Source of the DNA: Gammaproteobacteria bacterium
Lineage (GTDB): Bacteria > Pseudomonadota > Gammaproteobacteria > GCA-001735895
Reading direction: 5' to 3'
NCBI GenBank assembly: GCA_030066085.1
Contig: JASJCI010000027.1
Span: 1 to 58,605, forward strand
Length of the DNA: 58,605 nt
In this document: in pieces, positions 1 to 58,605 of the stretch
Position numbering within the stretch: the first letter of the stretch is position 1
How the letters are laid out: the number at the start of each line of letters is the position of its first letter
The notes under the pieces: model-generated
Told to the model about the DNA's origin: nothing
What the model saw: only the letters and a program-made list of their open reading frames with translations
Database searches by the model: none
Position numbers and translations under genes: made by a program

Positions 1-155
1 ACCTCAAGGTCGCGGTGCCGAACCCGACGACGCCGCTGGCCGGGCCCGACGGCAGGGCCAAGATCGATGGCGACGACACCACTTTCGGCTAGGGTCTCGG
101 TGTTCTGTTCGAGCCGAGCGATCAGACCCGTATCGGCATCGTCTATTCGGCGATG
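1..155 (+). pseudogene. Remnant of a FadL/OmpP1-type outer-membrane transporter
   Basis: The frame starting at base 3 reads as the part of a FadL-family beta-barrel that carries the conserved stretch PDGRxKIDGDD, followed by GLGVLFEPSDQTRIGIVYS, matching the family pattern 'GDDWxxGYNxGxLFE..xxTRxGxxYRS'. An in-frame TAG at 90-92 interrupts it exactly where the GYN residues should be, and family similarity ends near base 155, where the sequence becomes the antisense of the truncated regulator on the other strand. FadL proteins import long-chain fatty acids and other hydrophobic molecules through the outer membrane. The left part lies outside the window, so the gene could be longer upstream. 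The stop plus abrupt end indicate a dead gene. Family assignment is from motif memory. Confidence 0.6.
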
Positions 156-592
156 CGGCTGTCGGCGCCGGGCGGGGTGTACTGGTGCAAGCAGATCCGG
201 GTCGTTTCGCCCTCTGCATGGATTTCGCAGCGCGCGCCGGTGTCCTCCAGGGACAGCAGGCGGGAAAAGACTCCGAGGCGTGATTTCGGTGTCGGCGCGG
301 CGCGCAGCGTGCTGACCATGATATCGCCGAAAGTATCGGTCGAAACGTTCCAGCCGGCCTCGAAACCGAGGTCGTCGATACCCTCCGAGCGGGCGCAGCG
401 CGACAGGAAGCGAAAGGTCAAATCCGTGCTGACCAGTGCGTTGGGTATTTCCTCGATCAACACCGGCAACCTGGCGCGGCGCAGCTCGCGCTCGACGGGC
501 GCGCCGATCTGACGCAGCAGCTGGATATATACAATGGCATATTCCGCCCGGGTCAGGACGATCGAATCGGTCGGGGAATTACCGTTTTTCAT
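143..592 (-). pseudogene. Truncated AraC-family regulator, N-terminal domain only
   Basis: ATG at 592 opens a 149-residue frame resembling the N-terminal 'arabinose-binding-like' domain of AraC regulators of about 340 residues (motifs LLRQIGAPVERELRRARLP, FLSRCARSEGIDDLGFEAGW, TFGDIM). It stops at 143-145 inside sequence shared with the FadL remnant on the opposite strand, so the rest of the domain and the C-terminal double helix-turn-helix are missing. An intact relative lies at 21683-22699. Without the DNA-binding domain it cannot act as a normal regulator. The promoter region to its right (593-743) is shared with the divergent GrlR-like gene, which the ancestral regulator may once have controlled. 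Whether a short protein is still made cannot be told. Confidence 0.6.
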
Positions 593-743
593 CTGGCTGT
601 CGTTGGTGTCGAATCACCTTGATGCCGACCAACCTAGACCGTTTAAGTTCGGTTTGCAATGCCCTGGCCTGGTTCGTTGACTGGTAGACCCGTTTATCGG
701 ATTCGACATATACTCGCGCGGTGATGAATTGAGGTGTGACAAG

Positions 744-1073
744 ATGAGTGTCAACGGAATCTGGAATGTAGAAATGCTCGGACCTTATGGCTGGGAGGCG
801 GTTGCCACCGCGTTTCTCGAAGACGGCGTTTACCGCTCCGCGTCTGAAAATCACTACTCGGTCGGCACCTACAAGGTTACCGGCAATCAACTCAGGATGT
901 CATCCGACGTGGTGCAGCATGGTCGAGCCCGAACCGTTTTCGGCAGGAAGGAAAAGAACATGAAGCTGAGCTTCGAGGGCAAGATCAAGGGGGACGTGAT
1001 AAAAGGCCAGACCCGGGACGGCAAAAACAAGTACCAGATTACCAGCAGGCTGACCCGTCTCGCCGACCTGTAG
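744..1073 (+). CDS. GrlR-like small protein (copy 1)
   Basis: About 109 residues from ATG 744, chosen because GAGGTG sits six bases upstream; an in-frame TTG at 729 lacks a site. The product begins MSVNGIWNVEML and contains FLEDGVYRSASENHYSVGTY, a pattern seen in small beta-barrel proteins annotated as GrlR-like (after the type III secretion negative regulator GrlR). No signal peptide or membrane segment is visible, so it should be cytoplasmic. A clear paralogue sits at 4049-4381 on the other strand (shared NGIWxVExL, YxWExxATAFxExGVYRxAS, HYxVGxY). No type III secretion genes are in the window, so a role in secretion is unlikely; the name describes fold similarity only. Confidence 0.6.
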   Translation: MSVNGIWNVEMLGPYGWEAVATAFLEDGVYRSASENHYSVGTYKVTGNQLRMSSDVVQHGRARTVFGRKEKNMKLSFEGKIKGDVIKGQTRDGKNKYQITSRLTRLADL

Positions 1074-1111
1074 CCGGGCACGGGCTCGCGTTCCCCGAAT
1101 AAAGCGGACGC

Positions 1112-1340
1112 AAAAGGGGACGGAGGGATTTCTTTTTAACCACTTCGCGAAAAAGGGGACGGAGGGATTTTTTTTTGACCACTTCGGACCTAAAAAGGGT
1201 ACGGAGGGATTGTTATTTAACCACTTCGGATCTGAAATGGGCATAAAAGAGGACGGAGGGATTATTATCTAACCACTTCGGGCCTGCAATTGATCAAGAA
1301 ATAATCCCTCCGTCCCCTTTTTGTTCTCCGTCCCCTTTTT
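1112..1340. repeat. REP-like repeat cluster 1: four direct copies closed by inverted copies
   Basis: Four direct copies of a core close to AAAAGGGGACGGAGGGATT start near 1112, 1150, 1192 and 1243, each followed by an AT-rich run and then T(A/G)ACCACTTCG. Copies 3 and 4 carry substitutions (GGGTACGG, AGAGGACGG). The cluster ends with the inverse core AATAATCCCTCCGTCCCC near 1301 and a partial second inverse copy near 1327. Spacing between copies is uneven (about 38-51 bases). The same element occurs in four more clusters in this window. The layout suggests a non-autonomous element family of REP/REPIN type; no transposase is adjacent. Confidence 0.85.
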
Positions 1341-1348
1341 GTTGGTTT

Positions 1349-1954
1349 TTACCAGCGGGGCAGGCCCTCCCAGAGCTGCATGAACTCTTCCTGCCGCACG
1401 CGTTGCTGCAGGATGGTAAACCGGGCCACGTTCCTGCCGATCTCGAGCAGGCGCTCGTGCAAAGCCTGGTCGGAGATGGCGCCGTCTTCACTGATTGCAG
1501 ACGAGGAATTCGCGATCGAAACCTCCTGCGGCAGGGCCCAGCAGTGCAGGTTGCGGCAAATGATTCTCATCGTATTCAGGGAGTTGATGGCGCCAGTATC
1601 GCCGCCAGCCACGCCTATCAGACCGACAATTTTCCCCCTGAGCGCGTCGGCGCCGATCAGGTCGAGCGCGTTCTTCAGCGCGCCGGTCAGGCTGCCGTAG
1701 TATTCGGGGGTTGCCACCAGGATTCCATGGGCGCCTTCGACTTCCTGCCTGAAGCGCGAAACGTCGGGCGGATAATCCTCCGGGGCGACCGAACCCAGGA
1801 TAACGAGGTCGTAGTCGTACAATTCGATGAGTCTCGTTTCGACCTCGAATTCGGACGCGCCCTCGAGCGCGACGGAGAGCGCCGTCCTGGTCCTGCTTTC
1901 ACGGCTCATAGCGCCGCAGACGGCGGCGATCCGTACCCGGTCCGCGTCCGACAT
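1349..1954 (-). CDS. NAD(P)H-dependent FMN reductase family protein
   Basis: 201 residues from ATG 1954. It has the flavodoxin-like fold of the NADPH-dependent FMN reductase family: an N-terminal strand followed by a phosphate loop (IAAVCGAMSRESRT), the signature TPEYYGSLTGALKNALDLIG around residues 80-100, and GVAGGDTGAINSLNTMR before the last strands. Such enzymes reduce FMN, quinones, chromate or azo dyes in the cytoplasm with NAD(P)H. Its start codon abuts the stop codon of the upstream membrane gene (stop 1955-1957), so the two are one transcript. The partner is a ferric-reductase-like haem b protein, which suggests the flavin enzyme may feed electrons to it. Substrate is not predictable. 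Confidence 0.85.
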   Translation of the reverse strand: MSDADRVRIAAVCGAMSRESRTRTALSVALEGASEFEVETRLIELYDYDLVILGSVAPEDYPPDVSRFRQEVEGAHGILVATPEYYGSLTGALKNALDLIGADALRGKIVGLIGVAGGDTGAINSLNTMRIICRNLHCWALPQEVSIANSSSAISEDGAISDQALHERLLEIGRNVARFTILQQRVRQEEFMQLWEGLPRW

Positions 1955-2590
1955 CTAGCGGCGGCCGAACAGTAAAAAGCCGAAACCGATCAGGAAGGCC
2001 GCGATCGCCACCATCGTGATCGGCGGCATGCCGCCGGCCCATTTCTCGGGGTGGAGCCATCCCTTGAAGCCCATCACGGTGACATGGCCGGCCGCCAGCA
2101 GCGTGGCGATGGTTATGGATCCCCTCGATGTTACCAGTTTGACGAATGCCTCATCGCCTTCCTGGCTGACCTTGAAACTGATGTTGTAAACATACAGCCA
2201 GACGAATGCGAGCACGCCGAGCAGCATGCTCCAGCTGCCGATCGCGCTGATGCCGCCCTCGGCTGCGAAGAACTTGGCGTAATAGCCGCCGGATCCGAAC
2301 AGGAGCACAGCGCAGATCAGGTGCGAAAAGATCATCAGGAAACTCACGATGCCCATTTCCTTGCGTGCCGCGAGCCACGCGTCGGGCACGTCCGCACCGA
2401 GTCGTTTTGCCGGCCCCAGGGCAAAATTGATGGTGAGCAGGATAAATCCGGTCAGGGCCAGGCACTTGTTGAATACGTAAAGCGCAAAGTCCTTCGAGCC
2501 CACTCCCTCGAATACGTGATAACGCATGATGGAGTAGATCAGCGAAAACAGAAATACGACGGCTATTATCTGTACGGCTTTCTTCGACAT
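1955..2590 (-). CDS. Ferric-reductase-like transmembrane haem protein
   Basis: 211 residues from ATG 2590, preferred because GGAG lies about eight bases upstream; the frame stays open to 2635. Six hydrophobic segments are visible, with histidines in MRYHVF, IFSHLICAV, AGHVTVMG and WLHPE that could ligate b-type haem. The topology and length match the ferric reductase-like transmembrane domain family that includes MsrQ/YedZ and eukaryotic STEAP/NOX cores, which pass electrons across the inner membrane. It is the first gene of a two-gene unit with no gap before the FMN reductase. In E. coli, MsrQ takes electrons from a cytosolic flavin reductase; a similar arrangement is inferred here, with an unknown periplasmic acceptor. 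Confidence 0.7.
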   Translation of the reverse strand: MSKKAVQIIAVVFLFSLIYSIMRYHVFEGVGSKDFALYVFNKCLALTGFILLTINFALGPAKRLGADVPDAWLAARKEMGIVSFLMIFSHLICAVLLFGSGGYYAKFFAAEGGISAIGSWSMLLGVLAFVWLYVYNISFKVSQEGDEAFVKLVTSRGSITIATLLAAGHVTVMGFKGWLHPEKWAGGMPPITMVAIAAFLIGFGFLLFGRR

Positions 2591-2766
2591 GCGGGCAGCT
2601 CCGGTTAACAGGTGGAAGATCGAGAGTATACCCACTTTTTGTGGGGGTCTGTCGATACACGGCGTCAGCGCCCCTGGTTTGCCACGGGGCGCCGCCGGAT
2701 TCCGAGCCTGGGCCTGAGGCTCTTTGTCGGCGTATCAGTGGCTACCGTTGCCGCCAGGCACCTGGT

Positions 2767-3168
2767 TCAATCGGTTATGCAGGAGCCGAACAACACGAAA
2801 CCATAGTCATCCGCGGCGACAGAGCCGGTGAATTTCCCGGTGGTGTGTGACAACAACAGGGAAAAGGCCTTGTTGTGATCTTCGCTGGTGCCCAGCAGGA
2901 CGGTATTACCCTCTCTCGCTGAAACCACCTCGATAGCTGTTTTTCTGTCGCCGTTGCTCATTTCCTTGTCTTTGAAATTCATCCTGAAAATGTTTGGCAG
3001 GTTGACCGATTCCGGATCGACGCTTACGCAATCGTTATCCATGCCGCAATCCATCACCTCCGCGATTGCGCAGACCAGAGGTCTGGACCCATCGAAATCA
3101 CTCGCAGCAACTGCATTGGAGCTGACCGCGATACCCAGAAAAAGCACAATTTGAATGAATCGATTCAT
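2767..3168 (-). CDS. Secreted hypothetical protein
   Basis: 133 residues from ATG 3168, with an AGGGAGAG ribosome site. A signal peptide (basic MNRFIQ, hydrophobic IVLFLGIAV, cleavage after AVAA) leaves a mature protein of about 110 residues with four cysteines, including CAIAEVMDCGMDNDC, and the segment SVNLPNIFRMNFKDKEM. This is typical of small periplasmic proteins common in marine gammaproteobacteria without an assigned function. It is preceded by the glycine-zipper gene on the same strand (15 bases between that stop and this start), so the two are likely cotranscribed. The cysteines could form disulfides in the periplasm. I do not recognise a named family. Confidence 0.75.
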   Translation of the reverse strand: MNRFIQIVLFLGIAVSSNAVAASDFDGSRPLVCAIAEVMDCGMDNDCVSVDPESVNLPNIFRMNFKDKEMSNGDRKTAIEVVSAREGNTVLLGTSEDHNKAFSLLLSHTTGKFTGSVAADDYGFVLFGSCITD

Positions 3169-3183
3169 GACGCTCTCCCTAAT

Positions 3184-3672
3184 TTACTTGACCGAGTAAC
3201 CGCGTGCCTCGAGACAGGCAACATAGGCGCGGTTGTAGGAATTTCGTGCCTGTGCATACTGCTGGGCCTGTTGCTGTTCCCACTGTTGCTGCTTTTGCTG
3301 CTCCCGCTTTTGCTGTTCGCTGCGCCGTGAGCCGCCAATCAATCCGCCACCGATCGCGCCTATCGCGGCGCCCTTGCCGGTATCACCGGCAATGGCGCCA
3401 ATGGCTGCACCGCCGATCAAACCCTTGGCGAAACCCTCTCCGGCTCCGCCCTCCTGCTCTTCTTTTTCAGGCGGCGGTGCCGAGGCTTGCGGCACTTTCA
3501 TCGGGTCGAAACCTGATTCTTTCCGCGCCCAGTTGTAACATTCGTACTTGTCCTTGTCGCGTTGCTCATCGGATTGGCCTTCCGCGGGGTAGATGTAAAA
3601 GTCCTGCGCGAAAGACGGGCTTCCGACGCAAAACAAAAACAAGGTGAGCAAAAAGGAAATCCCTACTTTCAT
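3184..3672 (-). CDS. Glycine-zipper envelope protein
   Basis: 162 residues from ATG 3672, which has GGAGAAAG upstream; an in-frame start at 3699 has no better site. A signal peptide (VGISFLLTLFLFCVGSPSFA) is followed by a Cys-containing segment (YECYNWARKESGFDP), a glycine-zipper stretch (GLIGGAAIGAIAGDTGKGAAIGA, split over two GxxxG repeats), then a glutamine-rich coiled region and a C-terminal YNRAYVACLEARGYSVK. This is the layout of the YMGG-like/glycine-zipper proteins of the gammaproteobacterial envelope, thought to associate with or insert into membranes. The two cysteines flanking the zipper may pair. Function is unknown; it probably shares a transcript with the secreted protein downstream. 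Confidence 0.8.
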   Translation of the reverse strand: MKVGISFLLTLFLFCVGSPSFAQDFYIYPAEGQSDEQRDKDKYECYNWARKESGFDPMKVPQASAPPPEKEEQEGGAGEGFAKGLIGGAAIGAIAGDTGKGAAIGAIGGGLIGGSRRSEQQKREQQKQQQWEQQQAQQYAQARNSYNRAYVACLEARGYSVK

Positions 3673-4048
3673 GACATCTTTCTCCGAATTCGTTGACACC
3701 GGCGTAATACATTCTCACGAGGTTGATCAATCCTAACAGATCTACTTTTGTTTGCGGTGAGTAAAAAGCGGAAAAAGTGACAGTCTTGCCGGGGCGCTCG
3801 TCAGGATTCGGTGACAAATGCGAATCATTTGCGTGCAACAGAAGCACCGCAGTTGTCACCGAGCGCCGCAAGGCGCAGACCAGCGTCGATGTCGCGGTCG
3901 ACCGCATGACGCTACGCCGGAATTGCCGCAACGATATTTCGTTTTACCGGCCGGGCCGTTCCCACCGGGTAGACGGGTTGCCCGGAGAGAACCCTGGACT
4001 CAATTCGATTCGAGCGTTTTGCGCTAAACCGACACGGTCATGCGACAA
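3673..4048. other. Intergenic, no gene seen
   Basis: Open frames here have no ribosome site, motif or plausible composition on either strand, and no repeat of either window family is present. It should hold the promoter of the glycine-zipper gene on its left side and the 3' end of the GrlR-like transcript on its right. Confidence 0.5.
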
Positions 4049-4381
4049 TCAGGGCAGTTCCGCCATGCGGGTGAAACGATACTGCACGAGGTGAGTTCCG
4101 CTGTTGTCTTTGGCGGTGCCGGTGAATGATTCGCCCTTGACCTCGGCCTCGATCGTCACATCGAGATGGTCGGCCTTTTTGCCGAACAGGGCTTTCGATT
4201 GCCCGTGCGTGATGATCGAGAGTTCGGCGACGAACTTCGTGCCGTCGAGCGTGTAAGAACCAACCGCGTAGTGCTCCGAACTGGCGCCCCGGTAAACCCC
4301 GTTTTCGAAAAACGCGGTGGCGCGCGGTTCCCAATCGTACATGGTCAGCAGTTCAACTTTCCAGATCCCGTTCAAATTCAT
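4049..4381 (-). CDS. GrlR-like small protein (copy 2)
   Basis: 110 residues from ATG 4381, preceded by a G-rich stretch (GGGGGCGG) that can serve as ribosome site. It is a paralogue of the protein at 744-1073: both start NGIWxVExL, share an ATAFxExGVYRxAS segment, HYxVGxY and a final TRMAEL/TRLADL. The spacing of these blocks matches, and the two genes point toward each other across the 1.1-4.0 kb interval. No signal peptide is seen. The family resembles the small GrlR-type beta-barrel proteins; molecular role unknown. Divergence between copies is large enough that duplication is old or the copies were acquired separately. Confidence 0.65.
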   Translation of the reverse strand: MNLNGIWKVELLTMYDWEPRATAFFENGVYRGASSEHYAVGSYTLDGTKFVAELSIITHGQSKALFGKKADHLDVTIEAEVKGESFTGTAKDNSGTHLVQYRFTRMAELP

Positions 4382-4604
4382 ACCGCCCCCGTGGTTTTTT
4401 CCGCTCGGCTATCACGTTCCGCAGTATAGGGTCCGCAAGTGAGCGAGACAAATCGGAAAAGCCGGGCAAAGAGCCGATGACAAACGAGAACCGCTTCGCG
4501 TCGAGTCCTTTGCCGACAGGGATTTCACTCTCGATCGAAAAAATGTCGGCCGCCGATGAAAACCAGTTGTCACTGTCCCCCCGGTACCGTCTCGTTTCCA
4601 CCAC
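4353..4604 (-). other. Possible gene remnant, weak
   Basis: A minus-strand frame, open well to the right of 4604, reads LADGFAGLTVVETRRY then WFSSAADIFSIESEIPVGKG and ends at 4353, overlapping the start of the GrlR-like gene by 29 bases. Composition is protein-like (few repeats, balanced residues), yet no start with a ribosome site and no known family is seen. It may be the C-terminal remnant of a decayed gene, or chance. No other gene is visible in 4382-4712. Confidence 0.2.
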
Positions 4605-4712
4605 GGTGAGCCCGGCAAAACCATCGGCCAGGCAAAGTACAGCCGAGCGGGCACGGCCGATAGCCCCCCGGCTTGCTGGCTGCCGGCTAAGCAGGAGGCG
4701 ATATGTCGATCG

Positions 4713-5243
4713 TTACTTTTTGGGTAAATCCTTGAACATCGTCTTGATGACGTATTGCAGCCGCTTTCTGCTGGTTTCCTGGTCCAGGTCCTGCTGGACG
4801 TTGGCAGTCGCGACACCACCCCAGATTGCGCGTTGGGTGCGCCCGTCGATTAGCAGGATGGCCAGCGCACCTTTCGGTACAGACGAATACTTTTCGAGCT
4901 CGCTCTCGGGCTCGATCTGGACTTCGATATTAGCCATGTCGATCCCGGCGCCGTAGAAAACGATCATGTCGGGGCTGGACATGGATTCGGTCATGCCGCG
5001 TGCACGCAATTCGCTATCGATCAGGAAACGGATTTCCGCGTCGGCATCGAACTGGGGCGGTTCCCATTGGCCGTCCGGGTCGAACAGGATCGCGGCCGAG
5101 CCCAGCCAGGTGTAGCTCGAGTATCCGTCGAAATTGACCTTCGGATCGCTATCGGTCTCGATCTTGATGTCCTTGGTAATGCTGCTCGCGCAACCCGCCA
5201 GAAAAATAACCAGCGTACACAGTAGAAAAGCAGACTTTTTCAT
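4713..5243 (-). CDS. DUF4136-type lipoprotein (copy 1)
   Basis: 176 residues from ATG 5243 (MKKSAF), chosen because it starts a standard lipoprotein signal: basic tip, hydrophobic LLCTLVIFLAG and lipobox LAGC with the lipidated Cys near residue 18. The mature part has the DUF4136 pattern: FDGYSSYTWLG early, DAEIRFLIDSELRARGMTE in the middle, and a C-terminal KGALAILLIDGRTQRAIWGGVA followed by a helix ending in FKDLPKK. DUF4136 proteins are envelope lipoproteins of unknown function. Two further DUF4136 genes sit at 19167 and 19898. An upstream in-frame start (5306) would spoil the signal peptide. Gene stands alone, with repeat cluster 2 directly upstream. Confidence 0.8.
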   Translation of the reverse strand: MKKSAFLLCTLVIFLAGCASSITKDIKIETDSDPKVNFDGYSSYTWLGSAAILFDPDGQWEPPQFDADAEIRFLIDSELRARGMTESMSSPDMIVFYGAGIDMANIEVQIEPESELEKYSSVPKGALAILLIDGRTQRAIWGGVATANVQQDLDQETSRKRLQYVIKTMFKDLPKK

Positions 5244-5312
5244 TTTCAGCCCTCGGTTGGTTGGTAACGGCAAATTATCCAGAAATAACAAGCCCAACGC
5301 CAGCACAGCCCC

Positions 5313-5545
5313 AAAAAAAGGGGACGGAGGGATTATTTTTTAACCACTCAAAAACAAAAAAAGGGGACGGAGGGATTATTTTTTAACCACTCTGCCCTGT
5401 ACCCGGCGGACAGGAGGAAGAGGAACAGTCAAGCCGGGTGCGCACGCGCCCAAAAAAGCAAAAAGGGGACGGAGGGATTATTCTTTAACCACCCTGTCCT
5501 GTACCGGGCGGACAGGGGGAACAGTTAGACCGGGTGTGTACGCGT
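5313..5545. repeat. REP-like repeat cluster 2: three direct copies
   Basis: Three same-orientation copies of AAAAAGGGGACGGAGGGATT plus TATTTTTTAACCACT begin near 5313, 5356 and 5460. The second and third copies are each followed by a related tail of about 55 bases (CCCTGTACC(C/G)GGCGGACAGG, then ACAGT(C/T)A(A/G)(G/A)CCGGGTG and (T/C)ACGCG), so the unit duplicated here is about 100 bases, longer than the core. No inverted copy closes this cluster. It lies directly upstream of the DUF4136 lipoprotein gene. Confidence 0.85.
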
Positions 5546-5887
5546 CGATGGACTGCCATAGCGAGGCGCTCCTGGACCAGTCGATCGTTATTACGGTATG
5601 GATCGACCAACCAGCGAACTTGCGCGACTAAAGATCCGGCAAGATGGCCCGCTAAAGGCAGCCGCGTCGGAAATGGATGAAGTTGTCATCACCTGCCCGG
5701 ACCGCGCCGAGGCTCAGGGTTATGCAGTCATGCCGCTGACGGTGAGGCGCAATCCGAAAGCGATGCCCAACAACGCCTCGCGAGCACGGCCCGTGGAAAC
5801 GGATGCTAGCGCTGCCGGGACGATAGCCGTGGATTCGGTGGAAGAAGAAAACGCGTGCCGGAGCGAAGACACCGTTTCCGCGCGCAA
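5546..5887. other. Intergenic, no gene supported
   Basis: A plus-strand frame of about 97 codons (5598-5891) exists but lacks a ribosome site and recognisable motif, and it reaches into the stop of the channel gene. I see no RNA gene or hairpin terminator. Confidence 0.4.
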
Positions 5888-8800
5888 CTAGGTCTGCTCC
5901 TGCGGGGTTACCTGGTGGATGCGCAGGTCCAGTGGCCGGGTCGTATCCAGGTGGATATCCCGCTGCGGGAAAGAGATGACGATACCGGCCTGTTCGAACT
6001 TGCGGTTGATTGCCATGTTCAGTTCGCTTTGCGTTTTTACGCGTATATCGGTCGAATCGATGTAGCAGCGCAGCATGATCGTCAACGCGTTATCGCCGAA
6101 GTTTTCCAGGGTGACCACCGGCTCGGGATCTTCGAGCACGCGCTCGTGTTCGGCGGCGCACTCACTGACCAGCTTTAGCGCCTGGCCGACGTCACTGCCG
6201 TAAGCAATGCCGACCGGGATAACGATGCGCGCCATCGGGTCGGACAGGGTCCAGTTCAGCAGCCGCCCGGTAATGAATTCCTTGTTCGGCACCACCAGTT
6301 CCTTTTCGTCCCAGTTGCGGATCGTGGTCGAGCGGATGCGGATGCGCGTCACCACGCCGGAAGTGTCGCCCACCGTGACGGTGTCGCCGAGGCGAATCGG
6401 GCGCTCGAACAGCAGGATGATACCGCAGATGAAATTGGCGACGATTTCCTGCAAACCAAAACCGATACCGACGCCGAGCGCCGCGATCAGCCACTGAATC
6501 GCGTCCCAGCTGCCGCCGAGAATGTTGAATGCAATCACGATGCCGATACCGACAATCGAGTATTGCGTCAGGGTCGAGATCGCGTAGCGGCTGCCAGCGG
6601 TGATTTTGAGCCGCGCCAGCAGGATAATCTCGAGCAGGGCCGGCAGGCGAAGCGCGGCGAGTACGGTAATCGTAAGGATCAGGATGCCGAGAATAATGTC
6701 GGCCAGCGTCACCGGTACCAGTTTTTCGCTGCCGTCGATCGTGGCGCTGTAACTCCACAGCGATATCTCCTGCAGGATCCGCAGCGCCGGCAGCACCGAC
6801 GACCAGGTTACCCACAGGCCCAGAGCCGCGACAATCGTAAGCGCGTTATTGATCAGTTTCTTGGAATCCTCACCCAGCGCACCGTAATCGACTTCGGGCT
6901 CCTCGATGAGCAGTTCGCCGCCGTCGCCGTCCTCCTGGGCATCGCGCGCGGCGCGCTGCGCGCGGTGGCGTTCGAGGGCATCATTAAACTCCAGCTGCCT
7001 GTTGGTCAACAGCACCCAGCGCACCACCAGTTGATGAATCAGGATGATCGCGACGAGCAGCCACAGCGTATCGACCAGCCGTGTACCCAGCTGCGCCGCG
7101 GTATAGACGTAACCCATTGCCGCCAGTACCGCCAGCATGATCGGTAGCAGCAGCGCCAGCCCCACCCACAAGTAACGAAACCAGGTCAGCGGATTACCGG
7201 GATTGCGGGAATAGTAATCCTTGAGTAAACCGGTACGCGGCGCCAGGATGCGAACAAAGAACCAGGCGAGCGAAAACGTGACGATGATAAAAAACAGGCG
7301 GCTCAATCCGCTCGCCAGCGCGGCCGGATCGTAGGTTATCGAGGCCACCAGGAAAAATATCGATGGCAGAAATCCCGCCATCAGTAGCCGTATTTCGGCT
7401 TTCAGTTTCTCGGTGGTTGCGGGATCCCAGTGCAGATGCACTACCGCGAGCCCCTTGCGGTCGCAGAAAATATTAAATGCGACGAAGTAAAATACGTATA
7501 CCGCGATCTGGTCGAAGGCGGCGCCAATCGCCGGTACGAACTGGCCGGTCCATTCCGCCGCATTGTAGATATGCGTTTCGACTTCGAACTGGTCGAGGCC
7601 CCGTACGTATTGCAGATGCAAACCCAGGGCCGCGAAAAGGACAGGCCAGGGCAAGGCAATGACCACGGTCAGGACCAGCGCCTTGACCGTGTAATAGTAG
7701 CTGTCGCGCCGCAGTTGGCCGACGTTATCGCCGCATCGCTCGAGCGCCGCGCGCAGGCTTTTTTGTTTAACCATCAACAGTGCCGACAACGCCAGCCCGA
7801 GCAGCAGAACCCACGGAATTTCCTCCGGCAGAAACAGGACCCGGGCTAACTGTTGCAGATGCTGCGGTGAAAAAAATATTCCCGCGCTCTCGACAATCGA
7901 ACCGAACATTTCCCATGAAGGAGGCTTGCCGGTACGCACCCACAGCAGGCGTTCGTCCAGAAACTGGTTGAAGGCGTTGACGTTTTCGAGCAACTGCCGC
8001 TGGGCGAAATCGAGTTCCGCAAGCTCCTGCAGGTAGGTTTCGTCGGCCGCAATCGCTTTGTCGATCAACTCGCGCCTGGTCTCGGCCAGTTCCAGGATTT
8101 CGAGACGCAACAGGGATCGCCAGGTCTCCGGTAGCGGTTCTATCAAATCGTCGACGTAAGCGTTGATATCGCGCAACCGGGTTCGTTCCTCCCGGTTGCG
8201 GATCTGGCGCAGGCTGGATTCGACTACCAGCTGCTGGCGGCGTTCTTCGGCCGCCCTGAAATCGGCGGCATCCGGCAAACCGCGGCGCTGTTCCAGCAAT
8301 ACCTGTCCCAGTGCTTCGCTGAGACCCGCGATCTCCAGTTTCTTGCGCGCCAGACTGAAATTATCGGCAACCTGCCTGGCCTGGCTGGTGGCGATGATCT
8401 CTTCGCTGGAAATTTCTTCCATCGCCGTGGCGAGCTGGTTCAGTTCTTCCCCGAGCAGGGTGTTCTGCTGCGCGATTTCCTGCACCAGCGGATGTTTGCC
8501 GAACGCCTGGCGCTCGGTTTCCTCGGCTTCTTCCCGGGCAACTTCCGCTTCACTAAGCCGGCGCTCGACCACCGGCGCCTGCAGCAACTCGACGTATTGC
8601 AACTGCCGGTTCATTTCCAGGGTCGCCTTGTCCCGCTGCACGTTGAGCAGCTCCGTTCGCGCCGGAATACCGAGTAATTCCTGGTTCAGCATCTCTATTT
8701 CGGCACCCAGCGCCAGCGATTCGTGCTCCAGCGTCCACCGGCGCGCCTCGGTCAGGCGTTGCGGCTGGTCCTCGGGTACGGGACTGTTCAGTTCCTCGGC

Positions 8801-9328
8801 GATTTCGGGTAGACGGCCTCGCGCCTCGTTGATGCGTTCACGCACCTGCTGCGATCGCTGCAAATGCGTTTCCAGCAGCGACTCGACCTGGGCCAGGCTA
8901 TTGGTCAGCACGGTCAAATCGGCCTTTTCGCTGCGCAATAACTGCTCGAGTTCGGCCAGGTTCATGGACGGGAGCGAATCGGGCAGCTCGGGCGGCGGCT
9001 TCAATTCGAGTTCGGCCACCTGATCGCGCAGCGCCAGGATCTGCTCTTGCGCCGATTCCCGTGCTTTTATGAACTCGGTGCTGGATAACTCGTAACTGCG
9101 TCGCTGCTCGATCAGGCTGATCGCCCTGCGGTAAAAATCGAGCAAGGACTGCTTGACGATTTCATCGAACTCGGTGGCTGCCTCGGCTTCCTGCAATCGG
9201 CTCTGCAGAATTTCGAGCGTGGCGCTGCTTTCCGGTGTCGTCGCCGTCTGTGCATGCGGCTGCAAGGGCATCATGCAAAGGGCTGCCAACAGCAGCCAGT
9301 GGCACCAACTTTTGCGCAAGACTAACAA
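5888..9328 (-). CDS. Large MscS-family mechanosensitive channel (MscK-like)
   Basis: 1146 residues, beginning at TTG 9328 (a second TTG at 9319 also fits; no ATG precedes the signal). Layout: signal peptide ending PHAQ; a periplasmic, strongly helical Glu/Arg/Gln-rich coiled-coil region to about residue 470; some eight to eleven membrane segments; then the MscS core with GVGIGFGLQEIVANFICGI (pore-lining TM3), LFERPIRLGDTV and VPNKEFITGRLLNWT. MscK/KefA proteins of 1100-1120 residues have this plan and open under membrane tension during osmotic downshock, with ion dependence in MscK. A charged cytoplasmic loop (EEPEVDYG region) interrupts the membrane part. The gene appears monocistronic. The family is clear; the specific MscK function is inferred from length and layout. 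Confidence 0.88.
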   Translation of the reverse strand: MLVLRKSWCHWLLLAALCMMPLQPHAQTATTPESSATLEILQSRLQEAEAATEFDEIVKQSLLDFYRRAISLIEQRRSYELSSTEFIKARESAQEQILALRDQVAELELKPPPELPDSLPSMNLAELEQLLRSEKADLTVLTNSLAQVESLLETHLQRSQQVRERINEARGRLPEIAEELNSPVPEDQPQRLTEARRWTLEHESLALGAEIEMLNQELLGIPARTELLNVQRDKATLEMNRQLQYVELLQAPVVERRLSEAEVAREEAEETERQAFGKHPLVQEIAQQNTLLGEELNQLATAMEEISSEEIIATSQARQVADNFSLARKKLEIAGLSEALGQVLLEQRRGLPDAADFRAAEERRQQLVVESSLRQIRNREERTRLRDINAYVDDLIEPLPETWRSLLRLEILELAETRRELIDKAIAADETYLQELAELDFAQRQLLENVNAFNQFLDERLLWVRTGKPPSWEMFGSIVESAGIFFSPQHLQQLARVLFLPEEIPWVLLLGLALSALLMVKQKSLRAALERCGDNVGQLRRDSYYYTVKALVLTVVIALPWPVLFAALGLHLQYVRGLDQFEVETHIYNAAEWTGQFVPAIGAAFDQIAVYVFYFVAFNIFCDRKGLAVVHLHWDPATTEKLKAEIRLLMAGFLPSIFFLVASITYDPAALASGLSRLFFIIVTFSLAWFFVRILAPRTGLLKDYYSRNPGNPLTWFRYLWVGLALLLPIMLAVLAAMGYVYTAAQLGTRLVDTLWLLVAIILIHQLVVRWVLLTNRQLEFNDALERHRAQRAARDAQEDGDGGELLIEEPEVDYGALGEDSKKLINNALTIVAALGLWVTWSSVLPALRILQEISLWSYSATIDGSEKLVPVTLADIILGILILTITVLAALRLPALLEIILLARLKITAGSRYAISTLTQYSIVGIGIVIAFNILGGSWDAIQWLIAALGVGIGFGLQEIVANFICGIILLFERPIRLGDTVTVGDTSGVVTRIRIRSTTIRNWDEKELVVPNKEFITGRLLNWTLSDPMARIVIPVGIAYGSDVGQALKLVSECAAEHERVLEDPEPVVTLENFGDNALTIMLRCYIDSTDIRVKTQSELNMAINRKFEQAGIVISFPQRDIHLDTTRPLDLRIHQVTPQEQT

Positions 9329-9462
9329 ACCTGATCCCGAGTAAAGAACGAATGTTGGCGATATCTTATCATTGTCTTCGCCTTGTAATTTGTGAAATCG
9401 TAGACGTCGAATTCACCTGTCTTCGTAGAAGGAGCAGTGAATCCAGCCGATCAACCACATTA

Positions 9463-9651
9463 TCAGTGGCAGGCACAATCCCTCCGCCAGTCTATCGCCC
9501 GGCCGGCACGGCAGAAGGTCAGATATGCTGCGAATGCAACGACCAGTGCGCCAATGCGGATCGCGGGCGAAACCTCGGTGAGAGGATCGCTTGCCGCCAG
9601 GATAAACATGCGGACGACAAGACCGGTAACTATCGTGGAAAGGACGCGCAA
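9463..9651 (-). pseudogene. AzlD fragment ending at a palindromic repeat
   Basis: The minus-strand frame reads LSTIVTGLVVRMFILAASDPL then IRIGALVVAFAAYLTF, which aligns block for block with the intact AzlD at 32423-32746 (VSYAMVAGLIFRMIVLPESDL; RIAAVALAFAAYFLL). Everything upstream of the SYAMVAG-equivalent, including the N-terminal membrane segment, is absent, and the break falls at the 49-bp palindrome at 9650-9698. Past AAYL the frame leaves the family pattern, consistent with a frameshift. AzlD is the small partner of AzlC in branched-chain amino-acid export. No azlC remnant is seen nearby. Loss of both ends shows this is a fossil. Confidence 0.6.
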
Positions 9652-9698
9652 AAAAGGGGACGGAGGGATTAAAAAATAATCCCTCCGTCCCCTTTTTT
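9650..9698. repeat. REP-like element as a near-perfect palindrome (cluster 3)
   Basis: A copy of the core (AAAAAAGGGGACGGAGGG) and its inverse (CCCTCCGTCCCCTTTTTT) are separated by only about a dozen A/T bases, making a hairpin with roughly 20-bp arms. This is the most compact instance in the window. It sits exactly at the 5' break of the AzlD fragment. A GGAGGGATTGTGCCTGCCAC stretch at the other end of the fragment (minus strand, near 9465-9485) may be a decayed relative. Confidence 0.85.
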
Positions 9699-9868
9699 AA
9701 CTGGATGCAGCCGCGAACGAGGCCGGCGGGCCGAGAATTTCAACCGCGGAATCGGCCGTATCCGCCTGGGTGATTCCTACCGACGAGGAAAAAATGGTGG
9801 CGCAGCACGCCCTGGCGCTGGTGTCTAAAAAGAAACGGGAGAAAAGAGGGCGACAACGACAGGGCAAG

Positions 9869-9914
9869 GCGGGCGCGGAACCAGGGCGCAGTATCGCGCC
9901 CGCTGCCTTTTTTT
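9869..9914 (+). terminator. GC hairpin followed by T7, possible terminator
   Basis: GCGGGCGCG (9869-9877) pairs perfectly with CGCGCCCGC (9895-9903), and after TGCC a run of seven T follows on the plus strand. This would stop plus-strand transcription just before the convergent PPK2 gene. No plus-strand gene directly upstream is recognised, so its purpose may be to block read-through, or it is incidental. Confidence 0.35.
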
Positions 9915-9930
9915 CGCCTTGCCGACAGGT

Positions 9931-10749
9931 TCAGTATCGCTCCGGTACGAAGGTGCGGCTCGCCAGCGTGGCACGGGCGTCGAAGGCCCCCTCGGTATCA
10001 GGATCGGGTAACTCGATATCGTCCAGCGGAATATCCTCGTACGGTATCTGGTTCAACAGGTGGGAGATGCAGTTGAGCCGTGCGCGCCGCTTGTCGTCCG
10101 CCACGACCACGTGCCAGGGGGTCTGGGCTTTGTCGGTCGCCGCAAGCATGTCGTCGCGGGCGCGCGAGTAATCGTGCCAGCGCCGGCGCGACTCGAGATC
10201 CATCGGGCTCAGTTTCCAGGTTTTCCTGGGGTCGGTGATGCGGGCCTGCATGCGCCGCCACTGTTCTTCATCGGTGATGTCGAACCAGTACTTGAATAGC
10301 CGGATACCGTCGTCCACCACGAATTTCTCGAATTCGGGGCAGTTCAGCAGAAAACGGCGGTACTGCTCCTCGCTGCAGAAATTCATCACTCGCTCGACGC
10401 CGGCCCGGTTGTACCAGCTGCGATCGAACAGCACCACCTCGCCGGCGGCGGGGAAGTGGGCAATGTAGCGCTGCAGGTAGAACTGGTTTTTTTCCCGTTC
10501 GGTTGGCGCCGGCAGGGCAGCGGTGCGAAAGATCCGCGGGCTGACGCGCTCGGTGATGCGCTTGATGACGCCCCCCTTGCCGGCCGCGTCGCGGCCTTCG
10601 AAGACGACGATGACGCGCTCGCCACTGGCTACTAGCCAGCGCTGCAGCTTGACCAGTTCGACCTGCAGTTCGTACATCGCCGCCTCGTAGGTCTTGCGGT
10701 CGAGCCTTGCCCGCGCGCCCTTGGCTTTTTTCTGTTTCTTTCCCACCAC
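9931..10749 (-). CDS. ppk2: Polyphosphate kinase 2 (PPK2 family)
   Basis: 272 residues; GTG start at 10749 with AAAGGGG upstream (a second GTG follows at once). The enzyme transfers phosphate between polyphosphate and nucleotides (NDP or NMP depending on class), acting in the cytoplasm. Diagnostic motifs: Walker A GRDAAGKGG at residues 52-60, Walker B VVLFDRSWYNRAGVERV near 105-121, and the lid RITDPRKTWKLSPMD. A lysine-rich N-terminus (KKQKKAKGARAR) is typical of the family and may bind polyphosphate. Single-domain length and the lid sequence suggest class I (ADP/GDP phosphorylating), though class cannot be settled by eye. The gene stands alone between the AzlD fossil and a divergent small ORF. 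Confidence 0.92.
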   Translation of the reverse strand: MVGKKQKKAKGARARLDRKTYEAAMYELQVELVKLQRWLVASGERVIVVFEGRDAAGKGGVIKRITERVSPRIFRTAALPAPTEREKNQFYLQRYIAHFPAAGEVVLFDRSWYNRAGVERVMNFCSEEQYRRFLLNCPEFEKFVVDDGIRLFKYWFDITDEEQWRRMQARITDPRKTWKLSPMDLESRRRWHDYSRARDDMLAATDKAQTPWHVVVADDKRRARLNCISHLLNQIPYEDIPLDDIELPDPDTEGAFDARATLASRTFVPERY

Positions 10750-10895
10750 GTTTCCCCTTTGAACCGAGAAAGTCCGATCGTCTTACGGCGAGGGACTCGC
10801 TGGAATCCCGCGGAACCAGGGTTCAAACCTGATGCAAATCGCGGTACGTCGGGCTACGATAGCAGACTTGCGGCTGACTACCAATGGAGCAAACC

Positions 10896-11174
10896 ATGAC
10901 TCAATCCGAGGAAGATACCGGCGTCATCCTGGCGCTGATGCAAAGATTCAACGAGCAGCGGCTGCCGGAAATGCTTGCGATCAAGGCCAGGGTCGACCAG
11001 GGAGAGTGCCTGACGGAACACGATATTTCGTTCCTGGAAAAGATCGCGGCCGATTCGCAACATGTCGTACCGCTGCTCGACAAGCATCCCGAGCTGCAGC
11101 CGATCGCGTCGCGCGCGGTCAGCCTGTACCGGGAAATCACCGACAAGGCGCTCGAGAACGAAAAAAGCGCCTAG
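10896..11174 (+). CDS. Small acidic hypothetical protein
   Basis: 92 residues from ATG 10896, selected because GGAG lies seven bases upstream; an ATG at 10884 has none. The sequence is wholly helical in appearance, acidic, with no signal peptide or membrane segment: SEEDTGVILALMQRFNEQRLPEML, then ECLTEHDISFLEKIAADSQHV and LYREITDKALENE. It is divergent from PPK2 with 146 bases between. I do not recognise a domain; short helical proteins of this kind are frequent near stress and polyphosphate genes in gammaproteobacteria, but that is not evidence of function. Ends 15 bases before the convergent K+ channel gene. Confidence 0.7.
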   Translation: MTQSEEDTGVILALMQRFNEQRLPEMLAIKARVDQGECLTEHDISFLEKIAADSQHVVPLLDKHPELQPIASRAVSLYREITDKALENEKSA

Positions 11175-11189
11175 GTTCCCTCCCGCAGG

Positions 11190-11597
11190 TCAGTTTTTCC
11201 CGTCTTCCTCGGGGATGGTTTCTTCGGATTCGGCGTCGATATCGTCGTCGATGATTTCTTCGAGTTCCCGAATCAGGCTCAGGTCGGCGTGCAGTTGCGA
11301 TGCTTCGGTGGTGGCCATAACCGCGATCGAAGCGACCATGCCGAACAGGATCAAGCCGTTGAACGCGATCACGACCGCGAGGAAGCGCGACCAGCGCCTG
11401 GTTGGTCGAATATCGCCGTAACCCACCGTGGTCGCAGTGATAAATGACCAGTACAGTGCTTCCATTGCCGGCCATTTTTCCTGTCGTCCCGCAATTTGAC
11501 CCAGTGCGACAATGATGGCGACCGACAGCAGGATAACCGGCGAGGCGATCTTGAGGATCAACCAGAACAGTTGAAAAAACGTGATCGTGAAATCCAT
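11190..11597 (-). CDS. Two-TM potassium channel (Ion_trans_2)
   Basis: 135 residues from ATG 11597; a TTG at 11636 extends the frame but adds nothing useful. The protein has an N-terminal membrane helix (ILLSVAIIVALGQIA), a pore helix and selectivity filter (ALYWSFITATTVGYGDIRPT), and a second helix (FLAVVIAFNGLILFGMVASIAVMA). The filter TVGYGD is the canonical K+ signature. The C-terminal tail of about 40 residues is very acidic (ELEEIIDDDIDAESEETIPEEDG) and carries no RCK/TrkA_N domain, so gating is not obvious. It should work as a tetramer in the inner membrane. Convergent with the small acidic ORF; no operon partner. Confidence 0.85.
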   Translation of the reverse strand: MDFTITFFQLFWLILKIASPVILLSVAIIVALGQIAGRQEKWPAMEALYWSFITATTVGYGDIRPTRRWSRFLAVVIAFNGLILFGMVASIAVMATTEASQLHADLSLIRELEEIIDDDIDAESEETIPEEDGKN

Positions 11598-11801
11598 CGT
11601 CGAGGAGTCTTTTTCGAAACTCGCGCATGCTAGCAAAAAATGAGGGGGGATTAAAAACTATCCCGGCACCATACAAGCGCAGCGAAGCAATCTCCTGAAA
11701 CCTGAGTTTCTTTTGCTATTGCATTTTGTTGCGAGATTGCTGCGTCAAAAAGACTTGATGCCTGTTTCTAATCCTTCTAAACGCGTTGTACCCGCGGCAA
11801 A

Positions 11802-12320
11802 CTGTCATCCCCGCCTGGGCGGGGATCTTGAACTACTGGCACCTTGCATTCTTCGAGAGATTCCGAAACGCCGGAGCCCGCCGGGCCGCGCAGGCTTGCG
11901 CGGGGGTGACGATGACTGAGAGCTGGTCCGTCATCCCCGCGCAAGCGCACTGCTGTCCGGAATAATTTTTTACAGCACTGTTAACACCTGTCACCCCGCG
12001 GCTTGACCGCGGGGTCCAGTGATGAGCCAAGATTTTCCGGATCCCGCGGTCGAGCCGCGGGATGACAACTCAAGAGGTAGAGAATTAAGTCGGAGTACGG
12101 CTTTAGCGTACCAAAACATCGTTTTTAAAAGTGTTTTCGATCAGGCGTTTAAAATATCCCGGACAGTAGTGCGCGCAAGCCTGCGCGGCCCGCCGGTGAT
12201 ATTCTGCTACGGGCACCCCAAAATCGGGAGATCCCCGCTTGCGCGGCGGTCCGACGTATCGGGATGACGCCAACCATCGGGAAGTTCCCGCCTGCGTGGC
12301 GGTCCGACATCAAGGTCGGC
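11802..12320. repeat. GC-rich intergenic repeat block A
   Basis: The gap between the K+ channel and the BCCT pair is filled with fragments of the window's second repeat family: TCATCCCCGCCTGGGCGGGGATCTT (read as two halves around 11803-11827), CGCAGGCTTGCGCGGGGGTGACG, an inverted pair CCCGCGGCTTGACCGCGGGG / CCGCGGTCGAGCCGCGGG (about 11995-12061), and GAGATCCCCGCTTGCGCGGC further right. No gene is visible in 11640-12329. Confidence 0.75.
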
Positions 12321-12329
12321 GGCCACGGA

Positions 12330-12437
12330 TCAGTCGGACGAGTTACCGTCGTCGAAATCCTTGAAATACAGCCAGATCAGCAGGCCGACGAAGACGAATA
12401 TCTGGGCGTTGATCAGCGTATCGCCGAGGCCGCTCAT
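12330..12437 (-). CDS. 35-residue membrane microprotein coupled to BCCT carrier
   Basis: ATG at 12437 overlaps the TGA of the BCCT gene (12434-12436) in an ATGA arrangement, the usual sign of translational coupling. The product, MSGLGDTLINAQIFVFVG followed by LLIWLYFKDFDDGNSSD, has one transmembrane helix of about 16-18 residues (IFVFVGLLIWLYF) and an acidic C-terminal tail. No frame or stop problem is seen. Its position, coupling and single helix suggest a small subunit or modulator that binds the transporter, as known for other bacterial carrier-associated microproteins; this is inference. It is too short for standard gene finders and could be missed in annotations. Confidence 0.6.
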   Translation of the reverse strand: MSGLGDTLINAQIFVFVGLLIWLYFKDFDDGNSSD

Positions 12438-13945
12438 GACGATACCCCGGGTTCCTGCTTGAGTGCTTTCAGCAGGCAGACGACCAGCAGCAGCACGACG
12501 TAAACGAACGGCAGCGAACCCAGCGCGATGATCGATTTGACCGCGTCGATGCTGCCGGACAGGATCATGACCAGGCCGAGCGCGCCGAGGATCACGCCCC
12601 AGCTCAGCTTGACCTTGACCGCGGGATCGAGATCGCCCCCGGTCGAAAACATGCCGAGTACAAAAGCCGCGCTGACGACGCTGGTGACGATGAACAGGAA
12701 CGCGGCGACGATCACCAGCGCCACGGTCAGGCCCGGCAGCGGGAAATCCTGCAGCACGTAGAAGGTCACCGCGCTGACGTTGTTCCGGACCACGTCCATG
12801 ATCGGCGAACCGTCGTTTTGCAGCGTATCGAAGAAGCCGGCGCCGCCGAATACGCCGAACCACAGGATCGAGAACGCGGTCGGCACGAAGATCACGCCGA
12901 CGACGAATTCGCGGATCGTGCGCCCGCGCGAAATGCGCGCGATGAACACGCCGACGAACGGCGCCCACGCGATCCACCAGACCATGTAGGTCAGGGTCCA
13001 GGACTGGAACCAGTTGCCGACCTGCTCGTCCATGAAGGTGAAAGTGCGAAATCCGTGCACCCAGACGCCGCCGAAATACTCGCCCACCGCCTGCACGATG
13101 CCGCCCATCAGGTAATGCGTCGGCCCGGCGATGAGCACGAATACCATCAGGCCGCCGGCGGTGGCCATCGCCGCGTTGGACAGCCGCGCCATGCCGCTGC
13201 CGAGATCGACCACCAGCGGCGGGAAGTAGGACAGGCACAACACGGCGAATACCGCCATCGTCAGCGCCATGCCGGTGTTCTCGAGCCCGAACAGCGCGTC
13301 GATGCCGTCCTTGACCTGGAACACGCCCATCGCGATCGAACCGCCGACGCCGATCGCGATCGCGACGATCGCGAGCAGGTTGCTGAGCCAGCCCACCGTG
13401 GCGGCAATGCGGTTGTTGCCGAAGATGTCGACGATCGGCGCACCGATCAGGCTCGGTGCGCCGCGGCGAAAACCGAAATAGGCAATCACCAGGCCGGTCA
13501 GCGCGTAGATCGCCCAGGCGTGCAGGCCCCAGTGGAAGTTGGTCATGAACAGCGCGTTGCCGGCGGATACGCGCGCGTCCCGGTACTGCGAGATCAGGTC
13601 GAAGTGCGTCAGCGGTTCGGCCGTGCCCCAGAACAGCAGGCCGACACCCATGCCGGCGGCGAACAGCATCGTCAACCACGAAATGGTGGAAAACTCGGGC
13701 TCGTCGTCGTCGTGACCGAGCTTGATGCGGCCGTAGCGCGACAGCGCCAGCCACAGGCTCAGGAACAGCATGAACGAGACCGCGGCCATGATGAACCAGG
13801 CGCGGCTGGTGAACTGCTCCTGCACCATCCGCGCGGACAATTCGGCCAGTCCCTGGGGATCGAACAGGCCCCACACCGCGACCAGGCCGGTAATCGACAA
13901 CGCGAGCAGCAGCAGTGGGCTGGTAAAGGCGGATTTTGGTTGCAC
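12434..13945 (-). CDS. BCCT-family transporter (betaine/carnitine/choline type)
   Basis: 503 residues from GTG 13945 with GGAA about eight bases upstream. Twelve hydrophobic segments, the family hallmark WTLTYMVWWIAWAPFVGVFI (TM8 with its tryptophan cluster), the glycine-rich stretch FAAGMGVGLLFWGTAEP in TM3, and RGRTIREF after TM8 are all present. BCCT carriers bring quaternary ammonium or sulfonium compounds into the cell, driven by Na+ or H+, for osmoprotection or catabolism. In BetP-type Na+ carriers the TM3 glycine motif GMGIG is expected and GMGVG is seen, which favours Na+ coupling. No long regulatory N- or C-terminal tail is present, so osmosensing as in BetP is unlikely. Substrate unknown. 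Confidence 0.92.
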   Translation of the reverse strand: MQPKSAFTSPLLLLALSITGLVAVWGLFDPQGLAELSARMVQEQFTSRAWFIMAAVSFMLFLSLWLALSRYGRIKLGHDDDEPEFSTISWLTMLFAAGMGVGLLFWGTAEPLTHFDLISQYRDARVSAGNALFMTNFHWGLHAWAIYALTGLVIAYFGFRRGAPSLIGAPIVDIFGNNRIAATVGWLSNLLAIVAIAIGVGGSIAMGVFQVKDGIDALFGLENTGMALTMAVFAVLCLSYFPPLVVDLGSGMARLSNAAMATAGGLMVFVLIAGPTHYLMGGIVQAVGEYFGGVWVHGFRTFTFMDEQVGNWFQSWTLTYMVWWIAWAPFVGVFIARISRGRTIREFVVGVIFVPTAFSILWFGVFGGAGFFDTLQNDGSPIMDVVRNNVSAVTFYVLQDFPLPGLTVALVIVAAFLFIVTSVVSAAFVLGMFSTGGDLDPAVKVKLSWGVILGALGLVMILSGSIDAVKSIIALGSLPFVYVVLLLVVCLLKALKQEPGVSS

Positions 13946-14127
13946 TGTTTATTCCGTCTGAATTGCCGGTTTCGAAGCCGGCCGTGAACGAAGTGTTTCG
14001 GCCCTGGCGCGAGGCTACCATGCACGCCCAGTCGAAACAAAGCGGAGTGTGGTAGCCGACGTGCGGCAGCCGTCCGACCCGGCGCCGCAACTGATTACAA
14101 ATCCTTCTGCAAACGCTACCCTCGCAT

Positions 14128-14430
14128 CACCCCGTCATCCCCGCGCAAGCGGGGATCTTGAACTACCAGCTTCCCACACCCTCAGGATTCCGGGACGCCG
14201 GACCGCCGCTTACGCGGGAATGACACAGAATTTCGGGAGATTCCGTGGCGCAGGAGCCAGCCGGGACCCGAAGGGCCTGAAGCCGCGCAAGCCTGCGCGG
14301 CCCGGCGGTGATCTTGAGCGACCTGCACCACACATTCGCAAGATTCCGGGGCGCCGAACCGCCGCTTGCGCGGGAATGACGCCAGAATCGTAAAGGCTGC
14401 TTTGGCCCGTCGGGCCTCGCAATGACGAGG
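14128..14430. repeat. GC-rich intergenic repeat block B
   Basis: The gap between the BCCT gene and the cytochrome gene carries several copies of the second repeat family: CGTCATCCCCGCGCAAGCGG at about 14130, GCCGCTTACGCGGGAATGAC near 14204, CGCGCAAGCCTGCGCGGCCC near 14284, and GCCGCTTGCGCGGGAATGAC near 14361. Between copies 1 and 4 the intervening text (GATCTTGA, TTCCGGGACGCC) repeats too, so larger units have duplicated. No gene seen. Confidence 0.75.
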
Positions 14431-14445
14431 GAATCGGGCGGTGTT

Positions 14446-16704
14446 TCAACCGCCGCCGTAGCGGGCGAGCCAGGCGCGGACCTGCGGGTTGTTGGCGGCG
14501 AAAGGCTCGAGTACCGACAGGTACCTGCGAATGCCGTCGGTTTTCGCGCTTTTGTCCATGTACGCGACCTGCAGGAAGGACAGGTCGAGCTGGTTGGGCC
14601 AGCGCCGGCTCGCCGCGTCGATGACCTCTATCGCCTTGCCGGTTTGCCCCAGCGAATCGAGCGCAACCGCGTACACGTAGACGTGGTGCGGACTCGCATC
14701 GACCTGCCGCGTCGCCGCTTCGAGGTAACCGAGCGCCTCCTCACGTTGACCCGCGCGCACGAGGTAAAGCCCGTAGGCGTGGTTGCTGCTGGCGCTGTTG
14801 GGGGCAACCTCGAGCGCGCGCAACAGCAAGTCGAGCCCCTCGCGGTCGGCGCCGATGCCGCGATACAGGTCGGCGAGATTGAGCAGTGCCGGCACGAACT
14901 CGGGCTCGATCTCGAGCGCGGCCTTGAACGCCCGTTCGGCCAGGATCGGGTAGCCCGATTGCAGTTCCAGGTTGCCGATCGCGAGCTGGCCCGCGGGCGA
15001 ATCGGCGTGGTAGGCGAGGGCGGCGCGCAGCTCGTCGAGCAAACGCTGCAGGCGCTCGCCATCCTTGCCGCTCACCTGCGGCAGCGCGTCGACAAGCGCA
15101 ATCGCGACCGCGTGACGCACCGTCTGCAGCGGATCGTCGATCAGCGGCTGCAGCAATCGCCAGCGCAGCTCCAGCGGCGCCGCCTGCAGCAGTTCGACGG
15201 CGGCGCGGCGCAACAGCGGGTCGGGGTTCGACAACTGCGCCGCCGCCCGCTCGTACGCGAGCGGCGACTGGAACGCGCCGATCTTGCCGAGCAGACTGGC
15301 CGCGCGGATCGGTGCGAGGCCGGCAGGGGGGTTACGCAGGTAGTCGAGGAAAACCTGCGAATCCTGCAGCGCCAGGCCGTGATTGATCGTTGCCCAGCGA
15401 TTGCCGCGTTCGCCGATGCCCCAGGCGCGCAGGTTTTCGGCGGCCCAGGCAGGCGTGTCATCGGTATGGCATTGATTGCAGGCGTTGGGCGCTCCTGTTT
15501 TCTCCGAAAAAGCCGGGTCGGGAATCGGGAAGCTGTGATCGCGGCGCGGATCGACCGTCATGTAGACCCGCTCGGGCATGTGGCAGGCGACGCAGGCGGC
15601 GCCCGCGGAGCCGGGTTCGTGGTGGTGGTGTTTTGGATTGTCGAAAACCGTTGGTAAATGGCACTGCGCACAGAGCGCGTTACCCTCGGCAATCGTTTTG
15701 CCGGAATGCGGGTCGTGGCAATTGGCGCAGGTAACGCCGCGCTGTGCCATCCTGCTCTGCAGGAAAGAGCCCAGCACGAATACCTCGTCGTCGATTTGCC
15801 CGTCGCTGAAATACAGCCCGGGCTCGATCGATGCCAGGCGGTAATGATCGTGAAACGTGAGCAGGGGAACCGGATGGCCGCTGGTCGAGCGGCGCGAATG
15901 ACATGCGCCGCAGGTATCGACGTAGGCGTCGTTACCCTCGCCGGAGGGTGAGGCAATTGCACTGCCCTCGGCGAAGGTCCAGCGCAGGCGCGCTGCCGGC
16001 TTGGCGGCGAAGCCGGAATCCGTCTCGCCCAGGCTGCCGTTTTGCGCCAGTTCGAGGTGGCGCGAGGCCGGTCCGTGGCAAGCTTCGCAACCGACCCCGG
16101 GTTCGGACCAGCTGCTGCGGTAGCCGCTGGTCGCGGGGTCGAAACCCTTTTCGTAGTCGGTGGCGTGACACTCGATGCAGCGACTGTTCGCGTTTTGCAG
16201 GTGGCGCGTCCAGAAAAACGGGTGATCGGGATTTATGTCCTCGTCCGCCTGCAGGTGATACCAGCGCTGCCCGCCCTGGTCGGCGGGGCGACTGTCCCAG
16301 GCGATGTTGAGCGCCTGCAGGTGGCCATTGCCGATGTCGACCAGGTACTGCTGCAGCGGGTAGTGGCCGAAGGTGTAGGCAATCGGGTAGTCGCGGGTCT
16401 CGCCGCCAGCGCCCGCGGTTTCGGCGCGATATTCCTCGCCCGCGCGGTAAAGGCGCGTCCCGATACCGTGGAAACTCAGCTCGACGTCATCGAAGTCGCC
16501 CAGCACCGTGGTCGCGGAAGGGGCCTGCATTGCGCGCGCGTGATCCGACCGTTGCCAGGCGTCGTGGATGTCCCGGTGGCAGTCGCGGCAGCTGTCGGAA
16601 CCGGTGAATACTGCGGCCGATCCCGCATCCGGGTGGAACGCGACAAGGACGAGGGCGAGCATCAGCGGTTGAATGAGGAAACCAGCCTTGCCGAGCGATG
16701 ACAT
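14446..16704 (-). CDS. Octahaem c-type cytochrome with TPR tail
   Basis: 752 residues from ATG 16704, preferred over an upstream TTG (16731). Residues here are counted from that TTG, nine more than from the ATG. An N-terminal signal peptide is followed by eight CXXCH haem-binding motifs at about residues 48, 185, 215, 274, 335, 354, 380 and 418, with the spacing CRDCH, CIECH, CEACH, CGACH, CANCH, CAQCH, CVACH, CNQCH. A VPLLTFHDHYRLA segment and a His cluster (NPKHHHHEPG) lie in the haem region. From residue 430 to the end there are HEAT-like and then TPR-like helical repeats (ALEIEPEFVPALLNLADLYRG). This fusion of a cytochrome c554/octahaem-like module and TPRs recurs in uncultured proteobacteria and planctomycetes, with no tested function. 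It should be periplasmic. Confidence 0.88.
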   Translation of the reverse strand: MSSLGKAGFLIQPLMLALVLVAFHPDAGSAAVFTGSDSCRDCHRDIHDAWQRSDHARAMQAPSATTVLGDFDDVELSFHGIGTRLYRAGEEYRAETAGAGGETRDYPIAYTFGHYPLQQYLVDIGNGHLQALNIAWDSRPADQGGQRWYHLQADEDINPDHPFFWTRHLQNANSRCIECHATDYEKGFDPATSGYRSSWSEPGVGCEACHGPASRHLELAQNGSLGETDSGFAAKPAARLRWTFAEGSAIASPSGEGNDAYVDTCGACHSRRSTSGHPVPLLTFHDHYRLASIEPGLYFSDGQIDDEVFVLGSFLQSRMAQRGVTCANCHDPHSGKTIAEGNALCAQCHLPTVFDNPKHHHHEPGSAGAACVACHMPERVYMTVDPRRDHSFPIPDPAFSEKTGAPNACNQCHTDDTPAWAAENLRAWGIGERGNRWATINHGLALQDSQVFLDYLRNPPAGLAPIRAASLLGKIGAFQSPLAYERAAAQLSNPDPLLRRAAVELLQAAPLELRWRLLQPLIDDPLQTVRHAVAIALVDALPQVSGKDGERLQRLLDELRAALAYHADSPAGQLAIGNLELQSGYPILAERAFKAALEIEPEFVPALLNLADLYRGIGADREGLDLLLRALEVAPNSASSNHAYGLYLVRAGQREEALGYLEAATRQVDASPHHVYVYAVALDSLGQTGKAIEVIDAASRRWPNQLDLSFLQVAYMDKSAKTDGIRRYLSVLEPFAANNPQVRAWLARYGGG

Positions 16705-16772
16705 TTGACCTGCGGGTAAGACCGATAGCAAACTGACCGCTGCTAGTGTGCCACAGGGGTGTGGAAGCCGGA

Positions 16773-17162
16773 ATGAAAAAGTGGTTGTTCGCGATCTGGG
16801 TCGGCTTGTGCGCTTCCTGCGCGTCGACGGGTGAATTCGGCAGGGCGGAATATACCTACGACGAAATCCGCGTGCTCAACAAATCCCGCCAGGTGTTACC
16901 CGATTTCAGCGTCCGGGTGCCGGCGACCGGCGCCCAGTTCAGCTGCGGCAACATCGCGCCGCAGGGGCTGTGTTCGAACAGTTTCAGCCAGCGTCGCTAC
17001 CGCTACAACCCGATTCGCATCGAGTGGTCGTACGGTACCCGCAGCCGCCAGACCGACGATTTTGTCGTGCAGGTGCCGGACGATTTCACCACCGAGCGGC
17101 CGCTCAAGGGCGTGATCGAAATCAATACCGGCGGACGCGTGCGGGCCTATTTCGTGCAATAG
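16773..17162 (+). CDS. Small lipoprotein (copy 1 of a within-window pair)
   Basis: 129 residues from ATG 16773 (MKKWLF). The signal WLFAIWVGLCASCAST has a lipobox-like ASC, so it is probably lipidated. The mature part has YDEIRVLNKSRQVLPDFSVRV, a pair of cysteines (FSCGNIAPQGLCSNSF), RRYRYNPIRIEWSYG, and a C-terminal LKGVIEINTGGRVRAYF. The same plan (YNEVQVVNLSGGIINDVSLRV; CEEVLKNAMCDERF; RRYPQLGIELAWTH; LRIVMEVNEDGSVKSFY) is found in the protein at 24236-24664, so these are paralogues. Likely outer-membrane or periplasmic lipoproteins of unknown function. Divergent from the cytochrome gene with 68 bases between, which should contain both promoters. Confidence 0.75.
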   Translation: MKKWLFAIWVGLCASCASTGEFGRAEYTYDEIRVLNKSRQVLPDFSVRVPATGAQFSCGNIAPQGLCSNSFSQRRYRYNPIRIEWSYGTRSRQTDDFVVQVPDDFTTERPLKGVIEINTGGRVRAYFVQ

Positions 17163-17444
17163 GGTCCGAAAGAGGCGACGGGATTGTTTTCCGGGCAGGT
17201 GCCTGCACGGGTTGCCGGGCAGAAGCTGCCATCGATCCGGATCAACGAACGGGTCGCCCGTTCGCTCGAAAAGGCTCCGGCTCGGGCAACGGACAACTGA
17301 TGCGGCGAATACCTGTGAGCAGCTGTGCCCGCTTGTCGCCAGCGAGGCGGGAGCCGGGTCGGAAACTGGCGCGGACCCGAATCAGGTTCGCCTGCAGCGC
17401 GCGGAAAGAAAGCGGTCGGAAAATGCGTTCTTGCCTGCCGACCT

Positions 17445-17795
17445 TCAGCGATTGGGTCGGGGGTGGCGAGGGCCGACACGGCGCCAGCGTTTGCCGGGGC
17501 GCACGATACGGCCATCGTCGTCGTCATCTTCGATATAGATTTTTTCGACGTTTTCGGCCTGCTTCGGCGGCGCTGGCCGGGATTCGGTTGCTACCGGTGC
17601 CGCCGACGGCGGCACCGGTGTCGCCAGCGGATCCGCGACATTCGGTGGATCGACGTCGACCTCGATACTGTCGGGTGTCGGCTGGTCGCTGAAGACTGTA
17701 TTGCCGTCGGCGTCGGTCGACTGGTAGACCTGCGCCAGGGCGGTGCCGCAGGCAAAAGCGAGGCAGATCAACGACTGTGAAAGAATTCTTCGCAC
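17445..17795 (-). CDS. DUF4124-domain secreted protein
   Basis: 116 residues from GTG 17795. A signal peptide (LICLAFACGTALA) leads into the DUF4124 motif VYQSTDADGNTVFSDQPTP, a small domain found at the N-terminus of many periplasmic gammaproteobacterial proteins and often assumed to bind something in the envelope. The rest is a low-complexity, proline- and alanine-rich linker, an acidic run (IEDDDDDG) and a basic end (GKRWRRVGPRHPRPNR). No catalytic domain is attached, which is common for the family. It stands alone, convergent with the lipoprotein gene; 17163-17444 holds no other gene. Confidence 0.75.
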   Translation of the reverse strand: MRRILSQSLICLAFACGTALAQVYQSTDADGNTVFSDQPTPDSIEVDVDPPNVADPLATPVPPSAAPVATESRPAPPKQAENVEKIYIEDDDDDGRIVRPGKRWRRVGPRHPRPNR

Positions 17796-18221
17796 ACCCG
17801 GGTTTATAGCAGAAAATTACCTGCCGCTGCCAAGATTAATCTGCTCCCGGCGCCTCGAGCCAGCGGCGACGAAGTAGCAACGGGCGACAATCGGCAGCTG
17901 TGGTTGGCTACGAGTAAAACCCGCTAATACCCGCCGGAGCACGGCGCAGTAGTCAGCCTCGACGAAGAACGCCGCGACGCTCTCGCAATCCCGCGCGGCG
18001 CGATTGCGCCTGGCGCCATGAAAGCGGATAAAGTCTTCCCGGCCGTCGCCTGGTCGAGACGGGGTGTTAGAACCGGTATAGTTTGCTACTATCAATCGAA
18101 TAACCCGGTTAACGATCATCGAATTGGAAATACTTACGTCTAAATGAAGTCGGCGATCTGCTAGAGTCCCGGGCAAGGTGCTGCGACGGTTGCAGCCGCG
18201 AAGATAACAGGAGAACGAGTA
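17796..18221. other. Intergenic, no gene supported
   Basis: A minus-strand frame spanning 17817-18503 is the antisense of the secreted protein gene and has arginine- and histidine-rich, non-family sequence, so I reject it. The segment should contain the divergent promoters of the DUF4124 gene and of the secreted protein at 18222. Nothing else is seen. Confidence 0.45.
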
Positions 18222-18758
18222 ATGACCATGAGACGAATCTTTCTGGCGCCCCTGGTGTTGATGCTGCTGTCGATAGGCGCGTCGGCGCAGGCGGCGGAAA
18301 CGGGTACCGTGCAGGCGGCGATTCCGTGGGATGGCGAGGGCAGGGTGTACCAGGTCAATCCCACCACGATCGTTTTCATGGGCGCGCTCGAGGGCATCAT
18401 ATACGTCGAATCCGCGACCGGTGACATGAACGAGGGCTTCGTCGTTTGCCCGGTCATGCAGTTGCTGGATGCCGAAAGCGGCACGACCCAGGCGACCGGC
18501 CACTGTGAGATTACCGCCTCGCCGAATGACGTGCTCTACGCCAAGATGACCTGCACCGGCGAGTTCGGCGGCGGGGGCTGCAGCGGCGATTTCGAACTTA
18601 CCGATGGCGAGGGCAAATTCGAGGGTATTTCGGGCAGCGGCAAGCTCACGGTACGCTCGCCGCTGGGGGTGATTTCCAAGGACATGTCTTCCGGCGCGGT
18701 AGTACGCGTCGCCACCGGCCTGGCCCAGATCAAGGACCTGAAGTACAGCATCCCGTAG
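18222..18758 (+). CDS. Secreted hypothetical beta-barrel-like protein
   Basis: 178 residues from ATG 18222, with AACAGGAG upstream. A signal peptide ends ASAQA. The mature protein is rich in Gly, Thr and beta-branched residues, with two cysteine pairs (VVCPVMQLL, GHCEI; MTCTGEF, GGCSGDFEL) and a repeated pattern G(E/S)GKFEGISGSGKLTV near the end. Such 'GxGxFxGIxGxGxxxx' strands are typical of small secreted beta-barrels of the allene-oxide-cyclase/avidin-like shape, but no specific family can be assigned. It begins a same-strand run of four envelope-protein genes (to 20464), each with its own ribosome site and gaps of 48-194 bases. Confidence 0.75.
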   Translation: MTMRRIFLAPLVLMLLSIGASAQAAETGTVQAAIPWDGEGRVYQVNPTTIVFMGALEGIIYVESATGDMNEGFVVCPVMQLLDAESGTTQATGHCEITASPNDVLYAKMTCTGEFGGGGCSGDFELTDGEGKFEGISGSGKLTVRSPLGVISKDMSSGAVVRVATGLAQIKDLKYSIP

Positions 18759-18806
18759 AAGATGGTTTTCTGCGAATCGAATTTCCAGTTACCGAAGGAG
18801 CCCCCA

Positions 18807-19070
18807 ATGACTAACAAAGCAAGATTGATAGGTGCATCGATTTTCGTGTCGATTTTTTTGAATCAATCCGCGTTTGCCTATGCCCTGCGCTGCGGGACAC
18901 ACCTGATCAGCGGCGGCGACAGGGACTCGCCGGGAAAATACGAAGTACTTAAGCGTTGTGGTGAACCGGACTTCCAGTCCGGTAATACCTGGGTCTACCG
19001 CAGTGGCGGCAGGGCCACAGTGCTGAGCTTTTCCAGCAACGGCCAGCTTTACGATATCCAGAAAGAGTAA
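18807..19070 (+). CDS. DUF2845-type secreted protein
   Basis: 87 residues from ATG 18807, which has GAAGGAG seven bases upstream. After a signal peptide (LIGASIFVSIFLNQSAFA) comes the compact domain LRCGTHLISGGDRDSPGKYEVLKRCGEPD, then WVYRSGGRATVLSFSSNGQL. The paired cysteines and the 'CGxxLxxxGDxxxxVLxxCGxP' pattern are characteristic of DUF2845, a small periplasmic family found widely in proteobacteria with unknown role; its fold is related to the SmpA/OmlA (BamE-like) group by the 'KCGxP' feature. Follows the secreted barrel by 48 bases, so cotranscription is likely. Confidence 0.82.
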   Translation: MTNKARLIGASIFVSIFLNQSAFAYALRCGTHLISGGDRDSPGKYEVLKRCGEPDFQSGNTWVYRSGGRATVLSFSSNGQLYDIQKE

Positions 19071-19166
19071 CCGGCGAGTAACCAGTGTGCTTTTTTGAAA
19101 CAGTCGATTCTCGCCGGAACGCAGCCGGTTGCAGACGCAATCAATAGTTGAGCGGAGTTCTTCCCG

Positions 19167-19703
19167 ATGCGAGTTTTTGCTGCTATTGCTATTGCACTGC
19201 CCCTGTTTATCGTGGGCTGTGCGACGGGGATTCCCGTGCAAATGGATTACGATCCGGCCCAGGATTTTTCCAGCTTTCGGAAATACACCTGGCATGACCA
19301 GGTGGTTGCGCCGGATCAGCTGGTTGCGGCGCGTATTCGCAACGCGATCGAAGAAGGCCTCGCGGCGCGGGGTTACACCAGGGTAGGGTCGACCGACGAC
19401 GCGGATTTCAGGGTAAGCTTTACCGCGGTGGCGGAGCAGGCACTCGATTTCGATTCAGTATCGGCCGGCATGGGCTACCGCGGTCGCGGCTGGGGTGCCG
19501 GGATTCCGTCGACCACCCGGGTGCGCGAGTACACCCGCGGCACCCTCGTCGTCGACGTGATTGATGCCTCCGGCAAAAACCTGCTGTGGCGCGGCAGCAG
19601 CGCGCGCAAGCTGTTGCAGGATCGCAGCGTCGAGGATAAAGACCGCGATGTCAGGGAGATCGTGAGCGCGATCCTGCGGGAGTTTCCGCCGCTGGCGGAG
19701 TAA
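19167..19703 (+). CDS. DUF4136-type lipoprotein (copy 2)
   Basis: 178 residues from ATG 19167 with GGAG upstream. Lipobox IVGCATG (Cys 18). The DUF4136 plan is complete: DYDPAQDFSSFRKYTWHD, RIRNAIEEGLAARGYTR, DADFRVSFTAVAEQ, then a glycine/arginine-rich loop (GMGYRGRGWGAGIPS), REYTRGTLVVDVIDASGKNLLWRG, and a C-terminal helix to REFPPLAE. The neighbour at 19898 is a close paralogue with the same blocks (RKYTRGTIIVDVIDP; EQFPPRPE), so the pair arose by tandem duplication. The copy at 4713 is more distant. Function unknown; outer-membrane inner-leaflet location expected from the lipobox (Ala-Thr at +2/+3, no Asp). Confidence 0.88.
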   Translation: MRVFAAIAIALPLFIVGCATGIPVQMDYDPAQDFSSFRKYTWHDQVVAPDQLVAARIRNAIEEGLAARGYTRVGSTDDADFRVSFTAVAEQALDFDSVSAGMGYRGRGWGAGIPSTTRVREYTRGTLVVDVIDASGKNLLWRGSSARKLLQDRSVEDKDRDVREIVSAILREFPPLAE

Positions 19704-19897
19704 GCGCGCGGCGCCGTTAGCGCCGGTTAAACATGATTTTGGTCGTCGATGCGATATACCCGGGCCAGTTGTCGCGAGCGCAACGGTGCAATCTCCAGCG
19801 GGCTGCCGGGTACGGGAAGCTCGCCGCGGCACTTGCACCCGCTAACGCGGGGAGTGCCTCGCAATAATCGGTAAACAATTTCGGTAAAGCCAGACAC

Positions 19898-20464
19898 ATG
19901 TCTTTTTCTCCAGTGTTATCGTTTCGGCGCCAGGGCCGATTCCTGCTGCTCGTCGTATTGCTGGTTCTGGCGGGTTGTGCCAGCAACATCGAGCTCGAGT
20001 TCGGGCATGATCCCGAGCGGAATTTCTCGAACTTCCAGACCTACGCCTGGTACGACCGGACCAGTGCCCCCAACCAGGTCGCCTATAACCGCATTCGCAA
20101 AGCCGTGGATATCGTCCTGTACAAAAAGGGATTTCGCTACGCCGAGGTGGATCGGGAGCCGGATTTTCGCGTCGGTTTCACCGCGGTGGGGGAAGCCGCC
20201 CTGCCGGCGGACGAAGTGTCCGCGCGCATGGACTACGGTAACGATACCTGGCGTCCTCCGGTTGACCCGAACATACCCCCGCGCAAATACACCCGGGGCA
20301 CGATTATCGTCGACGTCATCGACCCGGTCGAAGGAGAACTGTTGTGGCGGGGGGTCGGCAGTCGATCGCTCGACGAGGGCCTGCGCTCACAGAGCCTCAA
20401 GGAAGAGTACGTGCTGGAGACGGTGCGCGCGATCCTCGAGCAGTTTCCGCCGCGCCCGGAGTAG
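19898..20464 (+). CDS. DUF4136-type lipoprotein (copy 3)
   Basis: 188 residues from ATG 19898; the ribosome site is weak. Lipobox VLAGCAS after a long basic/hydrophobic signal (FRRQGRFLLLVVLLVLAG). Matches the neighbour block for block: HDPERNFSNFQTYAWYD, NRIRKAVDIVLYKKGFRY, EPDFRVGFTAVGEAAL, RKYTRGTIIVDVIDP, LLWRGVGSRSLDEG, EQFPPRPE. Compared with copy 2 it lacks the Gly/Arg-rich loop and has a proline-rich one (WRPPVDPNIPPR). The 194-bp gap after copy 2 holds no other gene. Last gene of the same-strand envelope run. Confidence 0.87.
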   Translation: MSFSPVLSFRRQGRFLLLVVLLVLAGCASNIELEFGHDPERNFSNFQTYAWYDRTSAPNQVAYNRIRKAVDIVLYKKGFRYAEVDREPDFRVGFTAVGEAALPADEVSARMDYGNDTWRPPVDPNIPPRKYTRGTIIVDVIDPVEGELLWRGVGSRSLDEGLRSQSLKEEYVLETVRAILEQFPPRPE

Positions 20465-20627
20465 GATCTCCTGCCACTCCTGCGAGGGTCCGCGGGAGCT
20501 GACGCATTACCACGGCGCGGAATAGTGTCGTTCTCACCCGACCTGCACCGCTGCGAGTTGCCTGCAACGGGAACTGACTGACGCTGCGGCCGGCAGGGGT
20601 ATTGCAAACAGCGCCGCGGTATCGACG

Positions 20628-21575
20628 CTAGTGCAGGCGCGTCGAGGGTGCCGACAATGAAGTCAAATCCCGGTCGAATCGGTGCTCGATGCTTTCGTAG
20701 CTGAGACGGGTCCAGTAATGCCGATGCTGGTAGATTTCACGCACCAGCGCGTGCATGAGGTCCGCGGTCGGGCGGTTTGCGAACACGTGGCCGAAGATCG
20801 GATCGCCGGCGAGTGCCAGGATGCCGTAGCTTTCGAGCAGCCGGTAGCGTGCCGGTTCGTCGTCGAAGCGCAGGCGCGCCTGTCGCGGCAAAACGCTGGA
20901 GTCGATCGCCCGCGGTTCGCTTTGCGGGCCCATGGGCGCACCGATGCCGGTGGCATCGATGCCGGCGCCGAACAGCGCCGGATTGCGGGCGGGCGCGATA
21001 TCGCGCGCGAACACGTGATCGACCATTTCCCGTGAAACGCATTGCGATTCGAACAGCGGGTGAGCGGGCTCGAGGTTGACCGTGATGCGTGGCAGATCGG
21101 CCGGGTTTACCATGGCGTAGCTGTCGCCCCGCCGGACCTCGATCGTGCGTTCGATCCAGATCGCCGGTCGCGAAAGATTTTGCGGCGCCACGCCGGCGCG
21201 GTTGATCAGCGCCACCAGCGGCGCGGCGCTGCCGTCGAACTCGGGCAGGCCGCTGCCCCCGGTCTCGATGATCAGGTTGTCGATACCGCAGCCGCGCACC
21301 GCTGCCATGACCAGTTCGACCCGGTTGACCGGGATGCCGGCATCGTTGACCAGCATCGTGCCGAACTCGGTGGGAATCGCGTTACGCCAGCTGGCCCTGA
21401 TCAGTGCACGCTGCGGTTCGATGTCGCTGCGCCGGAAACTGATGCCGCTCCCGGGCTCCGCCGGCAGCAGCGTCAGGCTGGGTTCGTTCGCGCCGCGCCT
21501 TGCCGTCCCGGGGTAATGTACCGGCTCGCGCAACGTGCAGTGGTATCTGCTGATCGTGGTACTGGAGAATATCAA
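20628..21575 (-). CDS. Divergent LpxC homologue lacking the metal site (probable pseudoenzyme)
   Basis: 315 residues, apparent TTG start at 21575 with GACGGAG upstream. LpxC deacetylates UDP-3-O-acyl-GlcNAc in lipid A synthesis using Zn2+. Similarity is clear: PSLTLLPAEPGSGISFRRSDIEP, FGTMLVNDAGIPVNRVELVMAA, GIDNLIIETGGSGLPEFDGSAAPLV (split), RLRFDDEPARYRLLESYG, FGHVFANRPTADL. Against E. coli LpxC, the general-base Glu is kept (E87), but Zn ligand His79 becomes Leu88, ligand His238 becomes Tyr244, ligand Asp242 becomes Glu248 and catalytic His265 becomes Thr270. The protein therefore should not catalyse deacetylation. No frameshift is present and the frame is intact, so it seems retained for another role. 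It is divergent from the AraC regulator at 21683. Confidence 0.8.
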   Translation of the reverse strand: MIFSSTTISRYHCTLREPVHYPGTARRGANEPSLTLLPAEPGSGISFRRSDIEPQRALIRASWRNAIPTEFGTMLVNDAGIPVNRVELVMAAVRGCGIDNLIIETGGSGLPEFDGSAAPLVALINRAGVAPQNLSRPAIWIERTIEVRRGDSYAMVNPADLPRITVNLEPAHPLFESQCVSREMVDHVFARDIAPARNPALFGAGIDATGIGAPMGPQSEPRAIDSSVLPRQARLRFDDEPARYRLLESYGILALAGDPIFGHVFANRPTADLMHALVREIYQHRHYWTRLSYESIEHRFDRDLTSLSAPSTRLH

Positions 21576-21682
21576 GTCCGAAACTCCGTCGAAAACTGTT
21601 GCGGAATTATCGGTTTGCTTGGGACAATGGGTTAATCTGCCGACGCCAATCGGTTATCCCGTTGCCGCAATTCTGAGCCGTT

Positions 21683-22699
21683 ATGCCCGTTGCTAATCAT
21701 TTCTCGGTTATATCCTCGTCGGTGCTGATGATCGCCAGGGCGATCGATTCGTACGGTGAAGACAGCAACGAACTCTTTCGCCGCGCCGGGCTCGACCCCG
21801 AGCGTCTGCGGCAGCCGCTGGCGCGCTACTCGCATCCATCGATCCAGACCCTGTGGCAGATCGCGGTCGAGGCTACCGGCGATCCCTGTTTCGGCCTGCG
21901 CGTGGCCAGTTTCTGGCATCCGACCACGTTCCATGCGCTCGGTTACTCCTGGCTTGCGAGCCGCAATCTCGAGGAAGCCTTCGAACGCCTCGTACGGTAT
22001 TCGAGCCTGGTCAATACCGCTGCGCGAGGCGCGCTTCACTTCGAGCGCATGCAACAGGCGTTCTGCTTTTACGCCAGCATCGATCACGTCGAGCCGAAGC
22101 CGAGGCCGGCGGCGATGGATGCCGGCCTCGCGTCGATCCTGGTTATGTGCCGCGCGGCCTACGGCAGCCGCTTTCGCCCGCAGCGAGTCACCATGCTGCA
22201 CGCCGATCCGGGCTGCCCCGACCAGTTTGCCGAGCTGTACAAGGCGCCGGTCGAGTTTGCGCGCGAACGCTACGCGATGTACATCGATCCGGAAATTGCG
22301 CTCGAACCGCTGGTTACCGCCAATCCCGAACTGGTGCGCGTCAACGACCAGATCGTCACTGATTACCTCGCCAGCCTCGATCACAGCGATGTCGTCATGC
22401 GGGTGCGTTCGGAGCTGATCGAGCGTCTGCCGAGCGGTCATCTCGACGAGGGCGACATCGCTGCCTCGATCAACCTGAGCCGGCGCAGCCTGCAGCGCAA
22501 ACTCAAGCAGCAGGGCGTGTCCTTCTCCGGCCTGCTCGACAGCTCACGACGTGAACTCGGCCTGCAGTACGTGCGCGACTCGCGGCATTCGCTCAACGAA
22601 ATCGCCTACCTGCTGGGCTTTTCCGAGCCGGGTAACTTTACCCGCGCGTTCAAGCGCTGGTACGGCAAGGCTCCGAGCCAGTATCGCGACCAGGCCTGA
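21683..22699 (+). CDS. AraC-family transcriptional regulator
   Basis: 338 residues from ATG 21683. Residues 1-200 form the 'arabinose-binding-like' N-terminal domain (GLDPERLRQPLARYSHPSIQTLW; LGYSWLASRNLEEAFERLVRY), and the C-terminal 100 residues the double helix-turn-helix: DIAASINLSRRSLQRKLKQQG and LNEIAYLLGFSEPGNFTRAFKRW, both canonical. Regulators of this OruR/ArgR-type subgroup usually control a neighbouring catabolic or lipid gene. The nearest gene is the LpxC-like one, 107 bases away and divergent, so it is the likely target along with autoregulation. The truncated relative at 143-592 shows that the family has other members in this genome. Confidence 0.9.
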   Translation: MPVANHFSVISSSVLMIARAIDSYGEDSNELFRRAGLDPERLRQPLARYSHPSIQTLWQIAVEATGDPCFGLRVASFWHPTTFHALGYSWLASRNLEEAFERLVRYSSLVNTAARGALHFERMQQAFCFYASIDHVEPKPRPAAMDAGLASILVMCRAAYGSRFRPQRVTMLHADPGCPDQFAELYKAPVEFARERYAMYIDPEIALEPLVTANPELVRVNDQIVTDYLASLDHSDVVMRVRSELIERLPSGHLDEGDIAASINLSRRSLQRKLKQQGVSFSGLLDSSRRELGLQYVRDSRHSLNEIAYLLGFSEPGNFTRAFKRWYGKAPSQYRDQA

Positions 22700-23206
22700 T
22701 CCGCCCGGGCATCGCGCCCAGGGTAAAGTCCGTCTTTGAAGTTTGCATGCGGGTCGAAAAAGGCAAGCAACACCATCGCCACCAAATACAGCGGGACTTC
22801 GGCGATGTACTACTCGGGAACGTATTGCCTGCCTTAACTGGATTCGAGGTCAGCCTCTGCGTGTTTCGCTCACGTATCCGGGTCATGCCGGAATGCGTGT
22901 TCGAGGCTCACCTCGCATGTCTTTTCGAACTGCTGTGATTTTAGTTGTTAATTGAAACTTGCGGTAATCCCGGCGCGCCAATCACTTGTCCCGGTAAGGA
23001 TGTTTCCCCTGCTTGCGGTCGTCGAACTATCGGCTCGGTCGACGACAATTACCGCGATTGGGTCGACAAAGGACGCGACAGACCAGCGTAGGCACGCTGG
23101 CGGTAGCTCCTGTCGGGCCTGCCGACTCGAATTCAGCACGCGCCGTCGCGCGCCTGCGAAAAATGGACGTGTTGCGTTCCGGTTTTTCCCTGCCCAGGCG
23201 CGAAGG
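22700..23206. other. Intergenic with possible gene fragments
   Basis: No intact gene. On the minus strand, about 22700-22800 reads IAEVPLYLVAMVLLAFFDPH then ANFKDGLYPGRDARADQ, with a hydrophobic stretch and protein-like composition, preceded by an in-frame stop; a second minus-strand stretch near 22950-23000 ends SDWRAGITASFN, like an outer-membrane protein tail. These may be decayed ends of lost genes. Evidence is only composition. Confidence 0.3.
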
Positions 23207-23809
23207 CTAGAACGACAGGCCGAGCGTGATCATGCCGGCGGAAAGGCCGAGCTGCACGAACTCGGCATTGAAGCCCTTGTACTGGTAGCCGATGCTCGGG
23301 ATGACCGCGGGCGCGATACCGAACTCGTTGAACGGGATCTTGTCTTCGTAGGGTTCCTTGTAGCCATGCAGCATTCCGCCGGTGATCTTGTAATACCAGC
23401 GGTCCGATTCGAAGGCGCGGTACTTGCGGCCGAGGTAAGCATACTGCGATTCCTGGCCGAAGGAGTTATCGAACATCGCGAAGCCCCACAGGTACCGGTT
23501 TTGGAAGTGGGTTTCGTAGCCGAGCAGGTTCTGATCGTTGTTGTGGTCCGGTTCCGGGTCGTAGTGCCGCGTCAGCAGGGAACTGTAGAAGCTGCGGTGG
23601 TCGACCTCGGAATCCGTGAGCGGCTGCAGCCAGGACATGCCGTCGGCAGCCCTGGCGCAGGAAAAAGCGGCGAGCAACGCGAGCGCAAACGCAAACAACT
23701 GGAGCAGGCGACAATACCTGCCGGTTAAAGTCTGGGCGCTGGTACCTGCGGTGGATGCGGCGCGCGTTACGGCTCTGCCCGGACCGTGCTGCTGCCTGCT
23801 GCCTGCCAT
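23207..23809 (-). CDS. Predicted outer-membrane protein, small beta-barrel
   Basis: 200 residues from ATG 23809 (GAGG upstream; the frame also extends to a TTG at 23866). A long signal peptide (LQLFAFALALLAAFSCARA) is followed by a sequence of aromatic-rich amphipathic strands: HRSFYSSLLTRHYDPEPDHNN, LLGYETHFQNRYLWGFAMFDNS, QYAYLGRKYRAF, RWYYKITGGMLHGYKEPYEDK, FGIAPAVIPSIGYQYKGF and the terminal AGMITLGLSF. The final Phe and alternating pattern are the BamA-recognised end of an outer-membrane barrel. Homologues are often labelled 'sn-glycerol-3-phosphate transporter' in databases without support; a PagP-sized eight-strand barrel is more consistent. Role unknown. Confidence 0.65.
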   Translation of the reverse strand: MAGSRQQHGPGRAVTRAASTAGTSAQTLTGRYCRLLQLFAFALALLAAFSCARAADGMSWLQPLTDSEVDHRSFYSSLLTRHYDPEPDHNNDQNLLGYETHFQNRYLWGFAMFDNSFGQESQYAYLGRKYRAFESDRWYYKITGGMLHGYKEPYEDKIPFNEFGIAPAVIPSIGYQYKGFNAEFVQLGLSAGMITLGLSF

Positions 23810-24235
23810 GTCTGCTTGCCTCGCGGAATGATAAACCTTGCACAGAGCATAGGCCGAGCAGGCCAAAGGGGTTAATCCGACGGCGCCAAAGGCTTATCCG
23901 GCAGGAATGTGTGCTGGCGGCTTCATTCGGCGGGCCTGTCGGCGTGGCAAAATAGCCGGCACGCGGCCTCGAGGTCAGCCGATGCAGGGAAAACCTGCAG
24001 GTAGAGCCTCGGGTCGAGCAGCCTCTATTGGTGGCGACGGACCTGTGCCGCCAGCGATTCCCGCAAAAGCCGACAGCTGCGGTGAGGTTTTTGCCGCGGG
24101 GCTTTTTGGCCATGCCGCTGCGAGGATAACCAGCCCGGGACTTGCCGGGTGGGCCGGCGAAACCAAAACCCGTCCGGGCTGTCCAAGCACTGGTGATCCC
24201 CGGGGAGGCGGGACGCGTACCACGATAGCAAACCG
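23810..24235. other. Intergenic, no gene seen
   Basis: Divergent promoters for the barrel gene and the lipoprotein gene should lie here. The open frames on both strands are rich in Arg, Pro and Gly with no family resemblance. No riboswitch or RNA gene was recognised; several GC hairpins (for example around CCCGGGACTTGCCGGG) are not followed by T runs. Confidence 0.4.
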
Positions 24236-24664
24236 ATGGATTCGAAAATCATGAACAAGCTTTTCCTGCTACCCCTGAGCATGCTGTTGACCGCCTGCAT
24301 CAGCAGCTACAACCCGTCCTACTATTACAACGAAGTCCAGGTAGTCAACCTGAGCGGCGGTATCATCAATGACGTCAGTCTGCGTGTCGTCGATTCCAGG
24401 TCGTTGGCCTGTGAAGAAGTGCTAAAGAACGCGATGTGCGACGAACGTTTCGGCAAGCGCCGCTACCCGCAGCTCGGCATCGAGCTGGCGTGGACGCATC
24501 CCGGTGGCGAGCGCCGGGCGGATAGTTTCAGCCCGTCGATCCCGGCTTATTACTCCACCAGCTTTCCGTTGCGGATCGTGATGGAAGTCAACGAGGACGG
24601 CAGCGTGAAATCGTTCTACGAACAGGAAGAACCCGGCCGCGACGGCATCTTCGACATGAACTAG
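24236..24664 (+). CDS. Small lipoprotein (copy 2 of a within-window pair)
   Basis: 142 residues from ATG 24236; an in-frame ATG at 24251 is equally possible and neither has a clear ribosome site. Signal KLFLLPLSMLLTACIS carries lipobox LTAC. The body parallels the 16773 protein: YYNEVQVVNLSGGIINDVSLRV, CEEVLKNAMCDERFGKRRYPQLG, SFPLRIVMEVNEDGSVKSFY, ending in an acidic tail EEPGRDGIFDMN that the other copy lacks. The two cysteines in the mature part are conserved between copies. Envelope lipoprotein of unknown role, transcribed on its own. Confidence 0.72.
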   Translation: MDSKIMNKLFLLPLSMLLTACISSYNPSYYYNEVQVVNLSGGIINDVSLRVVDSRSLACEEVLKNAMCDERFGKRRYPQLGIELAWTHPGGERRADSFSPSIPAYYSTSFPLRIVMEVNEDGSVKSFYEQEEPGRDGIFDMN

Positions 24665-24798
24665 CTTCGCTGCGGACGGCAACCGGTTGGCTGGTCGATA
24701 GGCTCGTGCTCGAAGTCGACCAGAACCGGAGCGTTTGTCGTGATTCTGTCCGCTAGTCTGCGCATACAGACCCAGCAAAGCGGAGTAGAATCGAAGCC

Positions 24799-25659
24799 AT
24801 GTCCGAACCCAGCCAGCAGCGTATCGACCAGTTCGCCGATCTCGCGCGTTACATCGCCGACCACGCCGACGAATCCCTGCCACTGACCCGCCTGGCCGCG
24901 CGTGTGCACCTGTCGCCGTCGCGCATGCAGCGCGTGTTCAAATCGATCTTCGGCATTACGCCGAAGAAATTTCAACAGGCGGCGCGCAGCGCCAGGTTCC
25001 GGCAGCTGTTGCGCGCGGGTTCGGATGTCACCGCCGCGATCCACGAGGCTGGCTACGGCTCGACCAGTCGGCTGTACGAGAATGCCGCGCACAACATCGG
25101 CATGACGCCGAAGGCTTATCGCGCGGGTGGCGCGGGCGAGACCATCACCTGGGCCTGCCGCGAAACCGTGCTCGGCCCGCTGCTGATGGCCGCCACCGAC
25201 CGCGGCGTCTGCTTCGCCCAGTTCGGTGACGCTTGCGATCGACTTCGGCAACAGTTACGCGACGAGTTTCCAGGCGCCGAGATCCTGGCTTACGACGGCC
25301 GCGACGGGCACGAACTCGACCGCTGGATCGACGCGCTCGATGCCTATATGCAAAATCGGCAGCCGCGCCCGGACCTGCCGCTGGATCTGCGCGGTACCGC
25401 GTTCCAGGTCAGGGTATGGGAATTCCTGCTGTCGTTGCAGGATGGCGATGTCGCCAGCTACGCCGAGGTGGCCGCGGGTATCGAGCGCCCCGGCGCGGCC
25501 CGCGCCGCGGCATCGGCGATCGGGCGCAACCGCATCGCGGTGCTGGTGCCCTGCCACCGTATCCTGCGCGGCGACGGCGGCATCGGCGGCTACCGCTGGG
25601 GTGTCGAGCGCAAGCGCGCGCTGCTCGACGCCGAGCGTGCGCGCAAGGCCCGCGGTTGA
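24799..25659 (+). CDS. Ada-like AraC/methylated-DNA methyltransferase fusion
   Basis: 286 residues from ATG 24799. Residues 8-108 are an AraC-type double helix-turn-helix (LPLTRLAARVHLSPSRMQRVFK; VTAAIHEAGYGSTSRLYENA), and residues 115-280 an O6-alkylguanine-DNA alkyltransferase with the active-site PCHR at 251-254 (acceptor Cys252), the arginine-finger helix GAARAAASAIGRNRIAVLV and the RGDGGIGGYRWG tail. The N-terminal zinc-Cys domain of E. coli Ada (Cys38) is absent, so methyl-phosphotriester sensing is not expected; the protein may both repair O6-alkylguanine and regulate through that Cys. Proteins of this two-domain type are common. The last codons lie inside a 272-bp tandem duplication. 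Confidence 0.9.
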   Translation: MSEPSQQRIDQFADLARYIADHADESLPLTRLAARVHLSPSRMQRVFKSIFGITPKKFQQAARSARFRQLLRAGSDVTAAIHEAGYGSTSRLYENAAHNIGMTPKAYRAGGAGETITWACRETVLGPLLMAATDRGVCFAQFGDACDRLRQQLRDEFPGAEILAYDGRDGHELDRWIDALDAYMQNRQPRPDLPLDLRGTAFQVRVWEFLLSLQDGDVASYAEVAAGIERPGAARAAASAIGRNRIAVLVPCHRILRGDGGIGGYRWGVERKRALLDAERARKARG

Positions 25660-26175
25660 GTTCACCCTGCACCCTGCTCGCACCGTGAAGTCGCCAACTA
25701 GAAAGCGGTCACGGTTCGGAGAATTACTTTCAAAAGTCACCCCGCGGCTTGACCGCGGGATCCAGTTGTAAGTCCAGAGGCTCTGGATACCGCGGTCAAG
25801 CCGCGGTACGACAAGCCTTTCTTGGTTGCCGAGGAACGACTCTCGTAAGAGGGCTTGTGGCTGACCGGCTTCGCTCCGGCCGCACATCGTCATCCCGCAT
25901 CGGCGGACCGCCGCGCAAGGCCCGCGGTTGAGTTCACCCTGCACCCTGCTCGCACCGTCAAGTCGCCAACTAGATAGCGGTCACGGTTCGTAGAATTACT
26001 TTCAAAAGTCACCCCGCGGCTTGACCGCGGGGTCCAGTTGTAAGTCCAGGGGCTCTGGATACCGCGGTCAAGCCGCGGTACGACAAGCCTTTTTTGGTTT
26101 CCGAGGAACGACTCTCGTAAGAGGGCATGTGGCTGACCGGCTTCGCTACGACCGCGCATCGTCATCCCGCATCGG
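25641..26175. repeat. Tandem duplication of 272 bp including the end of the ada-like gene
   Basis: Copy 1 begins with GCGCAAGGCCCGCGGTTGAG at 25641 (the last codons of the ada-like gene) and copy 2 with the same bases at 25913. The shared text continues through GTTCACCCTGCACCCTGCTC, GCGGTCACGGTTCG, an inverted pair CCGCGGCTTGACCGCGG / CCGCGGTCAAGCCGCGG, and GACTCTCGTAAGAGGGC. Only scattered single-base differences separate the copies, so the duplication is recent. The inverted pair is the GC-rich repeat family of the window. Confidence 0.85.
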
Positions 26176-26500
26176 CGGACCGCCACGACCGCCGGGATCT
26201 CCCCGGGCAGACGCTCCGGCCGCACATCGTCATCCCGCGTCGGCGGTCCGCCGCGCAAGCGGGAATCTCCGGACCATGGCGCCATTACAAGATCCCCGAT
26301 TGCGCGGGGATGACGATGGGGCCGGGGGCGGCGACTGTAGGGCGTCCGCATGACGATGGGGCCGGGGGCGACTGTAGGGCGTCCGCATGACGACGGGGCA
26401 GGGGGAGGATGACAACGCTGCGCTCTTGGGACCTTCGGGTCCGCAATGACGGCCGGGCCGCGCGGATGGCGGGGCAGGGCGCGGGAACGACGGGTGCGTA
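26176..26500. repeat. GC-rich intergenic repeat block C
   Basis: Further copies of the second family follow the duplication: CATCGTCATCCCGC with GGCGGTCCGCC near 26160-26260, CGCAAGCGGGAATCTCC, TTGCGCGGGGATGACGATGG, and a short tandem repeat of about 35 bases (ATGACGATGGGGCCGGGGGC, GACTGTAGGGCGTCCGC) twice between 26315 and 26390. No gene seen before the AEC carrier at 26523. Confidence 0.7.
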
Positions 26501-26522
26501 TCTGTTAGGCTAGGCGGCAGTC

Positions 26523-27452
26523 ATGCTCGTCGAAATCCTGAACATCGTCGCGCCGGTATTCATCGTCGTCGGCGCGGGTTATGCCGCGGTCAGGACCGGC
26601 CTGGTCGGCGTCGAGCCGATCGACCACCTGATGAAGTTCGCGATCACCTTCGCGATCCCGTGCCTGCTGTTCCGCGCGACCTCGACCATCGATCTCGCCG
26701 CCGCGTTCGACTGGCGCATCCTCGTGGCCTACTACGGGGCCGCCGTGACCGGCTTCGTGCTGGTGTACTTCATCGCCACGCGCGGATTCAAGCGCCGTCC
26801 CGGCGAGGGCGTCGCGATCGGCTTCGCCGCGCTGTTTTCCAACCTGGTGTTGCTCGGCCTGCCGATCTCGGAACGCGCGTGGGGCGTCGACACGATGGCG
26901 CCCAACTTCGCGCTGGTCGCGGTCAACGCGCCGATCTGTTACTTCGTCGGTATCACCGCGATGGAAATCCTGCGCGCCGACGGGCGTAATGCGGCCGATA
27001 CGCTGCGCGTGGTGCTGACCGCGATGTTCCGCAACAGCATGATGATCGGCATCGGCCTCGGCTTCATCGTCAACCTCGGCGGTATTCCGCTGCCGGCCGC
27101 GCTGCTGGCGGCGGTCGACCTGCTCGCGCGCGCATCGCTGCCGGTGGCGCTGTTCGCGCTCGGCGGCGTGCTGACGCGCTACACCCTGGCGAAATCGCTC
27201 GGCGAGGCGTCGACCGTGGCGACGGTATCGCTGCTGCTGCAGCCGGCGCTGACGCTGTTGATCGCGACGCAACTGGAGCTGCCGAAGCAAACCATCGATT
27301 CGATCGTGCTGATGGCGGCGGTTGCGCCCGGGCTCAACGCTTACCTGTTCGCGAGCATGTATAACCGCGCGCTCGGAGCGTCGGCGAGCTCGGTACTGCT
27401 GTCGACCCTGCTGTCGGTGTTCAGCGTGAGTGCGTGGCTCGTGATCCTGTAG
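26523..27452 (+). CDS. AEC-family carrier (auxin efflux carrier-type permease)
   Basis: 309 residues from ATG 26523. Ten hydrophobic segments arranged as two five-helix halves, with the AEC features NIVAPVFIVVGAGYAAVRTG at the start, ITFAIPCLLFRATS in TM3, and the conserved end VAPGLNAYLFASMYNRA. Bacterial AEC proteins export or take up small organic acids such as malate or lactate. Stop 27452 directly abuts the stop of the convergent aminotransferase gene (27453). A link to glyoxylate/glycolate metabolism of the next two genes is inferred from position only. No family-specific substrate residue is known to me. Confidence 0.85.
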   Translation: MLVEILNIVAPVFIVVGAGYAAVRTGLVGVEPIDHLMKFAITFAIPCLLFRATSTIDLAAAFDWRILVAYYGAAVTGFVLVYFIATRGFKRRPGEGVAIGFAALFSNLVLLGLPISERAWGVDTMAPNFALVAVNAPICYFVGITAMEILRADGRNAADTLRVVLTAMFRNSMMIGIGLGFIVNLGGIPLPAALLAAVDLLARASLPVALFALGGVLTRYTLAKSLGEASTVATVSLLLQPALTLLIATQLELPKQTIDSIVLMAAVAPGLNAYLFASMYNRALGASASSVLLSTLLSVFSVSAWLVIL

Positions 27453-28622
27453 TCAGGGGGTGTCGGCGAGGTATTCGAGTGCCGCGCTGACGCCGCCCGG
27501 GGTAAACGGTACGCCGGCCAGTCCCAGCCCCATCTCGACGCCGCTGAGCGTGCCGGCCAGCATCAGGTCGTTGAAGTCGCCGAGGTGGCCGATGCGGAAC
27601 ACGCGTCCCTGCACCTTGCCGAGACCGGTACCGAGCGACATGTCGAAACGCTCGAGGATGATCTGGCGCACGCGGTCGGCGTCGTGGCCCTCGGGCAGCA
27701 GGATCGCGGTCAGCACGTCGCTGTATTCGTCCGGGTTCTGGCACAGGATTTCGAGTCCCCAGGCACGCACCGCGCGCCGGGTCGCCTCGGCGTGGCGGCG
27801 GTGGCGGGCGAAAACATTGTCGAGACCTTCCTCCTCGAGCATACGCAGGGCTTCGCGCAGCGCGTACAGCAGGTTGGTCGCGGGGGTGTACGGAAAGTAA
27901 CCGCTCTTGTTGGCGTCGAGCATCGGCTGCCAGCGCCAGTAAGCCGCGGGCAGCGTGGCGCTCTTGCTGGCTGCGAGCGCCTTCGCGCTGATCGCGTTGA
28001 ACGACAGCCCCGGCGGCAGCATCAGGCCTTTCTGCGAACCGGCCACGGTGACGTCGACGCCCCACTCGTCGTGGCGGTAATCGATCGAGCCGAGCGAGGA
28101 AATGGTATCGACCAGCAGCAGCGCGGGATGCGCGGCGCGGTCGATCGCCGCACGGATTTCGCCGATGCGGCTGGTCGAACCGGTCGAGGTTTCGTTGTGT
28201 ACCACGCCGACCGCCTTGATCGAATGCCCGCTGTCGGCCGCCAGCCGGGCCTCGACCTCGGCCGGGTCCACGCCGCGGCGCCAGTCGCCCTCGACGAACT
28301 CGACCTCGAGCCCCAGTTCGCTGGCGATGCCGCGCCACAGGGTCGCGAACTGGCCGGTTTCGAACATCAGCACCCTGTCGCCTGGCGACAGCGTGTTGAC
28401 CAGTGCCGCTTCCCAGGCACCGGTGCCGGAGGCCGGGTAGATCACGACATCGGCGCTGGTCCGGAAAACTTTTTTCATGCCGTCGACGACCTCGAGTCCC
28501 AGCTCGGCGAACTCGGGCCCGCGATGGTCGATGGTTGGCAGGTCCATCGCGCGCAGTACCCGGTCGGGCACGTTGCTCGGCCCCGGAATCTGCAGGAAGT
28601 GGCGTCCGGCGGTGTACGTCAT
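27453..28622 (-). CDS. Serine/alanine-glyoxylate aminotransferase family
   Basis: 389 residues from ATG 28622, with GGAG about eight bases upstream. Class V PLP enzyme: LQIPGPSNVPDRVLRAMD at the N-terminus, SGTGAWEAALVNTLSPGDRVL, DTISSLGSIDY with the PLP-ring aspartate, VTVAGSQKGLMLPPG with the Schiff-base lysine, and RIGHLGDFND near the end, all typical of AGT/serine-glyoxylate aminotransferase. It transfers an amino group between serine or alanine and glyoxylate. The divergent neighbour (66 bases away) is a fused glycolate-oxidase-like protein that makes glyoxylate or a related 2-oxo acid, so the pair fits a glycolate-to-glycine route. The frame stays open far upstream (to 31025), which is antisense shadow. 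Confidence 0.9.
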   Translation of the reverse strand: MTYTAGRHFLQIPGPSNVPDRVLRAMDLPTIDHRGPEFAELGLEVVDGMKKVFRTSADVVIYPASGTGAWEAALVNTLSPGDRVLMFETGQFATLWRGIASELGLEVEFVEGDWRRGVDPAEVEARLAADSGHSIKAVGVVHNETSTGSTSRIGEIRAAIDRAAHPALLLVDTISSLGSIDYRHDEWGVDVTVAGSQKGLMLPPGLSFNAISAKALAASKSATLPAAYWRWQPMLDANKSGYFPYTPATNLLYALREALRMLEEEGLDNVFARHRRHAEATRRAVRAWGLEILCQNPDEYSDVLTAILLPEGHDADRVRQIILERFDMSLGTGLGKVQGRVFRIGHLGDFNDLMLAGTLSGVEMGLGLAGVPFTPGGVSAALEYLADTP

Positions 28623-28688
28623 GTCAGGTCTCCATCGGGCTGGATTTGTTATATTTTCGGCGTTGGGCGACAATCCTGCCTCACCCGC
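28623..28688 (-). promoter_or_regulatory. Divergent promoter region aminotransferase/glycolate oxidase
   Basis: Sixty-six bases separate two divergent starts. On the minus strand a TATAAC (28653-28648) lies 26 bases from the aminotransferase ATG with TTGTCG further upstream at short spacing; an AT-rich core (TTTGTTATATTTTCGG) is the only such stretch in a GC-rich neighbourhood. Shared regulation of both genes is plausible. Confidence 0.3.
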
Positions 28689-31661
28689 ATGGGTAGCGCA
28701 AGTTCGGTCCCCAGGCAGTTGCACAAGGTATTCCAGTTGGACAACGGTATCATTTCGCAAGCACCCCGCAGCCGCGCGGTTTCGATCGGCGACAGCCGCC
28801 TGGCCGCGCGCCTGCGCCGTGAGCTCGAGGGCGACGTGCTGTTCGATCCTTTCGCCCGTGGCCGCTACAGCACCGACGCGTCGATCTACCAGATCGAGCC
28901 GGTCGGCGTGGTGGTGCCGAAAGATCGCGAGGATATCCGCCGCGCGCTCGAAATCGCCGCCGACGAGGGCCTGCCGGTACTGCCGCGGGGCGGCGGTACC
29001 TCGCAAATCGGTCAGACCGTCGGCGAAGCGCTGGTAATCGATACCAGCAAGTACTGCAATCGAATCGGCGAATTCGACGCCGGGGCGAGGCAGGTCGAGG
29101 TCGAGCCGGGGCTGGTGCTCGATCAGCTCAACCGGTTTCTCAAGCCGCACGGCCTGTTTTACCCGGTCGACGTCTCCACCGGAAATCGCGCCACGCTCGG
29201 CGGCATGGCCGGCAACAACAGCTGCGGCGCGCGCTCGATCCGCTACGGCAACATGGTGCACAACGTCGACGCGATCGACGCAATCCTCGCCGACGGCAGC
29301 GACGCGCTGTTCGCGCGCACGGCCGACAGCAGCCAGGACGGCACCGGCGCGCGGCTGATGGCGCGCATGGCGGCGCTGGGTCAGCGCGAGGTCGACGAGA
29401 TCGAAAAATCGTTTCCGGCGCTGCTGCGCCGGGTCGGCGGTTACAACATCGACCAGGTCATGCGCGGCGACGACAACCACTTCGGACGCCTGCTGGTCGG
29501 CTCCGAGGGCACGCTGGCGTTTTTTGCCGGGCTGAAGCTTGCGCTGCAGCCGATTCCGCCGCACAAGGTACTCGGCATCTGCCACTTCCCGACCTTCTAC
29601 CAGGCGATGGATTCGGCGCAGCATATCGTCAAGCTCGACCCGGCCGCGGTCGAGCTGGTCGACCGCACGATGATCGAGCTGTCGCGCGAAATTCCGCTGT
29701 TCCGGCCCACGGTCGAACGCTTCGTCAAGGGCGAGCCCGACGCGCTGTTGCTGGTCGAGTTCGCCGGCGAGGATCGCGACGAGCAGCTCGGCAAGCTGCG
29801 CCAGCTGGTCGAGCTGATGGGTGACCTCGGTTTTGCCGATGCCGTGGTCGAGGCGCTCGATCCGGATTTCCAGTCGTCGGTGTGGGAGGTGCGCAAGTCC
29901 GGGCTCAACATCATGATGTCGATGAAGGGCGAGGGTAAACCGGTGTCGTTCATCGAGGACTGCGCCGTGCGGCTCGAGGACCTCGCCGAGTACACCCGGC
30001 GCCTGACCGATATCTTCGAGAAATACGGCACCAGCGGCACCTGGTACGCGCACGCGTCGGTCGGCTGCCTGCACGTGCGCCCGATCCTGAACATGAAACA
30101 GGACGGCGCGCAAAAGATGCGCGCGATCATGGAGGAAACGCTCGAAATCGTCGAGGAGTACAAGGGCTCGCACTCGGGCGAGCACGGCGACGGCCTCGCG
30201 CGCTCCGAGTTTCACGAGCGCATGTTCGGCGCGCGCATGCTGCGCAACTTCGAGGAGGTCAAGGACAGCTTCGATCCGCACGGTCTGTTCAACCCGGGCA
30301 AGATCGTGCGCGCGCCGCGTTTCGACGACCGTTCGCTGTTTCGCTACAAGCCGGGTTACGCGGTACCGCCGCTCGACACCGCGTTCGACTGGTCGGCCTG
30401 GGGCGGCTTCGGTGGCGCGGTCGAGATGTGCAACAACAACGGCGCCTGTCGCAAGGCCGCGGTCGGCGTCATGTGCCCGTCCTACCGCGTGACGCGCGAG
30501 GAACAGCACCTGGTGCGCGGGCGCGCCAATACGCTGCGGCTCGCGCTCAGCGGGCAGCTCGGGCGCGACGCGCTGGTGGCGGAGTCGATGTACGACACCA
30601 TGGATCTCTGTGTCGGCTGCAAGGGCTGCCGCCGCGAATGCCCGACCGGGGTCGACATGGCGAAAATGAAGACCGAGTTCCTGTATCACTATCGCAAGGC
30701 GCACAAGCTGTCGCTGCGTGATCGCCTGGTCGCATTCATGCCGCGCTACGCGCCGCTGGCGGCGCGTTTCGGCTTTATTCTCAACCTGCGCGACCGCTTG
30801 CCCGGGCTCGCCGCGCTCAGCGAAAAACTGCTCGGCCTCAGCGCGCGCCGCCGCCTGCCGCGCTGGCGCGCCGACTATTTCGACGACCGGCGGGATGCAC
30901 CGGCGGCGAACGAGGACGCGATGCGGGCGGTGGTGCTGTGGGTCGACAGCTTCAACCGCTATTTCGAGCCGGACAACGCGCGTGCCGCGATCGCGGTGCT
31001 CGAAGCCGCCGGTTACCGCGTGCACCTGCCGCTCCCGCTAGACGGCGGCCGCGCGCTCGACGAGGGCCGCACGTTGCTGACTGCCGGGCTGGTCGACGAG
31101 GCACACCGGGAGATCCGACGCCTGCTGGACGCGCTGGCGCCTTACGTCGAACGCGGGTTGCCGGTGATCGGGCTGGAGCCGTCGAGCCTGCTGACGCTGC
31201 GCGACGAATACCCGAGCCTGCTGCCGGGTGCGGAAACCGCGCGACTGGCCGAGCAGGCGCTGCTGCTGGAGGAATTCCTCGCGCGCGAGCACGAAGCCGG
31301 CACGCTCGATCTGAAGCTGAAATCCCTGCCGCAACGCAACGCGCTGCTGCACGGCCACTGCCACCAGAAAGCGTTCGCGGTCATGGGCGCGATGCAGCAG
31401 ACGCTGGCGCTGGTGCCCGCGCTCGAGGTCGAAGTGGTCGACTCCAGCTGCTGCGGCATGGCGGGCTCATTCGGCTACGAGGCCGAACATTTCGACCTGT
31501 CGATGCAAATGGCCGAACTCGACCTGCTGCCGGCGATGCGCGCCGCCGCGGACGACACCCTGCTGGTGGCCAACGGCTTCAGCTGCCGTCACCAGATTGC
31601 CGACGGCGCCCGGCGCGAGGCGCGCCACGTCGCGCGCATACTGCGCGACGCGCTGGCGTGA
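28689..31661 (+). CDS. Fused FAD oxidase / 4Fe-4S / CCG protein (GlcD-GlcF-type, D-2-hydroxyacid dehydrogenase)
   Basis: 990 residues from ATG 28689; longer frames upstream are antisense to the aminotransferase. Domain order: FAD_binding_4 (LPVLPRGGGTSQIGQTVG near residue 98; GNNSCGARSIRYGN), FAD-oxidase C-terminal (GSHSGEHGDGLARSEF; FDPHGLFNPGKI), two 4Fe-4S sites (CNNNGACRKAAVGVMCPSYR and CVGCKGCRRECPTGVDM), then a CCG domain (HGHCHQKA; SSCCGMAGSFGYE). This is the fusion of the glycolate oxidase subunits GlcD and GlcF or of D-lactate dehydrogenase type; electrons go to the quinone pool. The natural substrate (glycolate, D-lactate, D-2-hydroxyglutarate) is undetermined, but the glyoxylate aminotransferase next door favours glycolate. 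AzlC follows 55 bases on. Confidence 0.9.
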   Translation: MGSASSVPRQLHKVFQLDNGIISQAPRSRAVSIGDSRLAARLRRELEGDVLFDPFARGRYSTDASIYQIEPVGVVVPKDREDIRRALEIAADEGLPVLPRGGGTSQIGQTVGEALVIDTSKYCNRIGEFDAGARQVEVEPGLVLDQLNRFLKPHGLFYPVDVSTGNRATLGGMAGNNSCGARSIRYGNMVHNVDAIDAILADGSDALFARTADSSQDGTGARLMARMAALGQREVDEIEKSFPALLRRVGGYNIDQVMRGDDNHFGRLLVGSEGTLAFFAGLKLALQPIPPHKVLGICHFPTFYQAMDSAQHIVKLDPAAVELVDRTMIELSREIPLFRPTVERFVKGEPDALLLVEFAGEDRDEQLGKLRQLVELMGDLGFADAVVEALDPDFQSSVWEVRKSGLNIMMSMKGEGKPVSFIEDCAVRLEDLAEYTRRLTDIFEKYGTSGTWYAHASVGCLHVRPILNMKQDGAQKMRAIMEETLEIVEEYKGSHSGEHGDGLARSEFHERMFGARMLRNFEEVKDSFDPHGLFNPGKIVRAPRFDDRSLFRYKPGYAVPPLDTAFDWSAWGGFGGAVEMCNNNGACRKAAVGVMCPSYRVTREEQHLVRGRANTLRLALSGQLGRDALVAESMYDTMDLCVGCKGCRRECPTGVDMAKMKTEFLYHYRKAHKLSLRDRLVAFMPRYAPLAARFGFILNLRDRLPGLAALSEKLLGLSARRRLPRWRADYFDDRRDAPAANEDAMRAVVLWVDSFNRYFEPDNARAAIAVLEAAGYRVHLPLPLDGGRALDEGRTLLTAGLVDEAHREIRRLLDALAPYVERGLPVIGLEPSSLLTLRDEYPSLLPGAETARLAEQALLLEEFLAREHEAGTLDLKLKSLPQRNALLHGHCHQKAFAVMGAMQQTLALVPALEVEVVDSSCCGMAGSFGYEAEHFDLSMQMAELDLLPAMRAAADDTLLVANGFSCRHQIADGARREARHVARILRDALA

Positions 31662-31716
31662 TCCGCGCGCTTGCGGGTGACGTTCCGCATTCGATGCAGT
31701 ACGGATATCGTTCTCG

Positions 31717-32430
31717 ATGTCGCTGATCGGCGGCAGCAGCCAGGTCGTGCGCAAGGCCGTCGTCGACGCGCTGTCGCTGCCGGCCTTTATCCTGTTCTTC
31801 ACCATGATGGGTTTCGGCTCGCTGATGCAGCAGGCCGGCTTCGACGCGCTCATGGCCGCCGTCGCGACCCTGACCATCTGGGGCCTGCCGGGACAGCTGG
31901 CGATGGTCGAGCTGACCGTGACCGGGCAGGGGCTGATCGCGATCGTGGTGGCCTGCTCGCTGGCCAACGCCCGCTTCATGCCGATGGTGGTGTCTTTCGT
32001 CCCGGCGATGGCGCGCGGCGGCGCCAGCGTCTGGCGCCAGTTGCTCGACGCGCAGATGCTTTCGATCAATTCCTGGGCCGTGTGCATGCGCGAATTCCCG
32101 CGCGTGGAAGCGCAGTGGCGACCGCTGTACTACCGGACCTTCGCCGGTTTCATCCTCGGCGCCGCGGTGCTCGGTACGCTGCTGGGTTACTACGGCGCCG
32201 TGATCCTGCCCGCGGTCATCGTGCTCGGCCTGATTTTTACCAGCCCGCTGTTCTTTGCGCTGGTGCTGGCGACCACGCCCGGGCGTGCCGAGCGCCTGTC
32301 GATGCTGGCGGGCTGTGCCATCGTGCCGGTTGCCGGGCACTTTTACCCGTCGATCGACCTGCTGATCACCGGTGTTGTCGGCGGCACGGTCGGCTTCGTG
32401 GGCGCGCGTTTCTGGCAGACCGATGGATAG
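31717..32430 (+). CDS. azlC: AzlC-family permease, large subunit
   Basis: 237 residues from ATG 31717. Six to eight membrane segments and the AzlC pattern: LSLPAFILFFTMMGFGSL, GLPGQLAMVEL, SLANARFMPMVVSF, INSWAVCMREFP, and TLLGYYGAVILP. With AzlD it forms the branched-chain amino acid (and analogue) exporter first found as azlCD in Bacillus; the E. coli relative is YgaZH. The gene is followed by azlD with an eight-base overlap, so the two are translationally coupled. It may share a transcript with the oxidase upstream. An AzlD fragment is also found at 9463-9651, where no azlC remains. Confidence 0.88.
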   Translation: MSLIGGSSQVVRKAVVDALSLPAFILFFTMMGFGSLMQQAGFDALMAAVATLTIWGLPGQLAMVELTVTGQGLIAIVVACSLANARFMPMVVSFVPAMARGGASVWRQLLDAQMLSINSWAVCMREFPRVEAQWRPLYYRTFAGFILGAAVLGTLLGYYGAVILPAVIVLGLIFTSPLFFALVLATTPGRAERLSMLAGCAIVPVAGHFYPSIDLLITGVVGGTVGFVGARFWQTDG

Positions 32431-32746
32431 GCTGTGGTGGATCGTGCTCGGCTGCGGCGCGGCGACCTTCCTGTGGCGCGGCCTCGGCGTGGTCGTGGTG
32501 CGCCGTATCGATCCGCAGGGCGCCGTTTTTCGCTGGATTACCTGCGTGTCCTATGCCATGGTCGCCGGGCTGATATTCCGCATGATCGTGCTGCCGGAAA
32601 GCGACCTTGCCAGTGTCCCGCTCGCGCAGCGCATCGCCGCGGTCGCGCTCGCGTTTGCCGCCTATTTCCTCCTCGGTCGCCGCCTGGTGGCGGGCGTGCT
32701 GGCGGGAAGCCTGACCCTGTCGGCCCTGGCGTACTGGTTTACCTGA
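32423..32746 (+). CDS. azlD: AzlD-family permease, small subunit
   Basis: 107 residues from ATG 32423, which overlaps the last codons and stop (32428-32430) of azlC. Four hydrophobic segments: WWIVLGCGAATFLWRGLGVVV, ITCVSYAMVAGLIFRMIVLP, RIAAVALAFAAYFLLGRR, and LVAGVLAGSLTLSALAYW. Length and layout are those of AzlD/YgaH, the partner that completes the AzlCD amino-acid exporter. It is the reference used to recognise the broken copy near 9.5 kb. Gene ends 30 bases before REP-like cluster 4, so no conventional hairpin terminator is visible; the repeat cluster itself could form hairpins in the transcript. Confidence 0.86.
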   Translation: MDRLWWIVLGCGAATFLWRGLGVVVVRRIDPQGAVFRWITCVSYAMVAGLIFRMIVLPESDLASVPLAQRIAAVALAFAAYFLLGRRLVAGVLAGSLTLSALAYWFT

Positions 32747-32775
32747 ATCCTCACCACCTTGAGCTCGAGCCCCCC

Positions 32776-33248
32776 AAAAAGGGGACGGAGGGATTATTTT
32801 TTAACCAGTTCTCCGTCCGGGAGGCTCAACCAAAAAGGGGACGGAGGGATTATTTTTTAACCAGTTCTCCGTCCGGGAGGCTCAACAAGCAGGTGAGCTT
32901 GCGGTTCACGGAACTGTTGTGCCAGATCAACTCCGTTTCCTGAGTCCCCAAATTGTTGCCATAGAGGCCGAAATCAAAAAAGGGGACGGAGGGATTATTT
33001 TCTAACCAGTTCTCCGTCCGGGAGGCTCAAGAAGCAGGTGAGTTTGTGGTTCACGGAACTGTTGTGCCAGATCAACCCCGTTTCCTGAGTCCCCAAATTG
33101 TTGCCATAGAGGCCGAAATTAACCGGCATTGATGCAATTCAGGCACACGGCGGCTTGAAAACCCGATTCGACCTCGAGCGAGCTGCTTGACGCTGGCTCT
33201 GGCCAGGCCAAGAGTTGATCAAAAAATAATCCCTCCGTCCCCTTTTTT
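32776..33248. repeat. REP-like repeat cluster 4: hairpin copies, a 145-bp duplication and a closing inverse copy
   Basis: Three direct copies of the core begin near 32776, 32832 and 32975. Each is followed by ACCAGTTCTCCGTCCGGGAG, and CTCCGTCC (32811, 32867, 33012) is the exact complement of GGACGGAG in the core (32783, 32839, 32984), so every copy can fold as an 8-bp stem. Copies 2 and 3 are each followed by the same 85-base text (GTGAG(C/T)TTG, TTCACGGAACTGTTGTGCCA, GTTGCCATAGAGGCCGAAAT), that is, a 145-bp unit in tandem. An inverse core (AATAATCCCTCCGTCCCC, near 33226) closes the cluster. The minus strand of the 85-base part reads like a gene end (LYGNNLGTQETELIWHNSS). Confidence 0.85.
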
Positions 33249-33301
33249 GCGCTGCTTTGCCGGTGCCCGCAACGACGGCCTCGGGCCAGGATGTGTCGGT
33301 G

Positions 33302-36211
33302 CTAAAGGTAGTCGTTGATATCGACCTCGTCGCGTTGCTCGGGCACAAGGAACTCGTCGGCGTAATCCCGCCAGACGCCGCTTTTCAGGAACAGCGCGAA
33401 CAGGTCCGGGTCGATGTGCCGGTCATCGCGCATCTTGCCCAGGATGAACAGCGACTGGCTCAGTGTTTTCGCTTTCTTGTACGGCCGGTCGGACGCGGTC
33501 AGTGCCTCGAAGATATCGGCGATCGCCATCATGCGCGCGGGTATGGACATCTCGTCCGCGGTCAGGCGTTTCGGGTAACCCTTGCCGTCCATGGTTTCGT
33601 GATGACCGCCGGCAATTTCGGGCACATTGCGCAGGTGTTTCGGGTAGGGCAGCTTGTTCAGCATGATGATCGTCTGCACCATGTGATCGTTGATCTTGAA
33701 ACGTTCCTCGTGCGATAGCGTGCCGCGGCCCACCGACAGGTTATAGAGCTCGCCGCGGTTATACATATGCTCGGGAACGTCGAGCCGAAATCCCCACGGG
33801 TTGTCGACAGGCATGCGTTCGTGTTGCGGGCGCTTGATCACGTGCTCGGCCTTGTCGGCGAGCAGACACTCCTCCGTCGGCAACGAAATCGCTTCGCTGC
33901 GCTGCATGCGCTGCAGTTCCTCCCAGGATACCCCGAGCCGGTCATCGAGTGTTCGCCGCCATGTCCGTTGGCCGATCGTTTGCAGGCGCTCCAGGCGCGC
34001 CGGGTCCATGAATTCGCCGCCGAGGTTGCATTCGGCGACGAAGGCGAAATCGGCATCGAGCTCGGCAAGCTCTGTCGCGAGTCCGGTTTCAAGCGCGACA
34101 CGATCGCTGCCGTCGGCCACTTGCTGCCAGAAGCTGATTTCGGCATCACGCTTGAGCACCTCGAAACGCATCCGGACTTCGTGGATGCGGTCGTAGATGG
34201 TTTCCAGCTTGGTCGCCTTGTCGACAACGAATTCGGGGGTGGTTACTTTGCCGCAGTCGTGCAGCCAGCCGGCAATATGCAGCGCCTCCCAGTCATCTTC
34301 GTCGAGCCGGAAATCGGCGAACGGCGGTTCGCTGCTGTTGCAGGCGGCCTGCGCCAGCATAAACGTCAGCTCGGGCACGCGCGCGCAGTGGCCCCCGGTG
34401 TATGGCGACTTGGAGTCAATCGCGCCGGCGATCAACTTGATGAACGAATCGAACAGCGCCTGCTGCATTTTCAGCAGTTGCCGGCTTTCGATGCTAACCG
34501 CGGCGAAACCCGACAGTGCATTGACGAAGTCGATTTGCGCGCTGTGTTCCTGCTCCTGCCGCGATCCGCGCGGCGTCGAATACAACAAACACAGCAGTCC
34601 GATTTCCTCCTGCTTGCGGTTACGCAGGGGTACGGTCACCAGGGTTGCCTCTTCGACAGTGAGCAAATCCAGCAGGGGAATCAGCAGCGGCGGCGAGGAC
34701 CGGTCGAGGTCGACCACTCGCGGTCGATCGTCACTCATGGCCTCGACCAGTAAATGCTTACGGTCGAGTTCGATTTTGGGCAGCAGACCCCTGTTCATGG
34801 GTTCGCCCGCGCCGGAAAGTATCATTTCCGCCTGCAGCCCGGTTTCGTCGTCGTTGACCAGAAAACCGACCGCGGCATCGGCTTCCGCCACGCGCATGGT
34901 TTCGAGCGCGATCTCTGCCAGCAGTGCGTCGAAATTTTTTTCCCCGGCGAGCGAGTTGATCAGCGTAAGAAAGTGATTGATCGTGGTTTTGACCATGCGC
35001 ATTGCGTCGCCGAGCAATTCGACCTCGCTGATGAAGGAATGGGTTCGTAGCGGCGAGTCGAAATCGAAACGACGGATAGCGTCCGCTTCGCGTGCGAGCT
35101 CGCGCAGCGGCGTCGAAATGCGGCCGGCGACATACCAGACCAGGATGACACTGACGGCCAGGATAACCGCCGCGGTGACCAGCGACGATTGCCGCATCGC
35201 CAGCGCGTCGGCGAGTAAATCGCTTACCGGCGACACCATTACCAGGACCAGGCCGACGCGCGAATTCGGCGCGATCGCCTCGATTTTGCCGATCCAGCGC
35301 TGGCCGTCGAACTCGAAGTTGAGCCCGCCCGGTTCAGTACCGATTTCGCTGGCAAGATGTGCCAGCACCGGGTTGTCGATTGTATTGAATTGTGGCAACT
35401 CTTCGCCGGCTCCGATCAACGCCGGTAGTTGGTCCTGGTAGGCGAATATCCTGCCGTCCGCGGCCAGCAGTACCGCCTCGGAACCCGGTGAAACGCGGTA
35501 GCGGTCGATCGTCGCGGCGAACTGGTCGAGAGTAACGTCAGTGCCGATGACGACGCCGGGCTCGCTGGTCAGCTGGCTGATCGTGGTGCCCGGTTTGCGG
35601 ACGAAGTAAAACATGAAGGGTTTGACCGCGCCCGGCGTCGTATCGGCCTGTAAATACCACGGGCGCTGGCGCGGATCGTAGTCGGTATAGGTCGGCGGGT
35701 TACGGCGCAACTCGTTCAAACTGGTGTCGAAATACAGGCGCTCGAGGCGGCGGCCCTGTGCGCCCGCGCTTATGCTGTCGACCACATAGGCGGCGTCCGG
35801 CGGCGCGTCGAACTGCTCGCGCAGGTAATCCGAAACCAGCGGCCGCATAATAAAGTAATCGCCGTTGGCATAGCCTATCTGGATTCCCGTCACCGAATTG
35901 CTGTCGTTGAGGGCCTCGGCCAGCAGCGGCAGAAATTGCAGGCGCTCCGCCTGCGACGCGGCCCGAGGCAGCCGCGTTTTCGTCAATAGTTGCAGCGAGT
36001 GCACCAGCGGTCGGTAGGTGACCATGAAATCGAGCTGCGCCTCGCGGGTCAGGTGGTCGTATATTTTTCCAGCGTCCGACAGGATGATGTCGGAAGTCTT
36101 GTTGAAATTTTGCAGACTCAGCACGAGGCCCATGATCAGCACGAGAATGATGAACAGGGTACTGATCGTGATATGCAGCGACAGCCTGGGAGTGGGAGCG
36201 GTAGAAGTCAT
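33302..36211 (-). CDS. Membrane HD-GYP signalling protein (Cache, HAMP, GAF-like, HD-GYP)
   Basis: 969 residues from ATG 36211. N-terminal helix (TISTLFIILVLIMGLVLSL), an extracytoplasmic dCache-type sensor to about residue 340 (YTDYDPRQRPWYLQA), second helix (VTAAVILAVSVILVWYVAG), HAMP, a GAF-like domain (TVPLRNRKQEEIGLLCLLYS), then an HD-GYP domain. The HD pair is in HIAGWLHDCGKVTTPEFVVDK, the INDH and HHE in KINDHMVQ / GGHHETMDGKGYP, and ALTASDRPYKKAK follows. HD-GYP enzymes hydrolyse cyclic di-GMP, so this should lower it in response to an external ligand. About 150 residues are inserted between the HD motif and the LSHEER/INDH block. Monocistronic, flanked by REP-like clusters 4 and 5. 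Confidence 0.92.
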   Translation of the reverse strand: MTSTAPTPRLSLHITISTLFIILVLIMGLVLSLQNFNKTSDIILSDAGKIYDHLTREAQLDFMVTYRPLVHSLQLLTKTRLPRAASQAERLQFLPLLAEALNDSNSVTGIQIGYANGDYFIMRPLVSDYLREQFDAPPDAAYVVDSISAGAQGRRLERLYFDTSLNELRRNPPTYTDYDPRQRPWYLQADTTPGAVKPFMFYFVRKPGTTISQLTSEPGVVIGTDVTLDQFAATIDRYRVSPGSEAVLLAADGRIFAYQDQLPALIGAGEELPQFNTIDNPVLAHLASEIGTEPGGLNFEFDGQRWIGKIEAIAPNSRVGLVLVMVSPVSDLLADALAMRQSSLVTAAVILAVSVILVWYVAGRISTPLRELAREADAIRRFDFDSPLRTHSFISEVELLGDAMRMVKTTINHFLTLINSLAGEKNFDALLAEIALETMRVAEADAAVGFLVNDDETGLQAEMILSGAGEPMNRGLLPKIELDRKHLLVEAMSDDRPRVVDLDRSSPPLLIPLLDLLTVEEATLVTVPLRNRKQEEIGLLCLLYSTPRGSRQEQEHSAQIDFVNALSGFAAVSIESRQLLKMQQALFDSFIKLIAGAIDSKSPYTGGHCARVPELTFMLAQAACNSSEPPFADFRLDEDDWEALHIAGWLHDCGKVTTPEFVVDKATKLETIYDRIHEVRMRFEVLKRDAEISFWQQVADGSDRVALETGLATELAELDADFAFVAECNLGGEFMDPARLERLQTIGQRTWRRTLDDRLGVSWEELQRMQRSEAISLPTEECLLADKAEHVIKRPQHERMPVDNPWGFRLDVPEHMYNRGELYNLSVGRGTLSHEERFKINDHMVQTIIMLNKLPYPKHLRNVPEIAGGHHETMDGKGYPKRLTADEMSIPARMMAIADIFEALTASDRPYKKAKTLSQSLFILGKMRDDRHIDPDLFALFLKSGVWRDYADEFLVPEQRDEVDINDYL

Positions 36212-36414
36212 TGCGGGATCCGGACTTTTTCAGGTTACCGGCCGAGTAGCATGCAACCAGTTGCGGCGGACTCGTCGGGGTGGCGTCAGGCTATCACAGG
36301 CGCTCCGGCGCCGTCACGAGACGAAGGCGAAGCAAGCGAGGCCAGCGGCTGAAACGCGAGGCTCAGGAACCGGTTTGTGGCAGCGGCCCACAAGAACCAA
36401 AAAAGCAAAAAAGC

Positions 36415-36652
36415 AAAAAAGGGGACGGAGGGATTATTTCTTGACCAGTTTGGGCCATTCGTGGCCAGAAAATCAAGGTGCTACCGGACCCTGCATCCGT
36501 TTCGTTGCTGAATTTACGCCCACATTGCTCGATTGGCCGTCAAATGGTCGACATGCAGGGGATTTGCCCGGGAAAATTCGGCGCTGACGATTTCTCACCT
36601 CGGCAAGCCGACTCCGAATTGATCAAAAAATAATCCCTCCGTCCCCTTTTTG
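36415..36652. repeat. REP-like repeat cluster 5: inverted pair around a 170-base core
   Basis: A direct core (AAAAAAGGGGACGGAGGGAT) near 36415 and its inverse (AATAATCCCTCCGTCCCC) near 36630 face each other across about 170 bases. The inner flanks are TTGACCAGTT on the left and, read inverted, TTGATCAATT on the right, so the ends are similar beyond the core. This looks like a two-ended element (MITE- or REPIN-like) with a non-coding middle. No other gene lies in 36212-36692. Confidence 0.85.
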
Positions 36653-36692
36653 GGGGGGCGTGGCGATTACGGTTGTTGTCGTGTGCTGCGTA

Positions 36693-38228
36693 TTAGCCGC
36701 TGGCCGGTGGCGGGGTGTCCGAGCCTGTCGTCGGCGGTGCTGCCGATTTCTTGAAGAACGCGCCGTAGATGCTGCCACCGAGGGTCAGCACGCCGGCGAT
36801 CAGCAGGCCCAGCGCGATCGGGCGATCGAAAAAGCCGCTGAACTCGAAGTGCAGCATCTGCATCGCCTGCGCGAAAGTCTGTTCGCCGATCTTGCCGAGG
36901 ATCAGGCCGAGCACGATGCCGGCGATCGAGTAGCCGGAGCGGCGCAGGAAGAAGCCAACCACGCCGGCGAGGAACATGACGATGATGTCGATCGTGAGTC
37001 CGCGCACCGCGTAGGCGCCGACCGTTGCCAGCAGCAGGATCAGCGGCGCGAGGAACTGGAACGGGATCCGCAGCAGGTTGATGATGGTCTTGGTCTCGAG
37101 GAAGCCGATCAACAGGATCGAGCAATTGGCGAAAAACATCGCCGCGAACACCACCCACACGAGGTCGGCGCTGGTCAGGAATACCAGCGGGCCCGGCTGC
37201 ATGTCGTGCATCTGGAACACGCCGACCATCATCGCGGTCAGCGCACCTCCGGGCAGGCCCAGCGCCAGCAGCGGGATCATCGCCGCGCCGGTGGCGGCGT
37301 TGTTGGCGGTCTCGGACGAAATCACGCCCTCAAGTTTGCCCTTGCCGAATTCCTCCTTGTTTTTGGACCAGCGTACCGCTTCGTTGTAACCCATGAACGC
37401 TGCCAGCGTGGCGCCGATGCCGGGCAGGATGCCGCAGAAAAAGCCGATCACGATCGAGCGGATCACGGCGAACTTGTGCGCGATCAGTTCCGAAAGCGAT
37501 GGGAAATCCACGCTGAGCTTGGGCGCCTCGTAGGAGCCGCGCACCTTTTTCTCGGCCTGGACGAAAATCTCCGACACCGCGAAGAAACCGAGGATGGTCG
37601 GGATAAAGTGAATGCCGGCGAGCAGGTAGGGCATGTCGAAGTCGTAGCGTTCGATGCCGCCCACCGGGTCGAGCCCGACCACGGCGATCATCAGGCCGAT
37701 CAGGATCGACAGCCAGCCTTTCCAGAAAGTCTTGGCGCCGACCGAGGCCGCCACCGCCAGGCCGAAAAACACCAGCGCGAAGATTTCCGGCGGGCCGAAG
37801 GCCGAGATGGCCCAGTCCGCGATCGGCGCGGTGGCGGCCATCATGATGATGGTCGAAACCACGCCGCCGAGCGCCGAGCACATGACCGCGGCGCCGACCG
37901 CCTTGCCGGCCTGGCCGTTCTTGGTCATCGGATAGCCGTCGAACGCGGTCGGCGCGTTCTCGGGCGCACCCGGGATGTTGAACAGGATCGCGGTGATCGC
38001 GCCGCCGTAGACGCCGGTGCAGTACATCACCGAGAACAGCATGATGCCCTGCTCGGCCGACAGGTGCGCGGTAAACGGCAGCAGGATTGCCGCCAGCGTC
38101 AGCATGCTGACGCCCGGGATGGCGCCGAACAGCATGCCGCCGATGACGCCGCCGAGAAAGATCAGGATGTTGATCGGGTCGCTGAACAGCGTCACCGTGC
38201 CCTGTAAAAAATTATCGAATGCGTTCAT
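36693..38228 (-). CDS. tctA: TctA-family large membrane subunit of a tripartite tricarboxylate transporter
   Basis: 511 residues from ATG 38228, overlapping the stop of the tctB gene by one base (TAATG). About 11-12 hydrophobic segments and the TctA signatures GVIGGMLFGAIPGVSMLTLAA, YCTGVYGGAITAILFNIPGAP, GFFCGILPGIGATLAAFMGY, SSETANNAATGAAMIPLLALGLPG. The protein is the transport channel of TTT systems, which work with a periplasmic binding protein (TctC) and a small membrane protein (TctB) to import carboxylates, sulfonates or aromatic acids. Pro-rich end (SAAPPTTGSDTPPP) is unremarkable. Last gene of tctC-tctB-tctA. Confidence 0.92.
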   Translation of the reverse strand: MNAFDNFLQGTVTLFSDPINILIFLGGVIGGMLFGAIPGVSMLTLAAILLPFTAHLSAEQGIMLFSVMYCTGVYGGAITAILFNIPGAPENAPTAFDGYPMTKNGQAGKAVGAAVMCSALGGVVSTIIMMAATAPIADWAISAFGPPEIFALVFFGLAVAASVGAKTFWKGWLSILIGLMIAVVGLDPVGGIERYDFDMPYLLAGIHFIPTILGFFAVSEIFVQAEKKVRGSYEAPKLSVDFPSLSELIAHKFAVIRSIVIGFFCGILPGIGATLAAFMGYNEAVRWSKNKEEFGKGKLEGVISSETANNAATGAAMIPLLALGLPGGALTAMMVGVFQMHDMQPGPLVFLTSADLVWVVFAAMFFANCSILLIGFLETKTIINLLRIPFQFLAPLILLLATVGAYAVRGLTIDIIVMFLAGVVGFFLRRSGYSIAGIVLGLILGKIGEQTFAQAMQMLHFEFSGFFDRPIALGLLIAGVLTLGGSIYGAFFKKSAAPPTTGSDTPPPASG

Positions 38229-38944
38229 TACTGCAGCACCGTGACGACCCAGCTGCCGAAGCTGTAGAACGGCTCGATGTTACCCACGGGCAAACCGACG
38301 TAGAGAATGTTGACGAACATCATCAGCATGAAGCCGAATATCAGCGCCATGATCAGTGCCATCGGCTTCGCACGGCGCTCGCCAAACAGGTACATGACGC
38401 CGATGATGAAAAATGGCGCGATCGCGTAAAAGCCGAAGTCTTCCAGCAGCGAGGCGAAAAACAGCGGTAGCATCAGCATCACGCGCACGCGGTGGTGGCG
38501 GATGAAATAGACCACGATCGCGACCAGGATCGCGGCGATGATCAGGCGCCAGGTGTGCAGACCCGGATCGCCGGGTTCCGAAGTGCCCGCAAACCATTCC
38601 GGTACGCGCATGTAAATGAACGGAATAGACAGCAGCGCGAAGGTCGACAGGTACCATTTCACGGTTTCGTGATGAGCTTCGTGCGCGGCTTCCTCCGAGC
38701 CATCGTCGACCGCGGCGCTAATCATTTGCGACGATGATTCGTCGCCCTTGACGTAGTGATGAATCAACTGGCCGATCGCGGCAATCGCGATCAGCAGGAT
38801 GATTGCGCGCGGCCAGCCGGAAGCGCCGTACTTGTAGATCTCGATGTCGCGATCGAACTCGAACGAGTAGGCGTAGAGAAAAATGCACAGGCCGAGCCAG
38901 AACGCGGCTTCGACCAGGTGTCCGGGGCGGAGTTTACCCATCAT
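38228..38944 (-). CDS. tctB: TctB-type small membrane subunit
   Basis: 238 residues, ATG 38944 (a second ATG follows immediately). Longer than the usual 150-residue TctB: membrane helices at EAAFWLGLCIFLYAYSF, WPRAIILLIAIAAIGQLI, a charged cytoplasmic stretch (DDGSEEAAHEAHHET), then further helices (WYLSTFALLSIPFIYMRVPEW; LIIAAILVAIVVYFI; MLMLPLFFASLLEDFGF; AKPMALIMALIFGFMLMMFV). The DUF1468-like ends are recognisable, and position between tctC and tctA settles the role. The one-base stop/start overlap with tctA indicates coupling. A GC-rich repeat lies upstream, between this gene and tctC. Confidence 0.75.
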   Translation of the reverse strand: MMGKLRPGHLVEAAFWLGLCIFLYAYSFEFDRDIEIYKYGASGWPRAIILLIAIAAIGQLIHHYVKGDESSSQMISAAVDDGSEEAAHEAHHETVKWYLSTFALLSIPFIYMRVPEWFAGTSEPGDPGLHTWRLIIAAILVAIVVYFIRHHRVRVMLMLPLFFASLLEDFGFYAIAPFFIIGVMYLFGERRAKPMALIMALIFGFMLMMFVNILYVGLPVGNIEPFYSFGSWVVTVLQ

Positions 38945-38993
38945 GAGCGGCGGACTCGGAACCGAAAAGGCAAAAAATATTCCCGCTCACGGA

Positions 38994-39150
38994 GACGTCA
39001 TTCCGCATCGGCGGACCGCCGCGCAAGCGGCAATCTTTCCGCAATGACGTGCGATGAGTTTTGAGGTCCCCGCCTGAACGGCGATCCGCCGCTGCGGAAC
39101 GACCCGGAGAAACGGCAAGGTCCCCGCTTGCGCGGGGACGACTTGCTGCA
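38994..39150. repeat. GC-rich repeat inside the tctCBA unit
   Basis: Between tctC and tctB are copies of the second family: GACGTCATTCCGCATCGGCG, GCGCAAGCGGCAATC, GAGGTCCCCGCCTGAACGGC and CAAGGTCCCCGCTTGCGCGG. They lengthen the tctC-tctB gap to about 230 bases and could form hairpins in a shared transcript. Confidence 0.7.
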
Positions 39151-39174
39151 AAAGGTGTCATGATGACGCGGGCC

Positions 39175-40212
39175 TTACTTGACCTCGAGCCCCATTTCCT
39201 TGTAGACGTCGCGGTACTGTCCGATCGTGGTCGTGATCAGGTCGCGCGAACCCTGGGTATCGCGGAAGCTCTCGATCAGCGTCATGTACTTGCTCTCGTT
39301 GAACTTCTGGTAGCTTTCCTCGCAGTAGGCCTTCTGGAATGCCCACTGCAGCCACTCCAGGCGGTCTGCCGGGATGCCCTTGTGCACGTAGAAGCCGCGG
39401 AAACGGAACAGCGGATCGAAGTCGAGTGCGACGTCGGTCAGGCTGGGCACATCGGCGAAGGCCGACGGACGCTCCTTCAGGATCGTCAGGATCGGCTTGA
39501 ACTTGCCGGAATCGAGGAAGTTACGCACGTCGCCGGGTTGCTCGAACAGCGCGTCGACCTGGCCGCCGGCCAGCGCGCCGTAACGCGGAGCGCCCTTGTC
39601 GAACGAGATCTGCTGGATCTGCATGCCGGTGGCGTCGGTGATGAACTTCATCGTCACGCGCTCCATCGAACCTTCTTTCGACACGTTGGCGATGGTGGCC
39701 TTGCCGTTTTGCGCGGTCACCCACTCGACGAAAGATTCCCAGTCGTTGAAACGGGTCTCGTTGGCGCGGATGTAGATCTGCGAGAAAGTGATTTGCGAAG
39801 TGACCAGCGGGACCAGGTCTTCCGCCGGGTTGGGACGGCTCGAATCTAGCGCGTGCGCGCTGGCCGCGTCGTCGATGTGCTCGAGCACGGAGTAACCGTC
39901 TTTCGGTGTCGCCATGTAGGCGGTCATGCCGACCGTGCCGGAACCGCCGGGCTTGTGATCGCGGTTGATCGCCACGCCGGTCAGCTCGGTGACCGCCTGC
40001 GCCATGGCCTGGGCCACCTGGCCGGAACCGCCGGCCGGGCCGTAGGGTACGACCATGGTTAGCGCGCGCGCCGGGAAACCGCCGGGCTTGTCCATGCTGG
40101 CCGGCATGCTGTCGGTGGCACAGCTATGGCCCGCGGCAAACGCGGAACCGGAACTCAGGGTAATCAGGGCGAGTGAGGCAAAGCTGCCCGCCAGATACTT
40201 CTTCAGGGTCAT
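39175..40212 (-). CDS. tctC: TctC-type periplasmic substrate-binding protein
   Basis: 345 residues from ATG 40212 with a strong GGAGGAGT site. A signal peptide (SFASLALITLSSGSAFA) leads into a Bug/TctC fold: FPARALTMVVPYGPAGGSGQVA (the PxxPITMIVPY-type start), RDHKPGGSGTVGMTAYMAT, YIRANETRFNDWESFVEWV, SFDKGAPRYGALAGGQVDALF, and AFADVPSLTDVALDFD. These proteins capture an organic acid or sulfonate and hand it to the TctAB channel. Its neighbours on the other side (SYLF lipoprotein, dioxygenase, TauE) do not fix the substrate. First gene of the transport unit. Confidence 0.9.
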   Translation of the reverse strand: MTLKKYLAGSFASLALITLSSGSAFAAGHSCATDSMPASMDKPGGFPARALTMVVPYGPAGGSGQVAQAMAQAVTELTGVAINRDHKPGGSGTVGMTAYMATPKDGYSVLEHIDDAASAHALDSSRPNPAEDLVPLVTSQITFSQIYIRANETRFNDWESFVEWVTAQNGKATIANVSKEGSMERVTMKFITDATGMQIQQISFDKGAPRYGALAGGQVDALFEQPGDVRNFLDSGKFKPILTILKERPSAFADVPSLTDVALDFDPLFRFRGFYVHKGIPADRLEWLQWAFQKAYCEESYQKFNESKYMTLIESFRDTQGSRDLITTTIGQYRDVYKEMGLEVK

Positions 40213-40382
40213 TAGTACTCCTCCGAATTGTTGTACTTATGTACGCGCAAGCGCGCGCGGTTTTATTCAGACCCGCGATACTATAAAAGCCGCGTGGGCC
40301 TGTCTAGCTTTACGCGACAAACGCTTTTTCGGATCGATATCTTTCGAAATGGCCCGAAATGACCGCGTTGCGCAGGGAATCC

Positions 40383-40631
40383 TCAGTCGGAAGTATCTGC
40401 TTGCCGTCGTGGCGCCAACGCGTAACGCATCGACGAGGGTTGAAACAACGGGTGGAAACGATGACAGACCAGGACGCCGTCGCGCAGACAGTGGTCGGGG
40501 GCCTGCTGGCGGACCAGTTGATCGCCGCTGTTGCTGTACACCGCGATATAACCGTCGTGCGCGCCCAGCGGCGTGGCCAGGATCAGCCCCGCCAGCAACA
40601 GGCCTGGGCGCCATTGCCGGATGCCCCGCAT
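40383..40631 (-). CDS. Small secreted hypothetical protein, coupled to the SYLF gene
   Basis: 82 residues from ATG 40631, whose first base overlaps the TGA of the upstream gene (TGATG). It has a signal peptide (WRPGLLLAGLILATPLGA) and a short mature part, HDGYIAVYSNSGDQLVRQQA then CLRDGVLVCHRFHPLFQPS, with two cysteines. Coupling and signal peptide suggest it is real, but no family is recognised and the C-terminus is Arg/Pro-rich. The gap 40213-40382 has nothing else. Confidence 0.4.
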   Translation of the reverse strand: MRGIRQWRPGLLLAGLILATPLGAHDGYIAVYSNSGDQLVRQQAPDHCLRDGVLVCHRFHPLFQPSSMRYALAPRRQADTSD

Positions 40632-41257
40632 CAATTGAGCGTCTCGTCTTGCCAGAACTTGGTGCCCTTGATCGTGGCCTGCAGGGCGAGACCGGCCTCG
40701 GTGAGCTGGTAGAGGGTCATGTCATTTACCACGACCTCGCCGCCGTAAGCCCCGCCCTTGTCGCTGGCCTTGGCCGCCGCGTCGGCCTGGGCACCGAAGG
40801 TCCAGCCCTTGTCGACGAAACTGCGCATGCTTTCCTCGGTATGGAACACGAACACGATGCGAAAATCCTTGACGCCAAGCCCGAGGCCGATACCGACCTC
40901 ACCCATCTTCATGTAGGTGTTGCGGCCGCTGCGATTGTCGCGCGCGACACCGTAGCCGCCACCGAAGCTGGCCAGTACCAGATTGACGTTGGCGTTGCTG
41001 AACACCGCGTAGCCCGGTGACGCGGCAATTTGCGCGCGCACGTCGGGCTTGACGGCATACAGGTCCGTGAGCGTTTGCGTCCGCATCGAAAGGATTGCCC
41101 GGCGCTGTTCGTCCGGCGTGCTTCCGCCGGTCGTGGCGCAGCCCGAAACGCCCAGCAGCATGGCCAGCAGCGCAAGGGTAACAGGGCGAGCAGCCGCCCC
41201 GGATAATCCGTATGGCAGGCAGCTGCCGATGTTGAGATGAAAACCGCGATACCGCAT
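40631..41257 (-). CDS. SYLF/YSC84-domain lipoprotein
   Basis: 208 residues from ATG 41257. A long leader ends in the lipobox LGVSGCATTGG (Cys 40). The mature part is the SYLF (Ysc84) domain: LYAVKPDVRAQIAASPGYAVF, LVLASFGGGYGVARDNRSGRN, MKMGEVGIGLGLGVKDFRIVFVF, FGAQADAAAKASDKGG, and YQLTEAGLALQATIKGTKFW. Eukaryotic SYLF domains bind phosphoinositides; bacterial ones are periplasmic lipoproteins thought to bind lipids. The glycine-rich strand region and length are standard. It probably forms a transcript with the small secreted protein; relation to the dioxygenase gene upstream (240 bases away) is unclear. Confidence 0.85.
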   Translation of the reverse strand: MRYRGFHLNIGSCLPYGLSGAAARPVTLALLAMLLGVSGCATTGGSTPDEQRRAILSMRTQTLTDLYAVKPDVRAQIAASPGYAVFSNANVNLVLASFGGGYGVARDNRSGRNTYMKMGEVGIGLGLGVKDFRIVFVFHTEESMRSFVDKGWTFGAQADAAAKASDKGGAYGGEVVVNDMTLYQLTEAGLALQATIKGTKFWQDETLN

Positions 41258-41496
41258 TTCGATTCTCTCGGGTTGTAGTTATTCGTATGCTAACAGTCGA
41301 CCAGGATCGAAATCAGCGAACTAATTGATTTTCCGGGTCTGCGCCAGGTGGACTCGACATCAGTTCGCGCGGGCATTGGCGGCCCGGGATTTCTAGGCTA
41401 CCGGCGACCAGCCGGGCACGGCGGTTGCCGTCGGCAAACCGGCCAGCACCGACCGTGCATGTTCGGCGGTATTATGACAAATGCGTCGAGCTGTAT

Positions 41497-42696
41497 TCAA
41501 ACGAACTCGAGGAACTGGGCGCTGCTGTCGGTGCGGCGGTAAAGTGCGCGCAGGCGGCTGAAAAATTCGTCGCGATCGACGTGACACTGGCGAATGTGGC
41601 GATTGCCGTTGAACGCGTCGCGCGCGTGCAGCACGCGGTGATTGTCGAGAATCGCGGCCTGGCCGGCTTCGAGCCGGTGGGCGACCCGGGCCTCGGCGCG
41701 GTAGACCAGCGCGAGCATCGCCTGCAGCGCGCGGTAGACCGGTTCGACCAGCTCGTCGGCGACATCGAACGGCGCCAGCGTGCGCTCGTTGATGTGCACG
41801 GCGACTATGTCGCCGGCCGGGTTCAGCTCGATGGTCGGCCATTTGGCCGCCAGCGCGACATCATCGACCTCGTCGACCAGGAAACGCTGGTGCGGAATCG
41901 GCACCTGGCACAGCAGCTCGAACTGGTCCGGATTGTCGCGTCGAAGGGTCTCGGCCGCGTGAAAGCCGTCGACGAACAGCGATGCGCCGCCGCCGCATTC
42001 GCTCGCCTTGAGGCAATGCATCATGAACAGCCCCGGGATCGGATCGCGAAACAGTTCGTCGTTGTGCGGCCGGATGGCGTGCGCGGTTTGCGCGAGGATG
42101 CGCTGCTCGGGCGTCGAGATCAGCTCGAAAACGCGGCCGTAGTGAGTTTCGCGTACAAAACCGAAAACCGCGGCCAGGCGCTCGATTTGCTCGGTTTCGA
42201 TCGGGACCCTGTCGAGGATGGCGAAGCCATAGACGGCGATCTGCTCGAACATTTGCCGCCGGCGTGCGTCTTCGGCGAGAATTTCGGCGTAATCCCAGAC
42301 CGGGTAGTTGCCCTGCAGTGCCGAATCCCAGGTAACCGGCTGCGGCTGGCGCGCGGCGACTGCCGCCGGCGAGTAGGCGTGGGCCCGCAGCCACTCGGAC
42401 GTGTAGCGGGTGACATGATCGTCTTCACGCCAGTCGATGCGCAGCCCGCCGTCGGCGTCGATTGCGATATTGGCGGGTACGATGTCGGGATCGATGCTGC
42501 CCAGTTCGAGGTAACGATGACCGCCGGCGCGATCGCCGCAGGCGGAACAGCCGCAGTTATCGCGCAGCCAGATGTAGTGAAAGCGCTCCTGGCGGCCGTC
42601 TTCCCAGGTCAGGGACAGGTGGCGCGGGTGACGCTCGATACCCGCGATGCGGCCCGCCCGCGGGCCGGTTACCGATTGGTCCGGGATGGAACTCAC
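41497..42696 (-). CDS. Gamma-butyrobetaine-type 2-oxoglutarate dioxygenase
   Basis: 399 residues from GTG 42696. The N-terminal 100 residues form the zinc-binding domain of gamma-butyrobetaine and trimethyllysine hydroxylases (WLRDNCGCSACGDRAGGHRY, with three cysteines and a His). The TauD/TfdA catalytic domain follows: HNDELFRDPIPGLFMMHCLKAS supplies the HxD iron ligands, SLFVDGFHAAETLRRDNPDQF, and ILDNHRVLHARDAFNG gives the distal His. Such enzymes hydroxylate gamma-butyrobetaine to carnitine using Fe2+ and 2-oxoglutarate. In this subgroup substrates are often betaines, but exact specificity is unproven. A quaternary-amine theme matches the BCCT carrier elsewhere in the window. No operon partner: convergent/tail-on neighbours are SYLF and TauE. 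Confidence 0.85.
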   Translation of the reverse strand: MSSIPDQSVTGPRAGRIAGIERHPRHLSLTWEDGRQERFHYIWLRDNCGCSACGDRAGGHRYLELGSIDPDIVPANIAIDADGGLRIDWREDDHVTRYTSEWLRAHAYSPAAVAARQPQPVTWDSALQGNYPVWDYAEILAEDARRRQMFEQIAVYGFAILDRVPIETEQIERLAAVFGFVRETHYGRVFELISTPEQRILAQTAHAIRPHNDELFRDPIPGLFMMHCLKASECGGGASLFVDGFHAAETLRRDNPDQFELLCQVPIPHQRFLVDEVDDVALAAKWPTIELNPAGDIVAVHINERTLAPFDVADELVEPVYRALQAMLALVYRAEARVAHRLEAGQAAILDNHRVLHARDAFNGNRHIRQCHVDRDEFFSRLRALYRRTDSSAQFLEFV

Positions 42697-42790
42697 GCTC
42701 CGCTCCGCCGCGCTTGTTGTCGATCGGGAGATGGTAAACCAGTTTCACGAGCTTGACCATGCTCCGACGATCAGGTGCCGCGTGCGGCGG

Positions 42791-43546
42791 TCACTGGTAG
42801 GCCCGCCACAGCATCGTCAAACCCGATACGACCAGGATACCGATGATCAGCCAGGTAAAGCGTTCGTCGCTGATGAATCGGCGGATGCGCTGTCCGATCC
42901 ACTGGCCGAGCACTACCGGCAGGATCGCCGCAGCCGAGTACAGCAGCAGGCGCTCGTCGAGGATGCCGAACAGGTAAAGCGTGATCGCCCACGGGATGAC
43001 CGCGCTGAGATAGAGAAAGCTGATCGTGCTGACGAACTGGTTCTTGGCGAGCCCCGGTACCGACAGCAGGTAGATGATCATCATCGGCCCGAAAAACGAG
43101 ACCACGCCGCCGATCACGCCGGCGGCCCCGCCGAACAGGACGCCGGCGGGCTTGACCAGCGCGTCGGTCAGGCGGAAGCGGTAGTGGGATCCCTGCAGGA
43201 TCGCGAACAGGATGACGGTCACGCCGACCACGACCAGCAGCGTTTGCTCGTCGATCACGGACAGGATCTTGACGCCGATCCAGGTGCCGACCAGGATCGC
43301 GGCGAAGGTCGGCCAGAAGCGCTGCACCACGGCCACGCTGCGCTCGGCCTGCATGAATTGCCAGACGTTGGCCACCACCACCGGCAGCGCCATGATCGCG
43401 ATCGCCATCTGCGGCGGCAGCACCAGCGCCATCATCGGCACCGTCAACAGCGGTGTGCCCACGCCCAGCGCACCCTTGATGAAGCCGCCGCAGGTCAGCG
43501 CAAAGAAACACCAGGCGATAACCCGGATTTCGTACTCGGCAAACAC
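42791..43546 (-). CDS. TauE/SafE-family membrane exporter
   Basis: 251 residues from GTG 43546. Eight hydrophobic segments and family features: WCFFALTCGGFIKGALGVGTPLL at the start (the GxGGG-type motif), VLPPQMAIAIMALPVVVANVW, VLFGGAAGVIGGVVSFFGPMM (second half), and an end helix WLIIGILVVSGLTMLWRAY. TauE/SafE proteins export sulfite, sulfoacetate or related anions, often next to sulfonate-degrading genes. Here it lies divergent (273 bases) from an acylating aldehyde dehydrogenase of SauS type, so sulfite export is plausible but not shown. GC-rich repeats occupy the space between. Confidence 0.85.
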   Translation of the reverse strand: MFAEYEIRVIAWCFFALTCGGFIKGALGVGTPLLTVPMMALVLPPQMAIAIMALPVVVANVWQFMQAERSVAVVQRFWPTFAAILVGTWIGVKILSVIDEQTLLVVVGVTVILFAILQGSHYRFRLTDALVKPAGVLFGGAAGVIGGVVSFFGPMMIIYLLSVPGLAKNQFVSTISFLYLSAVIPWAITLYLFGILDERLLLYSAAAILPVVLGQWIGQRIRRFISDERFTWLIIGILVVSGLTMLWRAYQ

Positions 43547-43575
43547 AGTCGATCCAGACCCCGAAAGCGCCGCAT

Positions 43576-43765
43576 GTTACGTCATTCCTGCCCGAGCGGG
43601 AATCTCCCGCCTCGGCATGCCCACGACCGCACATCGTCGTCCCCGTCAGATTTTTGTCGTCCCGCGGCTTGACCGCGGGACCCATGTTTCGGACTGTAGT
43701 GGATCCCGCGGCCTGCGCGGCCCGGTCAAGCCGCGAGATGACAACGCAGTAGAGGCGGGGATGAC
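43576..43765. repeat. GC-rich intergenic repeat block D
   Basis: Contains CGTCATTCCTGCCCGAGCGG, CACATCGTCGTCCCCG, then an inverted pair GTCCCGCGGCTTGACCGCGGG (two halves at about 43659-43680) and GATCCCGCGG...TCAAGCCGCGAGATGACAA near 43703-43743. It fills the promoter interval between tauE and the aldehyde dehydrogenase gene, leaving about 60 bases for the latter's promoter. Confidence 0.7.
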
Positions 43766-43819
43766 GGGGGCCGACACAGCGAGTAAACTCGCGGCTTCGC
43801 GCAACAGACGAGAAGACCA

Positions 43820-45253
43820 ATGGCCAAATCCGCGGTAACGGCGATTGCCGATGCCAGTGAATCCGAAATCAGCGCCATCGACGGACTGATGGAACGTGCC
43901 CGCGCGGCAATGGACGCGTTTGCCGGCGCCGACCAGGCGCGGGTCGACGAGGTCGTAACCGCGGTCGCCTGGGCGCTGTACAAGCCCGAAAACGCGCGCC
44001 GGCTGGCCGAACTGGCGGTGGCAGACACCGGCATCGGCAACGTCGAGGACAAGGTGATCAAGAACCAGCGCAAGACCTTCGGCGCGCTGCGCGACCTGTT
44101 GCGCGCACGCACGGTCGGTATCATCGAAAACGATAACGGCACCGGCATGATCAAGTACGGCAAGCCCGTCGGCGTGGTCGCCGCGATTACGCCGTCGACC
44201 AACCCGGCGGCAACCCCGGTCAACAAGAGCATGATGGCGCTCAAGGGCGCCAACGCCATCGTGATCGCGCCGTCGCCGGCCGGCTGGAGCAGTACCAACG
44301 AGGCCGTGTTGCTGATGCGCGCGGCGCTGGCGAAGGTTGGCGCGCCCGAGGACCTGGTGCAGATCCTGCCGCAGCCCGTGTCGCGCAACATGACCCGGCT
44401 GCTGATGGAGCAGGCCGACCTGATCGTCGCCACCGGCTCGCAGAACAACGTGCGCTCGGCCTACCGCAGCGGTACGCCGGCGATCGGCGTCGGTGCCGGC
44501 AACGTGCCGGTGATCATCGACAGCAACGCCGACCTGAACGATGCGGCGGACAAGATCCGCGCGTCGAAAACCTTCGACAACGCCACGTCGTGTTCGTCGG
44601 AAAACGCGCTGATCATTCTCGACGATATCTACGAGGACGCGATCCGCGCGCTGCGCAACGCCGGCGCCTGGCGCTGCAGCGAGAGCGAGCGCGAGCTGAT
44701 CCGCGACCAGCTGTGGATCGACGGCAACCTGAATCGCGAACTCATTGCCAAGGATGCCGACGTGTTCGCGCGCGGCGTCGGGCTCGACCCGGACGCGCAG
44801 TACGCGAAATTTTTCCTGGTCGAGGAAGACTTCGACCCGGCGTCGCAATTCGCCGACGAAAAGCTCTCGCTGGTGCTGACCGTGTACCGCGCGCGCGATT
44901 TCGATCACGCGGTGGAACTGGTGCGTGGCGTGCTCGACGTGCAGGGGCGCGGCCATTCCTGCGGCATTCACACGCGCAATCTCGATCACCCCGTGCGCCT
45001 GGCCGAGGAAATCGACGTCGTGCGCGTGCTGGTCAACCAGGCGCATACCTTCGGTAACGGCGGCAGTTTCAACAACGCACTGAACTTCACCCTGAGCATG
45101 GGCTGCGGTACCTGGGGCGGCAACAGCATCAGCGAAAATCTGAACTACCGCCATTTCATCAACGTGACCCACCTGGTCACGGTGGTGGCCGAGGACAAGC
45201 CGAGCGAGCAAGAGCTGTTCGGCGCCTACCACGCGAAGTACGGCGACGACTGA
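43820..45253 (+). CDS. CoA-acylating aldehyde dehydrogenase, sulfoacetaldehyde dehydrogenase (SauS)-like
   Basis: 477 residues from ATG 43820. Family features: KPVGVVAAITPSTNPAATPVNK, MMALKGANAIVIAPSPAGW, IVATGSQNNVRSAYRSGTPA, GVGAGNVPVIID, and the catalytic Cys in FDNATSCSSENALIILD; the C-terminal part has RGHSCGIHTRNLDHP and the glycine-rich FGNGGSFNNALNFTLSMGCG. These are typical of AdhE-N/EutE-like acylating dehydrogenases and resemble SauS, which interconverts sulfoacetyl-CoA and sulfoacetaldehyde. The gene for an acyl-CoA ligase overlaps its stop by one base, so product and substrate CoA esters are probably shared. Sulfonate specificity is inferred from similarity and the TauE neighbour, and other C2-C4 aldehydes are possible. 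Confidence 0.75.
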   Translation: MAKSAVTAIADASESEISAIDGLMERARAAMDAFAGADQARVDEVVTAVAWALYKPENARRLAELAVADTGIGNVEDKVIKNQRKTFGALRDLLRARTVGIIENDNGTGMIKYGKPVGVVAAITPSTNPAATPVNKSMMALKGANAIVIAPSPAGWSSTNEAVLLMRAALAKVGAPEDLVQILPQPVSRNMTRLLMEQADLIVATGSQNNVRSAYRSGTPAIGVGAGNVPVIIDSNADLNDAADKIRASKTFDNATSCSSENALIILDDIYEDAIRALRNAGAWRCSESERELIRDQLWIDGNLNRELIAKDADVFARGVGLDPDAQYAKFFLVEEDFDPASQFADEKLSLVLTVYRARDFDHAVELVRGVLDVQGRGHSCGIHTRNLDHPVRLAEEIDVVRVLVNQAHTFGNGGSFNNALNFTLSMGCGTWGGNSISENLNYRHFINVTHLVTVVAEDKPSEQELFGAYHAKYGDD

Positions 45254-46797
45254 TGCATTCCGAGACCGTCCGCGACTGTATCGAAAAGTACGCCGCCGAA
45301 ACGCCGCGGGCGACTTTCCTGATCGCGCCGGAAATCGAGCGCGAGCTCGATTATGCCGGCCTCAAGGCCGCCGCCGACGAGGTTGGCGAACACCTCGACC
45401 GTCTTGGTGTGGCGCAGGGCGCCAAGGTCGCGTTCCTGCTCAACAACGGTTACTGGACCACGCGCCTGTTTCTCGGCGTGATGGCCAGCAATCGCATCAT
45501 CGTGCCACTGAACGCGGTGGCCGGTAGCGTCCAGCTGACCCACGTGCTCGGCCATTCCGACACCGAGATCGTGTTCGTCGCGCCCGAGTACCGCGCCAAG
45601 CTGGACGAACTCATGGCCGAGGTCGGACGCCCGATCCGCGTCATCGAAACCACCGACGAAGACGGTCCGGCCTGGCCCGCGGATGCCGGCAGCACGGCCA
45701 GTGCGACGCCGCCGGCGCCGGACGACACCGCGCTGCTGCTGTATACCTCGGGTTCCACCGGCCTGCCCAAGGGCGCGATGATCAGCCACCGCGCGGTGGT
45801 TTGCGGCGGTTACAACGTCACCCTCGGCCATGAGCTGACCGCGGCCGACCGCGCGCTTTGCGTGCTGCCGGTGTACCACATCAACGGTGCGATGGTGACC
45901 GTGTCGGCGCCGCTGTACAGCGGCGGCAGCGTGATCATGCCGCGGCGCTTCAGCGCCACCGATTACTGGAACCTGGCGGCGCGCTATGCCTGCACCTGGA
46001 GCAGTATCGTACCGACCATCATCAAGTACCTGCTCGATCGGGTAGCGCAGGAACCCTATCAGTTCGGCAGCGATCCCCGGCTGGAAAAGTTTCGTTTCGC
46101 GCGCTCGGCGTCGGCACCGCTGGCGGCGGCCACGCTGGCCGAATGGGAACAAACGTTCAAGTTACCGATGATCGAAACCCTGGGACTGACCGAGACCGCG
46201 GGCACCGTCGCGACCAACCCGATGCCGCCGGCGGAGCACCGCGCCGGCTCGGTGGGTTTCGGCTACGGCAACGAGATCCGCATCGTCGACGGCGAGGGTG
46301 ACGAGTGCCCGCCCGAGGTGGTCGGCGAGCTGACTATTCGCGGCGACAACCTGCTCGATCACTACTACAAGAATCCGCAAGCGACCGCCGACGCGCTGCG
46401 CGACGGCTGGTTTTACACCGGCGATCTCGGCAAAAAGGACACCGATGGCTACATCTACCTCACCGGGCGCTCCAAGGAGTTGATTATCCGCGGCGGCGAA
46501 AACATCGCGCCGCGCGAAATCGACGACGTTTTGTACAGGCACGAGGCGATCCTCGAAGCCGCGGCGGTCGGCGTCGACGACGACAACTATGGCCAGGAAG
46601 TAGTGGCCTGCGTGGTGGTGCGCGACGGTTACCAGTGCGGCGAGGCAGAGCTGAAGGCGTTTTGCGAAGCCGGCGTCGGCAAGTACAAGGCGCCCAAGAT
46701 CGTCTATTTCTTCGACGACCTGCCCAAGGGCCCGTCGGGCAAGATCCTGCGGCTCAAGCTGCCCGAACTCATTGCCTCTGTCACCGAGCGAGACTAG
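45253..46797 (+). CDS. AMP-forming acyl-CoA ligase (class I)
   Basis: 514 residues from ATG 45253, starting on the last base of the previous stop (TGATG). Adenylate-forming motifs: LLLYTSGSTGLPKGAMISH (P-loop), LGLTETAGTVATNP (A5 region), GWFYTGDLGKKDTDGYIYLTGR (A7-A8) and KGPSGKILRLKL with the catalytic lysine of A10. Overall similarity is to the CaiC/carnitine-CoA-ligase-like and small-carboxylate ligases. Coupling with the SauS-like dehydrogenase implies it activates the acid that the dehydrogenase then reduces (acid to acyl-CoA to aldehyde), as SauT and SauS do for sulfoacetate. The specific acid cannot be read from the binding pocket by eye. A terminator hairpin follows 14 bases after the stop. 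Confidence 0.85.
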   Translation: MHSETVRDCIEKYAAETPRATFLIAPEIERELDYAGLKAAADEVGEHLDRLGVAQGAKVAFLLNNGYWTTRLFLGVMASNRIIVPLNAVAGSVQLTHVLGHSDTEIVFVAPEYRAKLDELMAEVGRPIRVIETTDEDGPAWPADAGSTASATPPAPDDTALLLYTSGSTGLPKGAMISHRAVVCGGYNVTLGHELTAADRALCVLPVYHINGAMVTVSAPLYSGGSVIMPRRFSATDYWNLAARYACTWSSIVPTIIKYLLDRVAQEPYQFGSDPRLEKFRFARSASAPLAAATLAEWEQTFKLPMIETLGLTETAGTVATNPMPPAEHRAGSVGFGYGNEIRIVDGEGDECPPEVVGELTIRGDNLLDHYYKNPQATADALRDGWFYTGDLGKKDTDGYIYLTGRSKELIIRGGENIAPREIDDVLYRHEAILEAAAVGVDDDNYGQEVVACVVVRDGYQCGEAELKAFCEAGVGKYKAPKIVYFFDDLPKGPSGKILRLKLPELIASVTERD

Positions 46798-46810
46798 GCG
46801 ACACGGTTGT

Positions 46811-46837
46811 CCCCGCGCAAACCTGCGCGGGGCTTTT
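46811..46837 (+). terminator. Rho-independent terminator after the ligase gene
   Basis: CCCCGCGCA (46811-46819) pairs perfectly with TGCGCGGGG (46824-46832) across a four-base loop and is followed by CTTTT. It lies 14 bases past the ligase stop. The stem has the same sequence type as the GC-rich repeat family, so a repeat may have been recruited as terminator. Confidence 0.6.
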
Positions 46838-46971
46838 AGTGCACCCGCCAGACTCCCTGCGACCGCACATCGTAAATTTCCGGGAATCCAACAGGTGTGG
46901 CATGGCTATAAAGCGCGTGCACGCAAGGTCGGGATCGCATGAAAGTACTAGCGCTCATCGTAATCCCCCAC

Positions 46972-47072
46972 AGTACTCTGTCATCCCGCGGCTTGACCGC
47001 GGGATCCAGGGCAATTCGATAAACTGGGTCCCGCGGTCAAGCCGCGGGACGACAGGCATCGAGCGCGAATGA
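46972..47072. repeat. GC-rich intergenic repeat block E, inverted pair
   Basis: CATCCCGCGGCTTGACCGCG (about 46982) and GGTCAAGCCGCGGGACGACA (about 47035) face each other around GATCCAGGGCAATTCGATAAACTGG. Each half also carries an internal palindrome. It lies between the 3' ends of the ligase and DUF547 genes, where it could act on both transcripts. Confidence 0.75.
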
Positions 47073-47086
47073 CGTTGGCACGTGGA

Positions 47087-47899
47087 TTACTGGATGGTAT
47101 TGATCGACCAGTCGTAGTCGTCGTCATCGATGCGCTCGATGCCCGCGAGCGCGGCTTGCAGCTCGGCATCGGCATACTGGCGCAGGTGCGCGATCACGCC
47201 GGCGTCGTTACCGCCGAAATCTTCCTCGAACCAGGCATAGATGCTCGATACCTCGAGATCGCCGTCGACCACGCGCGCGCCGCGCGGGTGATTGACGAAT
47301 TCGCGCGCGCCGCGTTCCAGCAGGGCCTCGGTGTTGGCCGCGGTAAATGCCTGCGGCTGCAGGTTGGGGCAGCCGATGGAGGCGCAGTTGACCGCGTAGT
47401 GAATCCGCGGATCGCGCCAGATCGGCCGCAGGATGCGGTGCTCGATATCGTCCAGCGTCAGCGCCTCGCCGTCCACCTCGACCAGTTCCTTTTTCCAGGG
47501 CCCGGACGAAAACAGGCCCGACGAAATATCGCGGATGCTGTCGAGCGGATAGAAGCGCAGGATTTCCTGCACCGTCAGCGCGTTGTACAGGTTGATCCAG
47601 TAGGCCATCTGCTGCTCGCGGCGAAAGTCGAGAATCGGCAGCTGCGCCAGCGATTCGATGTAGGCGTCGAGCTCCGCGCGATCGGCGTCGCTGACGCGGC
47701 CGTAGGCGAAACGATTAACTCCGTCGTCGCTGGTGACGAGGTAGCGCTGCAGCAGGGTATCCCAGCGAGCGTGGTCGATCGTCTGCGTGGCGGCAGCATC
47801 GGCCTGGTCCCAGCGCTGCCAGAGTTCTGCCTTCGGGGCTGCCTGCAGGCCGGTGGCAAACAGGCAGGCGGCCAGCAAGATCACAAGAGTACGAAACAT
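47087..47899 (-). CDS. DUF547-domain secreted protein
   Basis: 270 residues from ATG 47899. After a signal peptide (LVILLAACLFATGLQA) comes the DUF547 domain: DQADAAATQTIDHARWDTLLQRY, FAYGRVSDADRAELDAYIESL, RREQQMAYWINLYNALTVQEIL, DIEHRILRPIWRDPRIHYAVNCASIGCPNL (split) with the conserved cysteines, and a C-terminal FVNHPRGARVVDGDLEVSSIYAWFEEDFG. The domain is widespread (plant and bacterial) with unknown biochemical function. Bacterial members are periplasmic or outer-membrane anchored. Monocistronic; divergent from the PaaI gene. Confidence 0.9.
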   Translation of the reverse strand: MFRTLVILLAACLFATGLQAAPKAELWQRWDQADAAATQTIDHARWDTLLQRYLVTSDDGVNRFAYGRVSDADRAELDAYIESLAQLPILDFRREQQMAYWINLYNALTVQEILRFYPLDSIRDISSGLFSSGPWKKELVEVDGEALTLDDIEHRILRPIWRDPRIHYAVNCASIGCPNLQPQAFTAANTEALLERGAREFVNHPRGARVVDGDLEVSSIYAWFEEDFGGNDAGVIAHLRQYADAELQAALAGIERIDDDDYDWSINTIQ

Positions 47900-48053
47900 C
47901 GATGCGTTATCCTCGGTAGATGTTCGTCAGACGCCGCAAAAGCCGCCGGGTTCCGCAACCGTCTCGAATCCGGCTTGATTCGACGTCGGTCACGTTCACA
48001 ATAGGTCCTCGCGCCGGTTTGTCCAGTCCGGCGGACCTGAATTCGGAGACAAT

Positions 48054-48491
48054 ATGAGCCAGCTGCGCAAGGAGATAACCGCGGGATACTTCAATCGAAT
48101 CGCGACGGACTACCTGCCGGGACATCTCGGCATGCGGATTACGTCGGTCGCCGACCGGCGGGTCGAGGCGGAGATGCCGATTACACCGCGATTGCTCGCA
48201 CCCAACCGCTACCTGCATGCGGGCAGCGTGGTGGCGCTGGCCGATACCGCCTGCGGCTGCGCTACCGTGGCTCACCTGCCGGTCGGTGCCGAGTCGTTTA
48301 CCACGATCGAAATCAAGAGTAACCACCTCGGCACGCTGCGCGAAGGCAGCGTGACCTGTGTCGCCACCGCGCAGCACCTCGGGCGCACGACGCAGGTCTG
48401 GGATGCCGAGGTCAGCGACGGCGACAGCGGCCGCAGGCTGGCGCTGTTTCGCTGCACGCAGATGATCCTGTGGCCACAGCCGGGCGAGTAA
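48054..48491 (+). CDS. PaaI-type hotdog thioesterase
   Basis: 145 residues from ATG 48054. Hotdog-fold features: YLPGHLGMRITSVADRRVEAEMPI, HAGSVVALADTACGCATVAHLP (the HGGVxxxLADxA helix with the catalytic Asp), FTTIEIKSNHLGTLREGSVTCVA, and VWDAEVSDGDSGRRLALFRC. PaaI-family enzymes hydrolyse acyl-CoA or aryl-CoA thioesters. The substrate is not readable; other CoA genes in the window are the acyl-CoA ligase and SauS-like dehydrogenase. Ends 11 bases before the convergent isomerase gene. Confidence 0.88.
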   Translation: MSQLRKEITAGYFNRIATDYLPGHLGMRITSVADRRVEAEMPITPRLLAPNRYLHAGSVVALADTACGCATVAHLPVGAESFTTIEIKSNHLGTLREGSVTCVATAQHLGRTTQVWDAEVSDGDSGRRLALFRCTQMILWPQPGE

Positions 48492-48501
48492 CGCCGCCGG
48501 C

Positions 48502-49137
48502 CTAGTCGCGCCTGCGCTGCAGGCCGACCGGCATGGCGTCGGCCGCGCGGATCGCCGGCGAATCCAGCAGCGCGGGATCGGCGAGGTATTCGAGCAGGAA
48601 GTCTAACGCGTCGTAACCCCAGAAGATCTCGCCATCGACCACCAGGCTGGGTACGCCGAACAGCTCGATATCGATCGCGTGCGCGGTGTTCTCGCGCAGC
48701 GCCGTCTTGACCGCGTCGTCGGCGATACGCCTATCGGCATCCTCGACACCGAGTTCGGTACACAGCGCCTGCCAGTGGTCGGGATCGTCAGCGCTGCGCC
48801 CCTCGGCCCAGACGAAGCGAAACAGGCGCTGCGCAACCTCGAGCCGGCTGTCGAGCGCGATACACAGGCGCAGCAGCTTCAGCGGGTTGAACGGGTGCGC
48901 CGGCGGCAGGGTCAGTGCTATGCCGTCGCGCGCGGCCATCCAGCTGACGTGACGAAACGTGAAGCGGCGCATGGGCTCGATCTCTGCCGGCCCCTTGGTA
49001 TGCCAGTGCTGCAGCAGGCCGGCGAACAGGATCGGTCGCGGCCGCAGCTCGACGTCGTCCGGCAGGCGCTGCAGGCTTTCGCTGACCAGGTAGGCGAACG
49101 GCGAAATGAAATCGAAGTACCAGTCGACGGTTTTCAC
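48502..49137 (-). CDS. DsbA-fold isomerase (2-hydroxychromene-2-carboxylate isomerase-like)
   Basis: 211 residues from GTG 49137, which overlaps the TGA of the dioxygenase gene in a GTGA arrangement (stop 49134-49136). The frame begins KTVDWYFDFISPFAYLVSES, where S-P-F-A-Y replaces the CXXC of DsbA, as in HCCA isomerase and kappa-class GST relatives, and continues with PFNPLKLLRLCIALDS, FRFVWAEGRSADDPD, and GVPSLVVDGEIFWGYDALDFLL. The active Ser binds glutathione in HCCA isomerase. It probably acts on the product of the coupled dioxygenase or on an aromatic intermediate. Function otherwise inferred. Confidence 0.8.
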   Translation of the reverse strand: MKTVDWYFDFISPFAYLVSESLQRLPDDVELRPRPILFAGLLQHWHTKGPAEIEPMRRFTFRHVSWMAARDGIALTLPPAHPFNPLKLLRLCIALDSRLEVAQRLFRFVWAEGRSADDPDHWQALCTELGVEDADRRIADDAVKTALRENTAHAIDIELFGVPSLVVDGEIFWGYDALDFLLEYLADPALLDSPAIRAADAMPVGLQRRRD

Positions 49138-50171
49138 GGGCCCTGGCTGCCGCTCAGTCCGTCGTAGCTGCTGCCGCCCGTTGCGCGATGCCACAGGCGG
49201 TAGAGGTGGCGCTTGCGTTCCGGTTCGTCGAAATCGACGAAGGCGCTGCGATAGTGGCCAACCTCGTGATTGTTCAGGTACTGCACCTGGCCGCGTTCGA
49301 GCGGCGCCTCGTACCACAGGTCGGTGGCCGCGCAGACCTCGTCGATCGCAGCAAGCGCGTCGGCCAGCGCCGCGTCCATGGGTTCGCCGGCGACGTCGTA
49401 ACCCTTGCGCACCAGCGACGAGTTGGCGCGCGCGAACAGGCGCTCGCCGCGCCAGCTGAAAAACGGCGCCAGGCAAACCGGCGGCGCGCCCTCGCGATGC
49501 TCCTTCTGGCGGTCGAACAGCATCGGCTGGTACAGGCGCTCGAGCGCGGCGGGGTGCGCCATGCGCAGGCGCTCGTGCACCGCGTACAGGCTGCAGAAGC
49601 GACTGACGCCGCCTTCTCGCGCCGGGTTGCGGCAAAACAGGCCGACGTAATCCGGCAGTACGCGGGCGAACGCGTTGTCGGTATGGAACACCAGCTCCAC
49701 CGACGTGTGTGACCCGCGCGTGCCGTAGGCGTACTGCGCGCCGGTATCGGCAACGTCGTAAATCATCTGGCCGTTCCATTTCTGCGCCACCGGGCGGCCG
49801 ACGGCCTGGCCGAGCAGCCAGTAGACCTGGAGCAGGATTTCGATTTCGTGCCGCTCGAGATCGAGCCGATCGAGTACCGCGAAGCCGACACCGTCGTCGA
49901 GGATCGACTTCATCCGCGTCATCAGCTGGCGGCAGGCCGGCAGTTCGAACTCGTCCAGCCGCCGTTGCAGCACCGGCAGCGGGTTGTCGTGCAGGAATTG
50001 CGCGAGCTTTTCGATTTCGGCCGCTGCCGCGGGCGTCATCATCACGCGCCAGTCGTCATCGTCGATGTCGGCCGCCAGCCAGTTCAGCCGCGTCGGGGGT
50101 GCCGCGCGCAGCGCCGAAACTTCGTGGCTGCAGTCCAGCAGGGCGATAGAGAAAGATTGCTGTGCGTGCAT
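49134..50171 (-). CDS. TauD/TfdA-family dioxygenase
   Basis: 345 residues from ATG 50171. Fe(II)/2-oxoglutarate residues: SVELVFHTDNAFARVLPDYVGLFC gives HxD, and QVQYLNNHEVGHYRSAFVDF supplies the distal His and context (family 'NNxxVLHxRtaF'), with KRHLYRLW carrying the 2-oxoglutarate-binding Arg. The N-terminal 100 residues are helical, unlike the zinc domain of the gamma-butyrobetaine-type protein at 41497, so the two dioxygenases belong to different subgroups. The isomerase gene begins inside its last codons. Reaction, likely hydroxylation of a small carboxylate or sulfonate, is unknown. Confidence 0.82.
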   Translation of the reverse strand: MHAQQSFSIALLDCSHEVSALRAAPPTRLNWLAADIDDDDWRVMMTPAAAAEIEKLAQFLHDNPLPVLQRRLDEFELPACRQLMTRMKSILDDGVGFAVLDRLDLERHEIEILLQVYWLLGQAVGRPVAQKWNGQMIYDVADTGAQYAYGTRGSHTSVELVFHTDNAFARVLPDYVGLFCRNPAREGGVSRFCSLYAVHERLRMAHPAALERLYQPMLFDRQKEHREGAPPVCLAPFFSWRGERLFARANSSLVRKGYDVAGEPMDAALADALAAIDEVCAATDLWYEAPLERGQVQYLNNHEVGHYRSAFVDFDEPERKRHLYRLWHRATGGSSYDGLSGSQGP

Positions 50172-50237
50172 GGCCGGATTATACGGCGCGACCGCGGCCG
50201 GGTCACGATCAAGCCACGAGCGGCTGCTCAGACCTCG

Positions 50238-50471
50238 TCAGAAGTCGAACAGTTCGCTGAGGAAGGATTCCTTTTTCTTGCGATGGTGCTTCTGCGGGCC
50301 GAATTGTGTTCTTACCCGGTGGTCCTGCGAACCGCCGCGGGCGGCACGCTCGATGATCTTGTCCAGTTCGCCGCGTCCGAGCCAGACGCCGCGGCATCGC
50401 GGGCAGTAGTCGATCTCGACGCCGTTACGCTCGGAAGTGAGCAGGGTTTCGTTGTCGATGGGGCACAACAT
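50238..50471 (-). CDS. TFIIB-type zinc-ribbon protein
   Basis: 77 residues from ATG 50471 with AAGGAG upstream. It begins MLCPIDNETLLTSERNGVEIDYCPRCRGVWL GRGELDKIIERAA when read across two blocks, the standard zf-TFIIB (DUF/‘ERNGVEIDYCPRC’) pattern, in which the second Cys of the first pair is Asp in this subfamily (CPID). A basic linker (HHRKKKES) and FLSELFDF end follow. Members are small proteins of unknown role, probably zinc-binding. No operon partner is clear: the CorC-type gene ends 90 bases upstream on the same strand. Confidence 0.85.
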   Translation of the reverse strand: MLCPIDNETLLTSERNGVEIDYCPRCRGVWLGRGELDKIIERAARGGSQDHRVRTQFGPQKHHRKKKESFLSELFDF

Positions 50472-50561
50472 TTCTGGTCTCCTTGCAATGCCGTCGGCGC
50501 GCCTGCCATGACTCCTGTAACGGGTGTCTGAACGCGCCTTTGCAAGCGCGCCCCGCGGCGC

Positions 50562-51617
50562 CTAACCGCCGGGTTCACCCGGTTTGACCTTGCCCTCGCG
50601 CAGGCGTTCGCGATATTTTCCGCGCGCCAGCGCCTGCATGTCCTCGACGGTGTCGCTTTCGTCGACGATCTCGCGCCCGAGCAGGGTCTCGATTGCGTCC
50701 TCGAGGGTCACGATACCCGCGGTCTGGCCGTACTCGTCCTCGACCAGCACCAGGTGCACGCGGTTCTTGATCAGCAGGTCGAGCAGTTGCTGTACCGGCA
50801 GTTTTTCCGACACGCGCAGGATGGACTTGGCGAATTCGCTGATCGGTTGCTCGCCCTTGCCCTCGCGCTCGGCGATGAACAGCTCGTTGCGCAACACCTT
50901 GCCGGTGACGTCGTCGACGCTGTCACCGTAGATCGGCATGCGCGCGAACTGGCGCGTGGTTGGATCGTCGAGTGCGGCACTGACCGTGGCGTCCTGCGCC
51001 AGCATGTGTACCACCGTGCGCGGCGTCAGTACCTGCTCGGTGGTGATCTCGCGCAGGCTCAGGACGTTCGACAGGTATTCGTTCTCGCGCGGTATGATCG
51101 CACCGCCCTTTTTACCGAGCTGTGCCATGGCGATGATTTCCTCGCGCGTGACCTCGTTGTCGGCTTTTTTGCCGAACAGCTTGGTCAGCAGCGTCGAGAT
51201 CCACACCAGCGGGTAAACCAGCTTGATCAGCCACAGGATCATGTAGGCCGCCGGGATAGCGAGCGTACGCCAGAAAGTGGCGCCGAGCGTTTTGGGAATG
51301 ATCTCGGAGAAGTAAAGAATGGCCAGCGTCAGCAGCACCGCGATCAGGGTTTCCCATTCCGGGCCAAAAACCCGCAGCGCCTGCGCACCGACGCCAAAGG
51401 CGCCCATGGTATGGGCAAAAGTATTCAGGATCAGGATCGCTGCCAGTGACTGGTCGAGCCGTTCCTTGACCGCGGCGAGCACGGCGCCCGAGCGAGGTTT
51501 CTCGTCGCGCAGCGTGGCGACGAAGCTGGGGGTGGTCGACAGCAGCACGGCCTCGAGAATGGAGCACAGAAACGAAACCCCGATAGCGATGGCGAGGTAG
51601 AACAGCAGCAGTGTCAT
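50562..51617 (-). CDS. CNNM/HlyC-CorC-type membrane protein (DUF21 + CBS pair)
   Basis: 351 residues from ATG 51617. Residues 1-180 form the DUF21 membrane domain with three to four helices (LFYLAIAIGVSFLCSILEAVLLST at the start; ILNTFAHTMGAFGVGAQALRVFG; LILWLIKLVYPLVWISTLL), followed by the linker EEIIAMAQLGKKGGAI and two CBS domains (LTPRTVVHMLAQDATVSAALD; LIKNRVHLVLVEDEYGQTAGIVTLEDAIETLLG). These are characteristic of the CNNM/CorC family that handles Mg2+ or Co2+. The C-terminal CorC_HlyC domain is missing, so it is of the short class. It lies 88 bases after the AcnX small subunit on the same strand. Confidence 0.88.
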   Translation of the reverse strand: MTLLLFYLAIAIGVSFLCSILEAVLLSTTPSFVATLRDEKPRSGAVLAAVKERLDQSLAAILILNTFAHTMGAFGVGAQALRVFGPEWETLIAVLLTLAILYFSEIIPKTLGATFWRTLAIPAAYMILWLIKLVYPLVWISTLLTKLFGKKADNEVTREEIIAMAQLGKKGGAIIPRENEYLSNVLSLREITTEQVLTPRTVVHMLAQDATVSAALDDPTTRQFARMPIYGDSVDDVTGKVLRNELFIAEREGKGEQPISEFAKSILRVSEKLPVQQLLDLLIKNRVHLVLVEDEYGQTAGIVTLEDAIETLLGREIVDESDTVEDMQALARGKYRERLREGKVKPGEPGG

Positions 51618-51705
51618 GACGGCGATATGGGGACGTGGCCAAGGTTTTTACAGCTGGCGCGCGTTACCGGCCGGTTTGTCGACACCGCGTTGGCGGGGGC
51701 AGGGT

Positions 51706-52122
51706 TCATGCCCGTTCTATCTCGACCAGGCCCTGCGCGGGCCTGACCGTGACCCGGTCGCCGGTGCGAATCAGCTGCGTTACGTCGCCATCCTCGAAAC
51801 GATCGCACATCGCCATGTCGGCCAGCGCCGCTCCCTGCGCGAGTATCGGATTTACCCGGTTGAACAGGATTGCTTTCGGCGCGACGCCGCGCGACACCAT
51901 CTCGTTCAGCATCCACGCCGACGCTACACCACCCTTGGCGGTATTGAATACCATGATGCGGTCGACGTAGCTCTGGCCGGCGAGCTTGTGCTGCGGGCGG
52001 GAGAAGATGCCGGCGATACGATCGAGGTCGTAACGCGCGGAAAAATTGTCGTCGGTCACCAGCGCTTCACCGCTGACTTCGGGGCCGACGCCGACGTGGC
52101 ATGCGAGCGTGATTAGCGGCAT
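51706..52122 (-). CDS. Aconitase X swivel subunit (DUF126)
   Basis: 138 residues from ATG 52122, overlapping the stop of the large-subunit gene by one base. The DUF126 swivel features are KAILFNRVNPILAQGAALADM, with GDRVTVRPAQG at the end and EALVTDDNFSARYDLDRIAGIF near the start. Aconitase X is split here into two polypeptides, as in archaea and many bacteria (bacterial cis-3-hydroxy-L-proline dehydratase, archaeal phosphomevalonate dehydratase). The small subunit swivels to close the active site of the large one. Specific substrate undetermined. Confidence 0.88.
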   Translation of the reverse strand: MPLITLACHVGVGPEVSGEALVTDDNFSARYDLDRIAGIFSRPQHKLAGQSYVDRIMVFNTAKGGVASAWMLNEMVSRGVAPKAILFNRVNPILAQGAALADMAMCDRFEDGDVTQLIRTGDRVTVRPAQGLVEIERA

Positions 52123-53366
52123 CAGACAACCTCCCCGGCAACCGCCGATTCGACGCAGTCACGCATGCTGGCAAGCGTCGGCTGGTAGCCGTAGCCACCG
52201 ATGATGTTGGCCAGCTTGACCGAGTTGGTCAGCAGCCGCGACCAGCCGTTGGCCTCGGCCATTTCGCGTGCGTAACTCTGGTAGAAACACATGCCTTCTA
52301 GCACCAGTCCACCGGCGGCTTCGATACGCTCGACCAGCCCCATGCGGCGCGCGTCGGCCGCAACCACCGGGCTGGTTACCGCCAGCAGGGTCGTATCGGC
52401 ATGGACCTGGCGGCCGTCGAGCAGGTCGGCGATCGACATCATTTCGACCAGCGACAGCTGCGGCGCGGAAAACACGACCACGTCGACCTTTTCGCCCTTG
52501 CCGCCGTAGCGGGCGAAAAACTCCTCGAAGTCGGCCGCGCCGATTTCCGCCGCCGCCAGTTCGCCCGGGTTGCAGACGGCCTCGAGGGTCGGTGCTTCCG
52601 GCGTGATGCCGACCAGGTGGAACAGCGGCACCGAGCCGAAACTGGCCATCGCCGCGCCGAAATGCTTGAGTTCGTCCGAACCGGGGGTGACCTCGATGCC
52701 CTCGACTACGGGCACTTCCCAGTAAGAGCCCGCGCGCGCGCCGACGAGCGCGCCGAGCGCGCCCCAGTCGGACAACTGCTCCGGCTGGTGGGTTACGCGA
52801 AAGCGCGTGGTCGCGCGCCGGTTGGCGTCGAGGTGCAGGCCGTAACGCGGCGTGCGCCCGGTGAGCCCGGCTGCCAGCGCCGACGGACCACCCTCGAAGT
52901 TCGAGTAGGCGCCGAACACGCTGTTGCTGTAGATCACGACACCGGTGTCGCCGAAGGCGAGGTGTTCGCCGCGCACCGGCGGCAGGATGGTCTGGTAGTT
53001 GATGCAGGTGTTCGTCATCAGCACGCCGAGCGCCTCGAAGGCATCGATCGCGCGCTGTTCGAGCGCCGCCATCGCGTCGGTCTGTCGCAGGCGCTGGTAG
53101 TGGCAGAAGTCGATACCGCGCGGGTCCGTGATCGTCGGTACCTGCACGCGACGATCCGCGGCGGGCGCCGCCGCCAGCGACTCGAGAAACTCGACCCCGG
53201 CTTCGCCCAGCGATTCGGTGTCGGCCATGATGTGCGCCTGGGTCACCTCGACCAGGTCGGGTGCGTCGAAAAAGCGCGCCACGCGCAGCATGTGCTCCAT
53301 GGCCCAGCGGCGCGGCTCGCCGAGTTCGCCGTCGAGCATGGCCTGTTCTTCGGATGTCAGTTGCAT
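52122..53366 (-). CDS. Aconitase X catalytic subunit (DUF521)
   Basis: 414 residues from ATG 53366. DUF521 features: MLDGELGEPRRWAMEHMLRVAR at the N-terminus, CINYQTILPPVRGEHLAFGDTG with a conserved cysteine, YSNSVFGAYSNFEGGPSALAAG, TGRTPRYGLHLDANRRATTRFRV (split), and TNSVKLANIIGGYGYQPTLAS at the end. The enzyme family dehydrates cis-3-hydroxy-L-proline or (archaea) mevalonate 5-phosphate, using an Fe-S cluster or mononuclear iron. Its start lies four bases after the stop of the aldo/keto reductase, so reductase-AcnX-L-AcnX-S form one transcript. Hydroxyproline catabolism is a plausible but unproven context. Confidence 0.9.
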   Translation of the reverse strand: MQLTSEEQAMLDGELGEPRRWAMEHMLRVARFFDAPDLVEVTQAHIMADTESLGEAGVEFLESLAAAPAADRRVQVPTITDPRGIDFCHYQRLRQTDAMAALEQRAIDAFEALGVLMTNTCINYQTILPPVRGEHLAFGDTGVVIYSNSVFGAYSNFEGGPSALAAGLTGRTPRYGLHLDANRRATTRFRVTHQPEQLSDWGALGALVGARAGSYWEVPVVEGIEVTPGSDELKHFGAAMASFGSVPLFHLVGITPEAPTLEAVCNPGELAAAEIGAADFEEFFARYGGKGEKVDVVVFSAPQLSLVEMMSIADLLDGRQVHADTTLLAVTSPVVAADARRMGLVERIEAAGGLVLEGMCFYQSYAREMAEANGWSRLLTNSVKLANIIGGYGYQPTLASMRDCVESAVAGEVV

Positions 53367-53370
53367 GTAA

Positions 53371-54366
53371 TCAGTCCTGTTCGGAATCGGTGGATGCCAT
53401 CAGCGCGTCGGTGTAACGGTTGCCGGCGACCGTGTTCTCGTTGATCAGCACATCGAGTTCGTCGACGGTTGCGCGGTCGAGCTCGATGTCGGCGGCAGCG
53501 GCGTTCTCGAGCATCCAGTCCATGTGCTTGGTGCCGGGGATCGGCACGATATCGTCGCCGCGCGCGAGCAGCCAGGCCAGCGCGAGCTGCGCCATGCTAC
53601 AGCCGACGCGCGCCGCGATTTCGCCGTAGGGCTCGAGCAGCTTTGCATTGTGCGCGAAATTGTCGGGCTCGAAACGCGGCCGCGCGATGGTCGCGCGAAT
53701 ATCGGTGTCGTCGACGCCGGTAACGTCGGGGCTGCGGCCGGTCAGGAACTGCCGCGCCAGCGGTGAAAATGGTACGAAGGCGACGCCGAGTTCGCGACAG
53801 GTCGCCAGTACCCTGCGTTCCGGTGTGCGCGTCCACAGCGAGTACTCGGACTGCACCGCGGTGACCGGGTGTACCGCGTGCGCGCGCCGCAGGCTGGCGG
53901 CGGAAACCTCCGACAGGCCGATGCCGCGGATCTTGCCGGCCGTCACCAGGCGGCCAAGCTCGCCGACGCTGTCCTCGATCGGCACCCGCGGGTCGACCCG
54001 GTGCAGGTAGTACAGGTCGATCGTATCGCTGCGCAGGTTTTGCAGGCTGGCTTCGCAGGTCCGGCGCAGGACCTCGGGGCGGCCGTTGATTTCGACCTGG
54101 CCCTCGGCATTGCGGCTGATGCCGCACTTGCTCGCGAGCACGTACTCGTCGCGCCGCGCGGCGAGAAAACGGCCGATCAGGGTCTCGTTGTGGCCGTTGC
54201 CGTACATCGCGGCGGTGTCGAGCAGGGTATAGCCCCGGTCGAGCGCGGCGTTGAGCAATCGACCGGCGTCCGCTTCGTCGGCGCGCGGACCGTAACCCAT
54301 CGACAGGTTCATGCAACCCAGGCCGATCGCGGAGACGTCGAAAGGGCCGATCTTGCGTTGTTTCAT
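53371..54366 (-). CDS. Aldo/keto reductase
   Basis: 331 residues from ATG 54366 (MKQRKIG), chosen because this starts the conserved AKR sequence directly; the longer frame to 54459 overlaps the cyclase stop. AKR features: IGLGCMNLSMGYGPRADEADAG, LLDTAAMYGNGHNETLIGRFL with catalytic Asp and Tyr, LASKCGI with catalytic Lys, LYYLHRVDPRVPIED with catalytic His, GLSEVSAASLRRAHAVHP and PIPGTKHMDWMLENAAA. The fold reduces aldehydes or ketones with NADPH. It lies immediately upstream of AcnX-L (4 bp), so it probably acts on a keto or aldehyde intermediate in that pathway. Substrate unknown. Confidence 0.9.
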   Translation of the reverse strand: MKQRKIGPFDVSAIGLGCMNLSMGYGPRADEADAGRLLNAALDRGYTLLDTAAMYGNGHNETLIGRFLAARRDEYVLASKCGISRNAEGQVEINGRPEVLRRTCEASLQNLRSDTIDLYYLHRVDPRVPIEDSVGELGRLVTAGKIRGIGLSEVSAASLRRAHAVHPVTAVQSEYSLWTRTPERRVLATCRELGVAFVPFSPLARQFLTGRSPDVTGVDDTDIRATIARPRFEPDNFAHNAKLLEPYGEIAARVGCSMAQLALAWLLARGDDIVPIPGTKHMDWMLENAAAADIELDRATVDELDVLINENTVAGNRYTDALMASTDSEQD

Positions 54367-54425
54367 GCGCTTACCGCGGTCCGGAGTCGAAGCCGCATCA
54401 TAACCAAAAGCATCGCGGCGGTCAT

Positions 54426-56096
54426 TCAGGGCGCGTCCGTCGACGGAATCGAGTCGCACGCGAGCAGGCTGACGCGGACGTGGTTTTCACGACCGCGGAC
54501 CTCGACCTCGCGCAGCGACTCCGGCGCTACCTCGATTGCCTCGCGCTCGAGGGTTTCGAGTGACACGATCAGGTCGCAGTCCAGCGTCTTGGTCTGGGCC
54601 TCGAGCCTTGCGGCGATATTGATGTTATCGCCGACCGCGGTCAGCAGCGGGGTTTTCGGCGGTCCCATGGTGCCGACGATGGCCTCGCCGCCGTGAATGC
54701 CGATCCCCATTTTCACGCTTTCGCCGAACTCCCGCTGCAGCTGCAGGTTGAGTGCCTGGATGCGGCGAAACATTTCGCGCGCGCCAGCCAGCGCATCGGC
54801 GCAGGCGTGGGGCTTGCGCGCCGGGTCGAGGCCGTAGAGCGCCATCAGGCCGTCGCCGGCGAACTGGGCGTAATGGCCATGCGACTGCTGCAGCGCTTCG
54901 GACAGTTCGGTGAAGAAGCGATTGAGAATGAACACCACGTCGTAGGCCAGCACCCGCTCGCCGAGACTGGTCGAACCGCGCATGTCGACGAACATCGCCA
55001 CCACGTATTCTTCGTGACCCTGCACGCCGCCGGCATGCAGGCTTGCCGCGAGCGTCTGTCCCGCCTGCACCAGCGGCGTGATCGCGAGGTCCGTGCGCGG
55101 GTGCAGCTGGCAGGCGAGGCGCACGTCGGCCGGGGCGTCGATACGTTGCAGCGCCGCGCGCTCGAGATCGTTCGGCGGCGGCAGCTGTGCAAGTCCTTCG
55201 CCGACCCGCACGCGGCAGGTGGTGCAGCGCCCGCGGCCGCCGCAGACCGATGCGTGCGGCACGCGCGCCTGGCGCAGGGCGTCGAGCAGCGAAGGGCCGT
55301 AAACGGCGCGCAGCCCGGGGCGAGCGGGATGTTCGATGCGGTAGCTGCCGCGCCGCGCCTGGCGCCACAGGCGCAGCTGGCGCGCGAGCAGGGTCAGGCC
55401 GAGCAGGGCGGCCATCGCGATCCAGGCCTGCGTTTCCAGGCCCTGCAGGAAACGCAGGTCAGCGCGCGACATCTCGCGCAGCGCGGCATAGATTTGATCC
55501 AGGCGGTCGCGATCGCCAGCCCAGGTCGAGGCCTGCTGCAGCATGTGCAGGATGCCGGTCAGCGCCAGCGCCGGCACCAGCACCGCGAGGGCGAACAGCC
55601 AGGGCAGGAAACGTGAATAGGCGGATTTGAGTCGCAGCCAGAAGTGCAGGCCGATGGCCATGTGCAGCCAGACCAGCGGTACCAGCAGCGCCAGCTTGAT
55701 CAGCGTCACCGGGTCGAGCGCCATCGACGTGACCACGTAGTAGTAGTTCGGATCGAGATCGCCCAGCAGTGCGTAGCCGCGATTGCCGATTGCATGGCCC
55801 GCGACCAGCGGCGGGATCGACAGGCCCAGCAACAGCTGCAGCCATTGCCACAGCGGCATGCGCAGGCTCGAACGGCGGTAGACCGAGCGCAGCGCGACCG
55901 CGGCATGCAGCATGACCGAGGCGTAAAACGCGATCAGCACCGGCGTTGCCTGGAATACCGCGCCGACACTCTTGCGATAGATTTCGGCCGCCTCGATGGA
56001 AACGATGCCGAAGGCGTGATTCAGCAGGTGCTGTGCCACGTAGACCGCGAGCAGGATGCCGCTGCCGAGCCGTATGCGCGATTCCAGCTGGGTCAC
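54426..56096 (-). CDS. Membrane adenylate/guanylate cyclase with di-haem-like anchor and [2Fe-2S] domain
   Basis: 556 residues from GTG 56096. Six helices to about residue 245 carry histidines at 23, 27, 64, 101, 145, 151 and 184 (AQHLLNHAFG, MLHAAVAL, AGHAIGN, WLHMAIGLHFW, ILHML), a pattern seen in b-type di-haem anchors of the succinate:quinone oxidoreductase type. A ferredoxin-like [2Fe-2S] domain follows with Cys285, Cys291, Cys294 and Cys329 (CX5CX2C, adrenodoxin-like). The class III cyclase domain has both metal aspartates (MFVDMRGSTSLGE, FAGDGLMALYG) and the transition-state Asn-Arg pair (GDNINIAARLEAQTK). Redox control of cAMP synthesis through quinone is inferred; a related di-haem cyclase, CyaC, is known from Sinorhizobium. 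Confidence 0.88.
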   Translation of the reverse strand: MTQLESRIRLGSGILLAVYVAQHLLNHAFGIVSIEAAEIYRKSVGAVFQATPVLIAFYASVMLHAAVALRSVYRRSSLRMPLWQWLQLLLGLSIPPLVAGHAIGNRGYALLGDLDPNYYYVVTSMALDPVTLIKLALLVPLVWLHMAIGLHFWLRLKSAYSRFLPWLFALAVLVPALALTGILHMLQQASTWAGDRDRLDQIYAALREMSRADLRFLQGLETQAWIAMAALLGLTLLARQLRLWRQARRGSYRIEHPARPGLRAVYGPSLLDALRQARVPHASVCGGRGRCTTCRVRVGEGLAQLPPPNDLERAALQRIDAPADVRLACQLHPRTDLAITPLVQAGQTLAASLHAGGVQGHEEYVVAMFVDMRGSTSLGERVLAYDVVFILNRFFTELSEALQQSHGHYAQFAGDGLMALYGLDPARKPHACADALAGAREMFRRIQALNLQLQREFGESVKMGIGIHGGEAIVGTMGPPKTPLLTAVGDNINIAARLEAQTKTLDCDLIVSLETLEREAIEVAPESLREVEVRGRENHVRVSLLACDSIPSTDAP

Positions 56097-56104
56097 GGCA
56101 CGGA

Positions 56105-57406
56105 TCAGTTGCGCCTGAAACGCCGGGTGAAACCGTCGAGCTCGATCACGAATTCGTCCGCCGCGTAAAACTCGGCGTCGTTCATCCCGGGCTGTTCGCG
56201 CTCGCGGTACCAGGCGGCGTATTCGGCGACCTGCGACGAGTAGCGGCGGTAGTAACTGGAATAGGTCCGGACCGCGATACGGGCCGGTTCGGTGGTGAAG
56301 TCGAAGCGCAGCAGGCGCAGCCAGCCGTCACCGATGCCGCGGCGCTTCTCGCGGCCGTGGTCGAATACCGATTGTCCGCGGCTCTGGTAGTTCGCCAGCA
56401 CCTGGTATACCGGGTTGCCGCCTTCGTTGGCATCGACGCGAAAACTCTGCCCGGGATGGTGTCCGCAAAGGACGAGGAAAATCTGGTCGTGGCGGCGAAC
56501 CAGTTTTTGCCAGACCTGTTCGGCGTTATTGTGGAACTCCGGTTCGACGCGTGCGTAGTCGTCCAGTTCCCGCGGCCGGCGTTCTCCCCGGGGGTTCAGG
56601 TAATCGTGCGTGGTCAGAATGGTCGGCAGCCCGGGGTATCTCCCGAGCACGGACTCGGCCCAGGCCAGTACTTCGTCCCCGGCCTGCATCTCGATTCCGA
56701 TATGCAGAAATTCGTAACCCGCGGCGCTGAAACGCTGGGCGCTGCTGGCGCCGCCGCGGAAATGGTCGACGTACCAGTCCTTGTCGCGGAAAAAATCGCT
56801 TTGCGCGCCGAACACCGAGCGGAAGTTGTCCAGCCCGCCGACGTGCAGTATGCCCATGTCTTCCACGGTCCAGGTCATGTCCTTCCACTGCTTGGTCCGG
56901 TTAGGCGGATAGCCGGCCACGCTCCAGGCCGCGTCGTAGTCGTGATTGCCCGGCACCACGCCGAAGGGCAGACCGGCCTCGCTGATGATCCGGTAACCCT
57001 CGGTTGCTGTCGGCAGTTCGAAGCCGAATACCCCGTCGCGCTGTACCGCGCGGCGCGCCAGTATCGGATCCGGCTCGATACGCATGCCGCGGCGGTAGTG
57101 TTCCGGGTCGATGTCGACGGTCTGGTGTTGCCAGACGTCGCCGACCGAGGCGACGAAGGCGATGTCGCCGCCGTTGCCGACCGCGTTGTCGGCGATGAAA
57201 CGCATTTGTTCGATGAACAGGTCGGCGGCGTCGAATTCGAAACCCGCGGACTTCTGGTGGCGAAAATCGACCGAATTCTGCGTATCCGGTATCACCGCCA
57301 GGGTAAAGCGGTCGGACGTAGGGGCTTCGCTGGAGAGCGCTGCGGCCGGCAGTAAAATCAGTAGCGGTAACAGCCACCGAATGATTGTAGGATAGACAGG
57401 TCGCAT
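56105..57406 (-). CDS. Exported metallophosphoesterase (calcineurin-like)
   Basis: 433 residues from ATG 57406 (signal peptide RWLLPLLILLPAAALS). Metallophosphatase motifs: FTLAVIPDTQNSV, DIAFVASVGDVWQH, VVPGNHDYDAAWSV (GNHD), LPTILTTHDYLNPRG and LVLCGHHPGQSFR (GHxH). The phosphoesterase domain is followed by about 120 residues of unknown extension. It lies eight bases upstream of the cyclase gene, so the two share a transcript. Because it is exported, it is unlikely to be the cAMP phosphodiesterase for that cyclase. Substrate (nucleotide, phospholipid head group, or teichoic-type) unknown. Confidence 0.88.
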   Translation of the reverse strand: MRPVYPTIIRWLLPLLILLPAAALSSEAPTSDRFTLAVIPDTQNSVDFRHQKSAGFEFDAADLFIEQMRFIADNAVGNGGDIAFVASVGDVWQHQTVDIDPEHYRRGMRIEPDPILARRAVQRDGVFGFELPTATEGYRIISEAGLPFGVVPGNHDYDAAWSVAGYPPNRTKQWKDMTWTVEDMGILHVGGLDNFRSVFGAQSDFFRDKDWYVDHFRGGASSAQRFSAAGYEFLHIGIEMQAGDEVLAWAESVLGRYPGLPTILTTHDYLNPRGERRPRELDDYARVEPEFHNNAEQVWQKLVRRHDQIFLVLCGHHPGQSFRVDANEGGNPVYQVLANYQSRGQSVFDHGREKRRGIGDGWLRLLRFDFTTEPARIAVRTYSSYYRRYSSQVAEYAAWYREREQPGMNDAEFYAADEFVIELDGFTRRFRRN

Positions 57407-57456
57407 GGCTTTCGAAATGCGGCTCAATATAAACGTAAACCCGCCAGGGGTACAGC

Positions 57457-58605
57457 TTGCTCGACAACCCGCCGCGAGAGTCGGAATCACGATCCTGGAC
57501 CTGGGTCGTCCTCGGTGTGGTCGTCATTTACGCGACCATACCGGTTGCGCGCGCGTTGCGCGAGCTGGTCGATCGCAGCCTCGGGCGCGAGATTTTCGTC
57601 CACCTCTGCCTGCTGCTGGTGGCCGTGGCCGCGGTTTTCGCCTGGCGCAGCCTGCGTCGGCGGCGCCTCGGCCGGGGCGCCGGCCTGTCGCTTGTGCTGG
57701 TGCTGATCCTGTTTGCCGGCCTGATCTTCTACCTGCGCGCGATCCCGGAAGAAGCCCTGCACGTCGCCGAGTACGGCGTGCTGAGCCTGCTGATCTACCG
57801 CGCGCTGACTCACCGGGTGCGCGATTACAGCATCTACCCGCTGAGCGCCCTGTTGACCGGAATGGTCGGCGTGATCGACGAATACGTGCAGTGGGTGGTG
57901 CCGTCGCGCTACTTCGACGTCGACGATATCGAACTCAATTTTGTCGCCGGCCTGCTGGCGCAGATCGGCCTGGCCGCGGGCCTGCGGCCACGGCTCGTGA
58001 TGCCGCGACCGGATCGCCGCAGTCTCGGCCGGCTTGCCTACCTGGCCGCGGCCGGCCTGGTGTTGCTGCTGGTCGCGTTCGTCAACACGCCGCAGCGCGT
58101 TAACTGGTACGCGCACAAGGTTCCGGGTCTCGAGTTCCTGCTCGACGGCAGTGCCATGATGGCGCAGTACGGTTACCGTCTGCGCAGTCCCGCCGGGGCC
58201 GAGTTTCGTTCGCGCTTCGACAGCCTGGAGCTGGCGGAGCTCGATCGTGAGCGCGGGATCGAGGTCGCCACGGTGCTCGATCGCTACATTCGTGGCGAGG
58301 GTTACCGCGAATTTCTCGCGCGTTACAGCATTATTCGCGATCCCTACGCGCACGAGGCCGGGGTACGCCTGTTCCGCCGTGAATTTCATATCGATCGCGC
58401 GCGCGAGCCCGATCGGGATGCGGCGGAGCACTACACGATCGCCTATTTCGAAAATCAAATCCTGCAGGCTTTTTTCACCAATGCGATCGAGAGATCGACG
58501 CACCGCTGGAGCGATGAAGTGGCGGCCGAGGTCGCCGCCGGCGCACAGCGCGATACCGCCTACCTGAGTCCGGTCAGCAGTGCGGTCATCACCCGCCTCG
58601 GGCAG
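57457..58605 (+). CDS. VanZ-family membrane protein, partial (runs off the right edge)
   Basis: 383 residues read so far, open at the window end. The likely start is TTG 57457, with CAGGGG seven bases upstream; no ATG precedes the first helix. The N-terminal part is VanZ-like: helices WVVLGVVVIYATIP, IFVHLCLLLVAVAAVFAW, LSLVLVLILFAGLIFYL, then the signature HVAEYGVLSLLIYRAL and GVIDEYVQWVVPSRYFDVDD before a further helix. A second, soluble domain of more than 170 residues follows (NTPQRVNWYAHKVPGLEFLLDG; FRSRFDSLELAELDRERGIEVA), which I do not recognise. VanZ proteins are linked to teicoplanin resistance or envelope stress in some bacteria, and otherwise uncharacterised. Divergent from the phosphoesterase gene with 50 bases between. 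Confidence 0.75.
   Translation, partial: MLDNPPRESESRSWTWVVLGVVVIYATIPVARALRELVDRSLGREIFVHLCLLLVAVAAVFAWRSLRRRRLGRGAGLSLVLVLILFAGLIFYLRAIPEEALHVAEYGVLSLLIYRALTHRVRDYSIYPLSALLTGMVGVIDEYVQWVVPSRYFDVDDIELNFVAGLLAQIGLAAGLRPRLVMPRPDRRSLGRLAYLAAAGLVLLLVAFVNTPQRVNWYAHKVPGLEFLLDGSAMMAQYGYRLRSPAGAEFRSRFDSLELAELDRERGIEVATVLDRYIRGEGYREFLARYSIIRDPYAHEAGVRLFRREFHIDRAREPDRDAAEHYTIAYFENQILQAFFTNAIERSTHRWSDEVAAEVAAGAQRDTAYLSPVSSAVITRLGQ

Follow-up and report, generated by a model that had tools for sequence, protein, structure and literature searches.

A putative LpxC pseudoenzyme in a candidate AraC-controlled lipid A regulon of an uncultured gammaproteobacterium

An LpxC homologue of an uncultured gammaproteobacterium is in all likelihood a catalytically dead pseudoenzyme. 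Its gene, an intact lpxC paralogue (labelled lpxC2 here, with no orthology to other lpxC2 genes implied) and a gene for a PagP-type protein share an upstream operator, and the three very probably form a lipid A regulon run by an AraC-family regulator. The best explanation of the data as a whole, to which we assign a probability of about 45%, is that the dead LpxC derived from the intact paralogue lpxC2, has been kept by selection and belongs to this small regulon. LpxC carries out the committed step in the synthesis of LPS and serves as a target for antibiotics.

Results

The DNA analysed, referred to as the window, is a stretch of 58,605 nucleotides (Gammaproteobacteria bacterium, assembly GCA_030066085.1, contig JASJCI010000027.1, positions 1 to 58,605). 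The following features, six in the window and one elsewhere in the same genome (G000), are considered; residues are numbered after E. coli K-12 LpxC, to which the window protein was aligned.

20628..21575 (-): LpxC homologue, probably dead; 315 aa, TTG start, E78 kept, H79L, H238Y, D242E, H265A, T191N
21633..21659 (-): predicted operator, 0 mismatches; 58 bp before the dead lpxC start, 24 bp before the araC start
21683..22699 (+): AraC-family regulator, 338 aa, PF12625 sensor domain and HTH_18; divergent from the dead lpxC
22965..22991 (-): operator-like site, 1 mismatch, without a clear gene behind it
23207..23809 (-): PagP-type protein, 200 aa from the ATG at 23809; frame open to a TTG at 23866
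23873..23899 (-): predicted operator, 0 mismatches; 64 bp before the PagP-type ATG, outside the set that defined the pattern
G000:C67:26355-27248: lpxC2, catalytic residues intact, product 42% identical to the window protein

Family, fold and active site of the LpxC homologue

The frame at 20628-21575 is uninterrupted over its 315 residues, as a preliminary description of this DNA had stated. Its product matched the Pfam LpxC family (PF03331) with 154.9 bits (cut-off 27) over profile positions 3-267 of 268, residues 14-295 matched solved LpxC structures, and a model built from 38 sequences (mean pLDDT 85) had the LpxC fold (Z 35.5, rmsd 2.2 over 269 residues). Profile match and fold together place the protein in PF03331. 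As judged from its sequence, it falls outside the deacetylases described by NCBIfam TIGR00325 (lpxC) in its score (123.1 bits, under the equivalog cut-off of 187.25), in its zinc ligands and in the catalytic pair of E78 and H265. The preliminary description had proposed structure prediction as a check on the acyl tunnel, and the outcome was divided: the overall fold is kept, but residues 204-229, the insert II region in which the tunnel lies, had pLDDT below 50. Of the six full-length dead copies described below, three have no residues in 16 alignment columns of this region.

E78 is retained as E87, and the zinc ligands H79, H238 and D242 are replaced by Leu88, Tyr244 and Glu248, exactly as had been assigned before. 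The earlier equation of H265 with Thr270 was one residue off, since Ala271 aligns with H265 and Thr270 falls at Gly264 in two alignments. Further active-site changes in the window protein are T191N, F192P, F161P, K143S, K239R and D246I. The claim that every metal ligand was lost holds for the two histidines but is too strong for the aspartate, which is only changed to glutamate, a residue able to ligate metal.

Every full-length dead copy has Y or N at H238 and E at D242, and D242E is the sole change fixed in all six yet missing from the intact proteins compared. H79 (L, I, H or P) and H265 (A, H, S, T or R) were each lost in four copies and kept in two; of the four positions substituted in the window protein, where recurrence had been suggested as a check, two are changed in all copies and two in only some of them. 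E78 is kept in 5/6 and is Asp in the sixth, D246 is I, D or F, and K262 is K in three copies and R in the window protein. All of E78, H79, H238, D242 and H265 are kept in 14 intact paralogues. Metal ligands restored at shifted positions, which would have spoken for activity, did not stand out when two alignments were viewed by eye.

Other lpxC genes, relatives and phylogeny

Three lpxC genes were found in the genome of the window: the window copy, a canonical lpxC (G000:C11) with intact catalytic residues and secA about 1 kb downstream, and lpxC2. The question raised earlier, whether an intact LpxC exists elsewhere in the genome, is therefore answered twice over.

The search for relatives covered 41 genomes of the family, of which 31 belong to the genus itself. 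Full-length dead copies, six in number and all with open frames, occurred in 5/31 genus genomes, namely the window's own, G028, G017, G012 (two copies) and G022; G012 carried an additional dead-lpxC fragment at a contig end (G012:C686), and G026 a remnant lpxC. Intact lpxC2 of this clade was found in four of the 31 (G000, G004, G012 and G018) and was not found in three of the five genomes with a dead copy, two of which are only 66-71% complete. In a class sample of 369 genomes, seven, including the window's own, had lpxC2-like genes; the copies in the six others were full-length with intact residues, and G253 had a truncated extra copy alongside its full-length one.

A pattern scan of one genome per species (84,980 species, from which the window's own genome may have been left out) re-found four of the five dead-copy genomes among its best 80 loci, together with many intact LpxCs. 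The first LpxC HMM, in which about half of the seed loci had been read on the wrong strand, served detection only, and the seed was later corrected. All five residues (E78, H79, H238, D242 and H265) were present in 88 of 102 aligned rows; the 14 others comprised all six dead copies, six rows with a fragment or a broken frame (L044, L045, L047, the first copy of L056, L126 and L127) and two that had been read from the wrong strand (L012 and L014).

In a quick tree search with all columns, the six dead copies formed one clade within the lpxC2 group of the genus (SH-aLRT 99), with the window copy the most diverged, on a long branch of 1.65. When the columns of the pocket and insert II were removed, support for the dead clade fell to 76/76, and in the AraC tree the window-type regulators clustered with the regulators of intact lpxC2, leaving out the G012 type (SH-aLRT 90). 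The dead type may have arisen once or twice.

Selection and conservation

The pair of dead copies in G028 and G017 gave a dN/dS of 0.21 (YN00) or 0.22 (NG86), and three pairs within the G012/G022 subgroup gave 0.20, 0.20 and 0.25 (NG86, dS above 1), one such pair giving 0.09 by YN00. The values for the window copy were 0.38-0.42 against G028 and 0.40 against G017, with dS above 1, and that for its AraC against G028 was 0.20, suggesting that constraint on the window copy is weaker than on the rest of its group. Intact lpxC2 pairs gave 0.09-0.13 in three of four comparisons, the fourth being saturated, as were the canonical lpxC pairs. In neutral simulations carried to the distance between the window copy and G028, the frame stayed open in 1/2000.

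Mean pairwise identity among the dead copies was 0.24 at 28 pocket sites and 0.51 elsewhere, whereas intact paralogues showed the reverse (0.82 against 0.64 for six, 0.78 against 0.58 for fourteen); three of the 28 sites (19, 264 and 268) were picked after the E. coli alignment had been viewed, which biases the test towards this result. The test was repeated with 18 sites named in the available part of PMC10254716: the dead copies gave 0.26 against 0.49 (27/5000 shuffles as large), the six intact proteins 0.79 against 0.65, a weaker contrast (369/5000), and the fourteen 0.75 against 0.59 (152/5000). Over residues 21-120, taken as five blocks of 20, conservation of the dead copies nearly equalled that of the six intact proteins in four blocks. 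Because pocket identity is low relative to the rest, and the opposite holds in intact proteins, the pocket of the dead copies appears to have been released while much of the remainder was held. The view of the window protein as a retained pseudoenzyme, already put forward in the preliminary description, is borne out at sequence level by frames kept open over long divergence, by dN/dS below 1 and by the intact LpxC elsewhere in the genome.

The AraC regulator and its neighbourhood

The window AraC matched PF12625 with 129.8 bits (cut-off 27.6) and HTH_18 with 68.6 bits (cut-off 33.6), and its start codon lies 107 bp from that of the dead lpxC. Homologues of araC adjoin the dead copies of G028, G017 and G012:C161 and the fragment G012:C686; at the dead copy of G012:C40 one is present, cut by the contig edge, and at that of G022 none was seen, the contig ending 445 bp upstream of the frame. 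Intact lpxC2 in G018 and G004 also has an araC homologue next to it, as do lpxC2-like genes from other families, and at one G012 locus (L036) an intact and a dead copy flank a single araC. No araC homologue was found within the 19.9 kb examined around the genome's own lpxC2, nor adjoining G012:C534. Among frames of at least 90 aa in 25 loci of 8-36 kb, no other partner was conserved in more than four loci, apart from lpxC, araC and shadow frames. On C67, lpxC2 has among its neighbours genes for a PLD-domain protein and for one with a metallo-beta-lactamase fold.

A shared operator

The DNA upstream of dead and intact lpxC genes has in common a 27 bp operator, GGATA-N5-TTGGCG-N6-GATTA, a direct repeat of two GGATWA-like half-sites 21 bp apart. 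Such a layout is typical of AraC-type sites. In the genome of the window, 15 matches with at most two mismatches were found, against four for the reversed control, and the three exact matches precede the dead lpxC, lpxC2 and the PagP-type gene at distances of 58, 66 and 64 bp from the respective starts. Two of these three, and 6/11 in the further genomes described next, were to be expected because the pattern was built from lpxC promoters.

Eighteen further genomes were scanned, eight with this AraC or with lpxC2 or dead lpxC (G025 has only the AraC, G026 the AraC and the lpxC remnant) and ten without. Eleven exact matches occurred in seven of the eight (none in G022) and none in the ten others, in four of which five one-mismatch sites were found. 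Five exact matches lie outside the pattern-defining set: one precedes the remnant lpxC of G026, one precedes a homologue of the 23207-23809 gene in G028, one sits at the end of a contig in G017 and is followed by DNA that by eye resembles that downstream of the G028 site, and two in G025 (C18 and C141) have no recognised gene behind them. The site at 22965..22991 shares 94% identity over 31 nt with the one preceding the dead lpxC of G022, and is possibly the relic promoter of a lost lpxC-type gene. A one-mismatch site in G026 (C59) resembles it in the operator itself only.

In seven genomes of other families, one exact operator was found, before the lpxC2 of G253, along with four one-mismatch sites, one of them before the lpxC2 of G104 and two in G217. 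The one-mismatch site of G088 lies near a stretch that by eye looks tRNA-like.

With a weight matrix made from 12 lpxC-type sites, the three sites of the window reached 34-37, the one upstream of lpxC2 in another family (L056) 34, and those upstream of lpxC2 in L060, L061, L063 and L067 20-27. Scores of 12-13 in L043 and L066 were no better than stray matches (12.0 in L048, 13.5 in L078), no score reached 10 in L047, L062, L065, L070 and L071, and four loci with canonical lpxC gave at most 12. The operator was absent at 12/12 PagP-type genes of other families, near which the matrix gave at most 4.6.

We infer that the AraC protein binds the shared operator. The link between the pseudoenzyme and the divergent regulator, suggested in the preliminary description, gains support from this common site and from co-inheritance.

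The PagP-type gene

The product of 23207-23809 and a P. aeruginosa protein with the annotation palmitoyltransferase PagP share 52% identity over 125 aa; the match came from tblastn of plasmids, and the protein compared was the annotated PagP, not PA1343 itself. In P. aeruginosa, pagP is PA1343 and transfers palmitate to lipid A, according to the available text of PMC7916210, and PA1343 is likewise named pagP in that of PMC13265386. For the window protein and nine homologues no Pfam family matched at E up to 1, PF07017, the enterobacterial PagP family, included; the window protein had no NCBIfam relative at E below 0.01 and no relative in the PDB, and hhalign with E. coli PagP was not significant (E 0.21). 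A single-sequence structure model had a pLDDT of 44. H82 and N115-S116 are invariant in 10 aligned rows. PagP-type matches occurred in 2/41 genomes of the family and 13/369 of the class, the window's own being counted in both. By its sequence the protein is a homologue of the P. aeruginosa-type PagP, and palmitoyl transfer is its predicted activity.

Discussion

The operator that the dead lpxC shares with lpxC2 and the PagP-type gene suggests a regulatory rather than a catalytic role for the dead copy. AraC would bind the operator and, on an envelope signal, switch on all three genes, upon which LpxC2 would raise flux through the committed step and the PagP-type enzyme would add palmitate to lipid A. 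The least certain step is that of the dead LpxC, which might act through its kept scaffold by protein contact. The likeliest form of such contact is a decoy, a tentative proposal that we regard as plausible but less likely than not; it could occupy proteins that handle LpxC, for example the LapB-FtsH adaptor route, so that active LpxC would be spared. Somewhat more doubtful still is the specific version in which the AraC regulon co-induces LpxC2, the PagP-type enzyme and a substrate-mimic pseudo-LpxC that titrates the machinery of LpxC degradation or inhibition, a pseudoenzyme anti-adaptor. The LapB family PF18073 was matched in 9/9 genomes but also in 10/14 control genomes, B. subtilis included, so that this search was unspecific. 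The three dead-copy genomes without a detected lpxC2 and the related loci in decay (G026 and G253) were both counted against the best explanation, its decoy step included.

Slow decay, in which a functionless duplicate of lpxC2 drifts to loss with an operator inherited from its parent, is improbable as the sole explanation, and it is the rival that survives best. The long branch and dN/dS of about 0.4 of the window copy, the G026 remnant and truncated G253 copy, and the orphan operator that the window itself has at 22965 would all fit it. Open frames in 6/6 full-length copies, dN/dS of about 0.2 within the two subgroups, the single neutral simulation in 2000 that kept the frame, the operator conserved at the dead copies, and conservation near that of intact proteins outside the pocket in four of five blocks argue against it. 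In view of the open frames, the dN/dS values and the contrast between pocket and scaffold, we did not adopt decay alone as the main reading; it stays in contention, most of all where the window copy is concerned.

LpxC is usually regarded as monomeric, which weighs against a nearly equally improbable alternative in which the dead LpxC binds LpxC2, the canonical LpxC or a protein such as MurA and tunes its activity directly. The failure to find lpxC2 in three of the five dead-copy genomes (two of them incomplete) also tells against such a heteromer. The dead and intact copies flanking one araC in G012 and the operator common to the dead copy and lpxC2 in the genome of the window are consistent with it, as is the stimulation of LpxC by MurA in P. 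aeruginosa reported in the available part of PMC13333357.

It is quite unlikely that the dead LpxC catalyses another reaction or that its old pocket binds another metal or ligand. E78, conserved or conservatively replaced, and the uniform Glu at D242, with its capacity to ligate metal, might be read in this way, but the pocket varies between the dead subgroups at H79, H265 and D246, D242E is the only fixed change specific to them, and pocket identity is just 0.24-0.26.

Sensing of UDP-acyl-GlcNAc or acyl chains, as proposed in the preliminary description, was rejected as very unlikely: the overall fold and a K or R at K262 in several copies would suit it, but the pocket is less conserved than the rest in dead copies and the reverse is true of intact relatives (0.24 against 0.51 in the dead), most residues given for UDP, hexose and acyl tunnel in the available text of PMC10254716 are changed (K143, the D160-F162 region, K239 and insert II), and insert II is eroded, partly missing or modelled with low pLDDT.

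The preferred reading, that of a dead LpxC kept by selection within an AraC-run regulon, can be set beside known systems. The window protein resembles LpxC (PF03331, TIGR00325) over its whole length and in its modelled fold, and differs from it in lacking the zinc histidines, in D242E, H265A and T191N, in its eroded insert II, in a TIGR00325 score below the cut-off, and in being an extra copy beside intact LpxC. Some Bacillota likewise have a second lpxC, in a paralogous lpxC2 region that stands alone, away from the main LPS genes (PMC11448272); they belong to another phylum, and the available text of that source mentions no lost active site, AraC or pagP. Activators of the AraC family are known to control lipid A genes, lpxC among them: MarA does so through a class II site (PMC12052159), and RamA is a further example (PMC4310594); as far as the available text of these sources goes, their target is the canonical lpxC within wide regulons and they are described as MarA-like, whereas the window regulator is of the PF12625 type, adjoins an lpxC paralogue and would have a dead copy and a pagP-type gene among its targets. 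P. aeruginosa pagP is regulated by PhoP-PhoQ, according to the same part of PMC7916210, whereas the window gene would be under the AraC operator.

YejM is a membrane protein and not an LpxC homologue. According to the available part of PMC13333357, LapB recruits LpxC to FtsH and also inhibits LpxC, and YejM, the E. coli LapB-FtsH anti-adaptor, occupies LapB so that LpxC is spared. The proposed decoy would act to the same effect, and a substrate mimic would be another route to that end.

In the open-access literature seen, which included the available parts of PMC11946689 and PMC11448272 and left subscription papers mostly uncovered, neither a pseudo-LpxC nor an lpxC paralogue under a neighbouring AraC gene was found. 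A dead copy co-regulated with an intact lpxC and a pagP-type gene would point to control of LPS synthesis through protein contacts, a mode described only recently for LapB and MurA in the part of PMC13333357 available. The operator shared by the three genes allows the idea to be tested directly.

Decayed copies and solitary operators

In G026, a relative of the window's genome, an exact operator (the 27-bp direct-repeat site) is followed by the first codons of a gene of the type of lpxC2, the intact lpxC paralogue, after which the frame breaks off. The araC gene beside it is intact, and this locus is a decayed member of the araC-lpxC module. A truncated, altered lpxC copy, with an araC gene approximately 0.8 kb away, was found in a genome of another family, and three operator or operator-like sites, one in the window and two in the related genome G025, have no recognisable gene behind them. 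The site in the window may be the promoter of an lpxC-type gene that has since been lost.

Decayed lpxC copies and operators without a recognised gene
L162:10993-11225 (G026:C263), operator and broken lpxC2-type gene
L056:1246-1926, minus strand, truncated lpxC
Window 22965-22991, minus strand, operator-like site
L210:6456-6482 (G025), exact operator
L211:6842-6868 (G025), exact operator

G026 also carries a distant second araC-lpxC pair in divergent order (L161:10357-12448, G026:C266), which grouped with that of Agaribacterium haliotis (L091), outside the lpxC2 clade. The canonical lpxC of the related metagenome assembly G017 (L045:4744-5662, G017:C289) is split between two frames, perhaps through an assembly error.

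Suspect records among LpxC relatives

Near-identical LpxC sequences occur in an Anaerolineae bin and an Alphaproteobacteria bin (L068 and L069), and a record named Mycobacterium sp. KBS0706 (L088) carries an Inquilinus-like LpxC; these records are likely misbinned or mislabelled.

Other features of the window and its genome

Near the dead lpxC lie two adjoining DUF4136 (PF13590) proteins, apparently a tandem duplication. Two small proteins, related directly or through homologues, had no Pfam matches, and their homologues lie close to lpxC-type genes in loci L035, L038 and L039. Frames resembling the window's multihaem cytochrome c protein also occur in L035, L039 and L056.

Window features
14446-16731, minus strand, TPR-containing multihaem cytochrome c protein
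16746-17162, plus strand, small protein
19167-19703, plus strand, DUF4136 protein 1
19898-20464, plus strand, DUF4136 protein 2
24236-24664, plus strand, small protein
25640-26183, 272-nt unit repeated in tandem

PF07017, the classical PagP family, also has a weak member in the window's genome, scoring 33.9 bits (L231, G000:C46:111995-112312). The 272-nt unit, whose copies are 96% identical, contains 24-nt inverted repeats, and further short repeats adjoin it, reaching 26484.
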